DNA from: Lacticaseibacillus parakribbianus
GTDB lineage: Bacteria; Bacillota; Bacilli; Lactobacillales; Lactobacillaceae
NCBI RefSeq assembly: GCF_025490915.1
Contig: NZ_JANQBA010000016.1
Coordinates: 1-64,000 of the forward strand
DNA: 64,000 nucleotides
Reading direction: 5' to 3'
The position numbers and the translations under genes are program-made. Shown here piece after piece: positions 1-64,000 of the stretch (positions are counted from its first letter, which is position 1; the number at the start of each line of letters is the position of its first letter). The notes below the pieces were generated by a model that was not told the DNA's origin, did no database searches, and worked only from the letters and a program-made list of their open reading frames with translations.

Positions 1-97
1 TGAGCTGTTTGAATAGCTCGATTTGTTGTTACTAGCGAATTGACTTCGCAATGTTTAATTCTTTTCAATTAAGAAAAGCCCTATCACATTTACGAAA

Positions 98-116
98 CTT
101 TGTTCAGTTTTCAAAG
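98..116 (-). other. rRNA operon leader motif (16S processing region)
   Basis: Read on the minus strand this is CTTTGAAAACTGAACAAAG, the motif that precedes 16S (and 23S) rRNA genes in Firmicutes transcripts. It lies downstream of two strong minus-strand promoters and about 100 bases before the left edge, so the 16S gene itself should start just outside the window. The identification is by memory of the motif; the 16S sequence is not in view. Confidence 0.7.
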
Positions 117-145
117 GACTACCGTGTCCATAAGACAACTTAGAT

Positions 146-174
146 ATCTTAGCATTTTGTCAGGCGACTGTCAA
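146..174 (-). promoter_or_regulatory. rRNA operon promoter P2
   Basis: On the minus strand a perfect -35 TTGACA (169-174) is followed after exactly 17 bases by -10 TAAGAT (146-151). It reads left, toward the predicted 16S gene, and is the downstream member of a tandem pair, the usual arrangement for rRNA operons. Confidence 0.8.
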
Positions 175-233
175 CAACAACTTGTTGCGAATCACCGGCC
201 GGCCAAGCTCACATTGCCTCAACGACGCTATTT

Positions 234-262
234 ATCATATCAGCGAAACCGCGACCCGTCAA
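234..262 (-). promoter_or_regulatory. rRNA operon promoter P1
   Basis: On the minus strand -35 TTGACG (257-262), 17-base spacer, -10 TATGAT (234-239). It is 88 bases upstream of P2. Bases 263-381 between it and the lysS terminator show no further feature. Confidence 0.75.
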
Positions 263-375
263 CATTTTTCGCGACTTTTTCAGGTTCCCGAACCAGTGCT
301 CCGGGGGTTCGATTCAATGTTTGGATTTTCATCGATAGTGGTCGCATTTTCACGCGCAATTTTCGCTTTTTCACA

Positions 376-406
376 AACAAAAAAGTGAGCTCAGTGAGCT
401 CACTTT
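376..406 (-). terminator. Rho-independent terminator after lysS
   Basis: A perfect 11-bp stem (AAAGTGAGCTC at 382-392 with its complement at 396-406, 3-base loop) is followed on the minus strand by a T-rich run. It sits 4 bases past the lysS stop and separates lysS from the rRNA promoters. Confidence 0.9.
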
Positions 407-410
407 CGGC

Positions 411-2948
<2,538 letters not shown>

Positions 2949-2956
<8 letters not shown>

Positions 2957-3842
2957 GCGCTTCCGCCTTTCTCAAAAACTCGCTCAGTTCCGCTTCCGTG
3001 TAAGCATAGGTGCTGCCGCAAAACTTGCAGGTCACCGTGGCCCCGTGGTCTTTTTCAATCATCTCGCGCAGGTCGCTGGGCGCAAGCGTCGCCATGATGT
3101 CGGCGAAGTGTTCCTTGCTGCAGGTGCAGGCGAAACGCAGCGGCGTCTCGCTCAGCACCTCCAGCGCATCATCGCCGGTGGCGCGAGTGGCGATCTGCCG
3201 CGGGGTCAGGCCCTGGCGCAGCATTTCGGAGACCAGCGGCAGCGTTTTGACATTGGTTTCAAGCGCCGTCAGGGCAGATTCGGTGGCGCCGGGCAGCGCC
3301 TGAATCATGAATCCGCCGGCCACCTGCACCGTGTTATCCGCGTTGACGAACACCGACAGGCCGACCGCCGCGGGAATCTGCTCGGACTTGGCCAGGTAGT
3401 AGGTGAAATCCTCGCCCAGTTCGCCGGACACCAGCGGCACCTGCCCGGTGAAGGGCTTGCCGACGCCGACGTACTTGGTGACGGCCAAAATGCCTTGGTG
3501 GCCGACCGCCCGGGCGACGTCGATTTTCCCCACCTGGTTCAGCGGCAGGTTGACGTGCGGGTGCTGCACGTAGCCTCGCACCGTGCCATTGGCGGTGCCG
3601 TCTGCGACCAAGGCGCCGACCGGACCGTCGCCTTGAATCCGCACCGTCAGCAGGTCGTTCTCGTTCTTCAGGCCGGCGGCGGCCAGCAGGCTGGTGCCGA
3701 CTAGGGTGCGACCCAGTGCGGCCGTGGCCGCCGGGTAGGTGTCGTGGCGGCGCTGCGCCTCCCGCACCGTCGCCGTGGCGTCAACGGCAAAGACGCGGAA
3801 GAACCCGTCTGCCGTGACCGCCGTAATCATTGTATCTGCCAT
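2949..3842 (-). CDS. hslO: Redox-regulated chaperone Hsp33
   Basis: Cytosolic holdase activated when oxidative stress expels its zinc and forms disulfides. The 297-residue protein carries both halves of the C-terminal zinc site: CTC (C239, C241) and CKFC (C272, C275). N-terminal dimerisation domain is complete. SD AAGGAG lies before the ATG at 3842. It follows ftsH after about 390 non-coding bases that contain a repeat copy, so it probably has its own promoter. Confidence 0.96.
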
Positions 3843-4205
3843 ATTCTCTCTCCTTGTTAACCGTCAATATGATAACAGATTGTGGCCGCGGGGCCAAATG
3901 AACCAGGGCGGAAGGCCGCGCAGTTAGCGGGACGGGTAGCCTAGCGGCGGCGGTTGGGGCCGCACTTGCCCCAAGTGACGCCGCGTAGCTAGCCGCTCCC
4001 GCGTTGCCGACCGGAGCCCGACGAACCAGGGCGAAGGGCGGCGCAGTTAGCAGGGCTCATCACCTAGGTCGTATCTGAAAATCCGCACCGCTGCCTACCC
4101 AGTGACTAATCCACGAACTAGTGGTTTTCAAGGCTAAATCCGAACTGATTTTGCTTCCAGATACTGCCTGGCCGTGGCGCTTGATGCCGCACTTGCCCCA
4201 AGCAA
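3843..4205. other. Intergenic stretch between ftsH and hslO with repeat copies
   Basis: Holds one full and one truncated copy of the 122-bp hairpin repeat (3905-about 4060), then a segment with CTAGGTCGTATCT (4064-4076) that recurs at 58771, and low-information sequence up to the ftsH terminator. No coding sequence with a ribosome binding site was seen. Confidence 0.6.
3905..4060. repeat. 122-bp hairpin repeat, array A (one full plus one partial copy)
   Basis: The full unit runs from AGGGCGG at 3905 to GACGAACC at 4027 (123 bp) and has the family signature TTAGCGGGACGG...AGCTAGCCGCTCCCGCGTTGCC. The second unit starts at 4028 and degenerates after about 30 bases (TTAGCAGGGCTC). The hairpin arms of the full copy match those of arrays at 17.3 and 54.2 kb. 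Confidence 0.8.
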
Positions 4206-4231
4206 AAGACCCCGCCGCGTGGCAGGGTCTT
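4201..4231 (-). terminator. Terminator after ftsH
   Basis: Stem AAGACCC...GGGTCTT (4206-4212 with 4225-4231, extended by GCC/GGC inside) followed on the minus strand by TTTTGCTT. It starts 6 bases past the ftsH stop. Confidence 0.8.
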
Positions 4232-4236
4232 GGCAA

Positions 4237-6372
4237 TCACTGGTTATCGTGGTCGTCGCTTGAATCCGGTGTTTCCTGGTCCGTTGGCGCATCCGCGTCG
4301 CCGCTTGGGGCGTCTTGGGTGGTCGGGTCGGCCGGCGTCAGCGTCTTATCGGCTGGCTGCGCGGCGTCGCCTTCCTCGGCCTGCTTTTGGGCATCCTTTT
4401 GCTCCAGGGCCTTCTTGGCCTCCTCGAAGGTGGCCGCCTTTTCGCTTGGGAACTCGTCTTGGCTCTTCTCCGGCATCTTGCCCGTGTTGAAAATCTCGAG
4501 GATTTCCTTCTCGTTCAAGGTCTCGTACTTCAGCAGGGCCTCGGCAATTGCCTTGTGCTGCTCGCGGTGGCTCTCGATGATCTCACGCGCCTGTTCATGG
4601 GCGTCGGCGATGATCTTACGAATCTCGTCATCGATGGCCGCAGCCGTTTCCTGCGAGTAGGCCGGCATCTGACCGTAGCTGGCGCCGACGAACGGCTGGC
4701 CGTCGGATTCCAGGCTGACGGTGCCGAGGCGCTCGGTCATCCCGTACTGGGTGACCATGCCCCGGGCAAGCTGGGTCGCCTGCTCGAAGTCGTTGGAGGC
4801 CCCGGTGGATTCGACACCGAAGATGATTTCCTCGGCGGTGCGACCACCCATCAGGCCGACGATCTGCTCGGTCATGTCCTTTTTGGTCAGCAGGAACTGG
4901 TCTTCCTTAGGCAGCGTGATCGCGTAACCGCCGGCGCGGCCGCGCGGAATAATCGTGACCTTGCGAACCACGCGGGAGTCGGACAGCACCAGCCCGATCA
5001 AGGCGTGGCCGGCCTCGTGGTAGGCCACCATGTTGCGTTCCTTCTCGGAAATCACACGGTCCTTCTTGGCCGGACCTGCGACCACGCGGTCTTCGGCCTC
5101 GTCGATGTCCGACGCGTCGATTTCCTTCTTGCTGCGCCGGGCCGCCACCAGGGCCGCCTCGTTCAGCAGGTTCTCCAGATCCGCCCCGACAAAGCCTGGG
5201 GTGGTCCGGGCGATTTCCTTGAGGTCGACGTCGGCCGCAAGTGGCTTGTTCTTGGCGTGGACCTTCAGGATGGCCTCACGTCCCTTGACGTCCGGCCGCC
5301 CGACCAGAATCTTCCGGTCAAAACGACCCGGCCGCAGCAGCGCGGGATCCAGCACGTCGGAACGGTTGGTCGCCGCCATGACGATCACGCCTTCGTTGCC
5401 GGTGAACCCGTCCATCTCAACCAGCAACTGGTTGAGGGTCTGCTCGCGTTCGTCGTGGCCGCCGCCCATGCCGGCGCCACGTTGGCGACCGACGGCGTCG
5501 ATTTCATCGATGAAGATGATCGACGGGGCGTTCTTTTTGGCCTGATCGAACAGGTCACGGACACGCGACGCGCCGACCCCGACGAACATCTCGACGAAAT
5601 CCGAACCGGAAATCGAGAAGAATGGGACGCCGGCCTCGCCGGCGACCGCCTTGGCCAGCAGCGTTTTACCGGTACCAGGAGGGCCCTCCAAGAGGACCCC
5701 GGCCGGGATGCGAGCCCCCAGGCCGGAGAACTTGTGCGGATCCTTCAGGAACTCGACAACTTCGACCAGCTCCTGCTTCTCTTCCTCGGCGCCGGCGACG
5801 TCGGAGAAGCGAACCTTGTTAGCCTTCTTGTCGGCTTGCTTGGCCTTGGACTTGCCAAAGTTCATCACCCGGCCGTTGCCGCCGCCCCCTTGGCCGGCGT
5901 TGTTCATCATCATGTAGAAGAACACCATGAAGAGAACCAGCGGCACGACGGTGATCAGCAGGCTGAGCCAAACGCCGGACTGCGACTCGGTCAGGGTGTC
6001 GCTCTTGACGTCGTTGGCCTCCGCCGCCTTTTGCACCGTCGCCATCGTCGAATCGTTGGTCGGCAGGTAGGCGGAGAAGCGCTTGGTCGTGGTGCTGGTC
6101 GCGCCAAGCAGGCTCAGGCCACCGGTGGCACCCTTGATCTTCTGCTCGGTGCGGTACTCACCGGAGACCTTGTAGACGCCGCCGCTTGGCTGCACCTCGA
6201 AGGATTTGATTTTATTGTCCTTCAGTTGTGAGATGAACTCACTGGACTGCAGCTCTTGGGTCTGACTGCCGCCGCTTCCCCGCAGGTAAAGCGCAAAGCT
6301 GGTCACCAGGATCACGAACAACACGACGTAAAACAGCGTGCTCCCGAATAACCCATTTTGTTTTTTATTCAT
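4237..6372 (-). CDS. ftsH: ATP-dependent zinc metalloprotease FtsH
   Basis: Membrane-anchored AAA+ protease that degrades damaged and regulatory membrane and cytosolic proteins. Two membrane segments (about 12-30 and 134-154) flank an external domain; then Walker A GPPGTGKT (230-237), Walker B FIDEID (about 287), SRH arginines in [15 protein letters not shown] (336-350) and the zinc motif HEAGH (452-456). The C-terminus has a long acidic, Gln/Ala/Pro-rich tail (about 640-711) that is poorly conserved in the family. SD GGAGG precedes the ATG at 6372. Lies downstream of hpt as in most Firmicutes. Confidence 0.97.
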
Positions 6373-6462
6373 GCATAACCTCCAGCAACATTTAGCGAAA
6401 AAAGTGGTCCGTGGTGCTTCAACGCAAGTTCAATCATACACCACCGGCCGGTGAAATAAAGG
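6373..6462 (-). promoter_or_regulatory. Probable ftsH promoter region
   Basis: The 90 bases between hpt and ftsH hold a perfect 12-bp palindrome CACCGGCCGGTG (6442-6453) next to a TATGAT -10 in TGTATGAT context on the minus strand. A -35 at ideal spacing is not clear. The palindrome may be an operator or an incidental terminator; inference only. Confidence 0.35.
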
Positions 6463-7005
6463 TCAATCGTGATTATAGATTTCGGGTTTCAAGACCCCGA
6501 TGTACGGGAGGTTGCGGTAACGCTCCGCGTAATCCAGCCCGTAGCCGACGACGAATTCGTTGGGGACCATGGTGCCGACGTAATCCGCGTGGACGTCCTT
6601 GACGCGCCGCTCCGGCTTGTCCATCAACGTGCAAATCTTCACGGAGGCCGCGTCGCGGGTCTCAAAGAGCTTCATCAGGTAGCTCAGCGTCCGGCCGGTG
6701 TCGACAATGTCTTCGACAATCAGCACATCGCGACCGGCCACCGAGGTGTCCAGGTCCTTGATGATCTTGACCTCGCCGGAGCTTTCCGTCGCCGTGCCGT
6801 AGCTGGACACGTCCATGAAGTCGACCTCGAGGTAATCGTCCACCGCGCGAACCAGGTCCGTCATGAACATGATGGCACCCTTGAGGATGCAGACGACCAA
6901 CGGGTTACGCCCCGCATAGTCGCGCTTGATCTCGGCGGCCAGCCGCGTGGTGATTGCCTCGATGTCGGCCTTGGAATACAGCACTTTCAGGATATCATCA
7001 TTCAT
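6463..7005 (-). CDS. hpt: Hypoxanthine phosphoribosyltransferase
   Basis: Salvages hypoxanthine and guanine to IMP and GMP using PRPP. The 180-residue protein shows the PRPP-binding motif [13 protein letters not shown] near the middle and the family N-terminal [12 protein letters not shown] segment. ATG at 7005 was preferred over the one two codons earlier (7011) because AAAGGA is 9 bases from the former but only 3 from the latter. It overlaps the end of tilS, as in the conserved tilS-hpt-ftsH order. Confidence 0.95.
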
Positions 7006-8326
7006 CGTCATCCGTCCTTTGGCATGGGGATTGAAATGCTAGTACAGCTTGAATTATATCAGTTCGGGGAACCTGAAACAATTCAGCGAAGGCTTTTCCC
7101 TGCACCCACACCACCCCGGCCGGCGTGGCCGCGACCAGCCTTGCGTGGCGCTCTGGCCGCGGCACCTTGGCGTCGATGAACAGCCGCCGCAGCGGCTTGG
7201 TGTGGCCGCTGGGCAAAAGCACGACGTCCCCGGGTTGGCCGGTTCGCACCACCAGCGGCCCCGCCGGCACCAGGCTCCAGGCGGTGGCGGCTGGCGGCCG
7301 CTGACCGAAGCGGCCGACGCGGCCGGCTGGCAGGGGGTACCACTGCTCGGCGCGTTCCAGCGTCACGCTGGGCTGGGCCACGGGCTCGGGCAGCGCCCGA
7401 CGAAGCGTGGCGTAGCTGACCCAGACGCGGCCGCCGGTGAGATCGAAGGCCTTGGTGCCGGCCGCTTCGGCCAGTGCGGCCAGCATCGCGGTCAAGGTCG
7501 CCTGATCGGCGTGGCGCTGCCAGGCGGCCAGCTGCCGCTCGAGCACCACGCGCTGCACCGCCGCCGGCTCGCTGTTTAGCTTGCGCCAATCGACGCCGGC
7601 TGGCCCGGTCGCCCGAATCAAAAGCGCATCCGCCTGGCGGTTGGCGAGTTCGAGCACCCCCGCCTGCTCCACGCTCAGCCGACTGGCGTGAGCCAAAAGC
7701 TGGGGGCTGCGTTCCTTCAAGCTGGGCACAATGGCGTGGCGCAACCAGTTGCGGGTGAAGCGCCGGTCGGTGTTGCTGGCGTCTTCCGCGTATGGCACTG
7801 CATGGGCGGCGGCGTAATCGCGCAGCGCCTGTTTCGGCACGGCGAGCAGCGGCCGCAGCAGCGTGACGGCGCCTTGTGGCTGCACCGGGCGCATCCCGGC
7901 CGCGCCTTGGGCCGAACCGCTTCGCAGCAGGCGAAACAGCAGGGTCTCCAGCTGATCGTCGGCGTGGTGAGCCAAGACGATGGCCTTGGCGCCGACCGAA
8001 GCCGCCGCCCGAGTCAAAAACGCGTATCGCGCCGCTCGCGCCGCCGCCTCGGTCACCCGCTTGGGCTGTGCGGCTTGCGGCCACGCGCCGCAAACGGTCG
8101 CCAGCCCCAGTGCCGTTGCGTAGCTGACCACCTGGCGCTGCTCGGCCGCACTGGTCGGCCGCAGCTGGTGGTCGAACTGGGCGACCGTCACTTGGAGCTG
8201 GTTGCCGTGAAGCGGCGCCAGCAGCGTCATCAAAACCATGGAATCCACGCCGCCGGACACAGCCAGCAGCACCGGCGTCTGGGCCGGCAGTCCGAACGGC
8301 GCCATCAGCGCCTCACCGTCTAGCAT
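6998..8326 (-). CDS. tilS: tRNA(Ile)-lysidine synthase
   Basis: Converts C34 of tRNA-Ile2 (CAU) to lysidine so that it reads AUA. The N-terminal PP-loop ATPase motif SGGVDS is at residues 24-29 and the C-terminal TilS substrate-binding region follows (ends with [12 protein letters not shown]). The start at 8326 has GGAGG 6-7 bases upstream; the open frame extends 46 codons further upstream without a ribosome binding site, so the longer form was rejected. 442 residues. Composition is very Ala/Arg-rich but the domain order is standard. Confidence 0.93.
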
Positions 8327-8330
8327 CTCA

Positions 8331-8595
8331 CACCTCCGATATGACAGGATGTCATCCACCATAGCATACGCACCAAGATGAACCATCCGCCTTAGGTCCC
8401 ATTCTGCCAAGCCGTCGCCCCGGTGGCAAGCCCCGGCACGGCCGAAAACCCGGGCCCGGCGCAACGGCGCTTCGAGGCAGCGCTTCGCTCAGCCGGCCGC
8501 GCGAAGGGCCGCCACCACCGCCGGGCAAGCCGACCGGCGAGCGGTTGCCCCGAGCCGGCGGCCGAGTGGGTCGGCCGCCCCCCACGGCGCGGCGC
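8331..8595. other. GC-rich intergenic stretch upstream of tilS
   Basis: About 265 bases between the tilS ribosome binding site and the yabR terminator. A TGCTATGGT extended -10-like sequence lies about 30 bases before tilS on the minus strand, with no convincing -35. No codon-like structure with an SD was found; long open frames here only reflect high GC. Confidence 0.4.
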
Positions 8596-8630
8596 AAAAA
8601 GGCGCCACCTCGTATCGACGAGGTGACGCC
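8596..8630 (-). terminator. Terminator after yabR
   Basis: 13-bp stem GGCGCCACCTCGT (8601-8613) pairing with 8618-8630 over a 4-base loop, followed on the minus strand by TTTTT (8596-8600). Separates the yabR-side genes from tilS. Confidence 0.85.
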
Positions 8631-8645
8631 AGTGTTGTCTGTCAA

Positions 8646-9167
8646 TCAGCTGCGACGACCGCCGCGGCCGCCGCGCTTGCCTTCGGTGTTGCGGCGAAGG
8701 CTGCTCAGGCGGTCCTCGCTTTCCTTGAGAAAGCCGGACATCATGCCGTCAAAATCGTCCTTCGGGGCCTGCGGCTTACCGAAGCCGCCGCGGCCGTTGT
8801 CGCGGTGGGGCTTTGGGCCGCGCCCGAAGTTCGAGCCGCCGTTGCCGTGTGGGGCGCCGCCTTGGTGCGGGGCGCTGCCGTGAGGGCCGCCGGTGTGGCC
8901 GCCGCGTGGGGCACCACTGTGGGCACCGGCCGGGGCATCGACCGCCTTGCGAATGGACAGCCCGATCTTGCCGTCCTTGATCGACATCACCTTGACCGTC
9001 ACGGTGTCACCCACCGTCAGGACGTCGTGAATGTCTTTGACATAGGCATCGGAGACCTCACTGATGTGAACCAGTCCCGTTTTGCCTTCTCCCAAGTCAA
9101 CAAAAGCGCCAAAATTCGTGATCCCAGTGACCTTGCCAGAAACTTTTGCGCCGACTTCAACTGCCAT
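8646..9167 (-). CDS. yabR: S1-domain RNA-binding protein YabR
   Basis: Single S1 RNA-binding domain at the N-terminus (residues 1-75: GAKVSGKVTGITNFGAFVDL, KTGLVHISEVSD, VKVMSIKDGKIGLSIRKA), then a Gly/His/Arg-rich unstructured tail with repeated GG, HGG and GRG elements to residue 173. Homologues bind the ribosome or mRNA; the exact role is not settled. The gene lies in the conserved divIC-yabR-tilS order. The tail is longer and more His-rich than in low-GC relatives. Confidence 0.88.
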   Translation of the reverse strand: MAVEVGAKVSGKVTGITNFGAFVDLGEGKTGLVHISEVSDAYVKDIHDVLTVGDTVTVKVMSIKDGKIGLSIRKAVDAPAGAHSGAPRGGHTGGPHGSAPHQGGAPHGNGGSNFGRGPKPHRDNGRGGFGKPQAPKDDFDGMMSGFLKESEDRLSSLRRNTEGKRGGRGGRRS

Positions 9168-9261
9168 ATAAAAAGTTGCCCTCCTAGTGAATTGTGTCTA
9201 TTAGTATACCATGCAAAAGCCGACACGCAAGCAAGCTGTCGCAAATCGGCTCACGTGTCGG

Positions 9262-9603
9262 CTATTCACCCGGTAATGTAAAAATGGTTTCGCCCTTCTT
9301 GGACATCGCGTACTTCTGCCGCACCAGCTTCTCCAGGTAATCCGCGTTCTTCAGCTGATCGATCTGGACGTTGAGCGCCTTTTTCTGCGATTTGACCCGG
9401 GCCAGGTCGCGCTTGGCGCGGCTGACCGCCACGCTGCGGGTGGCGATGGCCTGGTGGGTCGAAAACAGCTGGTAGCCGCCGACGCCGCAGATCACCAGCA
9501 GCGCGAGCAAAAGCGTCACCAGCCGCCGCCGGTGAACCCGCGTGTGACCGGCCGCCTTGGCCTGCTTTGGTGCCTTGAACTGGACGTGTCGAATCGCCTG
9601 CAT
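9262..9603 (-). CDS. divIC: Septum formation initiator DivIC (FtsB family)
   Basis: Small bitopic cell-division protein that pairs with FtsL and DivIB at the septum. About 113 residues: basic cytosolic N-terminus, one membrane helix (LVTLLLALLVICGVGGYQLF, about 29-48), then a coiled coil with the family motif ...YLEKLVRQKYAMSKKGE. ATG at 9603 has a G-rich region upstream; a GTG four codons earlier (9615), preceded by GAGG, is an equal alternative. Confidence 0.9.
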   Translation of the reverse strand: MQAIRHVQFKAPKQAKAAGHTRVHRRRLVTLLLALLVICGVGGYQLFSTHQAIATRSVAVSRAKRDLARVKSQKKALNVQIDQLKNADYLEKLVRQKYAMSKKGETIFTLPGE

Positions 9604-9673
9604 CGCGGACCCCACCTTACCTCGTTAATTAAACTCAGTATAGCAAAGAATCCCGCGCGACGCACACGATTGG

Positions 9674-9934
9674 CTAATTTTCTTTGTAAGTTTCGCCTAC
9701 CACCGAGTACATGTCGGCGGCCAGCTCTTTTTTGGTGGTTTCGACCAAGGCGGTGACCTTGACCGTCAGCGTCTTGTTGCCAAAGGCGATGACCAAAACG
9801 TCGCCGATGCCGACCTCGCTGGAGGACTTGGCGACCTTGTCGTTGATGGTGATGCGGCCCTTGTCCGCGATTTCCTTGGCCACGGTGCGGCGCTTGATGA
9901 TGCGGGAGACCTTCAGGTATTTATCTAATCGCAT
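9674..9934 (-). CDS. rqcP: S4-domain RNA-binding protein RqcP (YabO/YlmH-type)
   Basis: 86-residue S4 domain protein ([20 protein letters not shown] start is the family signature). RqcP acts with RqcH in ribosome quality control by stabilising the peptidyl-tRNA on the stalled 50S subunit during alanine tailing. The gene sits between the MurJ-like flippase gene (1-base gap) and divIC, its conserved place in Bacilli. No unusual features. Confidence 0.9.
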
Positions 9935-9935
9935 G

Positions 9936-11516
9936 TCATTTTTCCTTCCTATTTCTGAGACGGTGCAAGAATTTGAGGAAGCGCCGACCCATTGGAAAGG
10001 CCAGCACCTCGCGAATCGAGTACAGGTTGACCAAGGCGGCCAGGCCGACGTAGAGGATCACGCCGACCGACACGGTGGCCAACACCAGCGAGAACATGTC
10101 CGTGCGGGACTGGTACGGCAGCCGCACCGCCAGCGCATGGACCGGTAGGCTCATGCCGGCGATCACCAAAAGCAGCCGCAGCTCGAACTGGTGCGGATCC
10201 GGCCGCCGGATCACATCCGGCAGCTGGATGTACAGCGCCACCAGAATCACCGCGAGGCTGACCACCGTCGCAATCGCCGCCCCTTCCGTGCCGTAAACCG
10301 CGACCAGCGGCAGGTTCAACAGCAGCTTGACGACGAAGCCGAAAAACAGCGCGTAGGTCGTGACCCGGAAGCGGTTGAGGCTTTGCAAGATCGCGTTGTA
10401 GGCGTTGATCATCGCGACCAAGGCGATGCTCAGCGCGTAAATCCGAAGCGTCGTCGTGCCTTGCCGGTCGCCGAACAAAAGCCAGTTGATCAACGGCATC
10501 AAGGCGATCAGCCCCGAGGTCGCCGCCATGGACAGCGACAGGTTGAAGTGGATCAGCTGCCGGGCCGTCGCCAAGAAACGCCCCATGTGGCCGCTGGCCG
10601 CGCTGCGCGTCAGGCTGGGCAACAGCGTCGCCGACAACGACGTCGCGACCACCAGCCCCAGCTGCACCAGCGGCTGGCCGCGGTCGTACACCCCCTTGAG
10701 CGCTTTGGCCGCCGCCGGGGCGACGCCGGCCGTCGCCAGGCCGCGGGTCACGGTGAAGGAGTCCACCAGCTGTAGCACGATGAGCATCGTGGCGAACAGC
10801 GCGATGGAGCCGCCCTCCTTGAGAAAGCGCCGCAACAGCGCCAGGTAGGTGGAAAAGCCGGCGAAGGCGAAGTGCTTGTGGGCAAACACCTTAGCGTAGG
10901 CCCACCACACGGTCAACAAGGCGGCCAGGCCACCGAAAAAGGCGCCGCTCATCGCCCAGGTCCCCATGCGGTACGGGTCCCAGTGCTGCTTGTAGGCCAC
11001 CCAGGCGGCGACCAGGATCACGGCCACCCGCACGATCTGCTCGACCACCTGCGACAGCGCCGTTTTGGTCATGTCGAAGGTGCCCTGGAAGTACCCTCGG
11101 GCCGTCGACAAAACCGGCATAGTCAAAAACATCAGCCCGACGCTTCTGATGATCGGCGTCAGCGCGACGTCGGCCATCAGCCGGGCAATCCAGGTCGCGC
11201 CAAGCTCCAGCGCCAGAAACATCGCCAGGCCAAGCCAGGTCATCAAGACCAACGCCCGGTGCGTGATCTCCGCCTGCGTCTCGGGCTCCCGCGCCTCGGC
11301 AATCAGCTTGGAGATGAACACGGGAAAGCCGGACAAGGCGAAGGTCATGCCGATGCCGTACAGCGGGTAGACCTGCTGATAGACGTAAAAACCGGTGTCG
11401 CCGACCAGGTTCTGGAACGGCACCCGGTACACGGCGCTCAAGACCTTGGCGACCAAGGCAGCGAGGCTCAGGATCCACGCACCGCGCATCAGGGATTTCA
11501 TCTGGTCATTTTGCAT
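9936..11516 (-). CDS. MurJ/SpoVB-like lipid flippase (MOP superfamily)
   Basis: Integral membrane protein of about 526 residues with 14 predicted helices, of the polysaccharide biosynthesis/SpoVB-YabM branch of the MOP family, which flips lipid-linked cell-wall precursors. N-terminus [40 protein letters not shown] is diagnostic in pattern; cited here only in part. ATG 11516 has GAGG six bases upstream; a GTG four codons earlier overlaps that site. Context mfd-flippase-rqcP-divIC is conserved in Bacilli and links it to envelope growth. Confidence 0.88.
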
Positions 11517-11717
11517 CGCTTTCCTCACTCACTGCAGTTTCTGGGGGCCGCGGTCTCGGGGCCCCGGGCGGATTGGGCCTTGCGGTTCGGTTCTCGCCAA
11601 AAAGGCGCCAATTATCGGCGAGACCGCGGCACCGGACGGCGGCGCAAACACGCCGTTACTGGCCCAAAAGCCCGAATCTTCAAGCGCGGCCAGCCGCTAC
11701 GCCCCACCTAGTATACG

Positions 11718-14700
11718 TCAGGCCGCCAGCGTTTGACAAAACGCGGTCAGCTCACGCAGCCAATCGGGGTGGCCGGACAAAAGGAAGGTGACGACCAGCT
11801 CGCCGCCGTCTTCGGCCACCCGGGCCTTGAGCTTGGTGGTATCAAGCTTCTTGAACAGGGCCGGGCCGCCCAGCTTCGCGCTGGCCTGCTTGCTCAGCCG
11901 CAGCGTCAGCTGGTTGCCGCTTTGGGTGATTTTTGCGACCCGGGCGGCGTCGGCGAAGCGCTTCAGGCGCGTAATCGCCAGCAGGTTGGTGACCGGCTGC
12001 GGGTAATCGCCGAAGCGGTCGATCAGGTCGTCGGCCACCTCGTCCTCTTGGGCCGCGGTGGTGCTTTCGCGCAGCCGCTTGTACAGCTCGATTTTCTGCC
12101 TCGAGTCGGCGACGTAATCCTCGGGCAGGTAGGCCTCAAGGGCAAGCTCGATTTGCGAATCAAAGCGCGGCTTGGCCTTGTTGCCCAGCTTGCGAGCGAC
12201 CGCCTCGTTGAGCATCTGGGTGTAAAGGTCGTAGCCGACCGCGTCGATGAAGCCGTGCTGCTGGCTGCCCAACAGGTTGCCGGCGCCGCGAATCGACAGG
12301 TCGCGCATCGCGATCTTGAAGCCGGCCCCAAGCTCCGTGAAGTCCTTGATCGCCTGCAGCCGCTTTTCCGCCTCCTCGCTCAGGACCGAATCGGGCTTGT
12401 ACATGAAGTAAGCGTAGGCGACGCGGCTGGAGCGGCCGATGCGACCGCGCAGCTGGTAGAGCTGAGACAGGCCGTAGTGGTCGGCGTCTTCGATGATCAG
12501 CGTGTTGACGTTGGGCATGTCGACGCCGGTTTCGATGATGGTGGTCGTGACCAAGACGTCGTAGGCGCCGTGGAGAAAGTCGTAGATCACGTTTTCCAGC
12601 TGGGTCTCGGTCATCTGGCCATGCGCGTAGGCCACCGTTGCGTTGGGCACGAGCTCCTCGACTGCCGCCACCGTTTTTTCGATGTCATGGACCCGGTTGT
12701 GCAGGTAAAACACCTGGCCCCCGCGTTCCAGTTCGCGTTCGATCGCGTCGCGCATCGCGCCGCGGTTTTGCTCCATCACGAAGGTCTGAATCGGGTAGCG
12801 GTTGGTCGGCGGCGTCTCGATCACGGACAGGTCCCGGACGCCGAGCATCGACATGTTCAGCGTTCGCGGAATCGGCGTGGCGGTCAGCGTCAGCACGTCG
12901 ACGTTGTGGCGCAGCTCCTTGAGCTTCTCCTTGTGCTTGACGCCGAAGCGCTGCTCCTCGTCGACGATCAAAAGCCCGAGGTCCTTGTACTGCACGTCCT
13001 TGGACAACAGCCGGTGGGTGCCGACCACGATGTCAACCGTACCATCCTTCAGGCCGGCCAGCGTCTCCTTGATCTGCCCGGGGGTGCGAAACCGCGACAG
13101 CATGCCGACGGTCACCGGGAAGTCGGCGAAGCGTTCGCTCATCGTGTCGAAGTGCTGCTGGGCCAAAATGGTGGTCGGCACCAGCAGCGCGACCTGCTTG
13201 CCGTTTTCGATCGCCTTGAAGGCCGCCCGAAGCGCCACTTCGGTCTTGCCGAAACCGACGTCGCCGACGAGCAGCCGGTCCATCGGCCGCGGCTTCTCCA
13301 TGTCCTGCTTGATTTCGGTTACCGACCGCAGCTGGTCTTGGGTCTCCGGGTACGGGAACTCGGCCTCAAACTGGCGCTGCAGGTCGTCGTCCGGGGCAAA
13401 GGCGAAGCCGGGCTCCGCCTCACGCGCCGCGTAGAGCTTGATCAGGTCGTCGGCGATGTCTTCGATCTTGCCGGCGACCTTCTTCTTGGTTTTTTGCCAC
13501 TCCGAACCGCCCAGCTTGTTGATCCTCGGGGTCTTGCCGTCGGCGGCCACGTATTTTTGGACCAGGTGAAGCTGATCGACCGGGATGAACAGCTTGTCGC
13601 CTTGCTGGTAGACGATCGTGATGTAGTCGCGGTGAACCCCATCGACCTCAAGCGTCTGCAGACCGACGTACTGGCCGATCCCGTGGTTGACGTGAACGAC
13701 GTAATCGCCCGGGGTCAGCTCGGTGTAGGAGCGCAGCCGCTCGGCGTTGGCCAGCGTCTGGTGCCGCGCCTTGCGATGCACCTTGGCGTTGAACAGTTCG
13801 TGGTCGGTCACCACCACCAAGTGCAGGCTGGGCAGCTCGAAGCCGTTTTGCAAGTTGCCGACGGTCAGCTGCAGCGTGTTGGCCAACAGATCGTCGGCCG
13901 GGCTGATTACCGTGTCGACCTCAAAATCGCGCAGCGTCTGGTTCAGCTTGGTCAGCCGTGCCTCTTCTTGAACCAGGAAGACCACGGTTTGCTTTTGCTT
14001 GCGCCAGCGGTCCGCCTCGGTTTTGAGCAGCGGCATCTGGCTGAAGAACTGCTGCACGTTGCGGCTAGCCACGTTGGTCAACGACTGCAGGCGCAGGTTG
14101 CCCATGCCCTTTTGAAACAGGCTGAGGTACAGGTGGGTGCGGCGGTCGGTGCGGTCGATTTCCTGAAGCGACTGGGGCTTGGGCAGCGTAGCCAGGCGGC
14201 CGCCTTCCTGCAGGCTGGCCGCCCAGTCCGTGGTTTCCTGAAGCAGCGTGACGTCGGTGTCGGCCAGCTTGGTGAAGTCGTCCCACACCACCAGCGCATC
14301 TGGCTGCAGGTAATCCAAGAGCGTCGCGGCCTGCGGGTACAGCGCGGCCATGTAAAGCGCCAGCTCCTCCGGCCGCTCGCCCAGCGCCAGCTGCTCTGCG
14401 ACCGCCAGCACCCCGTCGGTCAAGGCCTGCTTGGCGACCTTGGTCTTGGCCTTCGCCTTGGCGGCCAGGCCTTGGGTCCGCAGCCTTTCGCCGGCCGCCT
14501 TCAGGACCTCAGGCGTTGCAATCAGGTCGGTCGCCGGGGCGAGGTCCAGGTGGTCGATGCTTTGGATGCTGCGCTGCGTTCCCATGTCGAACTCACGCAG
14601 GCTGTCGACGGCCGTGTCGAACAGCTCGATGCGAACCGGGTTGTCGGCGTTGAGCGGGTAGATGTCGATGATGCCGCCGCGAATGGCGAACTGGCCCGGC

Positions 14701-15200
14701 GTTCCCACCAGGCTGTCGCGGCGGTAGCCCATCGCCACCAGCGTCGCCGCGAGCTTGGCCGGCTCGATCTCGGAGTCCAGGTCCAGGTGCAGCGCGGCTT
14801 CCTGCCAGGTCGCCTTGGGCACCAGCTGGTGGCGCAGCCCGGCGAGGCTGGTCACCACCACGCCGGGCCGAGCGGTCGCCAAAAAGCTCAGCGTGTTGAT
14901 GCGTTCGTTGAGCGTGTCCGGCGACGACACGGCGACCTCGGCGGCCATCACGTCCTCGACCGGGAAGGACCAAACCGCCGAATCGCCAAGCAGGCCGGTC
15001 AGGTCGGCGACCAGTTCGTCTGCGTGGTAGCGGTTGTTTTCCACCACCACCAGCTGGCGGTTCAGGGTCTTGGCCGCCGCCGCCAGAAAAAGCGTTTTGA
15101 CCGAGCCGTTCAGGCCGGTCACCAGGTGGCGACCGGCCTTCAACTGCGGCCAAAGTGGCGCAAGCTCGGGCGCTTGCGCCATTAATGTGATCAGATCCAT
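11718..15200 (-). CDS. mfd: Transcription-repair coupling factor Mfd
   Basis: Removes RNA polymerase stalled at DNA lesions and recruits UvrA. 1160 residues with the expected order: UvrB-like N-terminal domains (about 1-350), RNAP-interacting CarD-like domain (about 480-560, GDYVVHVNHGIGQY), helicase motifs including Walker A VGDVGFGKT (about 640), DEEQ box (VDEEQRFG), TATPIPRTL and QLRGRIGR, and the C-terminal D7 domain. ATG 15200 has GGAGG upstream. Overlaps nothing; pth lies 47 bases upstream in the same direction. Confidence 0.97.
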   Translation of the reverse strand: MDLITLMAQAPELAPLWPQLKAGRHLVTGLNGSVKTLFLAAAAKTLNRQLVVVENNRYHADELVADLTGLLGDSAVWSFPVEDVMAAEVAVSSPDTLNERINTLSFLATARPGVVVTSLAGLRHQLVPKATWQEAALHLDLDSEIEPAKLAATLVAMGYRRDSLVGTPGQFAIRGGIIDIYPLNADNPVRIELFDTAVDSLREFDMGTQRSIQSIDHLDLAPATDLIATPEVLKAAGERLRTQGLAAKAKAKTKVAKQALTDGVLAVAEQLALGERPEELALYMAALYPQAATLLDYLQPDALVVWDDFTKLADTDVTLLQETTDWAASLQEGGRLATLPKPQSLQEIDRTDRRTHLYLSLFQKGMGNLRLQSLTNVASRNVQQFFSQMPLLKTEADRWRKQKQTVVFLVQEEARLTKLNQTLRDFEVDTVISPADDLLANTLQLTVGNLQNGFELPSLHLVVVTDHELFNAKVHRKARHQTLANAERLRSYTELTPGDYVVHVNHGIGQYVGLQTLEVDGVHRDYITIVYQQGDKLFIPVDQLHLVQKYVAADGKTPRINKLGGSEWQKTKKKVAGKIEDIADDLIKLYAAREAEPGFAFAPDDDLQRQFEAEFPYPETQDQLRSVTEIKQDMEKPRPMDRLLVGDVGFGKTEVALRAAFKAIENGKQVALLVPTTILAQQHFDTMSERFADFPVTVGMLSRFRTPGQIKETLAGLKDGTVDIVVGTHRLLSKDVQYKDLGLLIVDEEQRFGVKHKEKLKELRHNVDVLTLTATPIPRTLNMSMLGVRDLSVIETPPTNRYPIQTFVMEQNRGAMRDAIERELERGGQVFYLHNRVHDIEKTVAAVEELVPNATVAYAHGQMTETQLENVIYDFLHGAYDVLVTTTIIETGVDMPNVNTLIIEDADHYGLSQLYQLRGRIGRSSRVAYAYFMYKPDSVLSEEAEKRLQAIKDFTELGAGFKIAMRDLSIRGAGNLLGSQQHGFIDAVGYDLYTQMLNEAVARKLGNKAKPRFDSQIELALEAYLPEDYVADSRQKIELYKRLRESTTAAQEDEVADDLIDRFGDYPQPVTNLLAITRLKRFADAARVAKITQSGNQLTLRLSKQASAKLGGPALFKKLDTTKLKARVAEDGGELVVTFLLSGHPDWLRELTAFCQTLAA

Positions 15201-15247
15201 GTTTCCTCCATGTCAACGTCGCCGCTTGCCGAACCGGCCGGGTGGTG

Positions 15248-15805
15248 TCAGTTGTACTTATTCATTAAGGCGGCGAAGTCGGCGCCGCCCAGCCAATCGG
15301 CCACCGCCAGCTGCAGCTTGTCGATGCCGCTGAGGATGTCCACCTGCTGGTCCTTATCGAACGGCGTGAGCACCCAGTCGACGACCTTTTGGCGCGTCGG
15401 GTGCTGGATGCCGATCTTGGCGCGGTAGAAGTCCTGGGTGCCCAGCACGTTGATGATCGACTTGATGCCGTTGTGGCCACCGGCCGACCCCCGCTGCCGC
15501 AGCCGCAGCCGGCCCATCGTCATGTCCATGTCGTCTTGGACGATCAGAATCTCCGATTGTGCAAATTGGTAGAAGGCCTTGAGCTGCCCCACCGCCCGGC
15601 CGGAGTCGTTCATGAAGGTCTGCGGCTTGACCAGCAGGACCTTTTGGCCGTTGACAAAGGCGCTACCGGTCAGTGCGTTCATCTCCTGCTTGGCGATGGT
15701 CACCCCGTACTCGGCGGCCAGCCGGTCGACGGCCATGAAGCCGACATTGTGCTTGGTTCTCGCGTATTGCGAGCCTGGATTACCCAGGCCAACGATCATT
15801 TTCAA
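15248..15805 (-). CDS. pth: Peptidyl-tRNA hydrolase
   Basis: Hydrolyses peptidyl-tRNAs released prematurely by ribosomes. 185 residues with GLGNPG (6-11), catalytic His in RTKHNVGF (H19) and the GxNDxxG-type QDDMDMTMG region (about 90-98) plus GGHNGIKSI. SD GGAGG precedes the ATG at 15805. First gene of the mfd cluster; transcription likely begins in the 400-base gap shared with ldh. Confidence 0.96.
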   Translation of the reverse strand: MKMIVGLGNPGSQYARTKHNVGFMAVDRLAAEYGVTIAKQEMNALTGSAFVNGQKVLLVKPQTFMNDSGRAVGQLKAFYQFAQSEILIVQDDMDMTMGRLRLRQRGSAGGHNGIKSIINVLGTQDFYRAKIGIQHPTRQKVVDWVLTPFDKDQQVDILSGIDKLQLAVADWLGGADFAALMNKYN

Positions 15806-16023
15806 AGTCTATTTCCTCCGTTCACGCAAAAAAGCCGGAAAGTACCCCTTCCAGGTCGCCTCTAGTATACCAGAACGGCCGGACTTGCACGAGCTGGCGT
15901 GTGTGTTAGTTTGCTCAGCCAAAATAAGTACAGTTCCCGAGACGGTGTATTGGTGCATTTATTACAGTCGAAACCGGTCAACGGCGGCCATGGAAGCGGT
16001 GTGCAAGTTTCAGGTGCTGTTAT

Positions 16024-16037
16024 TGTAAACGATTGCA
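16024..16037 (+). promoter_or_regulatory. CcpA cre site upstream of ldh
   Basis: TGTAAACGATTGCA fits the cre consensus TGNAARCGNNNNCA at every fixed position. It lies about 130 bases upstream of the ldh -10, a position compatible with activation by CcpA, as described for ldh in lactic acid bacteria. Confidence 0.65.
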
Positions 16038-16164
16038 AGTACAGTCGTGACACAGTGAACTATTTCACAGAAATCCCCACAAACCGGGATTTTGTCAAAT
16101 GTAACGCTTTTCAAAAGGTCGCGATTTTTTTCTGCAAAACGTGCGCACCTCTGAGCAAATGTGT

Positions 16165-16170
16165 TATACT
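16165..16170 (+). promoter_or_regulatory. ldh promoter -10
   Basis: TATACT preceded by TGT, an extended -10; the -35 at 17 bases (TGCGCA) is poor, which agrees with an activator-dependent or extended-minus-10 promoter. SD AAAGGA lies at 16200-16205. Confidence 0.55.
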
Positions 16171-16179
16171 TCAAGATGA

Positions 16180-17193
<1,014 letters not shown>

Positions 17194-17213
17194 TCCAATC
17201 AGACCTAACTGAA

Positions 17214-17250
17214 AACTCCCCCATCGCGTAAGGTGGGGGAGTTTTTTTGG
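17214..17250 (+). terminator. Terminator after ldh
   Basis: 10-bp stem AACTCCCCCA (17214-17223) with TGGGGGAGTT (17234-17243), followed by seven T. The hairpin-repeat array begins 5 bases after the T run. Confidence 0.92.
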
Positions 17251-17254
17251 TTCC

Positions 17255-17830
17255 AGGGCGACGGCCGGCGGGTTTAGCGGGACGGAGCCCGACGATCCAG
17301 GGCGACAACCGGCGGGTTTAGCGGGACGGCTAGCCTAGCCGTGGCGCTTGGGGCCCGGGCCTGGCCACGAGTGACGCGGCGTAGCTAGCCGCTCCCGCGT
17401 TGCCGGACGGAGCCAGACGATCCAGGGCGACGTCGCGCGAATTTAGCGGGACGGGTAGCGCTGGGCCGGTGCTTGAAGCGGTCCTTGCTTCGAGTGCCGG
17501 TCCGAGCTAGCCGCTCCCGCGTTGCCGGACGGAACCAGACGATCCAGGGCGACGACCGGCGAGTTTAGCGGGACGGCTAGCCTAGCCGTGGCGCTTGGGG
17601 CCCGGGCCTGGCACGAGTGACGCGGCGTAGCTAGCCGCTCCCGCGGTGCCGGACGGAGCCCGACGATTCAGGGCGACGACCGGCGGGATTAGCCGGACGG
17701 AACCAGACAATCCACGGCGACGACCGGCGGGTTTAGCGAACCACGTAGCGCCGGGCCGGTCTTAAGGCCTGGGTCTAGCCTCGAGTGTCGGCCCAAGCTA
17801 GGTGGGTTCGCGTTGCGCGACCTCAGCGAA
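17255..17830. repeat. 122-bp hairpin repeat, array B (four full, two mini units)
   Basis: Units start with AGGGCGA at 17255 (mini, 44 bp), 17299, 17424, 17546, 17670 (mini, 44 bp) and 17714, giving full periods of 122-125 bp. The two mini units lack exactly the hairpin: they jump from TTAGCSGGACGG straight to the tail GGAACCAGAC/GGAGCCCGAC, as if the two GGACGG copies that flank the hairpin had recombined. The last unit has different arms (AACCACGTAGCGCC with GGTGGGTTCGC) but still pairs. Array starts directly after TTCC following the ldh terminator. Confidence 0.88.
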
Positions 17831-17940
17831 CTTAGTCGCCGCGAGGGGTTGATTTGCCTCCCGCATAAGCACTATTTTCATTTCGAGTAATCGATTCTCT
17901 CATATTCCTCCAATCGCGAGCCAGCGCAGTCACGGCGGGG

Positions 17941-17968
17941 TTGTGCATCGCTCAGATTATGGTAAAAT
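17941..17968 (+). promoter_or_regulatory. Promoter of cbpA-like gene
   Basis: -35 TTGTGC (17941-17946), 16-base spacer, -10 TAAAAT (17963-17968), 50 bases before the start codon. Bases 17831-17940 upstream show nothing recognised. Confidence 0.5.
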
Positions 17969-18017
17969 GGATTAAAATGAGAGAGATTTAATAATCGTTG
18001 CACCGATGGAGGGCATC

Positions 18018-18686
18018 ATGTTAACCAAATCACTGGTACTGAAAAAGGAGCTCCTGACCACCGTCAAGGAATCCGTGACGCTGGCCGAGGCACTGCAGGT
18101 ACTCGAGGACTCCGGGTTCCGGTGCGTCCCGATTGTGGACGAAAGCGGCCAGATTTTCCGCGGCAACATCTACAAGATGCACCTGTACCGCCACAAGTCG
18201 CAGGGCGGCGACATGTCCCTGCCCGTCACCTACCTGCTGAAGAACGCGACCAAGACAATTCCGGTCAACGCGCCGTTTTTCAAGGTGTTCTTCAACATCA
18301 AGGACCTGCCGTACATCGCCGTCTTGGACGAAAACGCCAACTTCTACGGCATCCTGACCCACTCACGGCTGCTCGCGATGCTGTCGGATTCCTGGAACAT
18401 CGACGTCAGCTCGTACGTCATGACCGTGATGTCGACCGGCAAGCGCGGCGACCTGGCCGCCATGTCCAAAATTCTGGCGCGTTACGTCTCGATCTCCGGC
18501 TGCCTGACGCTTGACGGCAAGCGCGGCGAGGTCGTCCGCCGCACCCTGTTCACCCTGCCGGCCGGCATTGACGAGGCCACGCTGAACCTCTGCGTCAAAA
18601 AGCTCGAGCGCAAGCATTTTCGCGTGGTGGAAATCGACGACCTGCAAAGCGGCCAGCCGCTGCGGCTCGAGTCCGAGCAGGCCTGA
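18018..18686 (+). CDS. cbpA: CBS/ACT-domain protein, cyclic di-AMP-binding CbpA type
   Basis: 222-residue protein with two CBS motifs (about 15-65 with FRCVPIVDESGQIFRGNIY and 70-130 with LPYIAVLDENANFYGILTHSRLL) and a C-terminal ACT-like part (about 140-215). This architecture matches the CbpA family that binds cyclic di-AMP in Listeria and lactobacilli; the downstream target is not clear from the sequence. ATG 18018 has GGAGG 5 bases upstream; an ATG at 18006 overlaps that site and was rejected. Single gene ending in a terminator shared with queT. Confidence 0.75.
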   Translation: MLTKSLVLKKELLTTVKESVTLAEALQVLEDSGFRCVPIVDESGQIFRGNIYKMHLYRHKSQGGDMSLPVTYLLKNATKTIPVNAPFFKVFFNIKDLPYIAVLDENANFYGILTHSRLLAMLSDSWNIDVSSYVMTVMSTGKRGDLAAMSKILARYVSISGCLTLDGKRGEVVRRTLFTLPAGIDEATLNLCVKKLERKHFRVVEIDDLQSGQPLRLESEQA

Positions 18687-18854
18687 GTTCGCCGGCGGTG
18701 CAGGTACCCGGCCAGCGGCCGCCGGCAGCGTGGCTTGGCGCGACCGGGCAACCGCACGGGCCGCAGCGCAAGGCCGCACCCACGCATCTGGCGCCGGACA
18801 AACGCGCCGGGATTGGCCAGCCGCGCCGTCTGAACAATCGCCGCGTCGCAACTG

Positions 18855-18888
18855 AAAAAAGCCGCCAGCAGGCGACTTTTTGTTTTGG
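18855..18888. terminator. Bidirectional terminator between cbpA and queT
   Basis: AAAAAGCCGCC / GGCGACTTTTT stem (one mismatch) over an AGCA loop at 18856-18881; T runs on both strands suit the two convergent genes. The 168 GC-rich bases before it hold nothing recognised. Confidence 0.75.
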
Positions 18889-18894
18889 TCTGAA

Positions 18895-19407
18895 TTAGGC
18901 CTCGACGCGCTTGGCGAAGTGAACGGCGCGGTCGATGGCGAGCATCACCGGTGCGGAGAGCAAAAGCATCACCAGCTCGGACGGCAAAAGCGTCCCAAAC
19001 ATCGGCAACAGCTTGTCCCAGCCCATGTGGCCGGTCCACACGATTTCCCAGGCGATGATGATCATGGTCAAGGACATGCTGGCCGTGACCAGCGCCATGC
19101 GCTGCCAAAGCTTCGAGCACTTGGGGCCGAGCCAGTAAACCAGGCCCAGGCCGAGCAGCGTCTGGCCGCCGCCGAACACGACGTCGACCCAGCCCATCGG
19201 GGAAAACAGCGCGTTGTACAAGACCACGCCGAGCGTGACGCCGACGATGTACTTGCGGTTGAACGCGACCAGGTGGTTGAGCGACTCGGACAGCCGAAAC
19301 TGAATGGGCCCGGCGGCGAAGCCGAACAGCCCCGACACCCACGACAGCACGACGTACAGCGCGATGACCAAGGCATTGACCGCAAGCGAGCGGGTTTTTT
19401 GATTCAT
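18895..19407 (-). CDS. queT: QueT-type queuosine-precursor ECF transporter S component
   Basis: Integral membrane protein of about 170 residues with six hydrophobic helices; starts MNQKTRSLAVNALVIALYVV and carries the QueT family signature around AGPIQFRLSE...NHLVAF. It would bind preQ1/queuine-type precursors and work with a shared ECF energising module encoded elsewhere. Start 19407 follows GGAGG by 7 bases; longer in-frame starts lack one. A preQ1-I-like RNA ends exactly at this ribosome binding site, which strongly supports the substrate assignment. Confidence 0.85.
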   Translation of the reverse strand: MNQKTRSLAVNALVIALYVVLSWVSGLFGFAAGPIQFRLSESLNHLVAFNRKYIVGVTLGVVLYNALFSPMGWVDVVFGGGQTLLGLGLVYWLGPKCSKLWQRMALVTASMSLTMIIIAWEIVWTGHMGWDKLLPMFGTLLPSELVMLLLSAPVMLAIDRAVHFAKRVEA

Positions 19408-19414
19408 AATGAAG

Positions 19415-19454
19415 CCTCCTAGTTTTTTTACGTGGGCGGAATTTCGAACCACGA
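19415..19454 (-). promoter_or_regulatory. Probable preQ1-I riboswitch controlling queT
   Basis: On the minus strand a 5-bp stem CGTGG/CCACG (19449-19453 with 19431-19435) closes a 13-base loop beginning TTC, and is followed by the A-rich tail TAAAAAAACTAGG that runs into the SD. GG-TTC after the stem, a C-rich 3' loop edge and AAAAAACTA are the conserved preQ1-I features. Loop TTCC can pair with GGAG of the SD as the pseudoknot, so ligand would shut off translation. Structure by eye; family by memory. Confidence 0.65.
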
Positions 19455-19575
19455 CGGTTAAGTTTTGCATGAAATCGCGGCGCTGTCCAGAGATTTTCTG
19501 CAAATTGGGGCCGATTGGTGTACGCTAGAGGTAACTGAAAAAATCGCTGCAGATAGCAGGAAAGCAGGTAGTTGA

Positions 19576-22098
19576 ATGACAGAAGCAATCGCGTACCGTC
19601 TCAAGCAAATCATGACGGCGGAGCACCTGAGCCTGACCCAGGCGGCCAAGCTGATCGGCATTTCGCCTTCGAGCATGCGCAAGGTGCTCAAGGACACACC
19701 GATGAGCCGGCCGATCATGTTCAAGATCAACCGCTTCATCGAGGCGCATCCGGTGGCCCCGGCCGAACACACCTTCACCATTTTCGATTCGGAAGCGGCG
19801 GAGAAAAACGCAACCCCGACCCAGCCAGGCGCCAAGCCGGCGGCCGCCGCCAAGCCAGACGCCCCGCAACCGGCGGCCAAGCAGACCTCGGCCCAGCCAG
19901 ACGCTTCCCAGGCCAAGCGTCAGGTCACGCAGCCAAAGCAGGCCAAGGCCGAGCGCAAGGACGCCACCCAGGCCAAGCAGGCCGCAAAGACCCAGAACCA
20001 GGCTGAAAACAAGGGCACCAAGGCCCAGGCCAAGCAGGCCGCCAAGACCCAGGCCAAGGCCGAAAACAAGGACACCAAGGCCCAGCCCAAGCAGGCCGCA
20101 AAGACCCAGGCCAAGGGCGACCAAACACCGGCCACCAAGGCCCAGTCCAAGCAGGCCGCTAAGACCCAAGCCAAGGGCGACCAAACACCGGCCACCAAGG
20201 CCCAGGCCAAGCAGAGCAAGGCCGAAAGCAAGACGGCCACCCAGCCGAAGCAGGCCAAAACCCAGGCCGCCAAGCCAAACGACCAGCCAAAGGCCGCCAA
20301 GACCCAGAGCAAGCAGGCAAAGGCCGGCCAGCCAATCCAGGCAAAACAGGCCCCGGCCACCGCGGCGGCGCCTAAGCAGCAGGCCCAGTCCGAGCAGCCA
20401 AAGGCCAACCGCAACGCCGCGCAACAGGCCCCCAAGAACCCGGTCGGTAGCCTGGAACCAGGCGCCCAGCAGGCCAACTTCGAGGCCACCCGCAAGGCCC
20501 AACTCGCCGACCAAACCCCGGCCAAAACGGCACCGGCCGCGGTCGAGCAAGCCACCGCTCAGCCGACGCCAGCCGCCGACACCAAGCGCAAGCCGGGCCG
20601 GCCGAAGTCAACCAAGACGGAAAAAGCCGGCGACCAGGCCAAGCGCCAGGGCAACAAACAAAACGAACAGGCCAAGCAACAGCAGCAGGCCGCAAAGCAA
20701 AACGACCAGCCTAAGCAACAACAGGCCGCAAAGCAAAACGACCAGCCCAAGCAGCAGCAGGCCGCAAAGCAAAACGAACAACCGAAGCAACAGCAGGCCG
20801 CAAAACAAAACGACCAGCCCAAGCAACAACAGGCCGCGAAGCAAAACGACCAGCCTAAGCAACAGCAGGCTGCTAAGCAGAACGACCAGGCTAAGCAACA
20901 GCAGACCGCAAAACAAAACGACCAGCCCAAGCAACAACAGGCCGCGAAGCAAAACGACCAGCCCAAGCAACAACAGGCCGCGAAGCAAAACGACCAGCCC
21001 AAGCAACAACAGGCCGCAAAGCAAAACGAGCAAAGCACCCAGCCGCAGCAGCAGGCCAAGCCGGCCACCAAGCCGCGGCCGAGCAGCACCACGCTGCAGG
21101 TGTTCATGGACGAATCCTTCGGTGGTGGCTCCGATTACCAGCGCAACATGTCCATTGGCGCCACGGTGATCGACCCCGCCGACGACCACGCGCTGGACAG
21201 CTTCACCAACACGCTTTACCCGTTCGGCTGGCAGCCGGGCGACGAGGTCAAGGCGCGGGGTAAGTCCAGCGCCCAGATTCAGGCGATGATGGCCCAGGCG
21301 TTGGATCCGGCCGTGAAGGTTTACACCGTTTACTCCCCGCTTTCGGACGCCGGCAACTTCAGTATGAGCTTCGGCGTGATGTACCCATACGTCGCCGCCT
21401 TGCTGCGGATCATCGACGCCCAGGCCGTTTTGCCGCAAAAAGTGCGGGTCACGCTCGACCAGCGCAGCGAAATCGCCACGGAGCAGCTGGGCCTCGCCGC
21501 CCGGATGCTTCACGCCTACCTGAAGTCGCAAACCGGCCGCGAGATTTCGTTCTTCTTCCGCACCGCGGATTCCAAGAACACGATTGGCGTTCAGTACAGC
21601 GATTTTGCCAGCCACGCCGCCATGTTCTTCACCGCGGCGCAGATGCAAACCGCTGGCATGGTGCGGCTTGCCGACATCGGCGCCGAGCTGGGCGACCAGC
21701 TCACGCTTTACGCGATGGTCGGGCTGCAAAAGTACCTGCTGGATGAGCGGCCGACCGCGGTGGTCCCGACTAGCGGCTTCAAGAGCCCGGTTTTGAACAT
21801 CGCGATGCGCCTGTTCAACCTCGCCTCCAAGGCCGCGACCATGACCCAAGTGCCGGAAGACGCCTTCGTTCAGGCGAAGCTCGTGATCAACCAGCTGCTG
21901 ACCATCACCCCGTCTTCGGTCAACGGTGCGATCAACAAGATGCCGTTCCAAAACTGGTACGACATGGCGGCTCGCGCAAGCTCGCTGCTTCACTACACCG
22001 ACGCGACCCTGCCGCAGTTCAGCATCGACCCCGACGCCTTGAAGGTGGCCGAGGACGCGCTGAACAACGTCGCCACCCTGCTGGCCGGTGGTCGCTAA
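19576..22098 (+). CDS. HTH + Lys/Gln/Ala repeat linker + DUF3800-like nuclease-fold protein
   Basis: 840 residues in three parts. (1) Residues 1-60: helix-turn-helix (LTQAAKLIGISPSSMRKVLK). (2) 80-500: low-complexity Lys/Gln/Ala linker, first with a 20-residue repeat (KAQ-KQAAKTQAKGDQTPAT, about four copies), then ten copies of a 12-residue, 36-bp repeat (AAKQNDQPKQQQ) at 20689-21048. (3) 505-840: a DUF3800-like domain with MDES (D512) and QYSDFASHA (D676), positions where this RNase-H-fold family keeps acidic residues. DUF3800 has no firm function; nucleic-acid cleavage is inferred from the fold. A weak AGGTAG lies before the ATG. Divergent from queT; monocistronic. Confidence 0.7.
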   Translation: MTEAIAYRLKQIMTAEHLSLTQAAKLIGISPSSMRKVLKDTPMSRPIMFKINRFIEAHPVAPAEHTFTIFDSEAAEKNATPTQPGAKPAAAAKPDAPQPAAKQTSAQPDASQAKRQVTQPKQAKAERKDATQAKQAAKTQNQAENKGTKAQAKQAAKTQAKAENKDTKAQPKQAAKTQAKGDQTPATKAQSKQAAKTQAKGDQTPATKAQAKQSKAESKTATQPKQAKTQAAKPNDQPKAAKTQSKQAKAGQPIQAKQAPATAAAPKQQAQSEQPKANRNAAQQAPKNPVGSLEPGAQQANFEATRKAQLADQTPAKTAPAAVEQATAQPTPAADTKRKPGRPKSTKTEKAGDQAKRQGNKQNEQAKQQQQAAKQNDQPKQQQAAKQNDQPKQQQAAKQNEQPKQQQAAKQNDQPKQQQAAKQNDQPKQQQAAKQNDQAKQQQTAKQNDQPKQQQAAKQNDQPKQQQAAKQNDQPKQQQAAKQNEQSTQPQQQAKPATKPRPSSTTLQVFMDESFGGGSDYQRNMSIGATVIDPADDHALDSFTNTLYPFGWQPGDEVKARGKSSAQIQAMMAQALDPAVKVYTVYSPLSDAGNFSMSFGVMYPYVAALLRIIDAQAVLPQKVRVTLDQRSEIATEQLGLAARMLHAYLKSQTGREISFFFRTADSKNTIGVQYSDFASHAAMFFTAAQMQTAGMVRLADIGAELGDQLTLYAMVGLQKYLLDERPTAVVPTSGFKSPVLNIAMRLFNLASKAATMTQVPEDAFVQAKLVINQLLTITPSSVNGAINKMPFQNWYDMAARASSLLHYTDATLPQFSIDPDALKVAEDALNNVATLLAGGR
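20689..21048 (+). repeat. 36-bp in-frame tandem repeat (about 10 copies)
   Basis: Codes AAKQNDQPKQQQ with mild variants (NEQP, NDQA, TAK, NEQS at the end). Synonymous differences between copies (CAA/CAG, GCC/GCT) show the copies are not all recent. Copy number is expected to vary between strains. Confidence 0.95.
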
Positions 22099-22113
22099 CC
22101 CACCCGAATAGCC

Positions 22114-22156
22114 AAAACAGCGCCGCCCAGGCTCAACCCGGGCGACGCTGTTTTGT
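22114..22156 (+). terminator. Terminator after the DUF3800-like gene
   Basis: AAAACAGCG-CGCCC / GGGCG-CGCTGTTTTG stem at 22114-22154, ending in TTTTGTAT. Also T-rich on the other strand. Confidence 0.8.
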
Positions 22157-22756
22157 ATCGAAAAACGTTATTTTATTTACACAACATTTACCAAATATTT
22201 ACACTAACGCGAGTCAAGTTGCTTGGCAAAAGCGGCGCCCCGGTGTTATTCTATCTGCGTAGAATTCGACAGCGCCTCTCGGTCGCACGGCCGAAGCGCA
22301 GCTCAAGGCAGCTCGCAGTGACTATCATCCTCATCTGATGAACGTCGACCTATGTCGACCACGTCCGCGGCGTGAGTGTCTAGCGACGAAGAAATTCGCG
22401 TAAAAGAAAACAGCTTAACTGGTTTGATTCCAGGGAGCTGCGACTGCCGGGTCCACCACAGTGCGTACCAGCAAGCGAATCGGTTTCACCAGCTAGCGGG
22501 GGCAGTCTGCCTTGCAGTTCGGTCGGTTCCTCAATCCAATCGCAACCGGGGTACTGCGGGGCAACCCGCGGTACCCTTTGCGTGGCGCGGCGTTGCGGCC
22601 GCTGCGCCACCAATCGGATGCGGCTTGCGAGCGACTGCAACCGGCCCCAGGCCAGTCCCCGCGCAAGGTCGCTGGCGGCCTTGGTCCCGCGGCCCCATCG
22701 CACCGGTCGCGGCCCCATCGCACCGGTCCTATCGCACCGACCCCGCCTGGCACAGC
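22157..22756 (+). other. Long non-coding stretch, possible transcribed RNA
   Basis: An AT-rich start (22157-22260) contains a promoter-like TTGGCA (22223-22228), 18-base spacer, TATTCT (22247-22252). About 500 GC-rich bases follow without a credible gene (no SD-led frame, no coding-like codon use) and end at a perfect 15-bp terminator-like hairpin. It could be a structured RNA or decayed sequence; I matched it to no RNA family. Confidence 0.35.
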
Positions 22757-22796
22757 AAAGGCGGCCTGCAGAATCAACCTGCAGGCCGCCTTTTTG
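22757..22796 (+). terminator. Strong hairpin terminator of unknown owner
   Basis: Perfect 15-bp stem AAAGGCGGCCTGCAG (22757-22771) with 22779-22793, followed by TTTTTGCG on the plus strand. The nearest plus-strand gene already has its own terminator 600 bases upstream; on the minus strand it lies 115 bases past mazF with fewer T. Confidence 0.75.
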
Positions 22797-22910
22797 CGTT
22801 CGTCATGTTGGGTCACGCCGGTTAGCGCCGGGAGCCAAGCGGCCGGCTTGGTGCCGGGCCTCGCGAGTCGCGCCGTCTTGGTGCCGGGCCCCGCGGGTCG
22901 CGCCGCGGGG

Positions 22911-23267
22911 CTACAGCGGCCGCAGCCCCACCGACACCGCCAGCGCTGCGTCGACTTCCGCCATTCGCGCGGCCGACAGCGCGGTCACCTTGTCCATCAG
23001 CCGCTGCTTGTCGATCGTGCGAATCTGCTCGAGTAGCACTACCGAGTCGCGCTCGATGCCGTCTTGATCGCCGCGCAGCCCGACGTGCGTCTTCATTTTC
23101 GGCTTGGTGATGCGCGACGTGATCGCCGCCACGATGACCGTCGGGGAGAAGCGGTTCCCCACGTTGTTTTGAATCACCAGCACCGGCCGCAAGCCGCCTT
23201 GCTCCGAACCCACCACCGGTGACAGATCCGCGAAAAACACGTCCCCGCGCTTGACCGATTCCTCCAT
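22911..23267 (-). CDS. mazF: MazF/PemK-type mRNA interferase toxin (EndoA)
   Basis: 118-residue type II toxin of the EndoA branch: [28 protein letters not shown] is typical, followed by [10 protein letters not shown] and a Ser/Thr region; cleaves mRNA at a short motif when free of antitoxin. It lies 18 bases after the mazE-like gene in the order acpS-alr-mazE-mazF, the same as alr-ndoAI-ndoA in Bacillus. SD GGAGG precedes the ATG at 23267. The last residues run into GC-rich non-coding sequence with no close terminator except the hairpin at 22757. Confidence 0.92.
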
Positions 23268-23285
23268 GACCCCTCCGTTACCTCA

Positions 23286-23528
23286 CTACGCCAGGTGGGC
23301 GTAGGCCTCGCTTTCACACGCCGTGAACTCGTGGCAGATCTCCGTGTTCAAGGCGCCCATGTCCAAGTACCCGCTGATCATCTGGGCCAAAGCCTCGTTG
23401 CCGCGAGCCAAAAACGTTCGCAGCGCCACCTCGGCCACCGCCTCCGGGGCCACATGGTGCCCGGCACAATATGTCGCAAGCTGTGCCGCCAGCTGCGGAT
23501 CCAACTGCATGTCAATCGCATTCGCCAT
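23286..23528 (-). CDS. mazE: MazE/NdoAI-like antitoxin
   Basis: 80-residue protein directly upstream of the mazF toxin gene. The N-terminal half (MANAIDMQLDPQLAAQLATY) and the short C-terminal acidic region (CHEFTACESEAYAHL) are compatible with a ribbon-helix-helix antitoxin whose tail binds the toxin. Sequence identity to known antitoxins is low, so the assignment rests mainly on position. The ATG at 23528 has AGGGGG 7 bases upstream; the frame is open further upstream but without an SD. Confidence 0.7.
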   Translation of the reverse strand: MANAIDMQLDPQLAAQLATYCAGHHVAPEAVAEVALRTFLARGNEALAQMISGYLDMGALNTEICHEFTACESEAYAHLA

Positions 23529-23600
23529 CGTTTTTCCCCCTGCACCTATTTGGTTCAATGCTATCACAAGGGGGCCGAAACGCAACGGCGAACATCCGTT

Positions 23601-24734
23601 CTAGATGCGGTTGACCGACTCGCGCGGCAGCCGCTCGCTCAGGCCGCAGGCGATTTCGTAGTGGATGGTGTGGCTGTAATCCGCCACGTCCTGCAGCGTG
23701 ATTGCCTGGCCGCCGCTGCGGCCGACCAGCACCACCGGGGTTCCCGGGGCGTAATCGTGCGGCAGGCGAATCATGAATTGGTCCATGCAGATGCGCCCGA
23801 CGATCTCGCAAAACTGCCCGTCGACCAGCACGTGAAAGCCCTGCAGGCGCCGCAGCCAGCCGTCGGCGTAGCCCATCGGCACGGTGCCGATCCACTCGGC
23901 CGCCTGGGCGCGGTACGTCGCCCCGTAAGACACCGCCGCGCCGGCCTCCAGCCGCTTGGTGAAGCTCAAAGCCGACACCACGGACAGGGCCGGCTCCAGC
24001 TCGTAAGGCGTGGTCGGAATCTCGCGACCCGAGGGATTGAGGCCGTACATCGCGACGCCGAAGCGAATCGCGTTGCAGGCGCAGGCCGCATGCCACAGGC
24101 TGGTGGCGGAGTTGGCGACGTGAACGTAGCGCGGCCGCGTCGGCAGCGCCGCAAGCATCGCCTTGAACCGCGCGACCTGGGTCGTGAAGTAGGTGGTATC
24201 CGCCGCATCGGCAGTGGCAAAATGCGTGAACAGCCCCTCGATGTCAAACACCGACTGCGCGGCCGCAAACGCCGCGGCCGCCTTCAGCGCCGCCGGGTCG
24301 CGGAAGCCGATGCGGCCCATCCCCGAATCGACCGCCAGGTGAACCCGCAGCGGCTTCACCTTGGCCGCCTCAAGCACCGGCAGGGCGGCCGCCAACCAGG
24401 CCAAACTCCCCACCGGCAGCGCGATGTCTTGGGCCGCGGCCAGGTCGGCGTAGCGCGGATCCACAATGCCCAGCACCAAAATCGGCTGGGTGAAGCCGGC
24501 CTGGCGCAGCGCCAGCGCCTCGTCCAGCACCGCGACGCAAAAGCCGGTGGCGCCGCTGGCCGCGGCGACTCTGGCCACCCGCAGCAGGCCGTGACCGTAA
24601 CCGTCGGCCTTCACCACCGCCAGCAGGGCGGTGCCGGCCGCAAGCCGCCTCAGCGCGTGGTGAATGTTGTGTTGAATCGCCGCCTCCGAAACCAGGACCC
24701 GACTCTCGCGGTGTGTTGCCGTAACCATGCTCAT
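23601..24734 (-). CDS. alr: Alanine racemase
   Basis: PLP enzyme that interconverts L- and D-alanine for peptidoglycan and teichoic acid. Fold-type III barrel with catalytic Lys in VVKADGYGHG (K42) and catalytic Tyr in SYGATYRA (about 266), 377 residues as usual. Its ATG overlaps the acpS stop (ATGA) and GGAGG lies 7 bases upstream, so coupling with acpS is expected. Conserved acpS-alr-mazEF operon. Confidence 0.96.
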   Translation of the reverse strand: MSMVTATHRESRVLVSEAAIQHNIHHALRRLAAGTALLAVVKADGYGHGLLRVARVAAASGATGFCVAVLDEALALRQAGFTQPILVLGIVDPRYADLAAAQDIALPVGSLAWLAAALPVLEAAKVKPLRVHLAVDSGMGRIGFRDPAALKAAAAFAAAQSVFDIEGLFTHFATADAADTTYFTTQVARFKAMLAALPTRPRYVHVANSATSLWHAACACNAIRFGVAMYGLNPSGREIPTTPYELEPALSVVSALSFTKRLEAGAAVSYGATYRAQAAEWIGTVPMGYADGWLRRLQGFHVLVDGQFCEIVGRICMDQFMIRLPHDYAPGTPVVLVGRSGGQAITLQDVADYSHTIHYEIACGLSERLPRESVNRI

Positions 24735-25087
24735 GCTTTTTCCTCCAAAATCACTTCGGTCATGACCAGGTCTTGCGTGTGGCTGATCGACACATGGGCT
24801 CGGCCGGCGAAGGGCTGCGCGGTGATCACCGGCCGCCCGAGGGCCTCGCTCAGCGTCTCGACGTCCTGCAGCCCGACGCGGCCGAGCCCGGTGCCGAACG
24901 CCTTGGCGTAGGCCTCCTTGACCGAAAAGCGCCCGGCCAAATACTCCAGCGCCCGGCGACCACTCAGCGCCTGGTACTGCGCAAGCTCCGCCGGCGTCAG
25001 CACCTTGGCCGCAAAGTGCGGGTTTTTGGCCTGCGCCTGCTCAATTCGCGCAATCTCTGTGAGGTCGATGCCCAGTCCCTTGATCAT
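24731..25087 (-). CDS. acpS: Holo-[acyl-carrier-protein] synthase
   Basis: Transfers phosphopantetheine from CoA to ACP. 118 residues with magnesium-binding GIDLTE (D8) and FSVKEAYAKAFGTG (E about 57). Start 25087 has GGAGG five bases upstream; an ATG nine codons earlier does not. First gene of the alr-mazEF operon. Confidence 0.95.
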   Translation of the reverse strand: MIKGLGIDLTEIARIEQAQAKNPHFAAKVLTPAELAQYQALSGRRALEYLAGRFSVKEAYAKAFGTGLGRVGLQDVETLSEALGRPVITAQPFAGRAHVSISHTQDLVMTEVILEEKA

Positions 25088-25114
25088 AACTACCTCCGTT
25101 GTGTTGGGTTCCAT

Positions 25115-25372
25115 TATAGTCGCCTCGGCGCGGCCGCGGGAGGCAGCCGGGCCTGAAACTTGGTCACCTCAGCATGCGCTTGGCTCAAGGCCCAGTCGCA
25201 CCGGCCGTGGCAGCGGTTGCGCCGGCCCGGGGGCAACCGCTGACAACGGCCCGAGCGGCCCTGGCTTGCGAGTGGCACCGCAAGCCAGGGCCAATCCGAA
25301 GGCGCGGTCGCACCGGCACCGCCGCCAGCCACCGCGACTCGCACCGGCCTCGCGCGACGCCGGCGCGGCCCC
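25115..25372. other. GC-rich intergenic stretch with long hairpin
   Basis: Between acpS and the Tet(M)-like gene. Holds a 14-bp inverted repeat GGCCCTGGCTTGCG / CGCAAGCCAGGGCC (about 25257-25293) with no T run, so it is not a standard terminator. No gene seen. Confidence 0.5.
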
Positions 25373-27310
25373 TCACGCCTCCCGCGGCGCCAGGCGGTAC
25401 GGGCAATGCGCGGTTTGCGGCACCTTGTCCCAGGCCACCGGGTAGCCGGCGCCATGGGCGCAAAACACCGAGTCCGGTGTGTTGGGCAGGTCGGCCACCG
25501 GATCGTAGGCCGCCGCCGCGATCACCGCCGCCGCGTTGTGGCACGGCCGGTAGCCGGCGACGACGCAGTCCAGGGTTCCCTGCCCATGGGTGTAGGCGCG
25601 AAGCGTGGCCGGGTAGTCCTGCATCCCCGCCACCGGCGCAAAGCCGGACAAAACCGCGTAATCGCCTTGCTGCGCCGGGGTCTCGAAGGTGCCGCCCATC
25701 TGCTGGATGTCGCTCATCGCGCGGCCCACCTGGGTCGTGGCGACCTGCAGGCAAAACTGGTACCACGGCTCCAACAGCTGGCAGTCGCCGGTGCGACGCG
25801 CCATCATCAGCCCCTGCCGCACGGCTCGCCAGGTCGCCTCGCGAAAGTCGCCGCCGACCGTGTGCTTGATGCTGAAGCCGCCGCCGACCAGCGTGATCGA
25901 CACGTCGGTCAAGGGGGCCCCGACCAAGACCCCCAGCTGCGTTTTGGCCTGGAGGTTGGCGATCACCTGGTGCTGCCAGTTGCGCGGCAGCACCTCAAGT
26001 GAGCAATCGGTGGCCAGGTGCAGCCCGGACCCGCGCTTGGCCGGCGCCATCAGCAGATGCACCTCCGAGTAGTGGCGCAGCGGCTCGAAGTGGCCGACGC
26101 CTTCGACCGGTGCCGTCAGGGTCTCGCGATACATTATGCTGCCTTCCCCGAACGTCACGTCAAGCCCGAAGCGCTGGGCCAACAGCTGCGTCAACACCTC
26201 CAGCTGCACGGCCCCCATCACCTGCACCCGAATCTCTTGCAGCCGGCTGGACCAGGTCACCGCCAGCTGCGGGTCCTCCTCCTCCAGCCGCCGCAGCGCC
26301 GCCAGCACCTGCGGCAGCGCCTCAGCCGTGGGCCGAACCGCGTAGGTCAACACCGGCTGGATCAGCGGCGCCGGGGCCGGCGTCGCCGCCCCCCAGGCCT
26401 GACCCGGGGCGGTGTCGCTCAACCCGGGAATCGCGCAAACCGTGCCGGCGACCACCTCAGGCACCGCCTGAAAGCGCTGGCCGTTGTAGACGCGCAGCTG
26501 GTTGATTTTCTGCTCGCCGATGCTGGCCTTGGGCGCCAGGTGGCCGCCGGTCAGCCGCACCCAAGTCAGCCGCTCGTCGCGCTCATCGCGGGAGATTTTG
26601 AACACCTTGGCGCCGAACTCGGGCGCAAACGTCGGCGCCTGGCCGAACCGCGCCAGCCCCGCCAAGAGGTCCGGCACCCCGTCCAGCCGCAATGCCGCGC
26701 CGAAGTAGCAGGGAAAAACGCGCCGCGTGGCGATCAGCCGCTGGACCGTCGCGTCGGCGAGGTTGCCGGTGTCCAAGTAGTCCTCAAGCACCACGTCGTC
26801 ACACACGGCGATCGCCTCTTGCGTCGCCGCCGCATCCGGGGCCGTGAAGTCGGTGATCGCCGGATCCAGCTCGCGCTGAAGCGTCGCCAGCACCGCCTGC
26901 GCGTCTTGGGTCGCCACGTCCATTTTGTTGACGAACACCACCGTCGGCACGTGGTAATGCGCCAAGAGCTGCCACAAGGTGCGGGTGTAGCCCTGAATGC
27001 CGTCGGTGGCCGACACCACCAGAATCGCGACGTCCAAGACGCTGAGCACCTGCTCGGTTTGGCTGGCAAAATCAACGTGCCCCGGCGTGTCGAGCAAAGT
27101 CAGCGTCAGGTCGCCGTAAGTCAGCCGCGCTTGGTGGGAGAAAATCGTGATGCCGCGCTGCTTCTCCAGCGCGTCGGAATCCAAAAACGCGTCCCCGTTG
27201 TCGACGCGGCCGAGCTTACGCACGGTGCCGGTGCGGTACAACAGCGCCTCCGACAGCGTGGTTTTCCCGGCGTCGACATGTGCGACGATGCCTGCGACCA
27301 ATTCCTTCAT
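25373..27310 (-). CDS. Tet(M)-family ribosomal-protection-type GTPase
   Basis: 645-residue translational GTPase of EF-G architecture, similar in length and N-terminus to Tet(M)/Tet(O): MKELVAGIVAHVDAGKTT (G1, 11-18), RGIT, DTPGHVDF (G3), NKMD (G4), then EF-G-like domains II-V. It is clearly diverged from acquired Tet proteins (for example FSHQARLTYGDLTLTL where Tet(M) has QTGITSFQW). Lactobacilli carry such chromosomal paralogues; whether it protects ribosomes from tetracycline cannot be read from the sequence. GGGAGG precedes the ATG at 27310; a longer frame (to 27448) lacks an SD and overlaps the divergent gene control region. Confidence 0.8.
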   Translation of the reverse strand: MKELVAGIVAHVDAGKTTLSEALLYRTGTVRKLGRVDNGDAFLDSDALEKQRGITIFSHQARLTYGDLTLTLLDTPGHVDFASQTEQVLSVLDVAILVVSATDGIQGYTRTLWQLLAHYHVPTVVFVNKMDVATQDAQAVLATLQRELDPAITDFTAPDAAATQEAIAVCDDVVLEDYLDTGNLADATVQRLIATRRVFPCYFGAALRLDGVPDLLAGLARFGQAPTFAPEFGAKVFKISRDERDERLTWVRLTGGHLAPKASIGEQKINQLRVYNGQRFQAVPEVVAGTVCAIPGLSDTAPGQAWGAATPAPAPLIQPVLTYAVRPTAEALPQVLAALRRLEEEDPQLAVTWSSRLQEIRVQVMGAVQLEVLTQLLAQRFGLDVTFGEGSIMYRETLTAPVEGVGHFEPLRHYSEVHLLMAPAKRGSGLHLATDCSLEVLPRNWQHQVIANLQAKTQLGVLVGAPLTDVSITLVGGGFSIKHTVGGDFREATWRAVRQGLMMARRTGDCQLLEPWYQFCLQVATTQVGRAMSDIQQMGGTFETPAQQGDYAVLSGFAPVAGMQDYPATLRAYTHGQGTLDCVVAGYRPCHNAAAVIAAAAYDPVADLPNTPDSVFCAHGAGYPVAWDKVPQTAHCPYRLAPREA

Positions 27311-27407
27311 GTGGTGACCTCCCGGGTGTTGTTTCCCCCATTCTACACTTATTGCCGCCAACCAAAAAGCGGCCGCTTGTCGCCAAAATTTTTGACTTTC
27401 CCGACGG

Positions 27408-27426
27408 GCGACCGGCGGCCGGTCGC
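27408..27426. promoter_or_regulatory. Palindromic operator candidate
   Basis: GCGACCGGC-G-GCCGGTCGC: perfect 9-bp arms around one base, between the divergent Tet(M)-like gene and the 377-residue unknown. Followed at once by GTAATCT, a possible -10 for the rightward gene. Confidence 0.5.
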
Positions 27427-27431
27427 GTAAT

Positions 27432-27454
27432 CTCCTTGTGACAACCACAAGGAG
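27432..27454 (+). promoter_or_regulatory. Hairpin sequestering the SD of the 27463 gene
   Basis: Perfect 9-bp arms CTCCTTGTG (27432-27440) and CACAAGGAG (27446-27454) with loop ACAAC. The 3' arm contains four of the five bases of the GGAGG ribosome binding site (27451-27455), so a folded leader would block initiation. Confidence 0.65.
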
Positions 27455-27462
27455 GCGATCAC

Positions 27463-28596
27463 ATGTTCAAGCTCCCACTTGCCGTTCTCATCACCCAGTT
27501 TCAACCCGAGCTGCTGGCCTTGATGACCCGCAGCCAGCTCTACGCCTTTTTGGCCTGGGCCCAGCGACCGGTCGGTCCGACCGCCCGGCGCCAGCAGCTG
27601 GTTGACGCGGCCACCACCCTGCTGGCGGTTGCGCCCAGTCGCCTCGCCGACTATTTTCAGGCCCATCCCGCCGCCCAGCCGCTGGTGGCACCGGGCAACC
27701 TGCCTTTTGCCATCAGCTACGCGCAACGCAAGCTGCTGACCGCGTATGGGTACCTGACCGTCGGCGCCAGCCAGTCCGTGCGGCTGTATGGCCACCAGGT
27801 CGACGTCCCGGCCTACACCGCCTTGTCCGTGTTCAACCTGCAGGCGCTGGGCGAGCCCGGTCGCACCGCCTTGCTCGCGCAACTGCACAACCGCCAGCGC
27901 CACGACCCCGCCTGGCAGGCCGAACGCCGCGTCCAAGCGGCCGTCAGGGCCAGCCAAAAGGCGCGGCTGCAGGCCCAGGCGGCCGCCTACTGGACCACCT
28001 GGGCGACCTTGCAGACCCGCCTGGCGCCACTGCCCGAGGCCCAGCGCCGGCTCGGGGCCCTGGCCTACTGGCTGGGGGAGGTCGGGCGGCTCGGGCGGTA
28101 CTGGTCGCGCCACACGACGCCGCACCGCAGCGGCCTGCACGATTACGACGCGTTGCAGGCCCGGGGGCTGGCGGTTTTGATCGCGGTCACCGGCGGCGGG
28201 GTGGGCCACGGCCTGTACCGACCGCCGCATCCCGACCGCATTCAGGTGACGCTGTGTCCGACCCACTGGGAGCAGTACCGCGCGTCGGGCCTGACCACCC
28301 GCCTCGCGTTTTACCAAGGCCACCGGCTGGCTGTCGCGGCCTGTCCGGACTGCCGGGTGACCCGCACCAAGGACGCCAACGCGGTGTTGGTGACCACCGT
28401 GGTCGCCGGCACCGACCGCTTCGTGGTCACCCTGCCCTATCTGGAAGGTGCCGCGCTGTACCGCAACCGCGAGCTGCCTTCGGTGGGGCGGCCACCCGAA
28501 CCCCCGGCGCCGCCGGCACGGCCGCTGCTTGCGGCCATCGGCGAGGCGGCGATCGCCGAGCAGTTCCTGGCGGCACTCGGCGCTTTCGGCCGCTGA
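27463..28596 (+). CDS. Protein of unknown function with CxxH/CxxC site
   Basis: 377 residues, not recognised. Soluble, Ala/Arg/Leu-rich, with a helical N-terminal half (about 1-200) and a C-terminal half containing CPTH (about 266) and CPDC (about 300), spaced as a possible zinc site of treble-clef type. Fusidic-acid resistance FusB-like EF-G-binding proteins also combine a helical N-terminus with a C-terminal zinc site, and the divergent neighbour is an EF-G-like GTPase, but I see no sequence signature to claim this. Start fixed by AAGGAGG 7 bases upstream, which is buried in a perfect hairpin. Possibly co-regulated with the GTPase gene through the shared palindrome. Confidence 0.75.
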   Translation: MFKLPLAVLITQFQPELLALMTRSQLYAFLAWAQRPVGPTARRQQLVDAATTLLAVAPSRLADYFQAHPAAQPLVAPGNLPFAISYAQRKLLTAYGYLTVGASQSVRLYGHQVDVPAYTALSVFNLQALGEPGRTALLAQLHNRQRHDPAWQAERRVQAAVRASQKARLQAQAAAYWTTWATLQTRLAPLPEAQRRLGALAYWLGEVGRLGRYWSRHTTPHRSGLHDYDALQARGLAVLIAVTGGGVGHGLYRPPHPDRIQVTLCPTHWEQYRASGLTTRLAFYQGHRLAVAACPDCRVTRTKDANAVLVTTVVAGTDRFVVTLPYLEGAALYRNRELPSVGRPPEPPAPPARPLLAAIGEAAIAEQFLAALGAFGR

Positions 28597-28615
28597 CGCC
28601 AGGCCCCTGGCAAGC

Positions 28616-28662
28616 CAAAAAGACCCGGTGCCGGTGTTTTGCAGTACACATCGGTGCCGGGC
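28616..28662 (-). terminator. Terminator between the unknown gene and the GNAT gene
   Basis: CCCGGTGCCG (28624-28633) pairs with CGGTGCCGGG (28652-28661) with two central wobbles; TCTTTTT follows on the minus strand. Probably serves both convergent genes. Confidence 0.6.
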
Positions 28663-28683
28663 CCTTTGGCGACCGGTTCGCGG

Positions 28684-29121
28684 CTAGGGCCGCATCCAGG
28701 TCATCTCAAGCTCCGCTTGGTCCGGCAGTTCGGCCGCCGCCTGGACCTGGGTCACCGTGAAGCCCTCGCGGCGGTAGAACCGCACGGCGCCACGATTTTG
28801 GGCAAAAGCGTGAAGCGTCAGCCGCGGGTAGGTGGCCTGAAGCACCGCCACCAACTGGTGGCCGACGCCGCGGTCACGCGCTTGGGCCGCGACGAACAGG
28901 CCGGCCACGTAGCCGTCTTGCACCCCGGCGAAGCCGACAATCCTGCCGGCTTCTGCGGCCACGTACAACGTCGCCACCGGCAGCGCCTGCCGCACCGCCG
29001 CCGCGTTGGCCCGCCAGTAGCCGGCCGGCACGAAGGCATGCGCCTCCAGGTTGCCGCTCAGCCAAATCGCCATCAAGGCGTCCAGCTGGGCCGGCCGTGG
29101 GTTAGTCAGTCGTTCAATCAA
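28684..29121 (-). CDS. GNAT-family N-acetyltransferase
   Basis: 145 residues with the acetyl-CoA motif A region LFVAAQARDRGVGHQLVAVL (about 73-92) and motif B AQNRGAVRFYRREGF (about 108-122). Substrate unknown. It starts inside the end of the upstream CPT-like gene (4-base overlap), so it is the third gene of a translationally coupled group with the CPT-like kinase and the GNAT-nucleotidyltransferase fusion. Confidence 0.85.
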   Translation of the reverse strand: MIERLTNPRPAQLDALMAIWLSGNLEAHAFVPAGYWRANAAAVRQALPVATLYVAAEAGRIVGFAGVQDGYVAGLFVAAQARDRGVGHQLVAVLQATYPRLTLHAFAQNRGAVRFYRREGFTVTQVQAAAELPDQAELEMTWMRP

Positions 29122-29678
29122 AAAGCCCCGCCTTCTTTCATAAAATCGCGAATCCGGGCCGCGCAGCCGGTCGCCCCGAGCTCGCCGGAATCGACGGTCA
29201 GATCCACCGGCGTCGCCGCCACGGCGGTCGCCCAGCGGTCCAGCACCGCGGCCGGTGGCAGCTTGTGCCAGGTCGCCTTGCGCCGGGCCGCGATGACCTC
29301 AGGCGCCGCCGTCACGCCGACCACCACCAGCGGCAGCCCGGCCAGCTGCCGGTGAAGCAGCGCCACGAGCCCCAGCGGCTGGCTGTAGCCGTCGTGGAGG
29401 CCAACATCCGCCACCACGTTGAAGCCCTGGCGGCTGTAGGCGGCCAGGGTCGCGAACAGCACGGCGTAAAGCCTGCGGATGACCGGCTCAAGCGCCGGTC
29501 GCTCGCCGCCGGGCCGCAGCCCGATGCCGGGCTGTAGCTGCGCAGGCAGCGCCTGCATCTGCGCGTCGACGCCCGTGACCAGCCAGTCGCCGGGGAACGT
29601 CGCCTGAATGACCCGGGCGATGCGCGACTTGCCGGCCCGAGGCTGGCCGCTCAGCACGATGATTTGGCCATTTTTCAC
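29118..29678 (-). CDS. Chloramphenicol phosphotransferase-like P-loop kinase
   Basis: 186 residues; P-loop GQPRAGKS at 11-18, VVADVGLHD (about 90) in the position of the CPT family's VIxDD segment, and a typical C-terminal LDRW...ATPVDLTVDSGEL stretch. CPT from the producer Streptomyces phosphorylates chloramphenicol, but homologues elsewhere act on unknown small molecules, so resistance is not claimed. Overlaps both neighbours by 4 bases, part of a three-gene unit. Confidence 0.75.
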   Translation of the reverse strand: MKNGQIIVLSGQPRAGKSRIARVIQATFPGDWLVTGVDAQMQALPAQLQPGIGLRPGGERPALEPVIRRLYAVLFATLAAYSRQGFNVVADVGLHDGYSQPLGLVALLHRQLAGLPLVVVGVTAAPEVIAARRKATWHKLPPAAVLDRWATAVAATPVDLTVDSGELGATGCAARIRDFMKEGGAF

Positions 29679-30637
29679 TGTGCTTCACCACCCCGTAGCG
29701 CGGCCCAAAGCCGCCGGTCCTTGGGCTTGCCGGCTCGCCAGGCGTCTTGAACCGACGCCCGGTAGACGGCGGCCAGCTGCGCCTGGGTCGGCAGGTTCAG
29801 GGTCGCGCCGCCGGCCGTCACCCGCGTAAACGTGCGGTAGTCGACCCCGGCGTATGGGGCCAGCGTCTCCACGTCGCCGAACCCCACCAGCCACGGGCCG
29901 CGCCTGAACGCTCGCTCGTGCGGGTCGACCAGGTGGTAGCCGGCGCCGACCATCACGCCGGTCACCCGCCGCCAGTCGCGCAGGTTGGCGGCCCTGAGTT
30001 GCCAATCGATGTCGTGCGGCGCAAAATCGCGCCCGAGCAACCGCCCGGCGGCCAGGCTGCCCAGCAGGTAGGGGCGGATGCCGACGCGGTTGAGACCCCT
30101 GGCCAGCCGCTGGGCCTCGGCCCAGGCGCCGCTTGACCGGCGACGCAGGAACAGCACCGGGTAGGGGCCACCCTGCTCGTCGGTGGCGCTGCGGCCGGTC
30201 ACCGCAAACCCCATGTGCCGATAAAAGCCCAGCGCGGCCGGGTTCTGCGCGTTGACGGTGACGGTCGCCACCCCGAAGCGCTCAACCGCCGTCGCCACCA
30301 ACCGCCGCCCGAGGCCGCGGCCCAAAGCCGCCGGCGCCAGGAACAGCATCTCAAGCTTCGCCTCGGCGATGCCGGCAAAGCCCAGCGGCCGCCCTGCGGC
30401 GTCTTGGGCCACGATCAGCACCGGCACCGTCGCCAACGCCGCTGGCACCACCGGGGCGATGGCGGCGATGGCCGCCGCGTCGAGGAAGTGGTGGGTCGCC
30501 GTAACGGACTGACGCCACACCGCCACCAGCGCGGTGGTCAGCGCCGCGGTGCGAGCGGCCACGGGTACCACCACCAACGTCACCGGCGCCAGCCGGGTGA
30601 CCGGTTGGGGATCGCGATGCACTGGGTTCACAACCAT
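29675..30637 (-). CDS. GNAT acetyltransferase fused to a nucleotidyltransferase-like domain
   Basis: 320 residues. N-terminal GNAT domain (about 25-160) has AVWRQSVTATHHFL (YjaB/PhnO-type start), LEMLFLAPAALGRGLGRRLV and NPAALGFYRHMGF. C-terminal part (170-320) has GSLAAGRLLGRDFAPHDIDW, the G-S...D-x-D pattern of minimal nucleotidyltransferases of the aminoglycoside type, and DVETLAPYAGVDY. A two-domain enzyme that could acetylate and nucleotidylate small molecules, or a regulator; substrate unknown. ATG 30637 has GGAGG 7 bases upstream. First of three coupled genes; divergent from the GDPD gene. Confidence 0.75.
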   Translation of the reverse strand: MVVNPVHRDPQPVTRLAPVTLVVVPVAARTAALTTALVAVWRQSVTATHHFLDAAAIAAIAPVVPAALATVPVLIVAQDAAGRPLGFAGIAEAKLEMLFLAPAALGRGLGRRLVATAVERFGVATVTVNAQNPAALGFYRHMGFAVTGRSATDEQGGPYPVLFLRRRSSGAWAEAQRLARGLNRVGIRPYLLGSLAAGRLLGRDFAPHDIDWQLRAANLRDWRRVTGVMVGAGYHLVDPHERAFRRGPWLVGFGDVETLAPYAGVDYRTFTRVTAGGATLNLPTQAQLAAVYRASVQDAWRAGKPKDRRLWAALRGGEAQ

Positions 30638-30740
30638 CGAACCGCCTCCTGTACTCATTCCCTGTATTTCACCCCATCCCGGCCGGCCTTGTCGCCCCGC
30701 CGTCGTGCCGAAGCCGGAGGCGCCGAGTTGCGCCGCGCGT

Positions 30741-30746
30741 TATAAT
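30741..30746 (+). promoter_or_regulatory. Promoter -10 of GDPD gene
   Basis: Consensus TATAAT 22 bases before the ATG; the -35 is not convincing. Confidence 0.5.
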
Positions 30747-30767
30747 CGTCTTCATGGAGGACGAACG

Positions 30768-32552
30768 ATGAAATCATTACGTTACACAGGCTCACTGCTG
30801 CGGGAGTTCGCGTCGCGCTGGGGCAGCTACCTGCTCTTGGTCGAGCTGGTCGCCGCCGTCACTGCCGGCGTCGCCGTGCCGCTGATGCGCTGGGCCACCG
30901 CCGGTATTTTGCGCCGGGCCGGCATTCCCTACCTCGGGGTGGATAACCTCACGACCGTGGTGCTGCGCCACCCCGGGGCGGCGGCGCTTTTGCTGGCACT
31001 GCTTTTGCTGTTGCTGGTGCTGGTTTACCTGCAATTTGCGGTGCTACTCGGCGGCATCGTCAGCATCCAGCAGCGCGAGGGCCGCGGCGTGGTCGCCATC
31101 ATCGAAGAGGGGCTGGCCGACCTGCGCCACCTGCGGCCCTCGAGCTTCGGCTTCTTCGTCGTCTACCTGCTGTTGATCGTGCCGTTCGCCGGCGTGGTGG
31201 TGCAATCGGCCCTGCTCAACAAGGTGCAGATTCCGACCTTCGTGCTCGATTGGCTGACGGCCAAACCGGCGCTGGCGGTTTTGGTCGCCGCGTTTTACCT
31301 CGGGGCGGCCTACCTCGGGCTGCGGTGGGTGCGGGTGTTGCCCAACACCATCCTGCGCGACCAGCCGCTCGGCGCGGCGGCCCGGCAGTCCTGGCGGCAG
31401 ACCCGCGGTCGGTTTTGGCGCTACGGCTGGCGCCTGGCGCTGTTGACCCTGCTGTCGACGGTGGTCGGCTGGGCGTGGTCCAGCGGCCTGATTGCCTTGC
31501 AGACGCAGCTGGACCGCACCGCCTTCGCCTTCCCGGCGGCGGTGGTGCTTTTGACGCTGATGCTGGCCGGGCAGACGCTTTTGGGCGGGGCGACCAGCGT
31601 GTTGTACCTGCTGTTTCTGGTGGCGCCGGACGGCCTGGTCAAGGCGAGCCGGCCGATTCCGGCCAAGCACCACTGGCTGCGGCGCATCGTGGTTGTGACC
31701 TCCGGCGGCGCGGTCGTGTTGATCATGGCGGCCTTTGGCGCCTTCTACATGACCGGCGCCTTGGCCGAGCATCCGCTGACCATCTCCCACCGCGGCGTCG
31801 ATGCCGGCAACGGGGTGCAAAACACCATCCCGGCGCTGCGCAAAACCGCGGCGCTGCACCCCGATTTTGTCGAAATGGACCTGCACGAGACCAAGGACGG
31901 TCAGTTCATCGTGCTGCACGACGAGAACCTGAAGGCACTGGCCGGCGTCGCTCGCACCCCGCGGCAGCTGACGCTGGCCCAGCTCAAGCGCATCACGGTC
32001 CGGGAAAACGGTCACCACGCCAAGCTCGCGAGCTTCGACGATTACCTCGCGGCGGCCGAAGCGCTGGACCAGCGGCTGATCGTCGAGCTCAAGCCGGCAC
32101 CGGGCGACAGCCCCGAGATGCTCGCTCACTTCATCGTGCGTTACGCCAAGCGCCTGCAGCGCGACGGCGACCGCATCCACTCGCTGAGCTACCGGCTGAT
32201 GACCCGGCTGCACAAGCGGGTCCCGAAGCTCTACGCCGGCTTCATCATGCCCTTCAGCCTGGTCGCACCGCAGACGGACCTGTCCGGCTACACGGTCGAG
32301 GAGACCACGCTGGACTCGGAGCTGGTCGACACGGTTCACGCCCGGCACCAAAGCGTCTGGGCCTGGACGGTCAACGATTCCGATACGATGGCGCAGATGC
32401 TCTTTGAAGACGTCGACGGCATCATCACCGACAACCTCAGCGACCTCAAGCGGGTGATTGCCGAACAAAGCGATCACCCCAGCTACGCCCAGCGGCTGCG
32501 CCTGTTCGCCACCACGCTGGAAGACTTCGGCGACCCGGTGATCGGCAACTAG
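30768..32552 (+). CDS. Membrane-anchored glycerophosphodiester phosphodiesterase
   Basis: 594 residues. The first about 330 residues form a multi-helix membrane domain (hydrophobic blocks around 20-45, 65-100, 125-160, 170-200, 230-260, 270-300, 315-340); the C-terminal half is a GDPD barrel with LTISHRGVDAGNGVQNT (catalytic His-Arg), DFVEMDLHETKDGQF and VLHDENL. It would release glycerol 3-phosphate from glycerophosphodiesters or lipoteichoic acid outside the membrane. ATG 30768 with GGAGG upstream; in-frame upstream extension has no SD. Lies just before glpK-glpO-glpF, which would use its product. Confidence 0.9.
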   Translation: MKSLRYTGSLLREFASRWGSYLLLVELVAAVTAGVAVPLMRWATAGILRRAGIPYLGVDNLTTVVLRHPGAAALLLALLLLLLVLVYLQFAVLLGGIVSIQQREGRGVVAIIEEGLADLRHLRPSSFGFFVVYLLLIVPFAGVVVQSALLNKVQIPTFVLDWLTAKPALAVLVAAFYLGAAYLGLRWVRVLPNTILRDQPLGAAARQSWRQTRGRFWRYGWRLALLTLLSTVVGWAWSSGLIALQTQLDRTAFAFPAAVVLLTLMLAGQTLLGGATSVLYLLFLVAPDGLVKASRPIPAKHHWLRRIVVVTSGGAVVLIMAAFGAFYMTGALAEHPLTISHRGVDAGNGVQNTIPALRKTAALHPDFVEMDLHETKDGQFIVLHDENLKALAGVARTPRQLTLAQLKRITVRENGHHAKLASFDDYLAAAEALDQRLIVELKPAPGDSPEMLAHFIVRYAKRLQRDGDRIHSLSYRLMTRLHKRVPKLYAGFIMPFSLVAPQTDLSGYTVEETTLDSELVDTVHARHQSVWAWTVNDSDTMAQMLFEDVDGIITDNLSDLKRVIAEQSDHPSYAQRLRLFATTLEDFGDPVIGN

Positions 32553-32578
32553 CACCGAACCAAAGGCCGAACCGCGAA

Positions 32579-32625
32579 CCAAACAGGCCGGCGCCTCGCA
32601 AGCTGCGAAGCGCCGGCCTGTTTGG
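32579..32625. terminator. Long hairpin after GDPD gene
   Basis: CCAAACAGGCCGGCGC / GCGCCGGCCTGTTTGG with inner TCGC/GCGA pairs: a 20-bp near-perfect stem. No clear T run, so termination is inferred from stem strength and place. Confidence 0.6.
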
Positions 32626-32671
32626 CTACCGAGGAAGTCGTCATTCCTGTTTAGCCGTGCCGCCGCGGTTT

Positions 32672-32685
32672 TGTTACCGTTTTCA
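32672..32685 (+). promoter_or_regulatory. Possible second cre site upstream of glpK
   Basis: TGTTACCGTTTTCA, one mismatch to the cre core, 150 bases before glpK. Confidence 0.4.
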
Positions 32686-32742
32686 CCCGCTGCGTGGTAC
32701 AGTAGGGAAGACCGTCAACCGGGTTAACGGCAGCAGGCTCTG

Positions 32743-34324
<1,582 letters not shown>

Positions 34325-34418
34325 GCGTCGCCCCCACAACCCGGAGGCGACTCGCCCCAACACAACCGTCCCGTCACCTCGCCGCTGCCGCCGCAGCGGC
34401 TCAAAGGAGGCTCACCCG

Positions 34419-36245
34419 ATGGCTTTTTCCGCTCACACCCGTGCCGCCACCGTTCAACAGCTTGCGGCCGCCCCGCTCGACCTGTTGATCATCGGCGGCG
34501 GCATCACCGGCGCCGGCGTCGCCTTGCAGGCGGCCGCAAGCGACCTGCGCGTCGGCCTGCTCGAGATGCAAGACTTCGGTGCCGGCACCTCGTCTCGCTC
34601 CACCAAGCTGGTTCACGGCGGCATTCGCTACCTCAAGACCTTCGATGTGCAGGTGGTCGCCGACACGGTGCGAGAACGCGCCGTGATTCAGGGCATCGCC
34701 CCGCACATCCCCCGCCCGACGCCGATGCTTTTGCCGCTTTTCCGAGAACCCGGCGCGACCTTCGATGACTTCTCCGTCAAGGTCGCCATGGACCTTTACG
34801 ACCGGCTGGCCGGCATCACCGGACCGCCCTACGCCAACACCACGCTGGATGCCAAGGCCGTGGCCGCGGCGGTGCCGGCCCTGGCCACGACCAACCTGAC
34901 CGGCGGCGGGGTCTACCTCGATTACGTCAACAACGACGCGCGACTGGTGATCGAAAACCTCAAGGCCGCCGTCGCTCGCGGCGCCTTGGCGGTCAGCCAC
35001 GCCGAGGTGCTGGAAATCCTGCACGACGACCAGGGCCAGGCCACCGGGGTGCGGGTTCACGACCACCTCAACGGCGGCGAGTTCACCGTGTCTGCGAAGG
35101 TGTTGCTCAACGCGACCGGGCCGTGGTCGGATCAGCTGCGCGAGGCAGACGCCCAGCTCGTCCACACGCCGACGCTGCGGCCGACCAAGGGCGTTCACCT
35201 GGTGGTCGACGCGAGCGTGTTGCAGGTGCCACAGCCCCTGTATTTTGACTCCGGGCTCGGCGACGGCCGCATGATTTTCGTGGTGCCGCGGGAGGGCAAA
35301 ACGTACTTCGGCACCACCGACACCGACTACCGCGGCGACTACCGCCACCCCCGCGTCGAACAGCCCGACGTCGACTACCTGCTGCGCGTGATCAACCGGC
35401 GCTTCCCGCAGGCCAGCGTTCGCCTGGCCGACATCGAGGCCGCCTGGGCGGGGCTGCGGCCGCTGATTGCCGGCGGCGACGACTACAACGGCGGCGCCTC
35501 GCACCACCTGAGCGCCGCCGGGCTGGCCAAGCTGGTCGCAACGGTGCAGGATTTTGCCGCCGGGACCGCCGACCAGACCGCCCTCGAGCGGGTGGTGGCC
35601 GCGCTGCGGCCGGCCGAGGCCGCGGCGGCGCCGTCAACCGTGTCGCGCGGCTCGGCCCTGACCGTTGAGCAAGACGGGCTACTGACGCTGGCCGGGGGCA
35701 AGCTCACCGACTACCGCAAAATGGCCGCAGGCGCGATGGCGCTGATTCGAAAGCACTTGGCCGAGCGCTTCGGCGTCGCCGCCACGGTGATCGACTCGAC
35801 CAAGCTGCCGGTGTCCGGCGGGGACTTTGCGGCCAACGCCGTCGCGGCCGCGATGCAGGGCTTCACCCAGCTGGGCGTGGCCGCCGGGCTACCCGAGGCC
35901 GACGCCAAAACGCTGGCCGAACGCTTCGGCAGCAACACTGACCAAGTCCTGACCCACCTCAAGGGCGGGGCGGCGCCGGGCCTGTCGCTGGCCGAATCCG
36001 CCAGCCTGCGCTACTGCGTGGCAGAAGAGGCGGTCCTGACGCCGGTCGACTACCTGCTGCGGCGAACCACCGCGATGCTTTTTCACGCCGACGAACGCCA
36101 CCACCTGGCGGAGCCGGTGACCAACGAGCTGGCGCGGCTGTTGCGCTGGCGACCGGACGAAACGCGCGGTCAGCTGCAGCGGCTGGCCGCCGCCTACGAC
36201 GAAACCAGCCTGCGCGAGCTCAAACGCGCCGGGCACCGGAACTGA
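34419..36245 (+). CDS. glpO: Glycerol-3-phosphate oxidase/dehydrogenase (FAD)
   Basis: 608-residue FAD enzyme oxidising glycerol 3-phosphate to dihydroxyacetone phosphate. FAD motif LIIGGGITGAG (about 19-29), STKLVHGGIRYL, and FGTTDTDYRGDY. Length and the glpK-glpO-glpF order match the lactobacillar oxidase that passes electrons to oxygen and makes H2O2; oxidase versus dehydrogenase cannot be told with certainty by eye. AAAGGAGG precedes the ATG. Confidence 0.92.
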   Translation: MAFSAHTRAATVQQLAAAPLDLLIIGGGITGAGVALQAAASDLRVGLLEMQDFGAGTSSRSTKLVHGGIRYLKTFDVQVVADTVRERAVIQGIAPHIPRPTPMLLPLFREPGATFDDFSVKVAMDLYDRLAGITGPPYANTTLDAKAVAAAVPALATTNLTGGGVYLDYVNNDARLVIENLKAAVARGALAVSHAEVLEILHDDQGQATGVRVHDHLNGGEFTVSAKVLLNATGPWSDQLREADAQLVHTPTLRPTKGVHLVVDASVLQVPQPLYFDSGLGDGRMIFVVPREGKTYFGTTDTDYRGDYRHPRVEQPDVDYLLRVINRRFPQASVRLADIEAAWAGLRPLIAGGDDYNGGASHHLSAAGLAKLVATVQDFAAGTADQTALERVVAALRPAEAAAAPSTVSRGSALTVEQDGLLTLAGGKLTDYRKMAAGAMALIRKHLAERFGVAATVIDSTKLPVSGGDFAANAVAAAMQGFTQLGVAAGLPEADAKTLAERFGSNTDQVLTHLKGGAAPGLSLAESASLRYCVAEEAVLTPVDYLLRRTTAMLFHADERHHLAEPVTNELARLLRWRPDETRGQLQRLAAAYDETSLRELKRAGHRN

Positions 36246-36286
36246 GGCAATCACAAGGGGGGTGACCCCCGCAAAGGAGAAAAACT

Positions 36287-37003
36287 ATGTCTGCTACCAT
36301 CATGACCCAGGCCTTGGGCGAGTTCATCGGCACCCTGGTCCTGGTGCTGCTCGGCGACGGGGTCGTCGCCGGCGTCAGCCTCAACAAGTCCAAGGCGCAA
36401 GGCGCCGGCTGGATCGCCATCACCCTCGGGTGGGGCCTGGCCGTGACGCTCGGCGTCTACTGCGCCGGGTTCCTCGGCCCCGCTCATCTCAACCCGGCCG
36501 TCACCCTCGCGTTCGCCGCAATCGGCAAGTTCAGCTGGGGCGGCGTGGTGCCGTTCATCATCGCCCAGATGCTCGGTGCGTTCGTCGGCGCCGCCTTGGT
36601 GTGGCTGCAGTACCTGCCGCACTGGGCGGCGACCAAGGACGAGGCCGCGATTCTCGGCACTTTTGCCACCGGCCCCGCCATTCGCCGGCCGCTGGCCAAC
36701 CTGTTCAGTGAAATCCTCGGCACCGCGGTGCTGGTCTTCGGGCTGCTCGCCTTCACCAAGGGCCAGTGGACCGCCGGCCTCAACCCGATCGGCGTCGGCA
36801 TCCTGATCACCGGCATCGGCCTGAGCCTGGGCGGCACCACCGGTTACGCGATCAACCCGGCGCGTGACCTCGGCCCCCGCCTGGCTCACGCGGTGTTGCC
36901 GATCGCCAACAAGGGTGACTCCGACTGGGGCTACGCCTGGGTGCCGGTGGTCGGCCCAATCATCGGCGGCGTCGTGGCGGCCCTGCTGTTTGCACTGATC
37001 TGA
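36287..37003 (+). CDS. glpF: Glycerol facilitator (aquaglyceroporin)
   Basis: MIP-family channel of 238 residues with six membrane helices and two NPA motifs: NPAVT (about 67) and NPARD (about 187). The Asp after the second NPA is typical of glycerol facilitators rather than water channels. Last gene of the glp operon, followed by a strong terminator. Confidence 0.95.
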   Translation: MSATIMTQALGEFIGTLVLVLLGDGVVAGVSLNKSKAQGAGWIAITLGWGLAVTLGVYCAGFLGPAHLNPAVTLAFAAIGKFSWGGVVPFIIAQMLGAFVGAALVWLQYLPHWAATKDEAAILGTFATGPAIRRPLANLFSEILGTAVLVFGLLAFTKGQWTAGLNPIGVGILITGIGLSLGGTTGYAINPARDLGPRLAHAVLPIANKGDSDWGYAWVPVVGPIIGGVVAALLFALI

Positions 37004-37046
37004 GCTCCCGCTCTCACCGCCCCACCGCTTGCGCTGAACTGAGTCT

Positions 37047-37096
37047 AAAAAATGGTTCCCCAGCGCCTCACGTGAGGCAACTGGGGAACCATTTTT
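37047..37096. terminator. Bidirectional terminator glpF / GT8
   Basis: 16-bp stem AAAAATGGTTCCCCAG (37048-37063) with 37081-37096, enclosing a CCTCACGTGAGG inner hairpin; A and T runs on both sides serve both convergent genes. Confidence 0.92.
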
Positions 37097-37100
37097 GCTG

Positions 37101-37922
37101 TCAGTCGGTTTTCACCAAGTTGGCCGCCAGCTTCTGATACGCCAGGTACAGCGCGGTGAAGCGGTTGTCGTGCTTGGTCGACCAGGGCTTGGGCTGGCCG
37201 TCGAAGTGAAGAATCGCCGTGTGGGTCATCACCCAATGAATGTCTTGCTCGCCCTTGCTGCGCAGGAAGTACTTGGCGTAGCTTCGCGCGTCGTAGTTCC
37301 ACCGCTCGTCCGGCACCTCCTGGATGTATTTGCCGTACAGGTGGTTGAGGATGTCTTGGTCCGGCAGCATCAAAAAATCGCCTTGGGTCTCAATCACGCG
37401 GCGGATGTCGGCCCAGCGGATCCGGGCCCGGGCCTGGTCGAGGTCGATCAAAAGCACCCCGGAGTTGAAGTAGGCGTGATCCGTGTTCAGCCGCAAGTTG
37501 TTGAACGGCGTGGTGACATCGACCAGGCCGGTGTGGGTCGCCGCCGCCAGCATCTGGCCGTGCAGGTCAAGCTGCCACAGCGGCGCCAGCGCGTTCAGGA
37601 CCAAAATGTCCGGGTCGAGGTACAACACGCGGTGCAAGTCGGCCGGCAAAATGTCACCGGCCAGCAGGCGAAAATACATCTCCTTGGGGTAGCGGTCCTG
37701 CGTCGGGGCAGCGGCCCAGCGGCGGCCGTCGACGGCGACGGGGCGAAAGGACCAGCCAAAGTCCGCGGTGAGCCGGGCAACCGGCTCAAGCTGGGCGGCC
37801 GGAATCTCCGCATGAATCAACCACACCGTGACGGCCGCTGCCGGGTCGTTGGCGTGAAGCGAGGTCAAGGCGACCTTCAGCGGTTCCAGGTAGCCGGCGT
37901 CTAACGTGAATAACAGATCCAA
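37101..37922 (-). CDS. Family 8 glycosyltransferase
   Basis: 273 residues of the GT8 fold: MDLLFTLDAGYLEPLKVALTSL at the nucleotide-sugar end, metal-binding YLDPDILV (DxD, about 99-103), YFNSGVLLIDLD and DQDILNHLYG, and the C-terminal HTAILHFDGQPKPW. Such proteins add glucose or galactose to surface polysaccharide, glycolipid or glycoprotein; acceptor unknown. The start codon is TTG, fixed by AGGAGG 8 bases upstream. Single gene. Confidence 0.88.
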   Translation of the reverse strand: MDLLFTLDAGYLEPLKVALTSLHANDPAAAVTVWLIHAEIPAAQLEPVARLTADFGWSFRPVAVDGRRWAAAPTQDRYPKEMYFRLLAGDILPADLHRVLYLDPDILVLNALAPLWQLDLHGQMLAAATHTGLVDVTTPFNNLRLNTDHAYFNSGVLLIDLDQARARIRWADIRRVIETQGDFLMLPDQDILNHLYGKYIQEVPDERWNYDARSYAKYFLRSKGEQDIHWVMTHTAILHFDGQPKPWSTKHDNRFTALYLAYQKLAANLVKTD

Positions 37923-38027
37923 ATGCTTGTCCTCCTATGAATCGATTGGCTTGTCCCCGGCCTTGGCCGGGCACCGCCGGGCTGATTGGCCGGTCGACCG
38001 CGCCGCCGTTTCTGTCTCGAGAGACCG

Positions 38028-38774
38028 TCACCGCCGAGCGGCCGCGAACGTCCGGTAGGCGACCCGGTAGCGGTGTTGTGGCCGCGCGTTCACCAGGCCG
38101 TGAGCCGCGGCGAGGTACGTCGGCAACAGCGCCACCCCGCGGCCGCTGGCCACCGTCGCGATGATGCTGTCCCAATCGTCCAGCGTCGCGATTCGGGCCA
38201 GCTCGCTTTTGCAAACACGCAGCGTCCGGGCCCGAAACGGGCACAGCCGATCGGCGTTGACCAGAATTGGCAGCCGCGGCCAGTCCCCGCCCGGTACCGC
38301 CAGGAAGGCCGCCGGCAGGTGGGCCAGGGCCGTCTGCTCAAAACCGGCCGGCCGCACGTCGGCGTAGGTCACGATGGCGTCGACCGCGGCCGGCGTCAGC
38401 TCGCGCATCTGCGTCGACGTGAGGAGCCGAATGTCGGTCCGATCGATGGCGTAGCGGTTCTCCTGAACCACCAGCAGATTGTACAGGAGCTTGGACATCG
38501 CCAGCCGCGGCTTGCGGCCCGGCTCGCTCAGCGCCTGGCGAACCTGCGCCGTGGCCGCCTGCACGGTTTGCACATACGCGTAGAACCGCTCCCCGGCCGG
38601 CGTCGGCACGATCCCCTGGTAGCTGCGCGTGAACAGGGTGGCGCCGAACTCCCGCTCGATGGCCTGAAGCCGCGCCGTGATGTTCGACTGGGCGAACCCC
38701 ATGGCCTGGGCCGTCAGGTTAATCGACCGCAGCTCGTGGAGCTGCCTGAACACCTCAAAGTCCTGTAATTGCAT
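38028..38774 (-). CDS. LysR-family transcriptional regulator
   Basis: 248 residues; winged HTH at 1-60 (FEVFRQLHELRSINLTAQAMGFAQSNITARLQAIEREFG pattern, quoted in part), then a short co-inducer domain. At 248 residues it is shorter than the usual about 300 because the inter-domain and second subdomain segments are reduced, yet the end looks intact. Divergent from the tautomerase gene with an operator-like repeat between them; probably controls it. Confidence 0.85.
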   Translation of the reverse strand: MQLQDFEVFRQLHELRSINLTAQAMGFAQSNITARLQAIEREFGATLFTRSYQGIVPTPAGERFYAYVQTVQAATAQVRQALSEPGRKPRLAMSKLLYNLLVVQENRYAIDRTDIRLLTSTQMRELTPAAVDAIVTYADVRPAGFEQTALAHLPAAFLAVPGGDWPRLPILVNADRLCPFRARTLRVCKSELARIATLDDWDSIIATVASGRGVALLPTYLAAAHGLVNARPQHRYRVAYRTFAAARR

Positions 38775-38798
38775 CGCGGCCTCCTATCACTATTTACG

Positions 38799-38822
38799 AT
38801 AACCATAGCACAATTTGGTAAT
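38799..38822. promoter_or_regulatory. LysR-type operator candidate
   Basis: ATAACC-N12-GGTAAT, an imperfect inverted repeat in the 100-base gap between the LysR and tautomerase genes. Confidence 0.45.
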
Positions 38823-38875
38823 AGGCGCCAAGGGGTGATGGCGTTAAGCTGACCTTATCCAAAGGAGGAATCATC

Positions 38876-39274
38876 ATGCCATACTTACGCGTTAGACTCG
38901 CCACCGCTTCTCACACCCCTGCCACCACCGCGAAGGTCGCCCAGGCGCTGACCCAGCTGGTCGTCACCAAGCTGGGCAAAAACGCCGCGGCGGCCGCCGT
39001 CGACATCCGGTACCGCGACCCGGCGAGCTGGTTCATCGGCGGCCAGGCGCTGACTGCCACCCACCAGAGCAGCTTTTTCGTCGAGGTCAAGGTCACGTCA
39101 GGCACCAACACCCGCGCCGACAAGGCCGCCTTCGTGCAGGCCGTGTTCGCCGCGATGCAGCGGCTGCTCGGCCCGATTGCCGCCACCAGCTACGTCGTCG
39201 TGACCGACGTCCCCGGTTCGGACTGGGGCTACGGCGGCAAGACCCAAAGCTTCCGCTACGAAACCGGCCAGTAA
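38876..39274 (+). CDS. Tautomerase-superfamily protein
   Basis: 132 residues beginning MPYLRVRL, so a free Pro would be the N-terminus after Met removal, the catalytic residue of the 4-oxalocrotonate tautomerase/MIF superfamily. The PASWFIGGQALTA and DVPGSDWGYGGKTQ segments are typical of the tautomerase_3-like group found in Firmicutes. Substrate unknown. AAAGGAGG lies 8 bases before ATG. Likely under the divergent LysR regulator. Confidence 0.8.
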   Translation: MPYLRVRLATASHTPATTAKVAQALTQLVVTKLGKNAAAAAVDIRYRDPASWFIGGQALTATHQSSFFVEVKVTSGTNTRADKAAFVQAVFAAMQRLLGPIAATSYVVVTDVPGSDWGYGGKTQSFRYETGQ

Positions 39275-39286
39275 CGGCCCAACGCG

Positions 39287-39327
39287 AACCCGCCTCGCGA
39301 CCCTGCTGGGCCGCGAGGCGGGTTTGT
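39287..39327 (+). terminator. Terminator after tautomerase gene
   Basis: AACCCGCCTCGCG (39287-39299) pairs with CGCGAGGCGGGTTT (39312-39325). Confidence 0.75.
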
Positions 39328-39471
39328 GGTACATTGCGGTGCTGCGGCGTTCGCCGCGGCGGGGCCCCGGCCCTGCCACAAAAATTTTAATCTAATGGCT
39401 TGCTCTGGTCCTGCGCCAATGTTGTACACTGACCTCAACCGCTGCTATCGGCACAAGTTAGGGAGGCAACT

Positions 39472-40482
39472 ATGGAATACACAACGTTAGGTCACACCGA
39501 CATTCGCATCTCCAAGCTGTGCGTCGGTGCGATGAGCTTCGGCCAGGCTGGCACAATGCACGACTGGACGCTGGACGCGGCGCAGAGCCAGGCCGTCATC
39601 GCCCATGCGCTGGACCTGGGCATCAACTTTTTTGACACCGCCAACGTCTACTCCGCCGGCACCAGCGAGCAGTACCTCGGCGCGGCCATCAGGCAGCTGG
39701 TGCCGCGCGATCAAGTGGTCTTGGCCTCGAAGGTCTACTTCAACCCCGGCCGGCTATCCCGCGCGGCAATCAACCGCGAAATCGACGGTACCCTGAAGCG
39801 GCTGGGCACGGATTACCTGGACCTGTACATCATCCACCGCTTCGATTACAACACCCCGATTGAGGAGACGATGGCAGCCCTCAACGACCTGGTGGTGGCC
39901 GGCAAGGTGCGAGCCCTGGGGGCCTCCGCGATGTACGGCTACCAGTTTTACAACCTGCAGCTGGCCGCCAGAGACCACGGCTGGACGCCGTTCGTCGCGA
40001 TGGAAAACCACTACAACCTGCTGTACCGCGAGGACGAACGCGAGCTGATTCCGCTGTGTAAGCAACTCGGCGTCTCGCTGATGCCTTACAGCCCGCTGGC
40101 GTCCGGCCGCCTCGCCCGGCCGAACTGGGACGCGAACACCAAGCGCAGCCAGTCGGACCGCGTCGCCGCCGGCAAGTACGACCACACCAAGGAAGCCGAC
40201 TTGCGCATCGCGCAACGCGTCCACGAGCTGGCCACCAAGTACGACGCGACGATGGCGCAGATCAGCCTCGCCTGGCAGTGGGCCATGGGCGTGGCCGCGC
40301 CGATCGTCGGCGCCACCAAGGCCAAGTACCTCACCGACGCAACCGGCGCCTTCGCCGTGCAGCTGACGCCCGAAGACATCGCCTACCTTGAGGAAGCCTA
40401 CCTGCCGCACAAGGTCGTCGGCGCAATCGATCACAACCCGGCGGCCGGCGTCGTGCTGCTGGACGCGGATTCCAAGGCGTAA
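39472..40482 (+). CDS. Aldo/keto reductase
   Basis: 336-residue NADPH-dependent oxidoreductase, AKR barrel with FFDTANVYSAGTSEQYLG (catalytic Asp-Tyr, about 52-69), LASKVYF (Lys) and YIIHRFD (His). The end SLAWQWAMGVAAPIVGATKAKYL matches the YghZ/Gcy-type cofactor-binding region. Substrate unknown. GGGAGG precedes the ATG; a TTGCTC/TACACT promoter with TG extension lies at about 39396-39426. Confidence 0.9.
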   Translation: MEYTTLGHTDIRISKLCVGAMSFGQAGTMHDWTLDAAQSQAVIAHALDLGINFFDTANVYSAGTSEQYLGAAIRQLVPRDQVVLASKVYFNPGRLSRAAINREIDGTLKRLGTDYLDLYIIHRFDYNTPIEETMAALNDLVVAGKVRALGASAMYGYQFYNLQLAARDHGWTPFVAMENHYNLLYREDERELIPLCKQLGVSLMPYSPLASGRLARPNWDANTKRSQSDRVAAGKYDHTKEADLRIAQRVHELATKYDATMAQISLAWQWAMGVAAPIVGATKAKYLTDATGAFAVQLTPEDIAYLEEAYLPHKVVGAIDHNPAAGVVLLDADSKA

Positions 40483-40498
40483 CCGCCCCACCCACCGC

Positions 40499-40537
40499 AA
40501 AAAGGAGCTGGCCATCACTCGGCCAGCTCCTTTTTGG
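40499..40537. terminator. Bidirectional terminator aldo/keto reductase / DyP
   Basis: Perfect 15-bp stem AAAAAGGAGCTGGCC (40499-40513) with 40521-40535, T5 on both strands. Confidence 0.93.
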
Positions 40538-40562
40538 ACTGTGCAGCTCACGGTTTGACGCC

Positions 40563-41507
40563 TTAGAACGCTTCCCCGTCGGCAATCTTGGCCAAGAGGC
40601 TGCGGGACGGAATGAAGAACACCTCACCGCTGACCGGCGTCGAGAAGTCCAGCAGGCGATCGGACTTTTCGAACATCCCCTGCAGCATCCGCTTGGTCAC
40701 CGTCCAGTGCCGGGCGTAGCCGATGAAGTAGGTCCCGTGCAGGCCCTCCGCGGGGTTGCTGAACGGCACGTTCATCCGCACAATCTTGTGCTCGACGCCG
40801 CCTTCGTTGTCCTGGGACACCACGTTGTGGGCATTGTGGGCCTTTTCGTCGTCCTCGAGCTCGACGTCGGTGAACTTCTTGCGGCCGATGGCGGCCTCCT
40901 GCTGCTCCGTTTTGAGCTTGTTCCACGCGTCCATGTCGTGGTGGTACTGCTGGGCAAAGGCGTAGGAACCGTTGATGAAGCGTTCGTCCTCGTCACCGAT
41001 CACCGCGTAATCCGGCGTTTCCAGCGCCGTCGGGTTCTCGGTGCCATCGACGAAGCCGATGATGGCGCGGCCTTCGAAGTAGCGGAAGCCGTGGGTCTCG
41101 TCGAGCACGGTCACCTGGTTCTTGATGCGGTCCATCACCTGGCTCATCAGCTCGAACGGCACCGCCGAGTTCTTCGCCCGAATGTGGAAAAACAAATCGG
41201 CCGGGGTCGCCGGCGCGGTGTACTTGGGCCCGACCACCGGCGCGAATTCCTCAAGCTCCGCCGGCCGCGGCCCGGCCGGGAACAGGTAGTCCCAGGCCCG
41301 GCGCGACAGCCCGAAGGCGACGGCCAAGCCGGCCTCCGGGTAGCGGACGTTCAAAGACGATTCGAAGGCGGGCAGCCGCTCCGCGAGGTCTTGAATCATC
41401 GCCAAGTCGGCGTCGTGATCCTGTCGGTTCAGGTCCATGGTGGCAAAAATGATGTTGTCCCCGGCGTCCTTGTAGACGTCTTGGACATCTTTCAGGTCAA
41501 TTGGCAT
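40563..41507 (-). CDS. DyP-type haem peroxidase
   Basis: 314-residue dye-decolourising peroxidase: GFVDGTENP (distal Asp, about 145-153), a VEHKIVRMNVPF segment with the proximal histidine, and ARHWTVTKRMLQGMF near the end. It has no signal peptide, so it is cytosolic unless encapsulated; no encapsulin gene is nearby. Needs haem, which lactobacilli normally take up. ATG 41507 is preceded by GGAGG; a longer frame to 41588 has none. Confidence 0.9.
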   Translation of the reverse strand: MPIDLKDVQDVYKDAGDNIIFATMDLNRQDHDADLAMIQDLAERLPAFESSLNVRYPEAGLAVAFGLSRRAWDYLFPAGPRPAELEEFAPVVGPKYTAPATPADLFFHIRAKNSAVPFELMSQVMDRIKNQVTVLDETHGFRYFEGRAIIGFVDGTENPTALETPDYAVIGDEDERFINGSYAFAQQYHHDMDAWNKLKTEQQEAAIGRKKFTDVELEDDEKAHNAHNVVSQDNEGGVEHKIVRMNVPFSNPAEGLHGTYFIGYARHWTVTKRMLQGMFEKSDRLLDFSTPVSGEVFFIPSRSLLAKIADGEAF

Positions 41508-41633
41508 TCGACACTCCTCCTTATTGATACCGATTCCATTATAGCGAACCGCGGACACTTTATCAAAGAACTTGGCCGATTGAATCACAGACTATTTATT
41601 TTCCGGGGACATGGCGAGCCGGCCTGCCGCGTT

Positions 41634-41662
41634 TTGACAAGCCCGACGCGCCCCGGTATGCT
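41634..41662 (+). promoter_or_regulatory. Promoter of leader-ORF / MFS transcript
   Basis: Consensus -35 TTGACA (41634-41639), exactly 17 bases, -10 TATGCT (41657-41662). Start of transcription expected near 41669, about 20 bases before the leader ORF. Confidence 0.85.
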
Positions 41663-41689
41663 GAAACAAGTGAAAGCGAGGTGAACGTG

Positions 41690-41758
41690 ATGACGACCTA
41701 CGTCGGCTTCATCACATGCGCCACCGTAACTGGCAAAGGACGTTTTTCCGCAGACTAA
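41690..41758 (+). CDS. 22-codon leader peptide of the MFS exporter gene
   Basis: A short frame (MTTYVGFITCATVTGK then GRFSAD) led by GAGG 8 bases upstream, between a perfect promoter and the MFS gene. Its last codons (41738-41748) form one arm of an 11-bp perfect inverted repeat whose other arm (41778-41788) covers the first codons of the MFS gene. This is the layout of translational attenuators of inducible resistance genes: a ribosome stalled in the leader would free the downstream start. Function inferred from layout only. Confidence 0.65.
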   Translation: MTTYVGFITCATVTGKGRFSAD

Positions 41759-41788
41759 ATCTAAGGAGAAATCTTGTGAAAAACGTCC
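41738..41788 (+). promoter_or_regulatory. Attenuator inverted repeat over the MFS start
   Basis: GGACGTTTTTC (41738-41748) and GAAAAACGTCC (41778-41788) are perfect complements. The 29-base loop holds the SD AAGGAG (41763-41768), and the GTG start (41776-41778) lies at the stem base. Confidence 0.75.
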
Positions 41789-42948
41789 AAAAATCGGTTC
41801 CATCTGTCTTACTTCTAATTGCGCTGGTTGGCTTCCCCCAGATCAGCGAATCGATCTTCACCCCCGTGCTGCCCGCCCTGAGCGCGGCCATGGCGGTGTC
41901 CGCACGCACCAGCCAGCTGACCATGGGCAGCTACTTCGTCGGGTTCGCCGTCGGGGTCCTGTTCTGGGGACGGCTGTCCGATGGGATCGGGCGGCGTCCG
42001 GCAATGCTCTGGGGGCTGACCGTCTACCTGCTCGGCAACCTCGCGCTGTGGCTGGCGCCGGGCTTCGCGTGGCTCATGCTCGCGCGAGTGCTCCAGGCGT
42101 TCGGCGCCGCGGTCGGGTCGGTGATCACGCAGACCATCATGCGCGAATCCTTCGCCGGCGTTGACGGCGAGCGCGTTTTTGCTAAAATCAGCGCCGCCAT
42201 GGCGTTGGCGCCCGCCCTTGGGCCCCTGCTCGGCGGCGCGCTGACGACCTACTGCGGCGGCTACCGCAGCGTGTTCATCGCCCTGATGGCGGTGGCCGGC
42301 TTGCTGTGGTGCTACATTCTGTGGCGCCTGCCAGAGACCCGCGTCACGCTGCCAACGCCCGCCCCCTGGCCCGCCGTCGCGGTGGCAATGCTGCGCAGTC
42401 CCCGGGTGTGGGGCTACTGCCTGTTGATCAGCGGCATCAACGGCATCCTGTTCAGCTACTACGCTGAGGCGCCGTACCTATTCGAGCGGCACTTCGGCCT
42501 GACCGCGGTGCAGTACGGCTGGCTGGGCCTTTTGATCGCCGCCTCCAGCATTCTCGGCGCCCTGATTACCAACTACGCCGCCGGCAAGCTCGCGCCCCGC
42601 GCGCTGATCACCGGTGGCCTGCTCGCGGCACTGCTGGGTGCCTGCGGGACGTGGGTGACCGCCGACCACCTGATCGCCTCGCTCTGTGCGATTTTCATCA
42701 TGTTCGGCGGGCTTTACACTGCCTTGCCCCTCGTGCTCAACCGTGCCCTGATTGGCTTCGAGCCTGTCATCGGCACGGCTAGCGGACTGTTGAGCTTCGT
42801 CTACTACCTGCTGATCAGCGCGCTGACCATGCTGATGAGCGCGATGCACGACGGCAGTGTGCATGCCCTGCCGCGGTACGTGCTGCTGCTCTGCGGCGGC
42901 ATGGTTGCGGCCGATTGGCTGCTGGTCAATCACCGGAAGCGGCGGTAG
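41776..42948 (+). CDS. MFS multidrug exporter (Bcr/CflA type)
   Basis: 390-residue 12-helix drug:H+ antiporter. Motif A GRLSDGIGRRPAM (about 66-78) and motif C-like region ALAPALGPLLGG (about 155-166) mark the DHA1 12-TMS exporters such as Bcr/CflA. The GTG at 41776 is 8 bases after AAGGAG; the frame is open 20 codons further up but without an SD and through the leader. Translation is probably inducible through the upstream leader peptide. Ends before a strong terminator. Confidence 0.9.
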   Translation: MKNVQKSVPSVLLLIALVGFPQISESIFTPVLPALSAAMAVSARTSQLTMGSYFVGFAVGVLFWGRLSDGIGRRPAMLWGLTVYLLGNLALWLAPGFAWLMLARVLQAFGAAVGSVITQTIMRESFAGVDGERVFAKISAAMALAPALGPLLGGALTTYCGGYRSVFIALMAVAGLLWCYILWRLPETRVTLPTPAPWPAVAVAMLRSPRVWGYCLLISGINGILFSYYAEAPYLFERHFGLTAVQYGWLGLLIAASSILGALITNYAAGKLAPRALITGGLLAALLGACGTWVTADHLIASLCAIFIMFGGLYTALPLVLNRALIGFEPVIGTASGLLSFVYYLLISALTMLMSAMHDGSVHALPRYVLLLCGGMVAADWLLVNHRKRR

Positions 42949-42997
42949 GAACCACGAACAAAGAAGCTGGGCATAAGTCGCACTTAGCCCAGAGTAC

Positions 42998-43055
42998 AAA
43001 AGGCGGTCACCACGTGTTTCCCGAACTTAGGAAACGCGTGATGACCGCCTTTTGC
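42998..43055 (+). terminator. Terminator after MFS gene
   Basis: AAAAGGCGGTCA...TGACCGCCTTTT with inner CACG-GTTTCC/GGAAAC-CGTG pairs, a 24-bp imperfect stem. Confidence 0.88.
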
Positions 43056-43159
43056 GCGTGGGCGAAGACTCTCGGCCCGCGACTGCAATCTGAAATTCAG
43101 TCCAAGCGCTCTTGCGCTATAATGTAACTTATTATAGCTAATGTCGCTGGAGGAAACTT

Positions 43160-44101
43160 ATGCACAAATCAAGCACGAGTGGCTTAGTCTTGGGGAGCCT
43201 GGCCGCGCTCGGCTGCGAAACCTTGTACGGATTGAGCTACATTTTCACCAAGTCGGCCACCGCCATTGCCAGTCCCTTGGCACTACTGGGGTGGCGTTTC
43301 TTAATTGCCTTCATCGTGATGACGCTCCTGATTGGCGGCGGCGTCATTCGCGTTGACTTCAAAGGTAAAAAGCTGCGCCCCTTGCTGCTAGTCGCCCTAT
43401 TTGATCCCGTCTTATACTTCATCGGCGAGACTTTCGGGATTAGTCATACCACAGCCTCGGAAAGCGGGGTCTTCCTGGCTTGCATTCCCGTGGCTGCCTT
43501 GATTGCTTCGACGCTCATTTTACACAAGTATCCGACGCGACCACAGGTGATCGGGATTTTGATTACCTTGAGCGGTGTGATCGTGACCGTGATGGCCGCT
43601 GGGGCGAGTGCCAGCCTGTCGCTGGTCGGCTATGCGTTCTTGCTGTTGGCCACCATTACCTATGCGCTATACAGCGTCTACGTTGAAAAAGCCGCCGCTT
43701 ACACCGGCATTGAAATCACCTATGTCATGCTGGTTGCCGGGGCGTTGGTGTTCGTCACCATGGCGGTGATCGAATCCATCACCCACGGCAACACGCAAGC
43801 GTTGATTAGCTTACCAGTGAAGCACATAGACTTCACGATTGCGGTCTTGTATCAAGGTATCGGCAGCTCGGTATTGGCCTTGTTCTTGTCGAACTTCGCG
43901 ATTGCCAAGATTGGGGTCAACAAAACCGCCTCCTTCATCGGCATCTCTACGGTCGTGTCGATCGTCGCCGGCGTGTTGCTGCTCGGTGAGGCCTTTAGTC
44001 GCCTGCAGCTACTAGGCGCCGCCATTATTATCTGTGGCGTTTATACCGCCAACAACTCGTTCCACCGTAAACATCATGAAGTCCAAAAGCCTGAACACTG
44101 A
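43160..44101 (+). CDS. EamA/DMT-family transporter
   Basis: 313 residues, ten hydrophobic helices in two EamA repeats (about 15-140 and 165-305), related to RhaT/YdcZ-like metabolite exporters. Substrate unknown. GGAGG precedes the ATG; a consensus TATAAT lies at about 43118-43123. GC content drops from here to about 48.4 kb relative to both sides, which suggests acquisition from a lower-GC lactic acid bacterium. The 5' arm of its terminator is inside the last codons. Confidence 0.85.
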   Translation: MHKSSTSGLVLGSLAALGCETLYGLSYIFTKSATAIASPLALLGWRFLIAFIVMTLLIGGGVIRVDFKGKKLRPLLLVALFDPVLYFIGETFGISHTTASESGVFLACIPVAALIASTLILHKYPTRPQVIGILITLSGVIVTVMAAGASASLSLVGYAFLLLATITYALYSVYVEKAAAYTGIEITYVMLVAGALVFVTMAVIESITHGNTQALISLPVKHIDFTIAVLYQGIGSSVLALFLSNFAIAKIGVNKTASFIGISTVVSIVAGVLLLGEAFSRLQLLGAAIIICGVYTANNSFHRKHHEVQKPEH

Positions 44102-44126
44102 ATTAAGCCGGTGTTCAGGCTTCTTT
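44087..44126 (+). terminator. Terminator of the DMT transporter gene
   Basis: AAGCCTGAACAC (44087-44098) with GTGTTCAGGCTT (44111-44122), then CTTT. Overlaps the stop codon. Confidence 0.8.
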
Positions 44127-44420
44127 AGACCTACATCCTGACATTATTGGGCCAGCATCGCAGCCGATCCTCCCATTTCGGTCAGCGTTGGTTCTTGTGC
44201 TGAACACCAATTAACCGCACCACCTGTGAGACGGGCTAGCGTAACAATCCGAACGACGGGTTTCCACACTCAGAAAAGCCCAACTGTGTTGGGGGTTCAC
44301 CCTGCCCTTGGCCGGCAAAAAGCAACCAGATCATTGCCAATAATCATGAATGAATAGTCGTCGCCCTCTGGGTGTATTCAAGTTTGCTATTGGCGAGCGT
44401 ATCCATCTCGATATTCTTTA
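44127..44420. other. Non-coding stretch upstream of the ADH-ArsR operon
   Basis: About 290 bases without a gene. Bases about 44207-44247 resemble 46141-46181 downstream of the operon (roughly 30 of 41 identical by eye, including ACGGGCT and CAATC), so the operon is flanked by decayed direct repeats. Confidence 0.5.
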
Positions 44421-44446
44421 CCGTTGACCTCTTTCGGATTAAACAT

Positions 44447-44496
44447 GGTATATTCCAGTTAACCGTTCAAGCATCTAACCACTTAACCAATATACC
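44447..44496 (+). promoter_or_regulatory. Promoter and ArsR operator candidate
   Basis: GGTATATT (44447-44454) and AATATACC (44489-44496) are perfect inverted copies; between them GTTAACC, TCTAACC and CTTAACC are repeated. TATATT (44449-44454) serves as an extended -10 (TGG TATATT) with TTGACC 19 bases upstream. The ArsR regulator encoded in the operon is the obvious ligand. Confidence 0.6.
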
Positions 44497-44513
44497 GATT
44501 GTGAGGAAAATAA

Positions 44514-45707
44514 ATGCACATTTTTTCAAGAATCCGCCAGCTGGCTTTTAGCCTCGTCATGGGCCATTTGCCCGACAAGCAGCTGAAACTACAAGGACAA
44601 GATAGCTTGCTAAAAGTTCCTAGCCTACTTAAAGAAAAACAAATCAGTCGCATTCTTTTGGCAACGACCAAGGGCACAGTCCAGCGCGGCACCCTGGATC
44701 CCTTCCTAGAAGCCCTTAAAGCTAATGCAATCGCCGTCACCGTTTTTACGGATATCGTCCCAGATCCCACAACTGCTAACGCAGTCACAGGTACACACGC
44801 CTATGTAACCAATCAATGTGAGGCCATCGTCGCAATCGGCGGTGGTTCAGTGATTGACTGCGCGAAAATTGCCGGTGCCTTAGTCGTTAATCCAACCAAG
44901 TCGGTGGAACAGATTTCAGGTTTAATGCAAATTCGACATAAGACGCCGTTCTTCATCGCAGTGCCGACGACTGCAGGCACAGGCTCGGAAATCACCCCTG
45001 CGGCGGTCATCACCGAAGTCATTCATGACGAGCACTATAAACATCCAATCAACGATTTACACATCACGCCTGACGTTGCCGTTTTGGATCCGGTCTTAGC
45101 TCGCACAATGCCGCAAAAAATCACCGCCTATACTGGAATGGATGCACTATCGCACATCATTGAGGCGTATACGAACCGTTTTGCTCAACCTAAGACCAAG
45201 CAAGCCGCCTTGAAGGCCATGTCACTCATCTCACAGAACCTAGTCCAAACATACGATGACGGCGATGACCTGACGGCACGTGAAAATATGCTTGAGGCGT
45301 CTTATCTCGCAGGCTATGCCATCACGCATAATTTTGTCGGCTACATCCACGCGCTGTCACATGCGATTGGCGCGTTGTCTGGTCTACCACATGGCTACAT
45401 CAATGCCATCCTGATGCCAGTCGTTTTAAGAAAATACGGTAAGGCCGCAGCCAGGCCGCTCGCGGAACTCGCTCAAGCGGCCGGCATCGGCCAACCGGGC
45501 GATGATCAAGCTCAGGCCACCGCCTTGATTCAATTCATTGAATCCTTAAATCAACACTTTAAGATTCCGAGCAGCCTAAACCAACTCAACGCCTTGGACA
45601 TCGACGAAATTGCAACACGTGCCTATAATGAAGGCAACCCACTATATCCAGTTCCTGACATCTGGGATAAGACAGACTTTGTTTCAGTGTTACAGCAATT
45701 AAAGTAG
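44514..45707 (+). CDS. Iron-containing alcohol dehydrogenase
   Basis: 397-residue group III ADH. NAD site IVAIGGGSVIDCAK (about 104-117) and PTTAGTGSE, metal ligands expected in TGMDALSHIIEAY and in HALSHAIGALSGLPHG (His). Reduces aldehydes or oxidises alcohols; natural substrate unknown. Codon use is AT-richer than the surrounding chromosome. Co-transcribed with an ArsR regulator 9 bases downstream, which suggests induction by a toxic aldehyde or metal. Confidence 0.9.
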   Translation: MHIFSRIRQLAFSLVMGHLPDKQLKLQGQDSLLKVPSLLKEKQISRILLATTKGTVQRGTLDPFLEALKANAIAVTVFTDIVPDPTTANAVTGTHAYVTNQCEAIVAIGGGSVIDCAKIAGALVVNPTKSVEQISGLMQIRHKTPFFIAVPTTAGTGSEITPAAVITEVIHDEHYKHPINDLHITPDVAVLDPVLARTMPQKITAYTGMDALSHIIEAYTNRFAQPKTKQAALKAMSLISQNLVQTYDDGDDLTARENMLEASYLAGYAITHNFVGYIHALSHAIGALSGLPHGYINAILMPVVLRKYGKAAARPLAELAQAAGIGQPGDDQAQATALIQFIESLNQHFKIPSSLNQLNALDIDEIATRAYNEGNPLYPVPDIWDKTDFVSVLQQLK

Positions 45708-45716
45708 GAGGCCGAT

Positions 45717-46070
45717 ATGCCACTGACACAACAACTAGAGGCCGAATTCCGCGCCAGCAGTCAGCTGCTCAACGCGATTGGCGATGAGCAACGCCAACAT
45801 TTGATTTGTGCGATGTTAGAAGGTCAGTGCGGGGCACGCGTGATCGACATTGCCAAACAAACCAACCTGTCTCGCCCCGCCGTCTCTCATCATATGCAGA
45901 TCTTAAAGAGTGCGGGCCTCGTCACCGCCCAAAAAGAAGGGACAAAAATCTACTACTACCTTAATCCCGATACCGCTGAATTAGCCAAAATTGGCCAACT
46001 CCTCGGCGATGTTCAAGCCGCCTTGGTCGCATACCGACAAGAAATTCAAGAGGCTGAAGCAGAGCGCTAG
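45717..46070 (+). CDS. ArsR-family transcriptional regulator
   Basis: 117 residues with a winged HTH (AKQTNLSRPAVSHHMQILKSAGLV, quoted in part, about 45-65; wing KEGTKIYYYL). No ELCVCDL metal-binding motif: the cysteines are only C30-region (ICAMLEGQCG), so metal sensing is uncertain and redox or organic ligands are possible. GGAGG lies before the ATG. Probably autoregulates the ADH operon through the inverted repeats at 44447-44496. Confidence 0.88.
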   Translation: MPLTQQLEAEFRASSQLLNAIGDEQRQHLICAMLEGQCGARVIDIAKQTNLSRPAVSHHMQILKSAGLVTAQKEGTKIYYYLNPDTAELAKIGQLLGDVQAALVAYRQEIQEAEAER

Positions 46071-46078
46071 CAACAAAT

Positions 46079-46114
46079 AACCCCCGTCGACGGCAATCGA
46101 CGGGGGTTTTTCAT
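46079..46114 (+). terminator. Terminator of the ADH-ArsR operon
   Basis: AACCCCCGTCGA (46079-46090) with TCGACGGGGGTT (about 46097-46108), then T5. Confidence 0.92.
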
Positions 46115-46318
46115 TCACTGTGGTCCCTGCATGACAACACAATCAGCCGCCTCACTTGTGGTACGGGCTGGCGGGTCAATCGTTTCTGTGGTTAATCATC
46201 CTTGGATTAACCTAATTGGCGTTGACATCCCATAATCCGCCGAACGACTCAACTAGTTAGTTTGCTGCCCTTGATTTGAGAATCCACCTGATTAAATTCA
46301 AGACGTGAGTATGCACCT

Positions 46319-46909
46319 TCATTCCCGCAACCCAGACAATGGCTTCAATCCTCGACTGATGAACATTATCGCTTGACGAACACTGACATCAAAATCAGTT
46401 GAACAATCTGACGACAAGGCCAACGGAACGATATAACTGCACAACACACCGGTAATGAGTCGCAATATCTCAATCGACGGCCAATCTGGTAGTTGTCCGA
46501 GCAAACGATAGTGCTTAACCAGCGGTTCCCATACCGGCATGATAAACGTATCCAGCGTTGTTGTAAGCTTAGCCACAAATTCAGGGTGCTCAGTCAGTTG
46601 ATCAATCAATAGTCGCAGACATTGCCGATTGCTCATCGCAAATTGAATGCGATCTGCCAATAGAACTTCAACCAACTGCTCAAACTGGTCATCGGCCGTC
46701 GACTTCATTTTTTCCGCGAATTCAGTGACAACTTTAGGAACAATTTGATCCACAAAAGGATCTAGGACTGCCTCCAACAGCGCATCTTTCGTCCGGTACT
46801 GCTTAGATACCGTCCCCTCCGCAACACCAGCAAGCCTCGCAATATCGTGCGTCGTCGTCCGTGCGTATCCTTTATATCTTGAGCACCGGGATAATCGACC
46901 AATCTTCAA
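46319..46909 (-). CDS. TetR/AcrR-family regulator, N-terminus probably frameshifted
   Basis: About 196 residues. Helices 2-3 of the HTH are intact (GYARTTTHDIARLAGVAEGT, about 14-33) and a TetR ligand domain follows, but the normal helix 1 is missing. The good start, ATG at 46922 with GGAGG upstream, opens another frame (MGHRIEDWSIIPVLKI, stop at 46872-46874) that looks like the lost N-terminus. The frame used here can start only at a TTG (46909) without an SD. So a small deletion near 46870-46885 likely broke the gene. Divergent from the MBL gene. Confidence 0.65.
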   Translation of the reverse strand: MKIGRLSRCSRYKGYARTTTHDIARLAGVAEGTVSKQYRTKDALLEAVLDPFVDQIVPKVVTEFAEKMKSTADDQFEQLVEVLLADRIQFAMSNRQCLRLLIDQLTEHPEFVAKLTTTLDTFIMPVWEPLVKHYRLLGQLPDWPSIEILRLITGVLCSYIVPLALSSDCSTDFDVSVRQAIMFISRGLKPLSGLRE

Positions 46910-47037
46910 TTCGATGGCCCATAAGAGACACCTCCCGCATCAATTGTCTCTTTTGGCACACACGTATCAACATTGATTCTATCCCGCAGGCGATTTCACC
47001 GGTAAGCTGAGGTCATCAATTCATTGGAGGCCCCATC

Positions 47038-47865
47038 ATGACTGAACAAATCAAGATCCACGTGCTGCACACCGGACTCGTTAAGGTCGACAAGGCATTG
47101 CCATTTCACGGCGTCTATCGCAATCCCCTAGCATTTACCGGACTATTTCGGACGGAAAAGAATCAAGTCACCCTGCCCGTCTCAAGTTACCTCATCGAAC
47201 ATCCTAAGGGCTTAGTTTTGGTCGATACTGGTTGGAACAAGCAAGTACGCCGCAGCAACTGGGCAGAACTCGGGCTCCAGGTGCAAATCAACACAGGCTA
47301 TCTTCCCGCCGGATGGGCCATCGACGAACGCTTACAGGCGTTGGGCTATCGTCCCGAAGACCTCGATTATGTGCTGTTAAGCCACCTGCACTGTGACCAC
47401 GTGAGCGGCCTCAAGCAGGTGACTCATGCCAAGCACATCCTCGTGTCCGAACCGGAATGGCGCGTCGCCAATCATTTGCCTTTGGTTTACCTACCCAGCG
47501 AGTGGCACGGCGTTGACGTTCAGACCTATCAGTACCAAGATACCGGCATTGGCCCCACCGGCGAAAGCTATGATGTTTTCGGCGACGGTAGCCTGCTTCA
47601 AGTACACACCGCTGGTCACGCAACGGGGATGTCGGCGACGCTGGTGCGCGGTGCGGAAGGTCGTTACGTGCTCCTCGCTGCGGACGTTGGCTACGCGAAC
47701 CGGTCTTGGGAAGAAATGTTGACACCAGGCATCTGCACCAGCCGCAAAGCCGCCATTACCAGTCTCGGCTGGGTGCGCGACATGGCGCATGACGCGGATT
47801 GCATCGAGGCGTTAGCCAATCACGATCCTCATACCGACCCGCACCTGATCACGCTTCCGTATTGA
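47038..47865 (+). CDS. MBL-fold hydrolase, N-acyl-homoserine-lactonase-like
   Basis: 275 residues of the metallo-beta-lactamase fold with the dinuclear zinc motif SHLHCDH (about 120-126), later His in HTAGHATGM and Asp in LLAADVGYANRSW. Overall shape (VSSYLIEHPKGLVLVDTGW start) fits AiiA-type lactonases that open acyl-homoserine lactones; many such enzymes act on other lactones, so the substrate is open. GGAGG precedes the ATG. Flanked by two TetR genes; its end overlaps the convergent TetR by 17 bases. Confidence 0.82.
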   Translation: MTEQIKIHVLHTGLVKVDKALPFHGVYRNPLAFTGLFRTEKNQVTLPVSSYLIEHPKGLVLVDTGWNKQVRRSNWAELGLQVQINTGYLPAGWAIDERLQALGYRPEDLDYVLLSHLHCDHVSGLKQVTHAKHILVSEPEWRVANHLPLVYLPSEWHGVDVQTYQYQDTGIGPTGESYDVFGDGSLLQVHTAGHATGMSATLVRGAEGRYVLLAADVGYANRSWEEMLTPGICTSRKAAITSLGWVRDMAHDADCIEALANHDPHTDPHLITLPY

Positions 47866-48388
47866 GTATTGTAGTCACCAATTGGTTCATAAACCGCGAA
47901 ATGGCTTCTGGTTCGCCGTGCTGCAGCGACCAACTGATGGCAGTCAGCGCAGTGGTTGAATATAGCTCAACCGCAAATGCCTGCGGGACGGCCAGGGTCA
48001 GCTTCGGCAACGTCGCTTGTGCATGGTGCGAAAGGCTCTCAAGATAGCGCTGAGTGAGGTCGCCTGCTTGTTCATGCACCTCAAGCAACTGGATAATCGC
48101 TGGCGCGTCATCTTTGAGTCGTTGATACAACACCAACAATGGCCCGTCTTGCCTCATCTCCGCCACCCGCTCATCTAACAGCCGATTGAATGTGTCGGCT
48201 CGCTGCGTCACCATCTGCTCAAGGAGTGCATATTTATCGGCATAATGGTGATAGAAGGTGCTGCGCCCCACCATCGCTGCAGTACAAATATCATTGACCG
48301 TTACTTGCGCAAATCGCTGATCGGCGAGGGTTGCAATTAAACCTGCTTGAATATCGCGTTGAGTTTTGAATTCGCGTAAATCCGTCAT
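47849..48388 (-). CDS. TetR/AcrR-family regulator
   Basis: 179 residues with a complete TetR HTH (RFAQVTVNDICTAAMVGRST, FYHHYADKYALLEQM; about 24-60) and a C-terminal TetR_C-like domain. Target unknown; the neighbours are the MBL hydrolase (convergent) and rlmH upstream. GGGGGG lies 7 bases before the ATG at 48388. Part of the lower-GC block. Confidence 0.88.
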   Translation of the reverse strand: MTDLREFKTQRDIQAGLIATLADQRFAQVTVNDICTAAMVGRSTFYHHYADKYALLEQMVTQRADTFNRLLDERVAEMRQDGPLLVLYQRLKDDAPAIIQLLEVHEQAGDLTQRYLESLSHHAQATLPKLTLAVPQAFAVELYSTTALTAISWSLQHGEPEAISRFMNQLVTTILNTEA

Positions 48389-48442
48389 CAGATTTCCCCC
48401 CTTCTGACGTTTGACCTAACACGGCCAAACGTCTGAACCGTT

Positions 48443-48922
48443 TCATTTGTGGTACGGACTCCCGATGTTGATCATGAACGCCCGGTAAATCTGCTCGGTC
48501 AACACCAGCCGCATCAGCTGATGGGGCATCGTCAGCTTGCCGAAGCTCAGCGTGTTGTTGGCGCGGTGCATCACCTCAGGCGACAGGCCGAGCGACCCGC
48601 CGATGACGAAGGTGATGTCCGAGTGGCCGTACGTGGTGAGGTCTGCAATTTCCTTGGCGAAGGCCTCGGAGCTGCGCTGCTTGCCCTCGATAGCCAGGGC
48701 GATCACCCACTCCTTGTCCTGGATTTTGCCCAGGATGCGCTCGCCTTCGACCTGCTTGACCTGGGCCATCTCGGCCTCAGACAGCGACTCCGGCGCCTTT
48801 TCGTCCGGCACCTCGACCAGCTTGAACTTGGCGAACTTGCTTAGGCGCTTGGCGTATTCGGCGATGCCGTCCTTGAAGTACTTCTCCTTGAGCTTGCCGA
48901 CCGCCACGATTTTGATGTTCAA
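48443..48922 (-). CDS. rlmH: 23S rRNA pseudouridine-1915 N3-methyltransferase
   Basis: SPOUT methyltransferase that methylates pseudouridine 1915 in 23S rRNA of assembled ribosomes. 159 residues, [16 protein letters not shown] start and the family C-terminus [18 protein letters not shown]. The start codon is TTG at 48922, 7 bases after AAAGGGAG; the frame is open further upstream but only through the nagA terminator. GC and codon use return here to the chromosomal type. Confidence 0.95.
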
Positions 48923-48951
48923 CAGACCACTCCCTTTGCCCTGATTATAAC

Positions 48952-48994
48952 AAAAAAGGCCCCGCCGCTTTTCACTAAAAGCGGTGGGACCCCA
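48952..48994 (-). terminator. Terminator after nagA
   Basis: GGGGTCCCACCGCTTTT pairs with AAAAGCGG-CGGGGCC over AGTG, followed on the minus strand by seven T. Confidence 0.88.
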
Positions 48995-49002
48995 TTGTCT
49001 GG

Positions 49003-50160
49003 TTAGGCCTGGTAGCGGGAAACGCCGTTCAGGTAAGTTTCGGCCAGGCTCATGTCCTTGTTCAGGACCAGGAAGTCGGCGTCGCGGCCCGGCAGGATGC
49101 TGCCGCACTTGTCGTCGATCTTCGAGGACTTGGCTGGCACGTAGGAGCCCATCATGATGGCCTCTTCCGGCGTGTTGTTGTTCCAGTCCACGACGTTCTT
49201 GATCGCGTCGTTGAGCTTCAGGATGGAGCCGGCGAGGTTGCCGCCGTTCTTGAGACGGGCGGTGCCGTCCTTAACGATGACCGGGAACTCGCCGAGCATG
49301 TAGTCGCCTTCAGGCATCAGGCCGGCGGACATGCAGTCGGTGATCAAGGCGATGTGCTCTGGGGTCTTCTCGCGGATCAGGGAGGCCGCGACTTCTGGAC
49401 GGACGTGGTGGCCGTCGCAGATCAGCTCGTCGTCGACGATGTTCAAGAACATGGCGGCGCCGACCATGCCGGGTTCGCGGTGGGACAGCCCGGACATGCC
49501 GTTGAAGGTGTGGCAGAACACGGTGGCCCCGGCTTCGATGCAGGCCTTGGCCTGTTCGAAGGTCGCGCTACTGTGGCCCAGGGCAACGGCCTTGCCGTCC
49601 TGGCTCATGTGCTTGGTGAATTCAACGGCGCCGTCGCGTTCCGGTGCCAGGGCCATTTTCTGCAGCAGGCCCTTGGCGCTCTTTTGCCACTCGTCGTACT
49701 CTTCAATCGATGGGTCGCGGAAGTACTTCGGGTTCTGGGCGCCCTTGTGCTCCTCGGTGAAGTACGGGCCTTCGAAGTAAATGCCCTGGATCTTCGCGCC
49801 GGTTTCCTCACCGGCGTGGTCGCCAATGGTCTTGCAGACGGCGTTGAGCTGGTCGAACGGGCCGGTCAGCGTGGTCGGCAGCCAGCTGGTGACACCGGTC
49901 TTGAGCAGGCCCTCGGACATCGCGTTGATGCCTTCCCAGTCGTTGTCCATGACGTCGTGGCCAAGCGAGCCGTGAATGTGCGTGTCAACCAGGCCAGGGG
50001 CGATCCACTGGTTGCCGTAATCCTTGATCTCCCCCTCCGGCTTCTGCCCGTAAGACGGGATGAAATCGCCGAACTTGCCCTCATCGGTGACCTCAAGCCA
50101 GCCGTCGTTTTCGGTGGTGTTCTTCAGGAAAAACTTCGCAGCATGAATGTAGTAGCTCAT
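49003..50160 (-). CDS. nagA: N-acetylglucosamine-6-phosphate deacetylase
   Basis: Deacetylates GlcNAc-6-P to GlcN-6-P in amino-sugar catabolism and wall recycling. 385 residues of the amidohydrolase family: [15 protein letters not shown] (about 58-72), [13 protein letters not shown], metal His in ALGHSSATF and [17 protein letters not shown], and [18 protein letters not shown] 50160 has AGGAG 8 bases upstream. Codon use is less GC-extreme than neighbours, in line with good expression. A 390-base promoter-to-terminator stretch precedes it. Confidence 0.95.
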
Positions 50161-50341
50161 CACATGATCTCCTTATCATCGTTGTTATCCGTTGCCAACA
50201 CCAGTGTAGCACAACCCCGGGTATTGGTCTAGGCCAACGCCCGGTTAATCCAAAATCGCACGTCCCGCAACAGGACCACTCGCCTCGCGGCTGGGGCCAC
50301 GGTTCCCGCGTGGCTGTGAGGGTCGGGCCACCGCCGCAAGC

Positions 50342-50365
50342 AAAAACCGCCGCGATTGGCGGCGG
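50342..50365 (-). terminator. Terminator of the nagA upstream RNA
   Basis: CCGCCGC (50347-50353) with GCGGCGG (50359-50365) over 5 bases, then TTTTT on the minus strand; a second 9-bp hairpin (GCCACCGGA/TCCGGTGGC, about 50376-50402) precedes it. Confidence 0.75.
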
Positions 50366-50728
50366 CCGCGCCGAAGCCACCGGACTCGGTGAATCCGGTG
50401 GCCTCGGCCTGATTCGGTTACGTTCCTGACTTCTACTGACCGTGGTGGTGCCATTGCACCCAGCGGTTCCGGTCATCCGCGCGGCTAACTCGCTTGGGAG
50501 TGGCGGTGGCCGGCCTGCAGCCGGTGGGGTGGTGCGAATCCGGGTCCCTGGTTTCCCCTCGCTTGATTCCGGGGTTGCACTAAAACTCTCGAGCTCAAAG
50601 CCGTGTGGCAATACACTGCGGCTTGGCATGGGTGGGGGCTGCGGTGCGAGCCGCAGGATGTGCCCCGCGCGGTGGATAACAAAGCAGCTGTGGCCTTTTG
50701 CTGCCTCCCCGTGCAAGAATAATCATTC
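50342..50728 (-). ncRNA. Candidate RNA or attenuated leader upstream of nagA
   Basis: Begins at a near-consensus promoter and ends at a T-tailed hairpin, about 390 nt, with no SD-led reading frame. Contains TGGCACC-ACCACGG on the minus strand, distantly like a T-box antiterminator but with an insertion and no matching partner, so I do not call a T-box. It may be a free-standing RNA or a leader whose readthrough feeds nagA. Confidence 0.4.
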
Positions 50729-50734
50729 GGGCAT

Positions 50735-50763
50735 ATCTTAACACCATACCAATTTGTCGTCAA
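50735..50763 (-). promoter_or_regulatory. Strong promoter of the nagA upstream RNA
   Basis: -35 TTGACG (50758-50763), 17-base spacer, -10 TAAGAT (50735-50740), minus strand. The same strength as the rRNA promoters in this window. Confidence 0.75.
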
Positions 50764-50851
50764 GCAATGTGACTCGCGCCAGCGGCCGATGTTTTTAAGA
50801 AGGCCGCGGTCCTGATGTGGTATGCTGGAGGCACAGTCAAGGAGGCAACCC

Positions 50852-51679
50852 ATGTACAAAATGATCGTGAGCGACCTGGACGAAAGCCTGCTGCAAGACG
50901 ACGGCCAAGTCTCCCAACAAGATATCGCCACCATTCACCGGCTGGGGCAGGCCGGCGTCAAGTTCGTGCCCAACACCGGCCGCGGCTTCGCGTCGGTGCA
51001 GCCGCTGCTGCAAACGCTTGGCCTGGCCGGAATCGCCGGGCAGTACGTGATCTCGTACAACGGCGGGGCAATCGTCGACAACGCCGAAAACCAGATTTTG
51101 ATCGCCCATGCGCTGGACAGCGCGGTGGCCGACGCCATCTACCGCCTGGCGATGGCCAGCGGCGCGTTTTGTGCCCACATCTACACCATGCACCACGTCT
51201 ACGTGGTCAACGCCAACCCGGACGAACGTGCCTACCTGAAGAACCGCGGCGTCGCCTACACCGAGCTGGCCGCCGCCGACCTCAGCGCGTTTGCCGACCG
51301 CCGCATCGCCAAGGTGATTTTCGAAAATCGCGACCTGACGCGCCGCGCCGCCTTGAAGGACGCGGTGGCCAAGGCGATTGAGACGCCGCTGACGGTCACC
51401 TACTCATCCAACCGCTACGTGGAGTTCAACCCCGCCGGCATCGACAAGGGCGACGCGGCGCTGGCGCTGGGTCGGCGCATCGGCATCGCCCAAGACGAGA
51501 TCATCGCGCTGGGCGACAACTCCAACGACTTGAGCATGCTGGCCAAGGTCGGCCTGGGCGTCGCGGTGCAAAACGCGATCCCCGCGGCCAAGCAGGCGGC
51601 CGGCCTGGTGCTGGACGCGACCAACAACGACTCGCCGGTCACCGAGATTGCGGCCCGGCTGTTCCCGGATTTGGCGTAG
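50852..51679 (+). CDS. HAD-superfamily phosphatase, Cof type (IIB)
   Basis: 275 residues: motif I SDLDESLLQDDG (nucleophile D8), motif II SYNGG (about 78), K in motif III region GIDKGDAA, motif IV ALGDNSNDLSML (about 232-243). Large C2-type cap between. Acts on sugar phosphates or flavin/PLP-type phosphates in related proteins; substrate unknown. ATG 50852 preceded by AAGGAGG; an extended -10 TGG TATGCT lies at about 50820. Confidence 0.9.
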   Translation: MYKMIVSDLDESLLQDDGQVSQQDIATIHRLGQAGVKFVPNTGRGFASVQPLLQTLGLAGIAGQYVISYNGGAIVDNAENQILIAHALDSAVADAIYRLAMASGAFCAHIYTMHHVYVVNANPDERAYLKNRGVAYTELAAADLSAFADRRIAKVIFENRDLTRRAALKDAVAKAIETPLTVTYSSNRYVEFNPAGIDKGDAALALGRRIGIAQDEIIALGDNSNDLSMLAKVGLGVAVQNAIPAAKQAAGLVLDATNNDSPVTEIAARLFPDLA

Positions 51680-51730
51680 GTCGCGCCGACAAGTCGGACG
51701 GCGACCGGACGGACCACTGGTGACGGCGCC

Positions 51731-51790
51731 GGCCGAGGCGGCGAAACGCGTAGGGCTCCCGTCGCCCGTTCCGGTCTCAAGACCCGCCCT
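51731..51790 (-). repeat. 60-bp dispersed repeat, family 2, copy 1
   Basis: On the minus strand it matches 58943-59003 at about 87% with one indel (shared blocks AGGGCGGGTC, TGAGACCG, AACGGGC, GGGAGCCC, ACGCGTT, CGCCGCC). Internal GGTCTTGAGACC and GGGC...GCCC can fold into small hairpins. Confidence 0.65.
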
Positions 51791-51914
51791 CGCCGCACCC
51801 AGCACCACCGGAGTCCGGACGCGCCGGCCGGCTGGGCGGCCACGGTGCTGGCTTGGCCGCGGCCGTAACCAAAAGTTAAGCAAGCCAAGTTTTTCTTGAG
51901 GAAATCCTCACGCT

Positions 51915-51943
51915 TTGGTCACAGATGCCGGGTAAGCTATTAG
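51915..51943 (+). promoter_or_regulatory. Promoter of a short candidate RNA
   Basis: -35 TTGGTC (51915-51920), 17 bases, -10 TATTAG (51938-51943). Confidence 0.5.
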
Positions 51944-51949
51944 ACATAG

Positions 51950-52042
51950 AGATGAAACAACCTCTCTCCTCCAAAGCAAACCCCAAGCGTCCCCCCCGGC
52001 GCCACGAAGGCCCGATGCGCAGCTGCGCATCGGGCCTTCGTT
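51950..52042 (+). ncRNA. Candidate small RNA with anti-SD-like C-rich motifs
   Basis: About 90 nt from the promoter to a 38-bp perfect palindrome. The single-stranded part has CCTCTCTCCTCC and GTCCCCCCCGG, which resemble the UCCC motifs with which Gram-positive small RNAs bind Shine-Dalgarno regions. No reading frame. The terminator lacks a good T run, which lowers confidence. Confidence 0.4.
52004..52041. terminator. Perfect 38-bp palindrome between HAD side and alpha/beta hydrolase
   Basis: ACGAAGGCCCGATGCGCAG joined directly to its exact complement. Lies 6 bases past the stop of the minus-strand hydrolase gene. Works as a strong hairpin in either direction; T runs are weak (TTCG, TGG). 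Confidence 0.75.
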
Positions 52043-52046
52043 CGCC

Positions 52047-52754
52047 TCACTCTAGCGTATTCAGCCACGCCACCAGCTGCTTGGCAATCCAGCGCTGCTG
52101 CGCTGCATTGCTCACCGTCGCCGCCTGGTCGCCGGCCTGCTTGCCGTAAGCGCCGAACCCGGCGTGGTTGCCGCCGGCCAGGCGGCGGTAGCTGGTCGCC
52201 TTGGGCAAGTTGGCCTTGGCCTTCTTGTAGGCCGCCCAGTCCAGCACCCCGTCGCGGCTGCCGGTCAAGGAGATGACCGGCACCGCCTTCAAGGCCCCCT
52301 TGGCGTCGGGGTAGCTGGCCAGGAAAAACACCCCGGCCAACCCGCGCGAATGCGCCTTTGCATAGCGGCTGGCCATCACGCCGCCCAGCGAGTGGCCGCC
52401 GATCACGTAGCGGGTGCCGGGCTTCACCACCCGGGCGGCCCGGTTGGCGCCAAGCACCGCCAGGTCGTAGGGAAAGCTGACGATGGCGACGCGGTAGCCG
52501 GCCGTCGCGACCCGCTTGGCCCAGATGCTGTAGGCGCCGGGGTCAACGAAGGCACCGGGGTACACCACCACCGTCAGCTTGGCGTCCTTGGGGCCGAAGA
52601 ACAGCGTCCCGGCGGTCGTGGTCGCCGCTTTTTGCGCGACTCGGGCCGCGGCCGTCGGGGCGTGTTCCTGGCGGGTCAGCACCACGTGGCCGATGCCGGC
52701 CAAAAGGACCAGCGCCACCACGAAGCTGAGTAACAGCCGTTGCCATTTTCTCAT
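52047..52754 (-). CDS. Membrane-anchored alpha/beta hydrolase
   Basis: 235 residues: basic N-terminus and one membrane helix (LLLSFVVALVLLAGIGHVVL, about 7-26) anchoring an outward catalytic domain with nucleophile elbow GHSLGG (about 128), acid in GSRDGVLDW and His in GGNHAGFG. The alpha/beta-hydrolase_5-type layout (LTVVVYPGAFVDPGAY) suggests a small esterase; substrate unknown. ATG 52754 has AGAGGT upstream; the much longer open frame has none. Divergent from the C69 dipeptidase gene. Confidence 0.85.
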   Translation of the reverse strand: MRKWQRLLLSFVVALVLLAGIGHVVLTRQEHAPTAAARVAQKAATTTAGTLFFGPKDAKLTVVVYPGAFVDPGAYSIWAKRVATAGYRVAIVSFPYDLAVLGANRAARVVKPGTRYVIGGHSLGGVMASRYAKAHSRGLAGVFFLASYPDAKGALKAVPVISLTGSRDGVLDWAAYKKAKANLPKATSYRRLAGGNHAGFGAYGKQAGDQAATVSNAAQQRWIAKQLVAWLNTLE

Positions 52755-52793
52755 CGAATCACCTCTTAGGTAGCATACCACGCGTGAACGGCT

Positions 52794-52799
52794 TACAAT
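52794..52799 (+). promoter_or_regulatory. Promoter -10 of the dipeptidase gene
   Basis: TACAAT about 30 bases before the start; -35 weak. Confidence 0.4.
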
Positions 52800-52830
52800 A
52801 GAAGCATCATTCAGAAAAGAGTTGAGCGAA

Positions 52831-54240
52831 TTGACCAAACGCATCAAAGGTTCCTGCACCACCATTCTCGTCGGCAAGAAGGCCAGCCTCGACGGGTCGA
52901 CCATCATCGCGCGTAACGAAGACGGCAACGCCCCACTGCACCCGCAGAAGTTCGTGCTGGTGACCCCGGACAAGCAGCCGCGCCACTACCAAAGCGTCCT
53001 GAGCACCTTCAACCTCGACCTGCCGGACAACCCGCTGGCTTACACAGCCACCCCGGAGGCCGTTGACGGTCACGGCTTGTGGGCCGCCGCCGGCATCAAC
53101 AGCGAGAACGTCGCGATGACCTCGACGGAAACCATCACCACCAACAGCCGGATCCTGGGCATCGACCCGCTGGTTGAAGAGGGCCTGGGCGAAGAGGACA
53201 TGCCGACCATCACGCTGCCTTACATCCACAGTGCTCGCGAAGGCGTTGAACGCCTCGGGACACTTTTGACCCAGTACGGCACCTACGAGACCAACGGCAT
53301 CTGCTTTGCCGACAAGGATGAGGTCTGGTACTTCGAAAGCATCGCCGGCCACCACTGGGCCGCCGTTCGCATCCCCGACGACGCCTACGTGGTTGCCCCG
53401 AACCGCTTCAACATCACGGACTTCGACTTCGATTCCGCAGACACCCTGTGCTCGGCCGACCTGAAGGCCTTGGTCGACGACAACCAGCTGAACCCGGATC
53501 CGGCAGGCTACAACCTCCGCCACATTTTCGGCTCGGCCTCCTTCAAGGACACCCGCTACAACAACCCCCGGGCCTGGTACGGCCAAAAGTACTTCAACCC
53601 CGAGTTCGACACCACCCCAATCGACCAGGACCTGCCGTTCATCTGCCGGACCGACCACAAGATCTCGATTGAAGACGTCAAGCTGGTGCTGTCCTCCCAC
53701 TACCAAAACACGCCTTACGACGTCTACGGCGGCCAGGGCACAGCCGAGGAGAAAAAGCGGTTCCGCCCGATCGGCATCAACCGCAACCAGGAGCTGCACA
53801 TCCTGCAGATCCGCAACAACGTGCCGGCCGCAATCGCCGGCATCCACTGGCTGGCGTTCGGGCCGAACACCTTCAACGCGGTGATTCCGTTTTACGCCAA
53901 CGTCAACGACACCCCGGCGACCTACCGCGACACCACGGCCGAGTTCGACCCGACCAAGATGTACTGGCTGTCCAACCTGATGGCGACCTTCGGCGACACC
54001 GACTTCACGCTGTTCGAGGACCAAGAGAACGTCTTCGAGGAGAACACCGTGGCCGCTTGCCGCTACCTGCAGCGCCAGACCGACGCGGCGGCCGCAACGC
54101 AGGCGGATCTGAAGGCCTACCTGACCGAGGCCAACGCCAAAATGGCCGACATCTCCTTCAAAAACAGCAACAAGCTGCTGGGCCAGATGGTCGAGCTCGC
54201 CGCCCCACGGATGGCCCTGCAGTTCACGCTGCACGACTAA
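52831..54240 (+). CDS. pepD: C69-family dipeptidase (PepD)
   Basis: About 469 residues of the Ntn-hydrolase dipeptidase family of lactic acid bacteria. The catalytic Cys is in [18 protein letters not shown] (about residue 8), close to the N-terminus as the family needs, and ARNED, TSTETI and [21 protein letters not shown] are typical. Both possible starts are TTG: 52831 lies 9 bases after AAAAGAG, 52822 touches that site, so 52831 was chosen. Cytosolic peptide use. The stop codon is followed at once by a hairpin-repeat array instead of a normal terminator. Confidence 0.92.
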
Positions 54241-54244
54241 ACCC

Positions 54245-54984
54245 AGGGCGGAGCAAGGCGCACTTAGCGGGACACATAACGTAGGGTCGGCGCTTGAAGC
54301 GTTCTTTGCTTCGAGTGCCGGCCCTAGTTATGTGCTCCCGCGTTGCCTTGCGTAGCCCAACGATCCAGGGCGGAGCAAGGCGGGTTTAGCGGGACGGCTA
54401 GCGTAGGGTTGGTGCTTGAGGCCTGTACTTGGCCTCGAGTGCCGGCCCTAGCTAGCCGCTCCCGCGTTGCCTGGCGGAACCCGACGATCCAGGGCGGAGC
54501 AAGGCGCACTTAGCGGGACACATAACGTAGGGTCGGCGCTTGAAGCGTTCTTTGCTTCGAGTGCCGGCCCTAGTTATGTGCTCCCGCGTTGCCTGGCGTA
54601 GCCCGACGAACTAGGGCGGAGAAGCGCGGGCTTAGCGGATCGAATAGCCTAGCGCTAGCGATGAGGCGGGTTTTGCCTCAACGCTAGTGCGTAGCTAGTC
54701 GCATCCGCGTTGCGCTTCGTAGCCCGACGATCCAGGGCGAAGCAATGCGGGGTTAGCGGGACGGCTAGCTTAGGGTTGGCGCTTGAGGCCTGCACTTGGC
54801 CTCGAGTGCCGGCCCTAGCTAGCCGTTCCCGCGTTGCCTGGCGTAGCCCGACGACCCAGGGCGGAGAAGCGCGGGTTTAGCGGGACGGCTAGCGTAGGGT
54901 TGGCGCTTGAGGCCTGCATTTGGCCTCGAGTGCCGGCCCTAGCTAGCCGTTCCCGCGTTGCCTGGCGTAGCCCGACGGCCCAGG
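54245..54984. repeat. 122-bp hairpin repeat, array C (six tandem units)
   Basis: Units start with AGGGCG at 54245, 54367, 54491, 54613, 54734 and 54858 and end near 54982 (periods 121-124). Each has a stem of about 34 bp. Arms alternate between subtypes: ACATAAC/GTTATGT (units 1 and 3), GGCTAGC/GCTAGCC (2, 5, 6) and TCGAATAGC/GCTAGTCGCA (4), so pairing is kept while sequence changes. T-G pairs in the stem fit RNA of the plus strand. Unit 1 follows the pepD stop directly. Confidence 0.92.
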
Positions 54985-55004
54985 CAAAACGCTTTTTTCG
55001 CCGT

Positions 55005-55166
55005 AAAACCGCGTCAGATTAGGATTCACTTTCAAAAGGTTGACGCCTACAATTCAACCCGGCATACTAGAAACACGAGATCAAGTCCGGAGGGCCCTAG
55101 GAGTAGGTGCTGGACTAGCAAAACCGTGATCGTCAACGCCATAGATGCGTTGATTGACGCGGTTTT
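55005..55166. repeat. 162-bp segment with 12-bp perfect terminal inverted repeats
   Basis: AAAACCGCGTCA (55005-55016) and TGACGCGGTTTT (55155-55166) are exact complements. The segment encloses a promoter and a hairpin transcript. No target duplication seen. Confidence 0.5.
55040..55068 (+). promoter_or_regulatory. Promoter of a short candidate RNA
   Basis: -35 TTGACG (55040-55045), 17 bases, -10 CATACT (55063-55068). Confidence 0.55.
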
Positions 55167-55172
55167 TGTTTG
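55075..55172 (+). ncRNA. Candidate structured small RNA
   Basis: About 95 nt from the promoter above to a terminator. Contains AGTCC (55085-55089) pairing with GGACT around a G-rich loop with GGAGG and TAGGAG, then the terminator. No usable reading frame follows the SD-like bases (GTG CTG GAC stop). Confidence 0.45.
55120..55171 (+). terminator. Terminator of the 55075 RNA
   Basis: AAAACCG...TCAAC / GTTGA...CGGTTTT stem with an internal loop, then TTTTTGTTTG. Confidence 0.7.
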
Positions 55173-55232
55173 CCCTCACCACGCCAAAACGCGCCTGCCA
55201 CCGGCAGACGCGTTCGCGCCTCACGCGCTTAG

Positions 55233-55557
55233 TCACGGCTTGCGGCCGCGCAGGAACCGCACGACGGTCAGCGCCAGGCCGGCGACTGCGACCACCGCGG
55301 CCACCACGTACGTCACCGGCGACCCCAGTGGATCGCGCAGCACCCGCAGCAGCGTCGCCGTTGAGACGACGACCAGCAGCAGGTCCAGAAGGATCGTCGG
55401 GCTACGCCGCGCAACGCGGATGCGAATAGCTACGCACTAGCGTTGAGGCAAGACCCGCCTCATCGCTAGCGCTAGGCTATTCGATCCGCTAAGTCCGCGC
55501 TTCTCCACCCTGGAGTGACCCGAGGCCGGGCCGGTTATTGGTAGAATTATTGCCCAT
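55233..55557 (-). pseudogene. Small membrane protein gene split by a hairpin repeat
   Basis: The 5' part (ATG 55557, AAGGAGG six bases upstream) codes MGNNSTNNRPGLGSL and then enters the repeat at 55511, where it soon stops. The 3' part resumes at 55390 with LLDLLLVVVSTATLLRV and ends GRKP at 55233. Joining the flanks without the 121 bp 55391-55511 gives one frame of about 66 residues with two membrane helices, in phase to the base. It was the last gene of the GntR-ABC operon and overlaps the end of the 49-residue gene upstream. Function unknown. Confidence 0.85.
55391..55511 (-). repeat. Inserted 121-bp hairpin repeat copy
   Basis: Single copy of the family, minus orientation, same subtype as unit 4 of array C (TCGAATAGC arms, here with the better partner GCTATTCGC). 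A GGA triplet is present at both ends (55391-55393 and 55512-55514), consistent with a 2-3 base target duplication. Confidence 0.9.
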
Positions 55558-55696
55558 GCGTTGCCTCCTTTTCCGGCCACCAGATGGTGACCAACAGTGC
55601 GACGGCCACCGCCACGCGCAGCGGCCAGCTGGCCGTCAGCGCAAGCGCCGCCCAAAGGGCCAGGGCCAGCAACGTGCCAATGATTTTTCTAGCCAT
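55547..55696 (-). CDS. 49-residue membrane protein at the end of the ABC operon
   Basis: MARKIIGTLLALALWAALAL then a second hydrophobic stretch (LRVAVAVALLVTIWW) and a short polar tail. Two-helix or hairpin membrane protein, no known family. AGGTG lies 4 bases before the ATG and overlaps the end of the permease gene; its own last codons contain the SD and start of the following (split) gene. Role probably linked to the transporter. Confidence 0.7.
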   Translation of the reverse strand: MARKIIGTLLALALWAALALTASWPLRVAVAVALLVTIWWPEKEATHGQ

Positions 55697-55699
55697 GTT

Positions 55700-56614
55700 T
55701 CACCTCTGGCTCATCGCCGGCAGCGCCAGGAACACCGCCACCACGATTAAGAACAACACCCGGGTCATGAACAGCATCGGGGCGAACAGCAGCACCCCGA
55801 CGGCCAGCACGATCAGCGCGATGCGCAGCGGCTGGCGGTGGCGGCCGCCAAGCAGCCGGGTCCAGACCGGACCGGTCACGTTCAGGTCGGTGCCGGCCAA
55901 AAGCACCACGTCGGCGAGCAAAAGCAGCACCAGCACAATGCCGGCCAGCCCGGGCAAAAGCCACGGCGTCGCCGCCGCCGGGTCGAGCTGGTGGTCAAAG
56001 CTCCCGCTGGCCAGGGCCCGGGTCAGTTGCGCCGCCGCACTGTCGCTCGGCGCGATGGTTTTGACCACCGGATCGAAGCCGAGGAAAAACACCGCGAGCA
56101 GCGCCAGCACCGCCACGCCGAACGCGTAGGGATTGACGTAGTAGTGCAGCGCGTTGATGAACACGCCGACCAAGGCGGCGCCCAGCAACAGCGCGAAGAT
56201 GAACAGGCTGTTGGCCAGCCACAGCGTCGCGGTCTCGGCCCCCGGGTAGCCCAGCTCGTGCAGGAAAGTCTCGGGCGTCCCGAGCAGCCGCGCGTAGCCC
56301 CACATGATGGCCGTCATCAAGGCGGCCAGCGTCGCCCAGGTCACCAGGAGGCTGGCGGTCACGCTGCGCCGCGCGACCCCCATCGAAGCGGCCAGGCGCA
56401 GCCACCGTGGGGTTTTGGCCACCGCGACGGCCAGGAAAATCACGACGCTCGGCACGATCAGCGGGGTGCCGACCGTGTCGGGTCCGTCGCTTGGCAGAAT
56501 CACGTAGAACAGCGCCCAAAACGCGGCGGTCAATCCCGCCAGCGCCGCCAGGAAAACACCGAAAATCGCCAGCGTCTCCTTGAATTCAAGTCTCAGCATT
56601 GCGCGTAATTTCAT
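55700..56614 (-). CDS. ABC transporter permease-like membrane protein (second)
   Basis: 304 residues, about seven or eight hydrophobic helices, ends with a helix pair (LRIALIVLAVGVLLFAPMLF). No strong family motif; assigned as a permease from its place after an ABC ATPase and a first membrane protein, as in YtrA-type operons. ATG 56614 overlaps the upstream stop (TGATG). Confidence 0.7.
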   Translation of the reverse strand: MKLRAMLRLEFKETLAIFGVFLAALAGLTAAFWALFYVILPSDGPDTVGTPLIVPSVVIFLAVAVAKTPRWLRLAASMGVARRSVTASLLVTWATLAALMTAIMWGYARLLGTPETFLHELGYPGAETATLWLANSLFIFALLLGAALVGVFINALHYYVNPYAFGVAVLALLAVFFLGFDPVVKTIAPSDSAAAQLTRALASGSFDHQLDPAAATPWLLPGLAGIVLVLLLLADVVLLAGTDLNVTGPVWTRLLGGRHRQPLRIALIVLAVGVLLFAPMLFMTRVLFLIVVAVFLALPAMSQR

Positions 56615-57327
56615 CACTTCGCCCCCGTTTCCACCTGGGCCACGCCGCGCCAGGCCAGCCAGCCGACCAGCGCGTCAAGCGCCAGCAGCCACGCGGCGGC
56701 CAGCCACGGCCGCGGCGCCACACCGGCGGCCGGCAGCCCGATGGCCAGCCTTGGACCGGTCAACACCGCCGCGTGAATCGTCGTGTCGCCCAGAATCATC
56801 GCCGTGCCGATCAACAGCCCGGCGACGGTGAAGGCCACCACGCTGATCCAGGTGGTCACCCGCTTGCCGCGGCCGCGCATCGCCAGGCCACCGATCACGC
56901 CGAGCAACGCGAACAGCGCCATGGCTAATCCGACCAAAACCGGCGCCCAAACCGGGCCACCGAAGACCCCTTTCACGTACGGCGTCACCAGGCTGACCGG
57001 ATTGGCGCCGATCAGCCGCACCACCGCCTGCATCACCAGCAGCGCGGCGGCCCCCAAGACAACCAGCGGCAGCAATAGCGCTGCACCGACCCGGCGCATG
57101 GTGCGGCGGGTCACGCCGTTTTGGAAGGCCTGGTCGACGCCGACGTCGATCAGCATCATGCCGCCGAACGCCACGTCGATGGCAATCAAGAGGTCGCCGA
57201 GGCTGAAGTCGTGCTGGTCCAAGAGCAACGGCAGCCCCACGATCACGATCGCCGTGGTCACGACCATCACCACCATGCTGACCAGCACCGTGTTGGCCAG
57301 GCTGCGAAAGAGCGCCTTACTTTTCAT
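56614..57327 (-). CDS. ABC transporter permease-like membrane protein (first)
   Basis: 237 residues with six hydrophobic helices. TRRTMRRVGAALLLPLVVLGA in the middle resembles ABC-2-type permease coupling segments (NGVTRRT is common in these small exporters). ATG 57327 overlaps the ATPase stop by 11 bases; a GTG three codons up is possible. Couples with the ATPase and second membrane protein. Confidence 0.72.
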   Translation of the reverse strand: MKSKALFRSLANTVLVSMVVMVVTTAIVIVGLPLLLDQHDFSLGDLLIAIDVAFGGMMLIDVGVDQAFQNGVTRRTMRRVGAALLLPLVVLGAAALLVMQAVVRLIGANPVSLVTPYVKGVFGGPVWAPVLVGLAMALFALLGVIGGLAMRGRGKRVTTWISVVAFTVAGLLIGTAMILGDTTIHAAVLTGPRLAIGLPAAGVAPRPWLAAAWLLALDALVGWLAWRGVAQVETGAK

Positions 57328-58183
57328 GCCGCTCACCCCGCGTCAGCTCGATGATCAGGCGTTGCAGGTCCATGGCGTCGAGCGTCACGCCGGCCGGCAG
57401 CGGCCGCTCCAACGGCGCGTCCAGCGTATAGGCCGTCAGCATTCCGCCCAGTGCCTGCTTGCGCATCACCGGCGTGTCTCTCAGGTAGTCCGCGACCAGG
57501 CCGGCGGGACCGGACACGATGCGCCCCTTGGCCAGCACGGTCGCGACGTCTTCGGCCAGCACGATCTCGCCGCCGGCCAGCACGTTGACGTTTTCCACCA
57601 GCGTCGCGACCTCCTCGATCAGGTGCGTCGCGATGACGAAGGTTCGCGGCCGCTGCGCGTAGGTCGCGAGCAGCTCCTGGTAAAAAAGCTCCCGGGCCGG
57701 CGCGTCGAGCCCGAGTACCGGCTCGTCCAGCAGCACGAAGTCACACGGGACACACAGCGCGATGATCAGCCGGGCGATGGTCTGATAGCCCGTCGACAGC
57801 TGGCCGAGCTTGGCCGAATCGCGCAGCTCAAAGGCGGCGAGCAGGTGCTTGGCCAGTTCGTCATCGAAGTCCCCGTACATCTGGCGGGTCAGCGCAAAAA
57901 GCCAGGTCAGCTTGCGGTCGGCCGGGTACAGCTGGGCGGCAGACATCAGGAAGATGCGGTTTTGCGCCGCTTCGTTTTCGACCACCGACTTGCCGTCCAG
58001 GGTCACGGCGCCGCCGGTCGCAAAGGTGCGGTTGTTGACGATGCGCAGCAGGGTGCTCTTGCCGGCGCCGTTGCGGCCCAGCAGCGCGTAGATTTTACCC
58101 GCCTCCCAGGTCGCGTTGACGCCGCGCAGCACCTGCTGGTTCCCGTAGCGCTTGGTCACGTTCTTGAATTTGATCTCACTCAT
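57317..58183 (-). CDS. ABC transporter ATP-binding protein (YtrB-like)
   Basis: 288 residues: Walker A GRNGAGKS (about 37-44), signature LSTGYQ (variant of LSGGQ), Walker B FVLLDEP, D-loop GLDAPAR and H-switch ATHLIEE. The variant signature is shared with YtrB-like ATPases next to GntR regulators. Starts inside the last codons of the GntR gene. With two membrane proteins it should form an exporter or envelope-stress ABC complex. Confidence 0.88.
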   Translation of the reverse strand: MSEIKFKNVTKRYGNQQVLRGVNATWEAGKIYALLGRNGAGKSTLLRIVNNRTFATGGAVTLDGKSVVENEAAQNRIFLMSAAQLYPADRKLTWLFALTRQMYGDFDDELAKHLLAAFELRDSAKLGQLSTGYQTIARLIIALCVPCDFVLLDEPVLGLDAPARELFYQELLATYAQRPRTFVIATHLIEEVATLVENVNVLAGGEIVLAEDVATVLAKGRIVSGPAGLVADYLRDTPVMRKQALGGMLTAYTLDAPLERPLPAGVTLDAMDLQRLIIELTRGERHEK

Positions 58184-58547
58184 GGTTGTACTCCCCTTCG
58201 ATGGCGGCGGTCAGCTGCCCCGCCGTGATGCCCAGCGCCTTGGCCTGCCGCACCACCCGCGGCACCTGCGCCGCGAAAAACTCGGCCTGCTGCGCTGCGG
58301 CCAACTTGGCCTGGGCCCCTTGAACGACGAACATCCCGACGCCGCGCCTTTTTTCGATCACGCCGGCGTCGACCAGCTCGTTCATCCCCCGCAGCACCGT
58401 CGCCGGGTTGATCGCGTAGCTTCGCGCCACCTCAGTCGTCGACGGAATCTGGCTTTCTTCCGGGAACGCGCCGGACAAAATGCCGGCGGTGAACTGCTGC
58501 GCAATCTGGTGGTACAGCGGCACCACGGAACTCGCATCAAAATGCAC
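58176..58547 (-). CDS. GntR-family regulator (YtrA subfamily)
   Basis: 123 residues: winged HTH (PLYHQIAQQFTAGILSG, IPSTTEVARSYAINPATVLR) and a short helical tail as in YtrA, which represses ABC operons induced by cell-wall antibiotics. GTG start at 58547, GGAGG 7 bases upstream. First gene of the five- or six-gene operon. Confidence 0.88.
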   Translation of the reverse strand: MHFDASSVVPLYHQIAQQFTAGILSGAFPEESQIPSTTEVARSYAINPATVLRGMNELVDAGVIEKRRGVGMFVVQGAQAKLAAAQQAEFFAAQVPRVVRQAKALGITAGQLTAAIEGEYNHE

Positions 58548-58569
58548 GACAACCCCTCCTTCGTTCGTT

Positions 58570-58593
58570 GGTTAGTTGGTCAAGTAATTAACC
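58570..58593. promoter_or_regulatory. YtrA-type operator candidate
   Basis: GGTTAGTT-N8-AATTAACC, inverted repeat with one mismatch, 23 bases upstream of the GntR start. Confidence 0.55.
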
Positions 58594-58652
58594 TCACCGA
58601 TAGGATAGCACCCGGGTTCGCAGAAGGCAACCACCAAATTAACGGCGCCACC

Positions 58653-58681
58653 AAAAAGGCGGCCACCGTGGGGTGACCGCC
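58653..58681 (-). terminator. Terminator downstream of the GH127 gene
   Basis: GGCGGCCACC (58658-58667) with GGTGACCGCC (58672-58681), T5 on the minus strand. Lies 390 bases past the GH127 stop; nothing else on that strand lies between. Confidence 0.75.
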
Positions 58682-58682
58682 T

Positions 58683-59047
58683 GTGAGGGCCGTTGTGGTT
58701 GAAGGCAGCGCAGCGCGGCGAATCCGCCGCGGCACTCGGATCAGGCCCGGGTCCACGCACCACGCCGCCGCTAGGTCGTATCTTAAAATAACACCAATCT
58801 GTATTTAGCCTCGAATACCACGTGTTGCTCAATTAGCCGCTAGGTAGGGCGGAGGATCGGACGGCACCGTTGCCACGGCGGAGGGCCGGGGCGAGCCAGC
58901 GTGAAATTGCAGTTAGCCGGCCACCCTTGCCGGCTTACTGCAAGGGCGGGTCCTGAGACCGCAACGGGCTCAGGGGAGCCCCACGCGTTCCGCCGCCCCG
59001 GCCCGGAGCCGTGGCGCTGGTTCGCCCGGGCCGGAGCCCGGATTTTA
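58683..59047. other. Non-coding repeat-rich stretch downstream of GH127
   Basis: Holds CTAGGTCGTATCT (58771-58783, also at 4064), a partial hairpin-repeat remnant (about 58845-58905) and family-2 repeat copy 2 (58943-59003). Looks like a landing area for several repeats; no gene seen. Confidence 0.6.
58943..59003 (+). repeat. 60-bp dispersed repeat, family 2, copy 2
   Basis: See copy 1 at 51731-51790 (opposite strand). Here GGGCTC-AGGG-GAGCCC forms a perfect small hairpin. Confidence 0.65.
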
Positions 59048-59102
59048 CCCGTCCCGCTAAACCCGCGGCGCTACGCCCTGGTTCGTCGGGCTACGCCCTG
59101 GA
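59048..59102 (-). repeat. Hairpin repeat, mini copy at the GH127 3' end
   Basis: On the minus strand AGGGCGTAGCCCGACGAACC then AGGGCGTAGCGCCGCGGGTTTAGCGGGACGGG: family sequence without the hairpin. The junction CTCC/AGGG is the same as in the split gene at 55.5 kb. Supplies the last residues and stop of the GH127 gene. Confidence 0.75.
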
Positions 59103-61011
59103 GCCACACGCTCATCTCCCCGACTGCGCGGTTGGCCCAGGCGAAGTACGGGATGAACGCGAGCGGCTGGGGCTGCGGCCCGGCCGCGACCGCGGCGGTT
59201 GAGCCCGGCAGCCGCAGGCCAGGCGCCGTCAGCCGCACCAGCGGCAGGGCGAAGGTCGTCGCGTCGGCGGCGGCCGTCAGCTCAGCGTCTTGGGGCAGCG
59301 CCAGCCACGGCAGCTGGGGGCCGTTGTCGACCTGCTCCAGGCAGTAGACGATTGGGCCCCGGGCGACGGCGACCAGGCCGATATCGGCTCGCACCGCCGG
59401 GTTGGCGTACACGCGCCGGGCGGCCAGCGGCAGGGTCAAGGCGACCACCGAACCGTTTTGCACCGCGACTGCGGCGTAGCCGGCCACCGCGGCGGCCGGG
59501 ACCGGCTGGCCGTCGACGGCCAGCGACCAGCCGGTGGCCCAGGCGGGAATGCGCATCGCCAGGGTGAAGGTCACACCGGCCGGGGCGGCGACGGTGAAGC
59601 GTTGGCCGCTTCGCCACGGGTAGCCGCCGGTCTGGGTGACCGTCGCACCGTTGTCCAAAGTCGCGGTGCCGCCGACGTACTGGTTGACCTCCAGCCGCTC
59701 GCCGCGGGTCAGGTAGACGTAGCGGTCGAGGCTGGCCACCAGCCGCGCGAGGTTCGGGGGGCAGCAGGCGCAGTTCAGCCAGGCCGGCCGCGTCGGCAGC
59801 ACGTGGCGCTTAGCGGGGTCCAGCCGGCAGGCCGTGGGGTTGACCTCAAGCGGGTTGACGTAGAAAAAATGTGCCCCGTCAAGCGCGACGCCGGCCAGCA
59901 TCCCGTTGAACAGCTCCCGCTCGATCACGTCGGCGTATTCGCCATTCGGCGCCGCCTCGAGCATGGCCTGGAGGAAAAACACCATCGCGCAGCTGGCGCA
60001 GGTCTCCGCGTAGGCCGTGGCGTTGGGCAGGTCGTCCGGGAAGGTGAAGGCCTCGCCGTTGACCGTCTGGCCGACCCCGCCGGTCACGTACATCTGGTGG
60101 TCGATGATGCGCCCAGCAAGCCGGCGGCAGGCCGCCAAAAGCGCCTTGTCCTCACCGAGCCGCCCGGCCCGGGCCGCCCCGGCCAGCAGGTAGAGCATCC
60201 GCACCGCGTGGCCCTCGGGCTCCGGCATCGCAGCCAGCGGCACGTCGGCCTGAAAGTACCCGAGGTCCTGCCAGTCGCCGTTCCAGTACGGCTCGTTTTG
60301 GACCGCCGTGGTTCGCGCCTGTTCCGCAAAAAAATTCGGCGTGGTGCCGCGCTGGTTGAGCATGTACAGGGCCAAGTCGAGGTGGCGGCGGTCGCCGGTC
60401 ACCGAATACAGCCGGGTCAGCGCCAGCTCGACCTCGGGGTGGCCGGGGTAGCCGTGCAACTTGCCGGGCTCGGGACCAAAATGCGCGGCCAGGTAGTCGG
60501 CCATTTTCACCGCGATCGCCAGGGCCTGCTCGCTTCCCGTCGCCTCATAGTAAGCGCATCCCGCCTCGATGTAGTGGCCCATGCAGTAGAGCTCGTGGGA
60601 CCGCGCGACGTGTTTGAGCTTGCGGTCCGGTGCCTCGAGCTGAAAGTAGGTGTCGAGGTACCCGTCGTCCTCTTGGGCGGCGGCGATCAGCGCGACCACC
60701 GCATCGCACTGGCGCTGCAGTGCCGGATCGGCGTGGCTTTGCAGCGAATAGGCCGCGGCCTCCAGCCACTTGTAGACGTCGGAGTCTTGAAACCACATGC
60801 CGGCAAACCCGCCGGCCTCAATCCCCGCCGCGCGGCGCAGGTTGCGGATGGCGTGGCTGTTGTCCTGGGCGTCGTAGCTGTTGCCGCCGGGGTTGGCCAC
60901 CGCCTCTTGGTCGTTGAGCACCCGCCACTGGTAGGGAATCATCTGGGTTCGCACCAGCCTGCGGTAGTAGTTCCAGAAGTCATCATCGATGGTCACTTGA
61001 GTCAGTTTCAT
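59071..61011 (-). CDS. GH127 beta-L-arabinofuranosidase
   Basis: 646 residues, glycoside hydrolase family 127 (HypBA1 type). The zinc-thiolate catalytic set is present: E320 region (NGEAF), E336 and C338 in AETCAS, and C416-C417 in CACCPPN, at the spacing of the characterised bifidobacterial enzyme. Cytosolic, no signal peptide. Last residues (GVARRTRA) and the stop come from a repeat copy; the natural end was probably near MSVWL. GGAGG precedes the ATG. Divergent from an AraC regulator that likely controls it. Confidence 0.9.
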   Translation of the reverse strand: MKLTQVTIDDDFWNYYRRLVRTQMIPYQWRVLNDQEAVANPGGNSYDAQDNSHAIRNLRRAAGIEAGGFAGMWFQDSDVYKWLEAAAYSLQSHADPALQRQCDAVVALIAAAQEDDGYLDTYFQLEAPDRKLKHVARSHELYCMGHYIEAGCAYYEATGSEQALAIAVKMADYLAAHFGPEPGKLHGYPGHPEVELALTRLYSVTGDRRHLDLALYMLNQRGTTPNFFAEQARTTAVQNEPYWNGDWQDLGYFQADVPLAAMPEPEGHAVRMLYLLAGAARAGRLGEDKALLAACRRLAGRIIDHQMYVTGGVGQTVNGEAFTFPDDLPNATAYAETCASCAMVFFLQAMLEAAPNGEYADVIERELFNGMLAGVALDGAHFFYVNPLEVNPTACRLDPAKRHVLPTRPAWLNCACCPPNLARLVASLDRYVYLTRGERLEVNQYVGGTATLDNGATVTQTGGYPWRSGQRFTVAAPAGVTFTLAMRIPAWATGWSLAVDGQPVPAAAVAGYAAVAVQNGSVVALTLPLAARRVYANPAVRADIGLVAVARGPIVYCLEQVDNGPQLPWLALPQDAELTAAADATTFALPLVRLTAPGLRLPGSTAAVAAGPQPQPLAFIPYFAWANRAVGEMSVWLQGVARRTRA

Positions 61012-61031
61012 GTCGCACCTCCATTACCGCC

Positions 61032-61070
61032 AGTATAAGCGTTTACTTTCGCCGCCAACACTGCTAGAAT
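61032..61070. promoter_or_regulatory. Overlapping divergent promoters GH127 / AraC
   Basis: Rightward: TTTACT (61042-61047), 17 bases, TAGAAT (61065-61070). Leftward: TATACT on the minus strand (61032-61038 region). Both share AGTATAAGCGTTTACT (61032-61047), an imperfect palindrome with an AAGCGTTT core, so one regulator could switch both. Confidence 0.55.
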
Positions 61071-61110
61071 CTGAGAATTGGTGGCCGATTCCGACCACGG
61101 GAGGCAGACG

Positions 61111-62157
61111 ATGGTTTTTCTCAAAATGGCGCTGGCCCAGCCGGCGACGTACCTTCAAAGCGGCGAGTTCTCCGCGGCCCTGGGCTGGCGGCACCACCGC
61201 GCGGTTCACGGCCGAGACACCGAGCTAATGCTTGGGGTGAGCGGCGAGGTGCATTTATCCGTGGCCGGCGCGACGTATCACCTCGGCCCCGGCGACGCCT
61301 TGGTGGTCTTCCCCCACGAAACCATCGTGGGGGCCCAGCCGACGCTGACGCCGAGCCGCTTCCTGTGGTTGCACGTGGTGGCTGAGGCCGCGGTGGTGGC
61401 CGGGGCAACCGGCGACGGCGAGACCGCGGCGGATGCGACCGGGGCGAATACGGCCGGGGCGACCGGCGACGACCCGGCGGCTGAGGCAAATGCGGTAGCG
61501 GCGGCCGGGGTCGCGGCTGCAAAAGCCGGTCACCCCACCGCGACGGCCGGCGACCCAGCCGCGGCCACACGCGCCGTTCTCCTGCCGCGGTTCAGCCACC
61601 TGAGCTCGTCGCAACCCGGCGTGGCGTGGCGCCAGCTGTTGGACCTCGCGCATGACCCGACCCAATCCGCTTTGATTCGCGATTACCAGGCGAGCCTGGT
61701 GGTGCTGAGCCTCGCCGCCGCGGCCAGGCCGCACGATCAGCCCGGCGGCCAGCGGCTGGTCAACGCGGTGAAGGAATGGGTTCGCATCAACCTCGCCGTG
61801 CGGCCCAGCGCCGCGACGATCGCCGCGCATTTTGACCGCAACCCCGACTACCTCAACCGGCTGTTCAAGCAGGCCACCGGCCAGACGCTGGGCCAGTACA
61901 GCACCGCGCTGCGGCTGGATTACGCCAAGCTGCTGCTCTTGTCGACCTCAGACACCGTCGCGCAAGTCGCCGGCCGCGCCTTTTTCCCAGATGAAAAGTA
62001 CTTCGCCCGGGTCTTCCACCGCACCGTCGGGCTGCCGCCGTCGCGCTACCGCAGCGCCTACACCCACACCTTCATGAACAACGATCAAGTCGACCCCGGC
62101 GCCGACCTGCAGCGGCAGGTCGCCATACTTGAGGCCACCAAGGAGCAATCACAATGA
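61111..62157 (+). CDS. AraC-family transcriptional regulator
   Basis: 348 residues: cupin-like sensor (about 20-100: GVSGEVHLSVAGATYHLGPGDALVV), a low-complexity Ala/Gly/Thr/Asp insert (about 105-160, GATGD-type repeats) and a C-terminal double HTH (about 230-330: IAAHFDRNPDYLNRLFKQATGQ; FPDEKYFARVFHRTVGLPPSRYR). Sugar-sensing activator, probably of the divergent GH127 gene. ATG 61111 follows GGAGG by 6 bases. Its stop overlaps the next gene (ATGA). Confidence 0.85.
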   Translation: MVFLKMALAQPATYLQSGEFSAALGWRHHRAVHGRDTELMLGVSGEVHLSVAGATYHLGPGDALVVFPHETIVGAQPTLTPSRFLWLHVVAEAAVVAGATGDGETAADATGANTAGATGDDPAAEANAVAAAGVAAAKAGHPTATAGDPAAATRAVLLPRFSHLSSSQPGVAWRQLLDLAHDPTQSALIRDYQASLVVLSLAAAARPHDQPGGQRLVNAVKEWVRINLAVRPSAATIAAHFDRNPDYLNRLFKQATGQTLGQYSTALRLDYAKLLLLSTSDTVAQVAGRAFFPDEKYFARVFHRTVGLPPSRYRSAYTHTFMNNDQVDPGADLQRQVAILEATKEQSQ

Positions 62158-62669
62158 AAATTCAACCTGTTACCCAAGAATTCCTGGCACCAAGCGTCGC
62201 GCTGGTCACCGCGGCCTTTGCCACCGCCGCTCACAGCGACGGCAACGAGGGGCCGCTGGTCGCGAGGCTCCGCCAGTCTGCGACCTACCACCCCGAGTAC
62301 GACGCCATCGCCATCGCCGACGACGGCACCTTAATCGGCCACGCCATGCTGTCGGAGGCGTCAGTCGGTGCGACCAAGCTGTTCGTGCTGGCGCCGCTTG
62401 CCGTCGCGCCGGCTCACCAACACCTCGGCGTCGGCAGCGCCTTGATCGCCTACCTGGAGGCGGTGGCCGGCGAGGACCTGCGCCGCGCCATCGCGATTCT
62501 CGGCGACCCCGCCTACTACGGCCGCTTCGGCTACGGTCCGGCCGCCCGGTTCGGCATCACCGCCCCGTTCCCCGTCGCCGATGAAAATTTCATGATTCGC
62601 GAGCTGATTCCCGGCGGATTACGCGGCGTCACCGGTCAGCTGCAGTACGATCCGGCGTTTGGCCTTTAG
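62154..62669 (+). CDS. GNAT-family N-acetyltransferase (YhbS-like)
   Basis: 171 residues with LFVLAPLAVAPAHQHLGVGS (acetyl-CoA motif A, about 80-99) and LGDPAYYGRFGYGPA, the signature of YhbS/YvbK-type acetyltransferases. Substrate unknown. Its ATG overlaps the AraC stop by 4 bases, so the two are coupled. Confidence 0.85.
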   Translation: MKIQPVTQEFLAPSVALVTAAFATAAHSDGNEGPLVARLRQSATYHPEYDAIAIADDGTLIGHAMLSEASVGATKLFVLAPLAVAPAHQHLGVGSALIAYLEAVAGEDLRRAIAILGDPAYYGRFGYGPAARFGITAPFPVADENFMIRELIPGGLRGVTGQLQYDPAFGL

Positions 62670-62713
62670 CCCGAACCGGCGGCCCGAGCGGCTCACCCAA
62701 GCCGCACCCCTGC

Positions 62714-62744
62714 GGCGCAGTCTTTGGGCTGCGCCTTTTTGGTT
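62714..62744 (+). terminator. Terminator after the AraC-GNAT pair
   Basis: GGCGCAG (62714-62720) with CTGCGCC (62729-62735), then T5. Confidence 0.8.
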
Positions 62745-62791
62745 TTGCTGAAAAGGTGTAAACTAGAGGCTAACAAGCTTGGAGGCAAACC

Positions 62792-64000
62792 ATGGACCAC
62801 TCTGAAAAACCGGCGACGCGGCCGCGCGTCACGCTGTCGCCGAACCACCACATGACCATCAACTGGCACAGCTTCGACCGCCAAGACGACGCGCCGGTCA
62901 CCCGCACCAGCCTGACCGAACGCGCGACGATCGTCGGCCGCGTCGGCATCATCATGCTCTCTTGCGGCACCGGGGCCTGGCGGGTTCGTGAGGCGATGAA
63001 CACCATCGCCCGGGACCTCGGCCTGACCTGCGCGGCCGACGTCGGCCTGATCACCATCGAGTACACCTGCTTCGACCACGGCCGCCACTACACCCAGGCG
63101 CTGGCCCTGCCGACCAGCGGCGTCAACACCGACAAGCTGACGGTGATCGAACGCTACGTCACGCGCTTCGCCACGGACTGCGTGGGGCTGACCGTCGGCG
63201 AGATTCACGCCCAGCTGGACCAGATTCAGCACAAACCGGGCAACTTCTCGGCGCTGACCGCCGGGCTGGCGTCGGCCCTGGCCTGCGCCGCCTTCACCTT
63301 CCTGCTGGGCGGCGGCCCGATCGAGATGATCTGCGCCTTCCTCGGCGCCGGCGTCGGCAACTACTCCCGGCGGCTGATGGGGGCCCGGCGCATCACCGTC
63401 ACCGCCAGCACCGCCGTGTCGGTCGCCTTGGCCTGCCTGTCTTACCTCTTGATGTTCAAGGTGCTGGAGCTTGGGTTTCACATCTCCCAGGCTCACGAGG
63501 CCGGCTACATCGGCGCGATGCTGTTCGTCATCCCCGGTTTCCCCTTCATCACCTCGGGGCTGGACATGGCCAAGCTCGACATGAGAAGCGGCCTGGAACG
63601 CGGCACCTTTGCCATCATGGTGATCGTCGTCGCCACCGTCACCGGCTGGCTGGTGGCGCTGCTCGTGCATTTTGAGCCGCAAAACTTCATCCCGCTGCAC
63701 CTCAGCTTCTGGGTGCTTTTGACCTGCCGGCTGGCGGCCAGCTTCTGCGGGGTCTACGGCTTCTCCATCATGTTCAACTCGCCGAGAAAACTCGCCGCCT
63801 CCGCCGGGCTTCTCGGCGCCGTCGCCAACACGTTGCGGCTGACCTTGGTCGACTTTGCGATGCCGGCCGCCGCCGCGGCCTTCATCGGCGCCTTGGTCGC
63901 CGGGCTCTTGGCCAGCGCCGTCAACCGCAACACCGGCTACCCGCGGATTTCGCTGACCGTGCCGGCGATTGTGATCATGGTACCGGGGCTTTACATGTAC
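62792..64000 (+). CDS. Threonine/serine exporter (ThrE family), partial
   Basis: 403 codons open to the right edge with no stop. N-terminal soluble part (about 1-135) has GRVGIIMLSCGTGAWRVREAM; then about ten membrane helices including VIPGFPFITSGLDMAKLDMR, the ThrE hallmark, and a second membrane half (ThrB-like) up to IVIMVPGLYMY at the edge. N- and C-halves are fused, as in corynebacterial ThrE, rather than split into two genes. GGAGG lies 7 bases before the ATG. Exports threonine/serine or related amino acids in known members. Confidence 0.9.
   Translation, partial: MDHSEKPATRPRVTLSPNHHMTINWHSFDRQDDAPVTRTSLTERATIVGRVGIIMLSCGTGAWRVREAMNTIARDLGLTCAADVGLITIEYTCFDHGRHYTQALALPTSGVNTDKLTVIERYVTRFATDCVGLTVGEIHAQLDQIQHKPGNFSALTAGLASALACAAFTFLLGGGPIEMICAFLGAGVGNYSRRLMGARRITVTASTAVSVALACLSYLLMFKVLELGFHISQAHEAGYIGAMLFVIPGFPFITSGLDMAKLDMRSGLERGTFAIMVIVVATVTGWLVALLVHFEPQNFIPLHLSFWVLLTCRLAASFCGVYGFSIMFNSPRKLAASAGLLGAVANTLRLTLVDFAMPAAAAAFIGALVAGLLASAVNRNTGYPRISLTVPAIVIMVPGLYMY

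Follow-up and report, generated by a model that had tools for sequence, protein, structure and literature searches.

A hairpin repeat of about 120 nucleotides, probably mobile, interrupts the apparent last gene of an ABC-transporter operon in Lacticaseibacillus parakribbianus

Several families of small folded repeats provide a frame for the element considered here, and the portions of the literature cited below describe them as follows. In the Bacillus cereus group, bcr1 is a small repeat confined to one taxon, present in tens of copies per genome and endowed with features of mobility, for which a mechanism has only been proposed; its insertion is associated with repeats of the short motif TTTAT (PMC6542083), and it has been classed as a stem-loop family (PMC2267715). 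The GTAG REPs and REPINs are palindromic, reside predominantly downstream of genes and are thought to be moved in trans by RAYT, and the same account describes CGTC REPs, with stems of 8–9 bp and loops of 4–5, as having no known dedicated transposase (PMC3733652). The pneumococcal RUP, BOX and SPRITE repeats are short, folded, MITE-like and found in few species: RUP and BOX display terminal inverted repeats and target duplications, and SPRITE is enriched near the 3' ends of genes and is A+T-rich with its own U-rich tract (PMC3049150).

The window analysed here, a stretch of 64,000 nt, comes from an assembly of 2.82 Mb and 32 contigs and contains a hairpin element of 121 nt lying inside a small gene (Table 1). 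The element is 95% complementary to positions 54613–54733, within an array of six such units. With the element in place the frame of the small gene ends after 22 codons; excising exactly these 121 nt opens it to 67 codons followed by a stop. The original prediction held that a hairpin had inserted as a unit and split a gene, that its removal restores the frame, and that relatives ought to show an empty site and an intact homologue of the 66-residue protein. Both are found in Lacticaseibacillus kribbianus, the closest named relative in a search with the locus (97% identity in the neighbouring peptidase). There, at 8862–9062 (minus strand) of locus L009, an intact 66-aa homologue without the element shows 86% identity over 66 residues, and the DNA alignment breaks at the element: it stops at 55390 and restarts at 55514, corresponding to L009 9016 and 9019.

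Table 1. Positions in the window of the interrupted gene, its operon and the hairpin units.
Feature	Position	Strand	Basis
5' part of interrupted small hydrophobic-protein gene	55512..55557	-	aligned to L009 8862-9062
3' part of interrupted small hydrophobic-protein gene	55233..55390	-	aligned to L009 8862-9062
Inserted hairpin element, AGGG...GATCC; family-profile limits (CCAG...GACGA) 55394-55513	55391..55511	-	complementarity to 54613-54733; frame restored; profile match
Apparent operon: GntR-type regulator, ABC ATPase, two large hydrophobic proteins, 49-aa protein; last gene interrupted	55547..58547	-	ORFs; Pfam; continuous alignment to L009
Six-unit head-to-tail array, few nt past stop codon of C69 peptidase gene	54243..54978	+	
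Fourth unit of six-unit array; closest sampled copy of inserted element	54611..54730	+	
Further unit, then start of a partial unit	3903..4024	+	
Further array after T-run; includes shortened 43-44 nt units	17253..17819	+	
Remnant: collapsed 19-nt unit and truncated unit	59045..59101	-	

The joined frame is very likely a real gene, because most of the nucleotide differences from its L. kribbianus counterpart are at third codon positions (20 of 31, with 7 at first and 4 at second positions); 16 of the differing codons are synonymous and 9 are not. Its product appears by eye to be hydrophobic with two-helix character, and a Pfam search of the 66-aa protein at E 0.01 gave no match. As a homologue occurs in only 2 of 30 genomes of the genus, namely this one (its own pieces) and L. 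kribbianus, the direction of change is read from one sister species and from the codon pattern. The reverse course, in which the element was ancestral at this site and was precisely excised in L. kribbianus, draws on that same scarcity, the gene being present in only one other genome of the 29 in the genus search. It is the least probable of the explanations weighed here: the occupied frame is cut short, and the empty form displays the codon pattern of a maintained gene.

The interrupted gene is apparently the last of an ABC-transporter operon. Pfam matches above cut-off were obtained for GntR and ABC_tran, the 49-aa protein gave only a sub-cut-off match to FUSC_2, and neither of the two large hydrophobic proteins was matched in Pfam. 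Between the peptidase gene and the operon L. kribbianus accommodates approximately 1.04 kb of extra DNA (L009 7740–8780) with a gene for an Abi_2 protein (PF07751), and this segment appears by eye to be flanked by similar terminator-like sequences.

The locus is most probably to be understood as the product of a non-autonomous mobile hairpin of about 120 nt, which inserted as one unit into the last gene of the operon and broke it. The donor would most likely have been a unit like the fourth of the six-unit array, 657 nt away, inserted in opposite orientation. This very proximity counts against the reading, as it is also explicable by local template switching: a nearby inverted unit would have been copied into the gene during replication without any transposase, through TCC micro-homology on both sides. 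TCC is present at both junctions of the element, and other similar inverted copies lie a few kb apart at L102 and L158. Template switching is nonetheless unlikely. What precedes the fourth unit of the array is ACT rather than TCC; the same 5' end is found at many loci; near-identical units reside on different contigs (97.5% identity for L160/L167, the best such pair, and 96.7% for L123/L142); and the unit at the L. kribbianus locus L148 is at most 92% identical to any unit elsewhere in a partial sample.

Insertion as a unit is not confined to the window. At L. kribbianus L148, compared with L176 of this genome, about 130 extra nt lie between two genes, with flanks 95% and 94% identical, a clean reciprocal insertion that, together with the L. 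kribbianus empty site for the window element, agrees with the predicted insertion as a unit. The genes on either side presumably belong to an amino-acid ABC transporter operon, which they resemble. When 22 sites of this genome were compared with L. kribbianus, 16 were occupied there, 5 were not and 1 was not comparable; in the reverse direction 16 L. kribbianus sites were queried, and 5 that are apparently empty in this genome were aligned. Movement is thus not frequent, since most arrays are common to the sister species. The window site and L148/L176 are the only clean sites at which the element is absent in one species; the others lie in divergent DNA, and the junctions at L107, L109 (minus), L097:688, L102 (plus and minus), L137, L139, L144 and L152 are too divergent to read.

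Both local multiplication and long-range spread seem to occur, because the closest sampled relative of the 171 units with a companion in their own array resides in that array for 77 and elsewhere for 94. Identity exceeds 92% for 24 pairs of units from different arrays, some of them close neighbours. The place of the six-unit array, downstream of a gene (52822–54240) that matches Peptidase_C69, is taken in L. kribbianus by one unit. Slippage or unequal crossing-over would amplify units on the spot into head-to-tail arrays.

A covariance model built from 42 units of this genome, aligned over lengths of 119–124 nt, matched 25 of 30 Lacticaseibacillus genomes (all but G009, G011, G019, G022 and G025) and none of 30 drawn from other genera of its family and order; among the genomes searched the hairpin is found only in Lacticaseibacillus. 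The search ran with the stricter filters and a ceiling of 59 scored candidates per genome, the 59 for this genome being a lower bound. Rfam 15 at its cut-off returned nothing for the repeats in the whole window, and at low threshold every hit in 54200–55600 remained under its own cut-off. A literature search found no description of the family in Lacticaseibacillus, a weak negative given that subscription papers fall mostly outside its coverage. As neither that search nor Rfam at cut-off gave a match, the hairpin is filed as an apparently undescribed family of mobile hairpins, the unusual part of which is apparently its head-to-tail arrays at gene ends.

The units fold into a long hairpin with interruptions. 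Across the alignment 94.1% of cells are paired and 23 of the 33 pairs vary on both sides, values that none of 500 shuffles attained; sliding the partners by 1–3 columns lowers pairing to 31–48%, a comparison weighted towards the structure over its slid versions, as it was derived from the very sequences tested. Among non-Watson–Crick cells in 218 units of three species, the second unit kind included, G.T (742) far exceeds A.C (73), so that the fold seems to be kept on one strand, compatible with RNA or with one strand of single-stranded DNA. Shuffled columns gave means of 1122 and 513, respectively, under a control that retains column make-up and not relatedness. This second unit kind shares the core and has other ends, AGAGGG...CCCGTTT (L088, L089, L091, L098, L101 and others).

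Such one-strand conservation with G.U wobble would fit retro-insertion of a transcribed hairpin by a reverse transcriptase, a route that the original prediction had also entertained. The folded strand is that of the upstream frame in 16 of 23 arrays of this genome (by a crude longest-frame calling that miscalled the peptidase array), the arrays sit at gene 3' ends, and one of their ends is precise and the other ragged. Genomes with the reverse transcriptase domain RVT_1 (PF00078), 11 of the 30 in the genus, also have more matches to the element, with a median of 41 against 16 in the 19 without, although these numbers are capped near 59 and the species are related. Against this stand the lack of any RVT_1 match in this genome, L. 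kribbianus and L. daqingensis, and the poor transcription that would be expected of arrays behind terminators; retro-insertion is accordingly highly improbable.

Mobilization by RAYT, a Y1 transposase present or since lost, would make the hairpin a REP- or REPIN-like element. The location of the repeats downstream of genes suits this possibility, and the 13 genomes of the 30 with Y1_Tnp (PF01797) show a median of 41 matches, compared with 9 for the 17 lacking it, the numbers again being capped near 59 and the species related. Y1_Tnp was however unmatched in this genome, L. kribbianus, L. daqingensis, G007, G013 and G024, all rich in units, and neighbouring matches less than 150 nt apart are head to tail in 154 of 155 pairs, an arrangement that is rare in REPs according to the part of PMC3733652 cited. 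The RAYT explanation is very unlikely. A mover of either type since lost from this genome, L. kribbianus and L. daqingensis is conceivable, because genomes in which a Y1 transposase or reverse transcriptase is present tend towards higher unit numbers. Integrase-core (rve) transposases were considered as movers and set aside: 9 of the 10 genomes inspected have them, whether or not they contain units, and their presence is uninformative. A blastn search of plasmid and phage collections with the six-unit array gave no match, records very near this genome possibly having been left out.

The favoured mobile hairpin can also be set against the described families. It resembles bcr1, compared by description only, in being a small repeat limited to one taxon with tens of copies per genome, and departs from it in that the flank is not a fixed motif such as TTTAT and in its head-to-tail arrays at gene ends. 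With the GTAG REPs and REPINs it shares palindromy and a location mostly downstream of genes; in contrast, three unit-rich genomes have no Y1 transposase match, the unit measures about 120 nt against their 20–40, the neighbours are head to tail rather than the opposed pairs of REPINs, and the ends are CCAG..GACGA or AGAGGG..CCCGTTT instead of an unpaired GTAG at one end. Read in reverse, type A units open like CGTC REPs with TCGTC and then a stem, but stem and loop differ and the tag is missing from the second unit kind. The hairpin thus lacks tested features of the GTAG REPs, REPINs and CGTC REPs. RUP, BOX and SPRITE are likewise short folded repeats of few species; unlike RUP and BOX, the hairpin has no long terminal repeats, and unlike SPRITE, its aligned units carry no T-run at the end. 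By analogy, it is best read as working like the small non-autonomous repeats bcr1, RUP and REPIN.

The placement of the arrays follows a sharp rule. Profile matches from this genome, L. kribbianus and L. daqingensis, 265 with the partial ones counted, form 115 arrays, and 81 flanks of the main kind are left once identical flanks and 4 flanks that are unit ends are removed. A stop codon or a T-run directly precedes 63 of these 81 arrays, and 18 have neither. Flanks no more than 9 nt past the stop codon of a same-strand frame of at least 60 codons number 32 of 81, compared with 124 of 3000 random places, and 32 of 81 follow a T-run of at least 4 within 9 nt, compared with 1.7% of random places (3–8 nt); the random places come from all fetched sequence, mostly coding, and sites common to several species are not independent. 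The two letters preceding AG are C in 76 and 78 of the 81 flanks. Arrays of the second kind lie in mixed places (n=13): 5 of the 13 adjoin a reverse-complement motif resembling a ribosome-binding site, that is, they lie upstream of an opposite-strand gene, and a sixth flagged for such a motif proved to be a T-run. A strand preference by GC skew of the flanks was rejected, there being no common sign across species: 38 of 96 are positive on the element strand and, for type A, the count is 20 of 60 in this genome together with L. kribbianus, against 14 of 23 in L. daqingensis.

The closing letters of the flank reappear between units one and two, at positions −1 to −5 only. The match within an array, against that to other arrays' flanks, is 0.68/0.35 at −3, 0.59/0.43 at −4, 0.43/0.25 at −5 and 0.22/0.24 at −6. 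At least four letters are shared in 32 of 69 arrays, with 10.8 expected and 0 of 10000 permutations as high; the 69 remain from 98 flanks after 18 were dropped and 11 of the second kind set apart, and one of those kept (L149) resembles a unit end. A short target duplication would produce this pattern, and a tandem duplication of flank and unit would look identical. The short target duplication originally suggested for the window therefore holds in part: the flank repeat of the 69 arrays speaks for it, and the window site itself has only the three nucleotides TCC common to both sides. There, CC may belong to the element, because both the L. kribbianus empty site and the second empty site lack CC at that position. 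Of the general traits of a MITE, the hairpin is short, non-coding, present in many copies and associated with empty sites; as candidate terminal inverted repeats it has an outer helix of 3 predicted pairs, and as regards a fixed-length target duplication there is the −1 to −5 repeat in type A, no repeated flank in the 11 type B arrays and no full duplication at either clean site.

Arrays are clean at the near end and ragged at the far one. Among the 114 arrays not at a locus edge, 99 open with a complete end, 4 of them preceded by another unit's end; 88 close with a complete end, and 53 of these are followed within 22 nt by the opening of one more unit, which is too short or too degenerate for a profile match (2% expected). 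The first unit outscores the last in no more than 43 of 76 multi-unit arrays; the two ends thus differ by truncation and not by general decay, and arrays may grow at the near end. Collapsed units at 17253–17295 and 17668–17711 (43–44 nt) and at 59083–59101 (19 nt) have kept both ends and lost the hairpin, matching expectation for deletion between hairpin arms. Many L. daqingensis arrays (L155–L173) finish in a common extra module that begins AGACCGGAAAGAAGTAAGC or similar and that was not noticed in the other two species.

As for mechanism, an enzyme encoded elsewhere would recognise the folded strand and join it behind a short target. A bolder version, possible though doubtful, is a new class of mobile hairpin in which the folded sense strand would be recognised, the target would be the gene 3' end (stop codon or terminator T-run), arrays would gain units gene-proximally and lose them distally, and the enzyme would belong neither to the Y1 transposases nor to the reverse transcriptases. 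How small repeats lacking a transposase of their own spread is a long-standing question; a high-copy mobile hairpin that ranges across the genus, covaries strongly, has a clean empty site and follows a sharp placement rule makes it testable in lactic acid bacteria. The arrays modify where numerous genes end on the 3' side, can inactivate a gene, as happened here, and might find use as strain markers.

Elsewhere in the window, the only Rfam match at cut-off is a PreQ1 riboswitch at 19413–19458 on the minus strand (RF00522, 42.4 bits). Tandem repeats of 57–60 nt and of 36 nt at 19939–20214 and 20572–21104 probably encode low-complexity protein regions.
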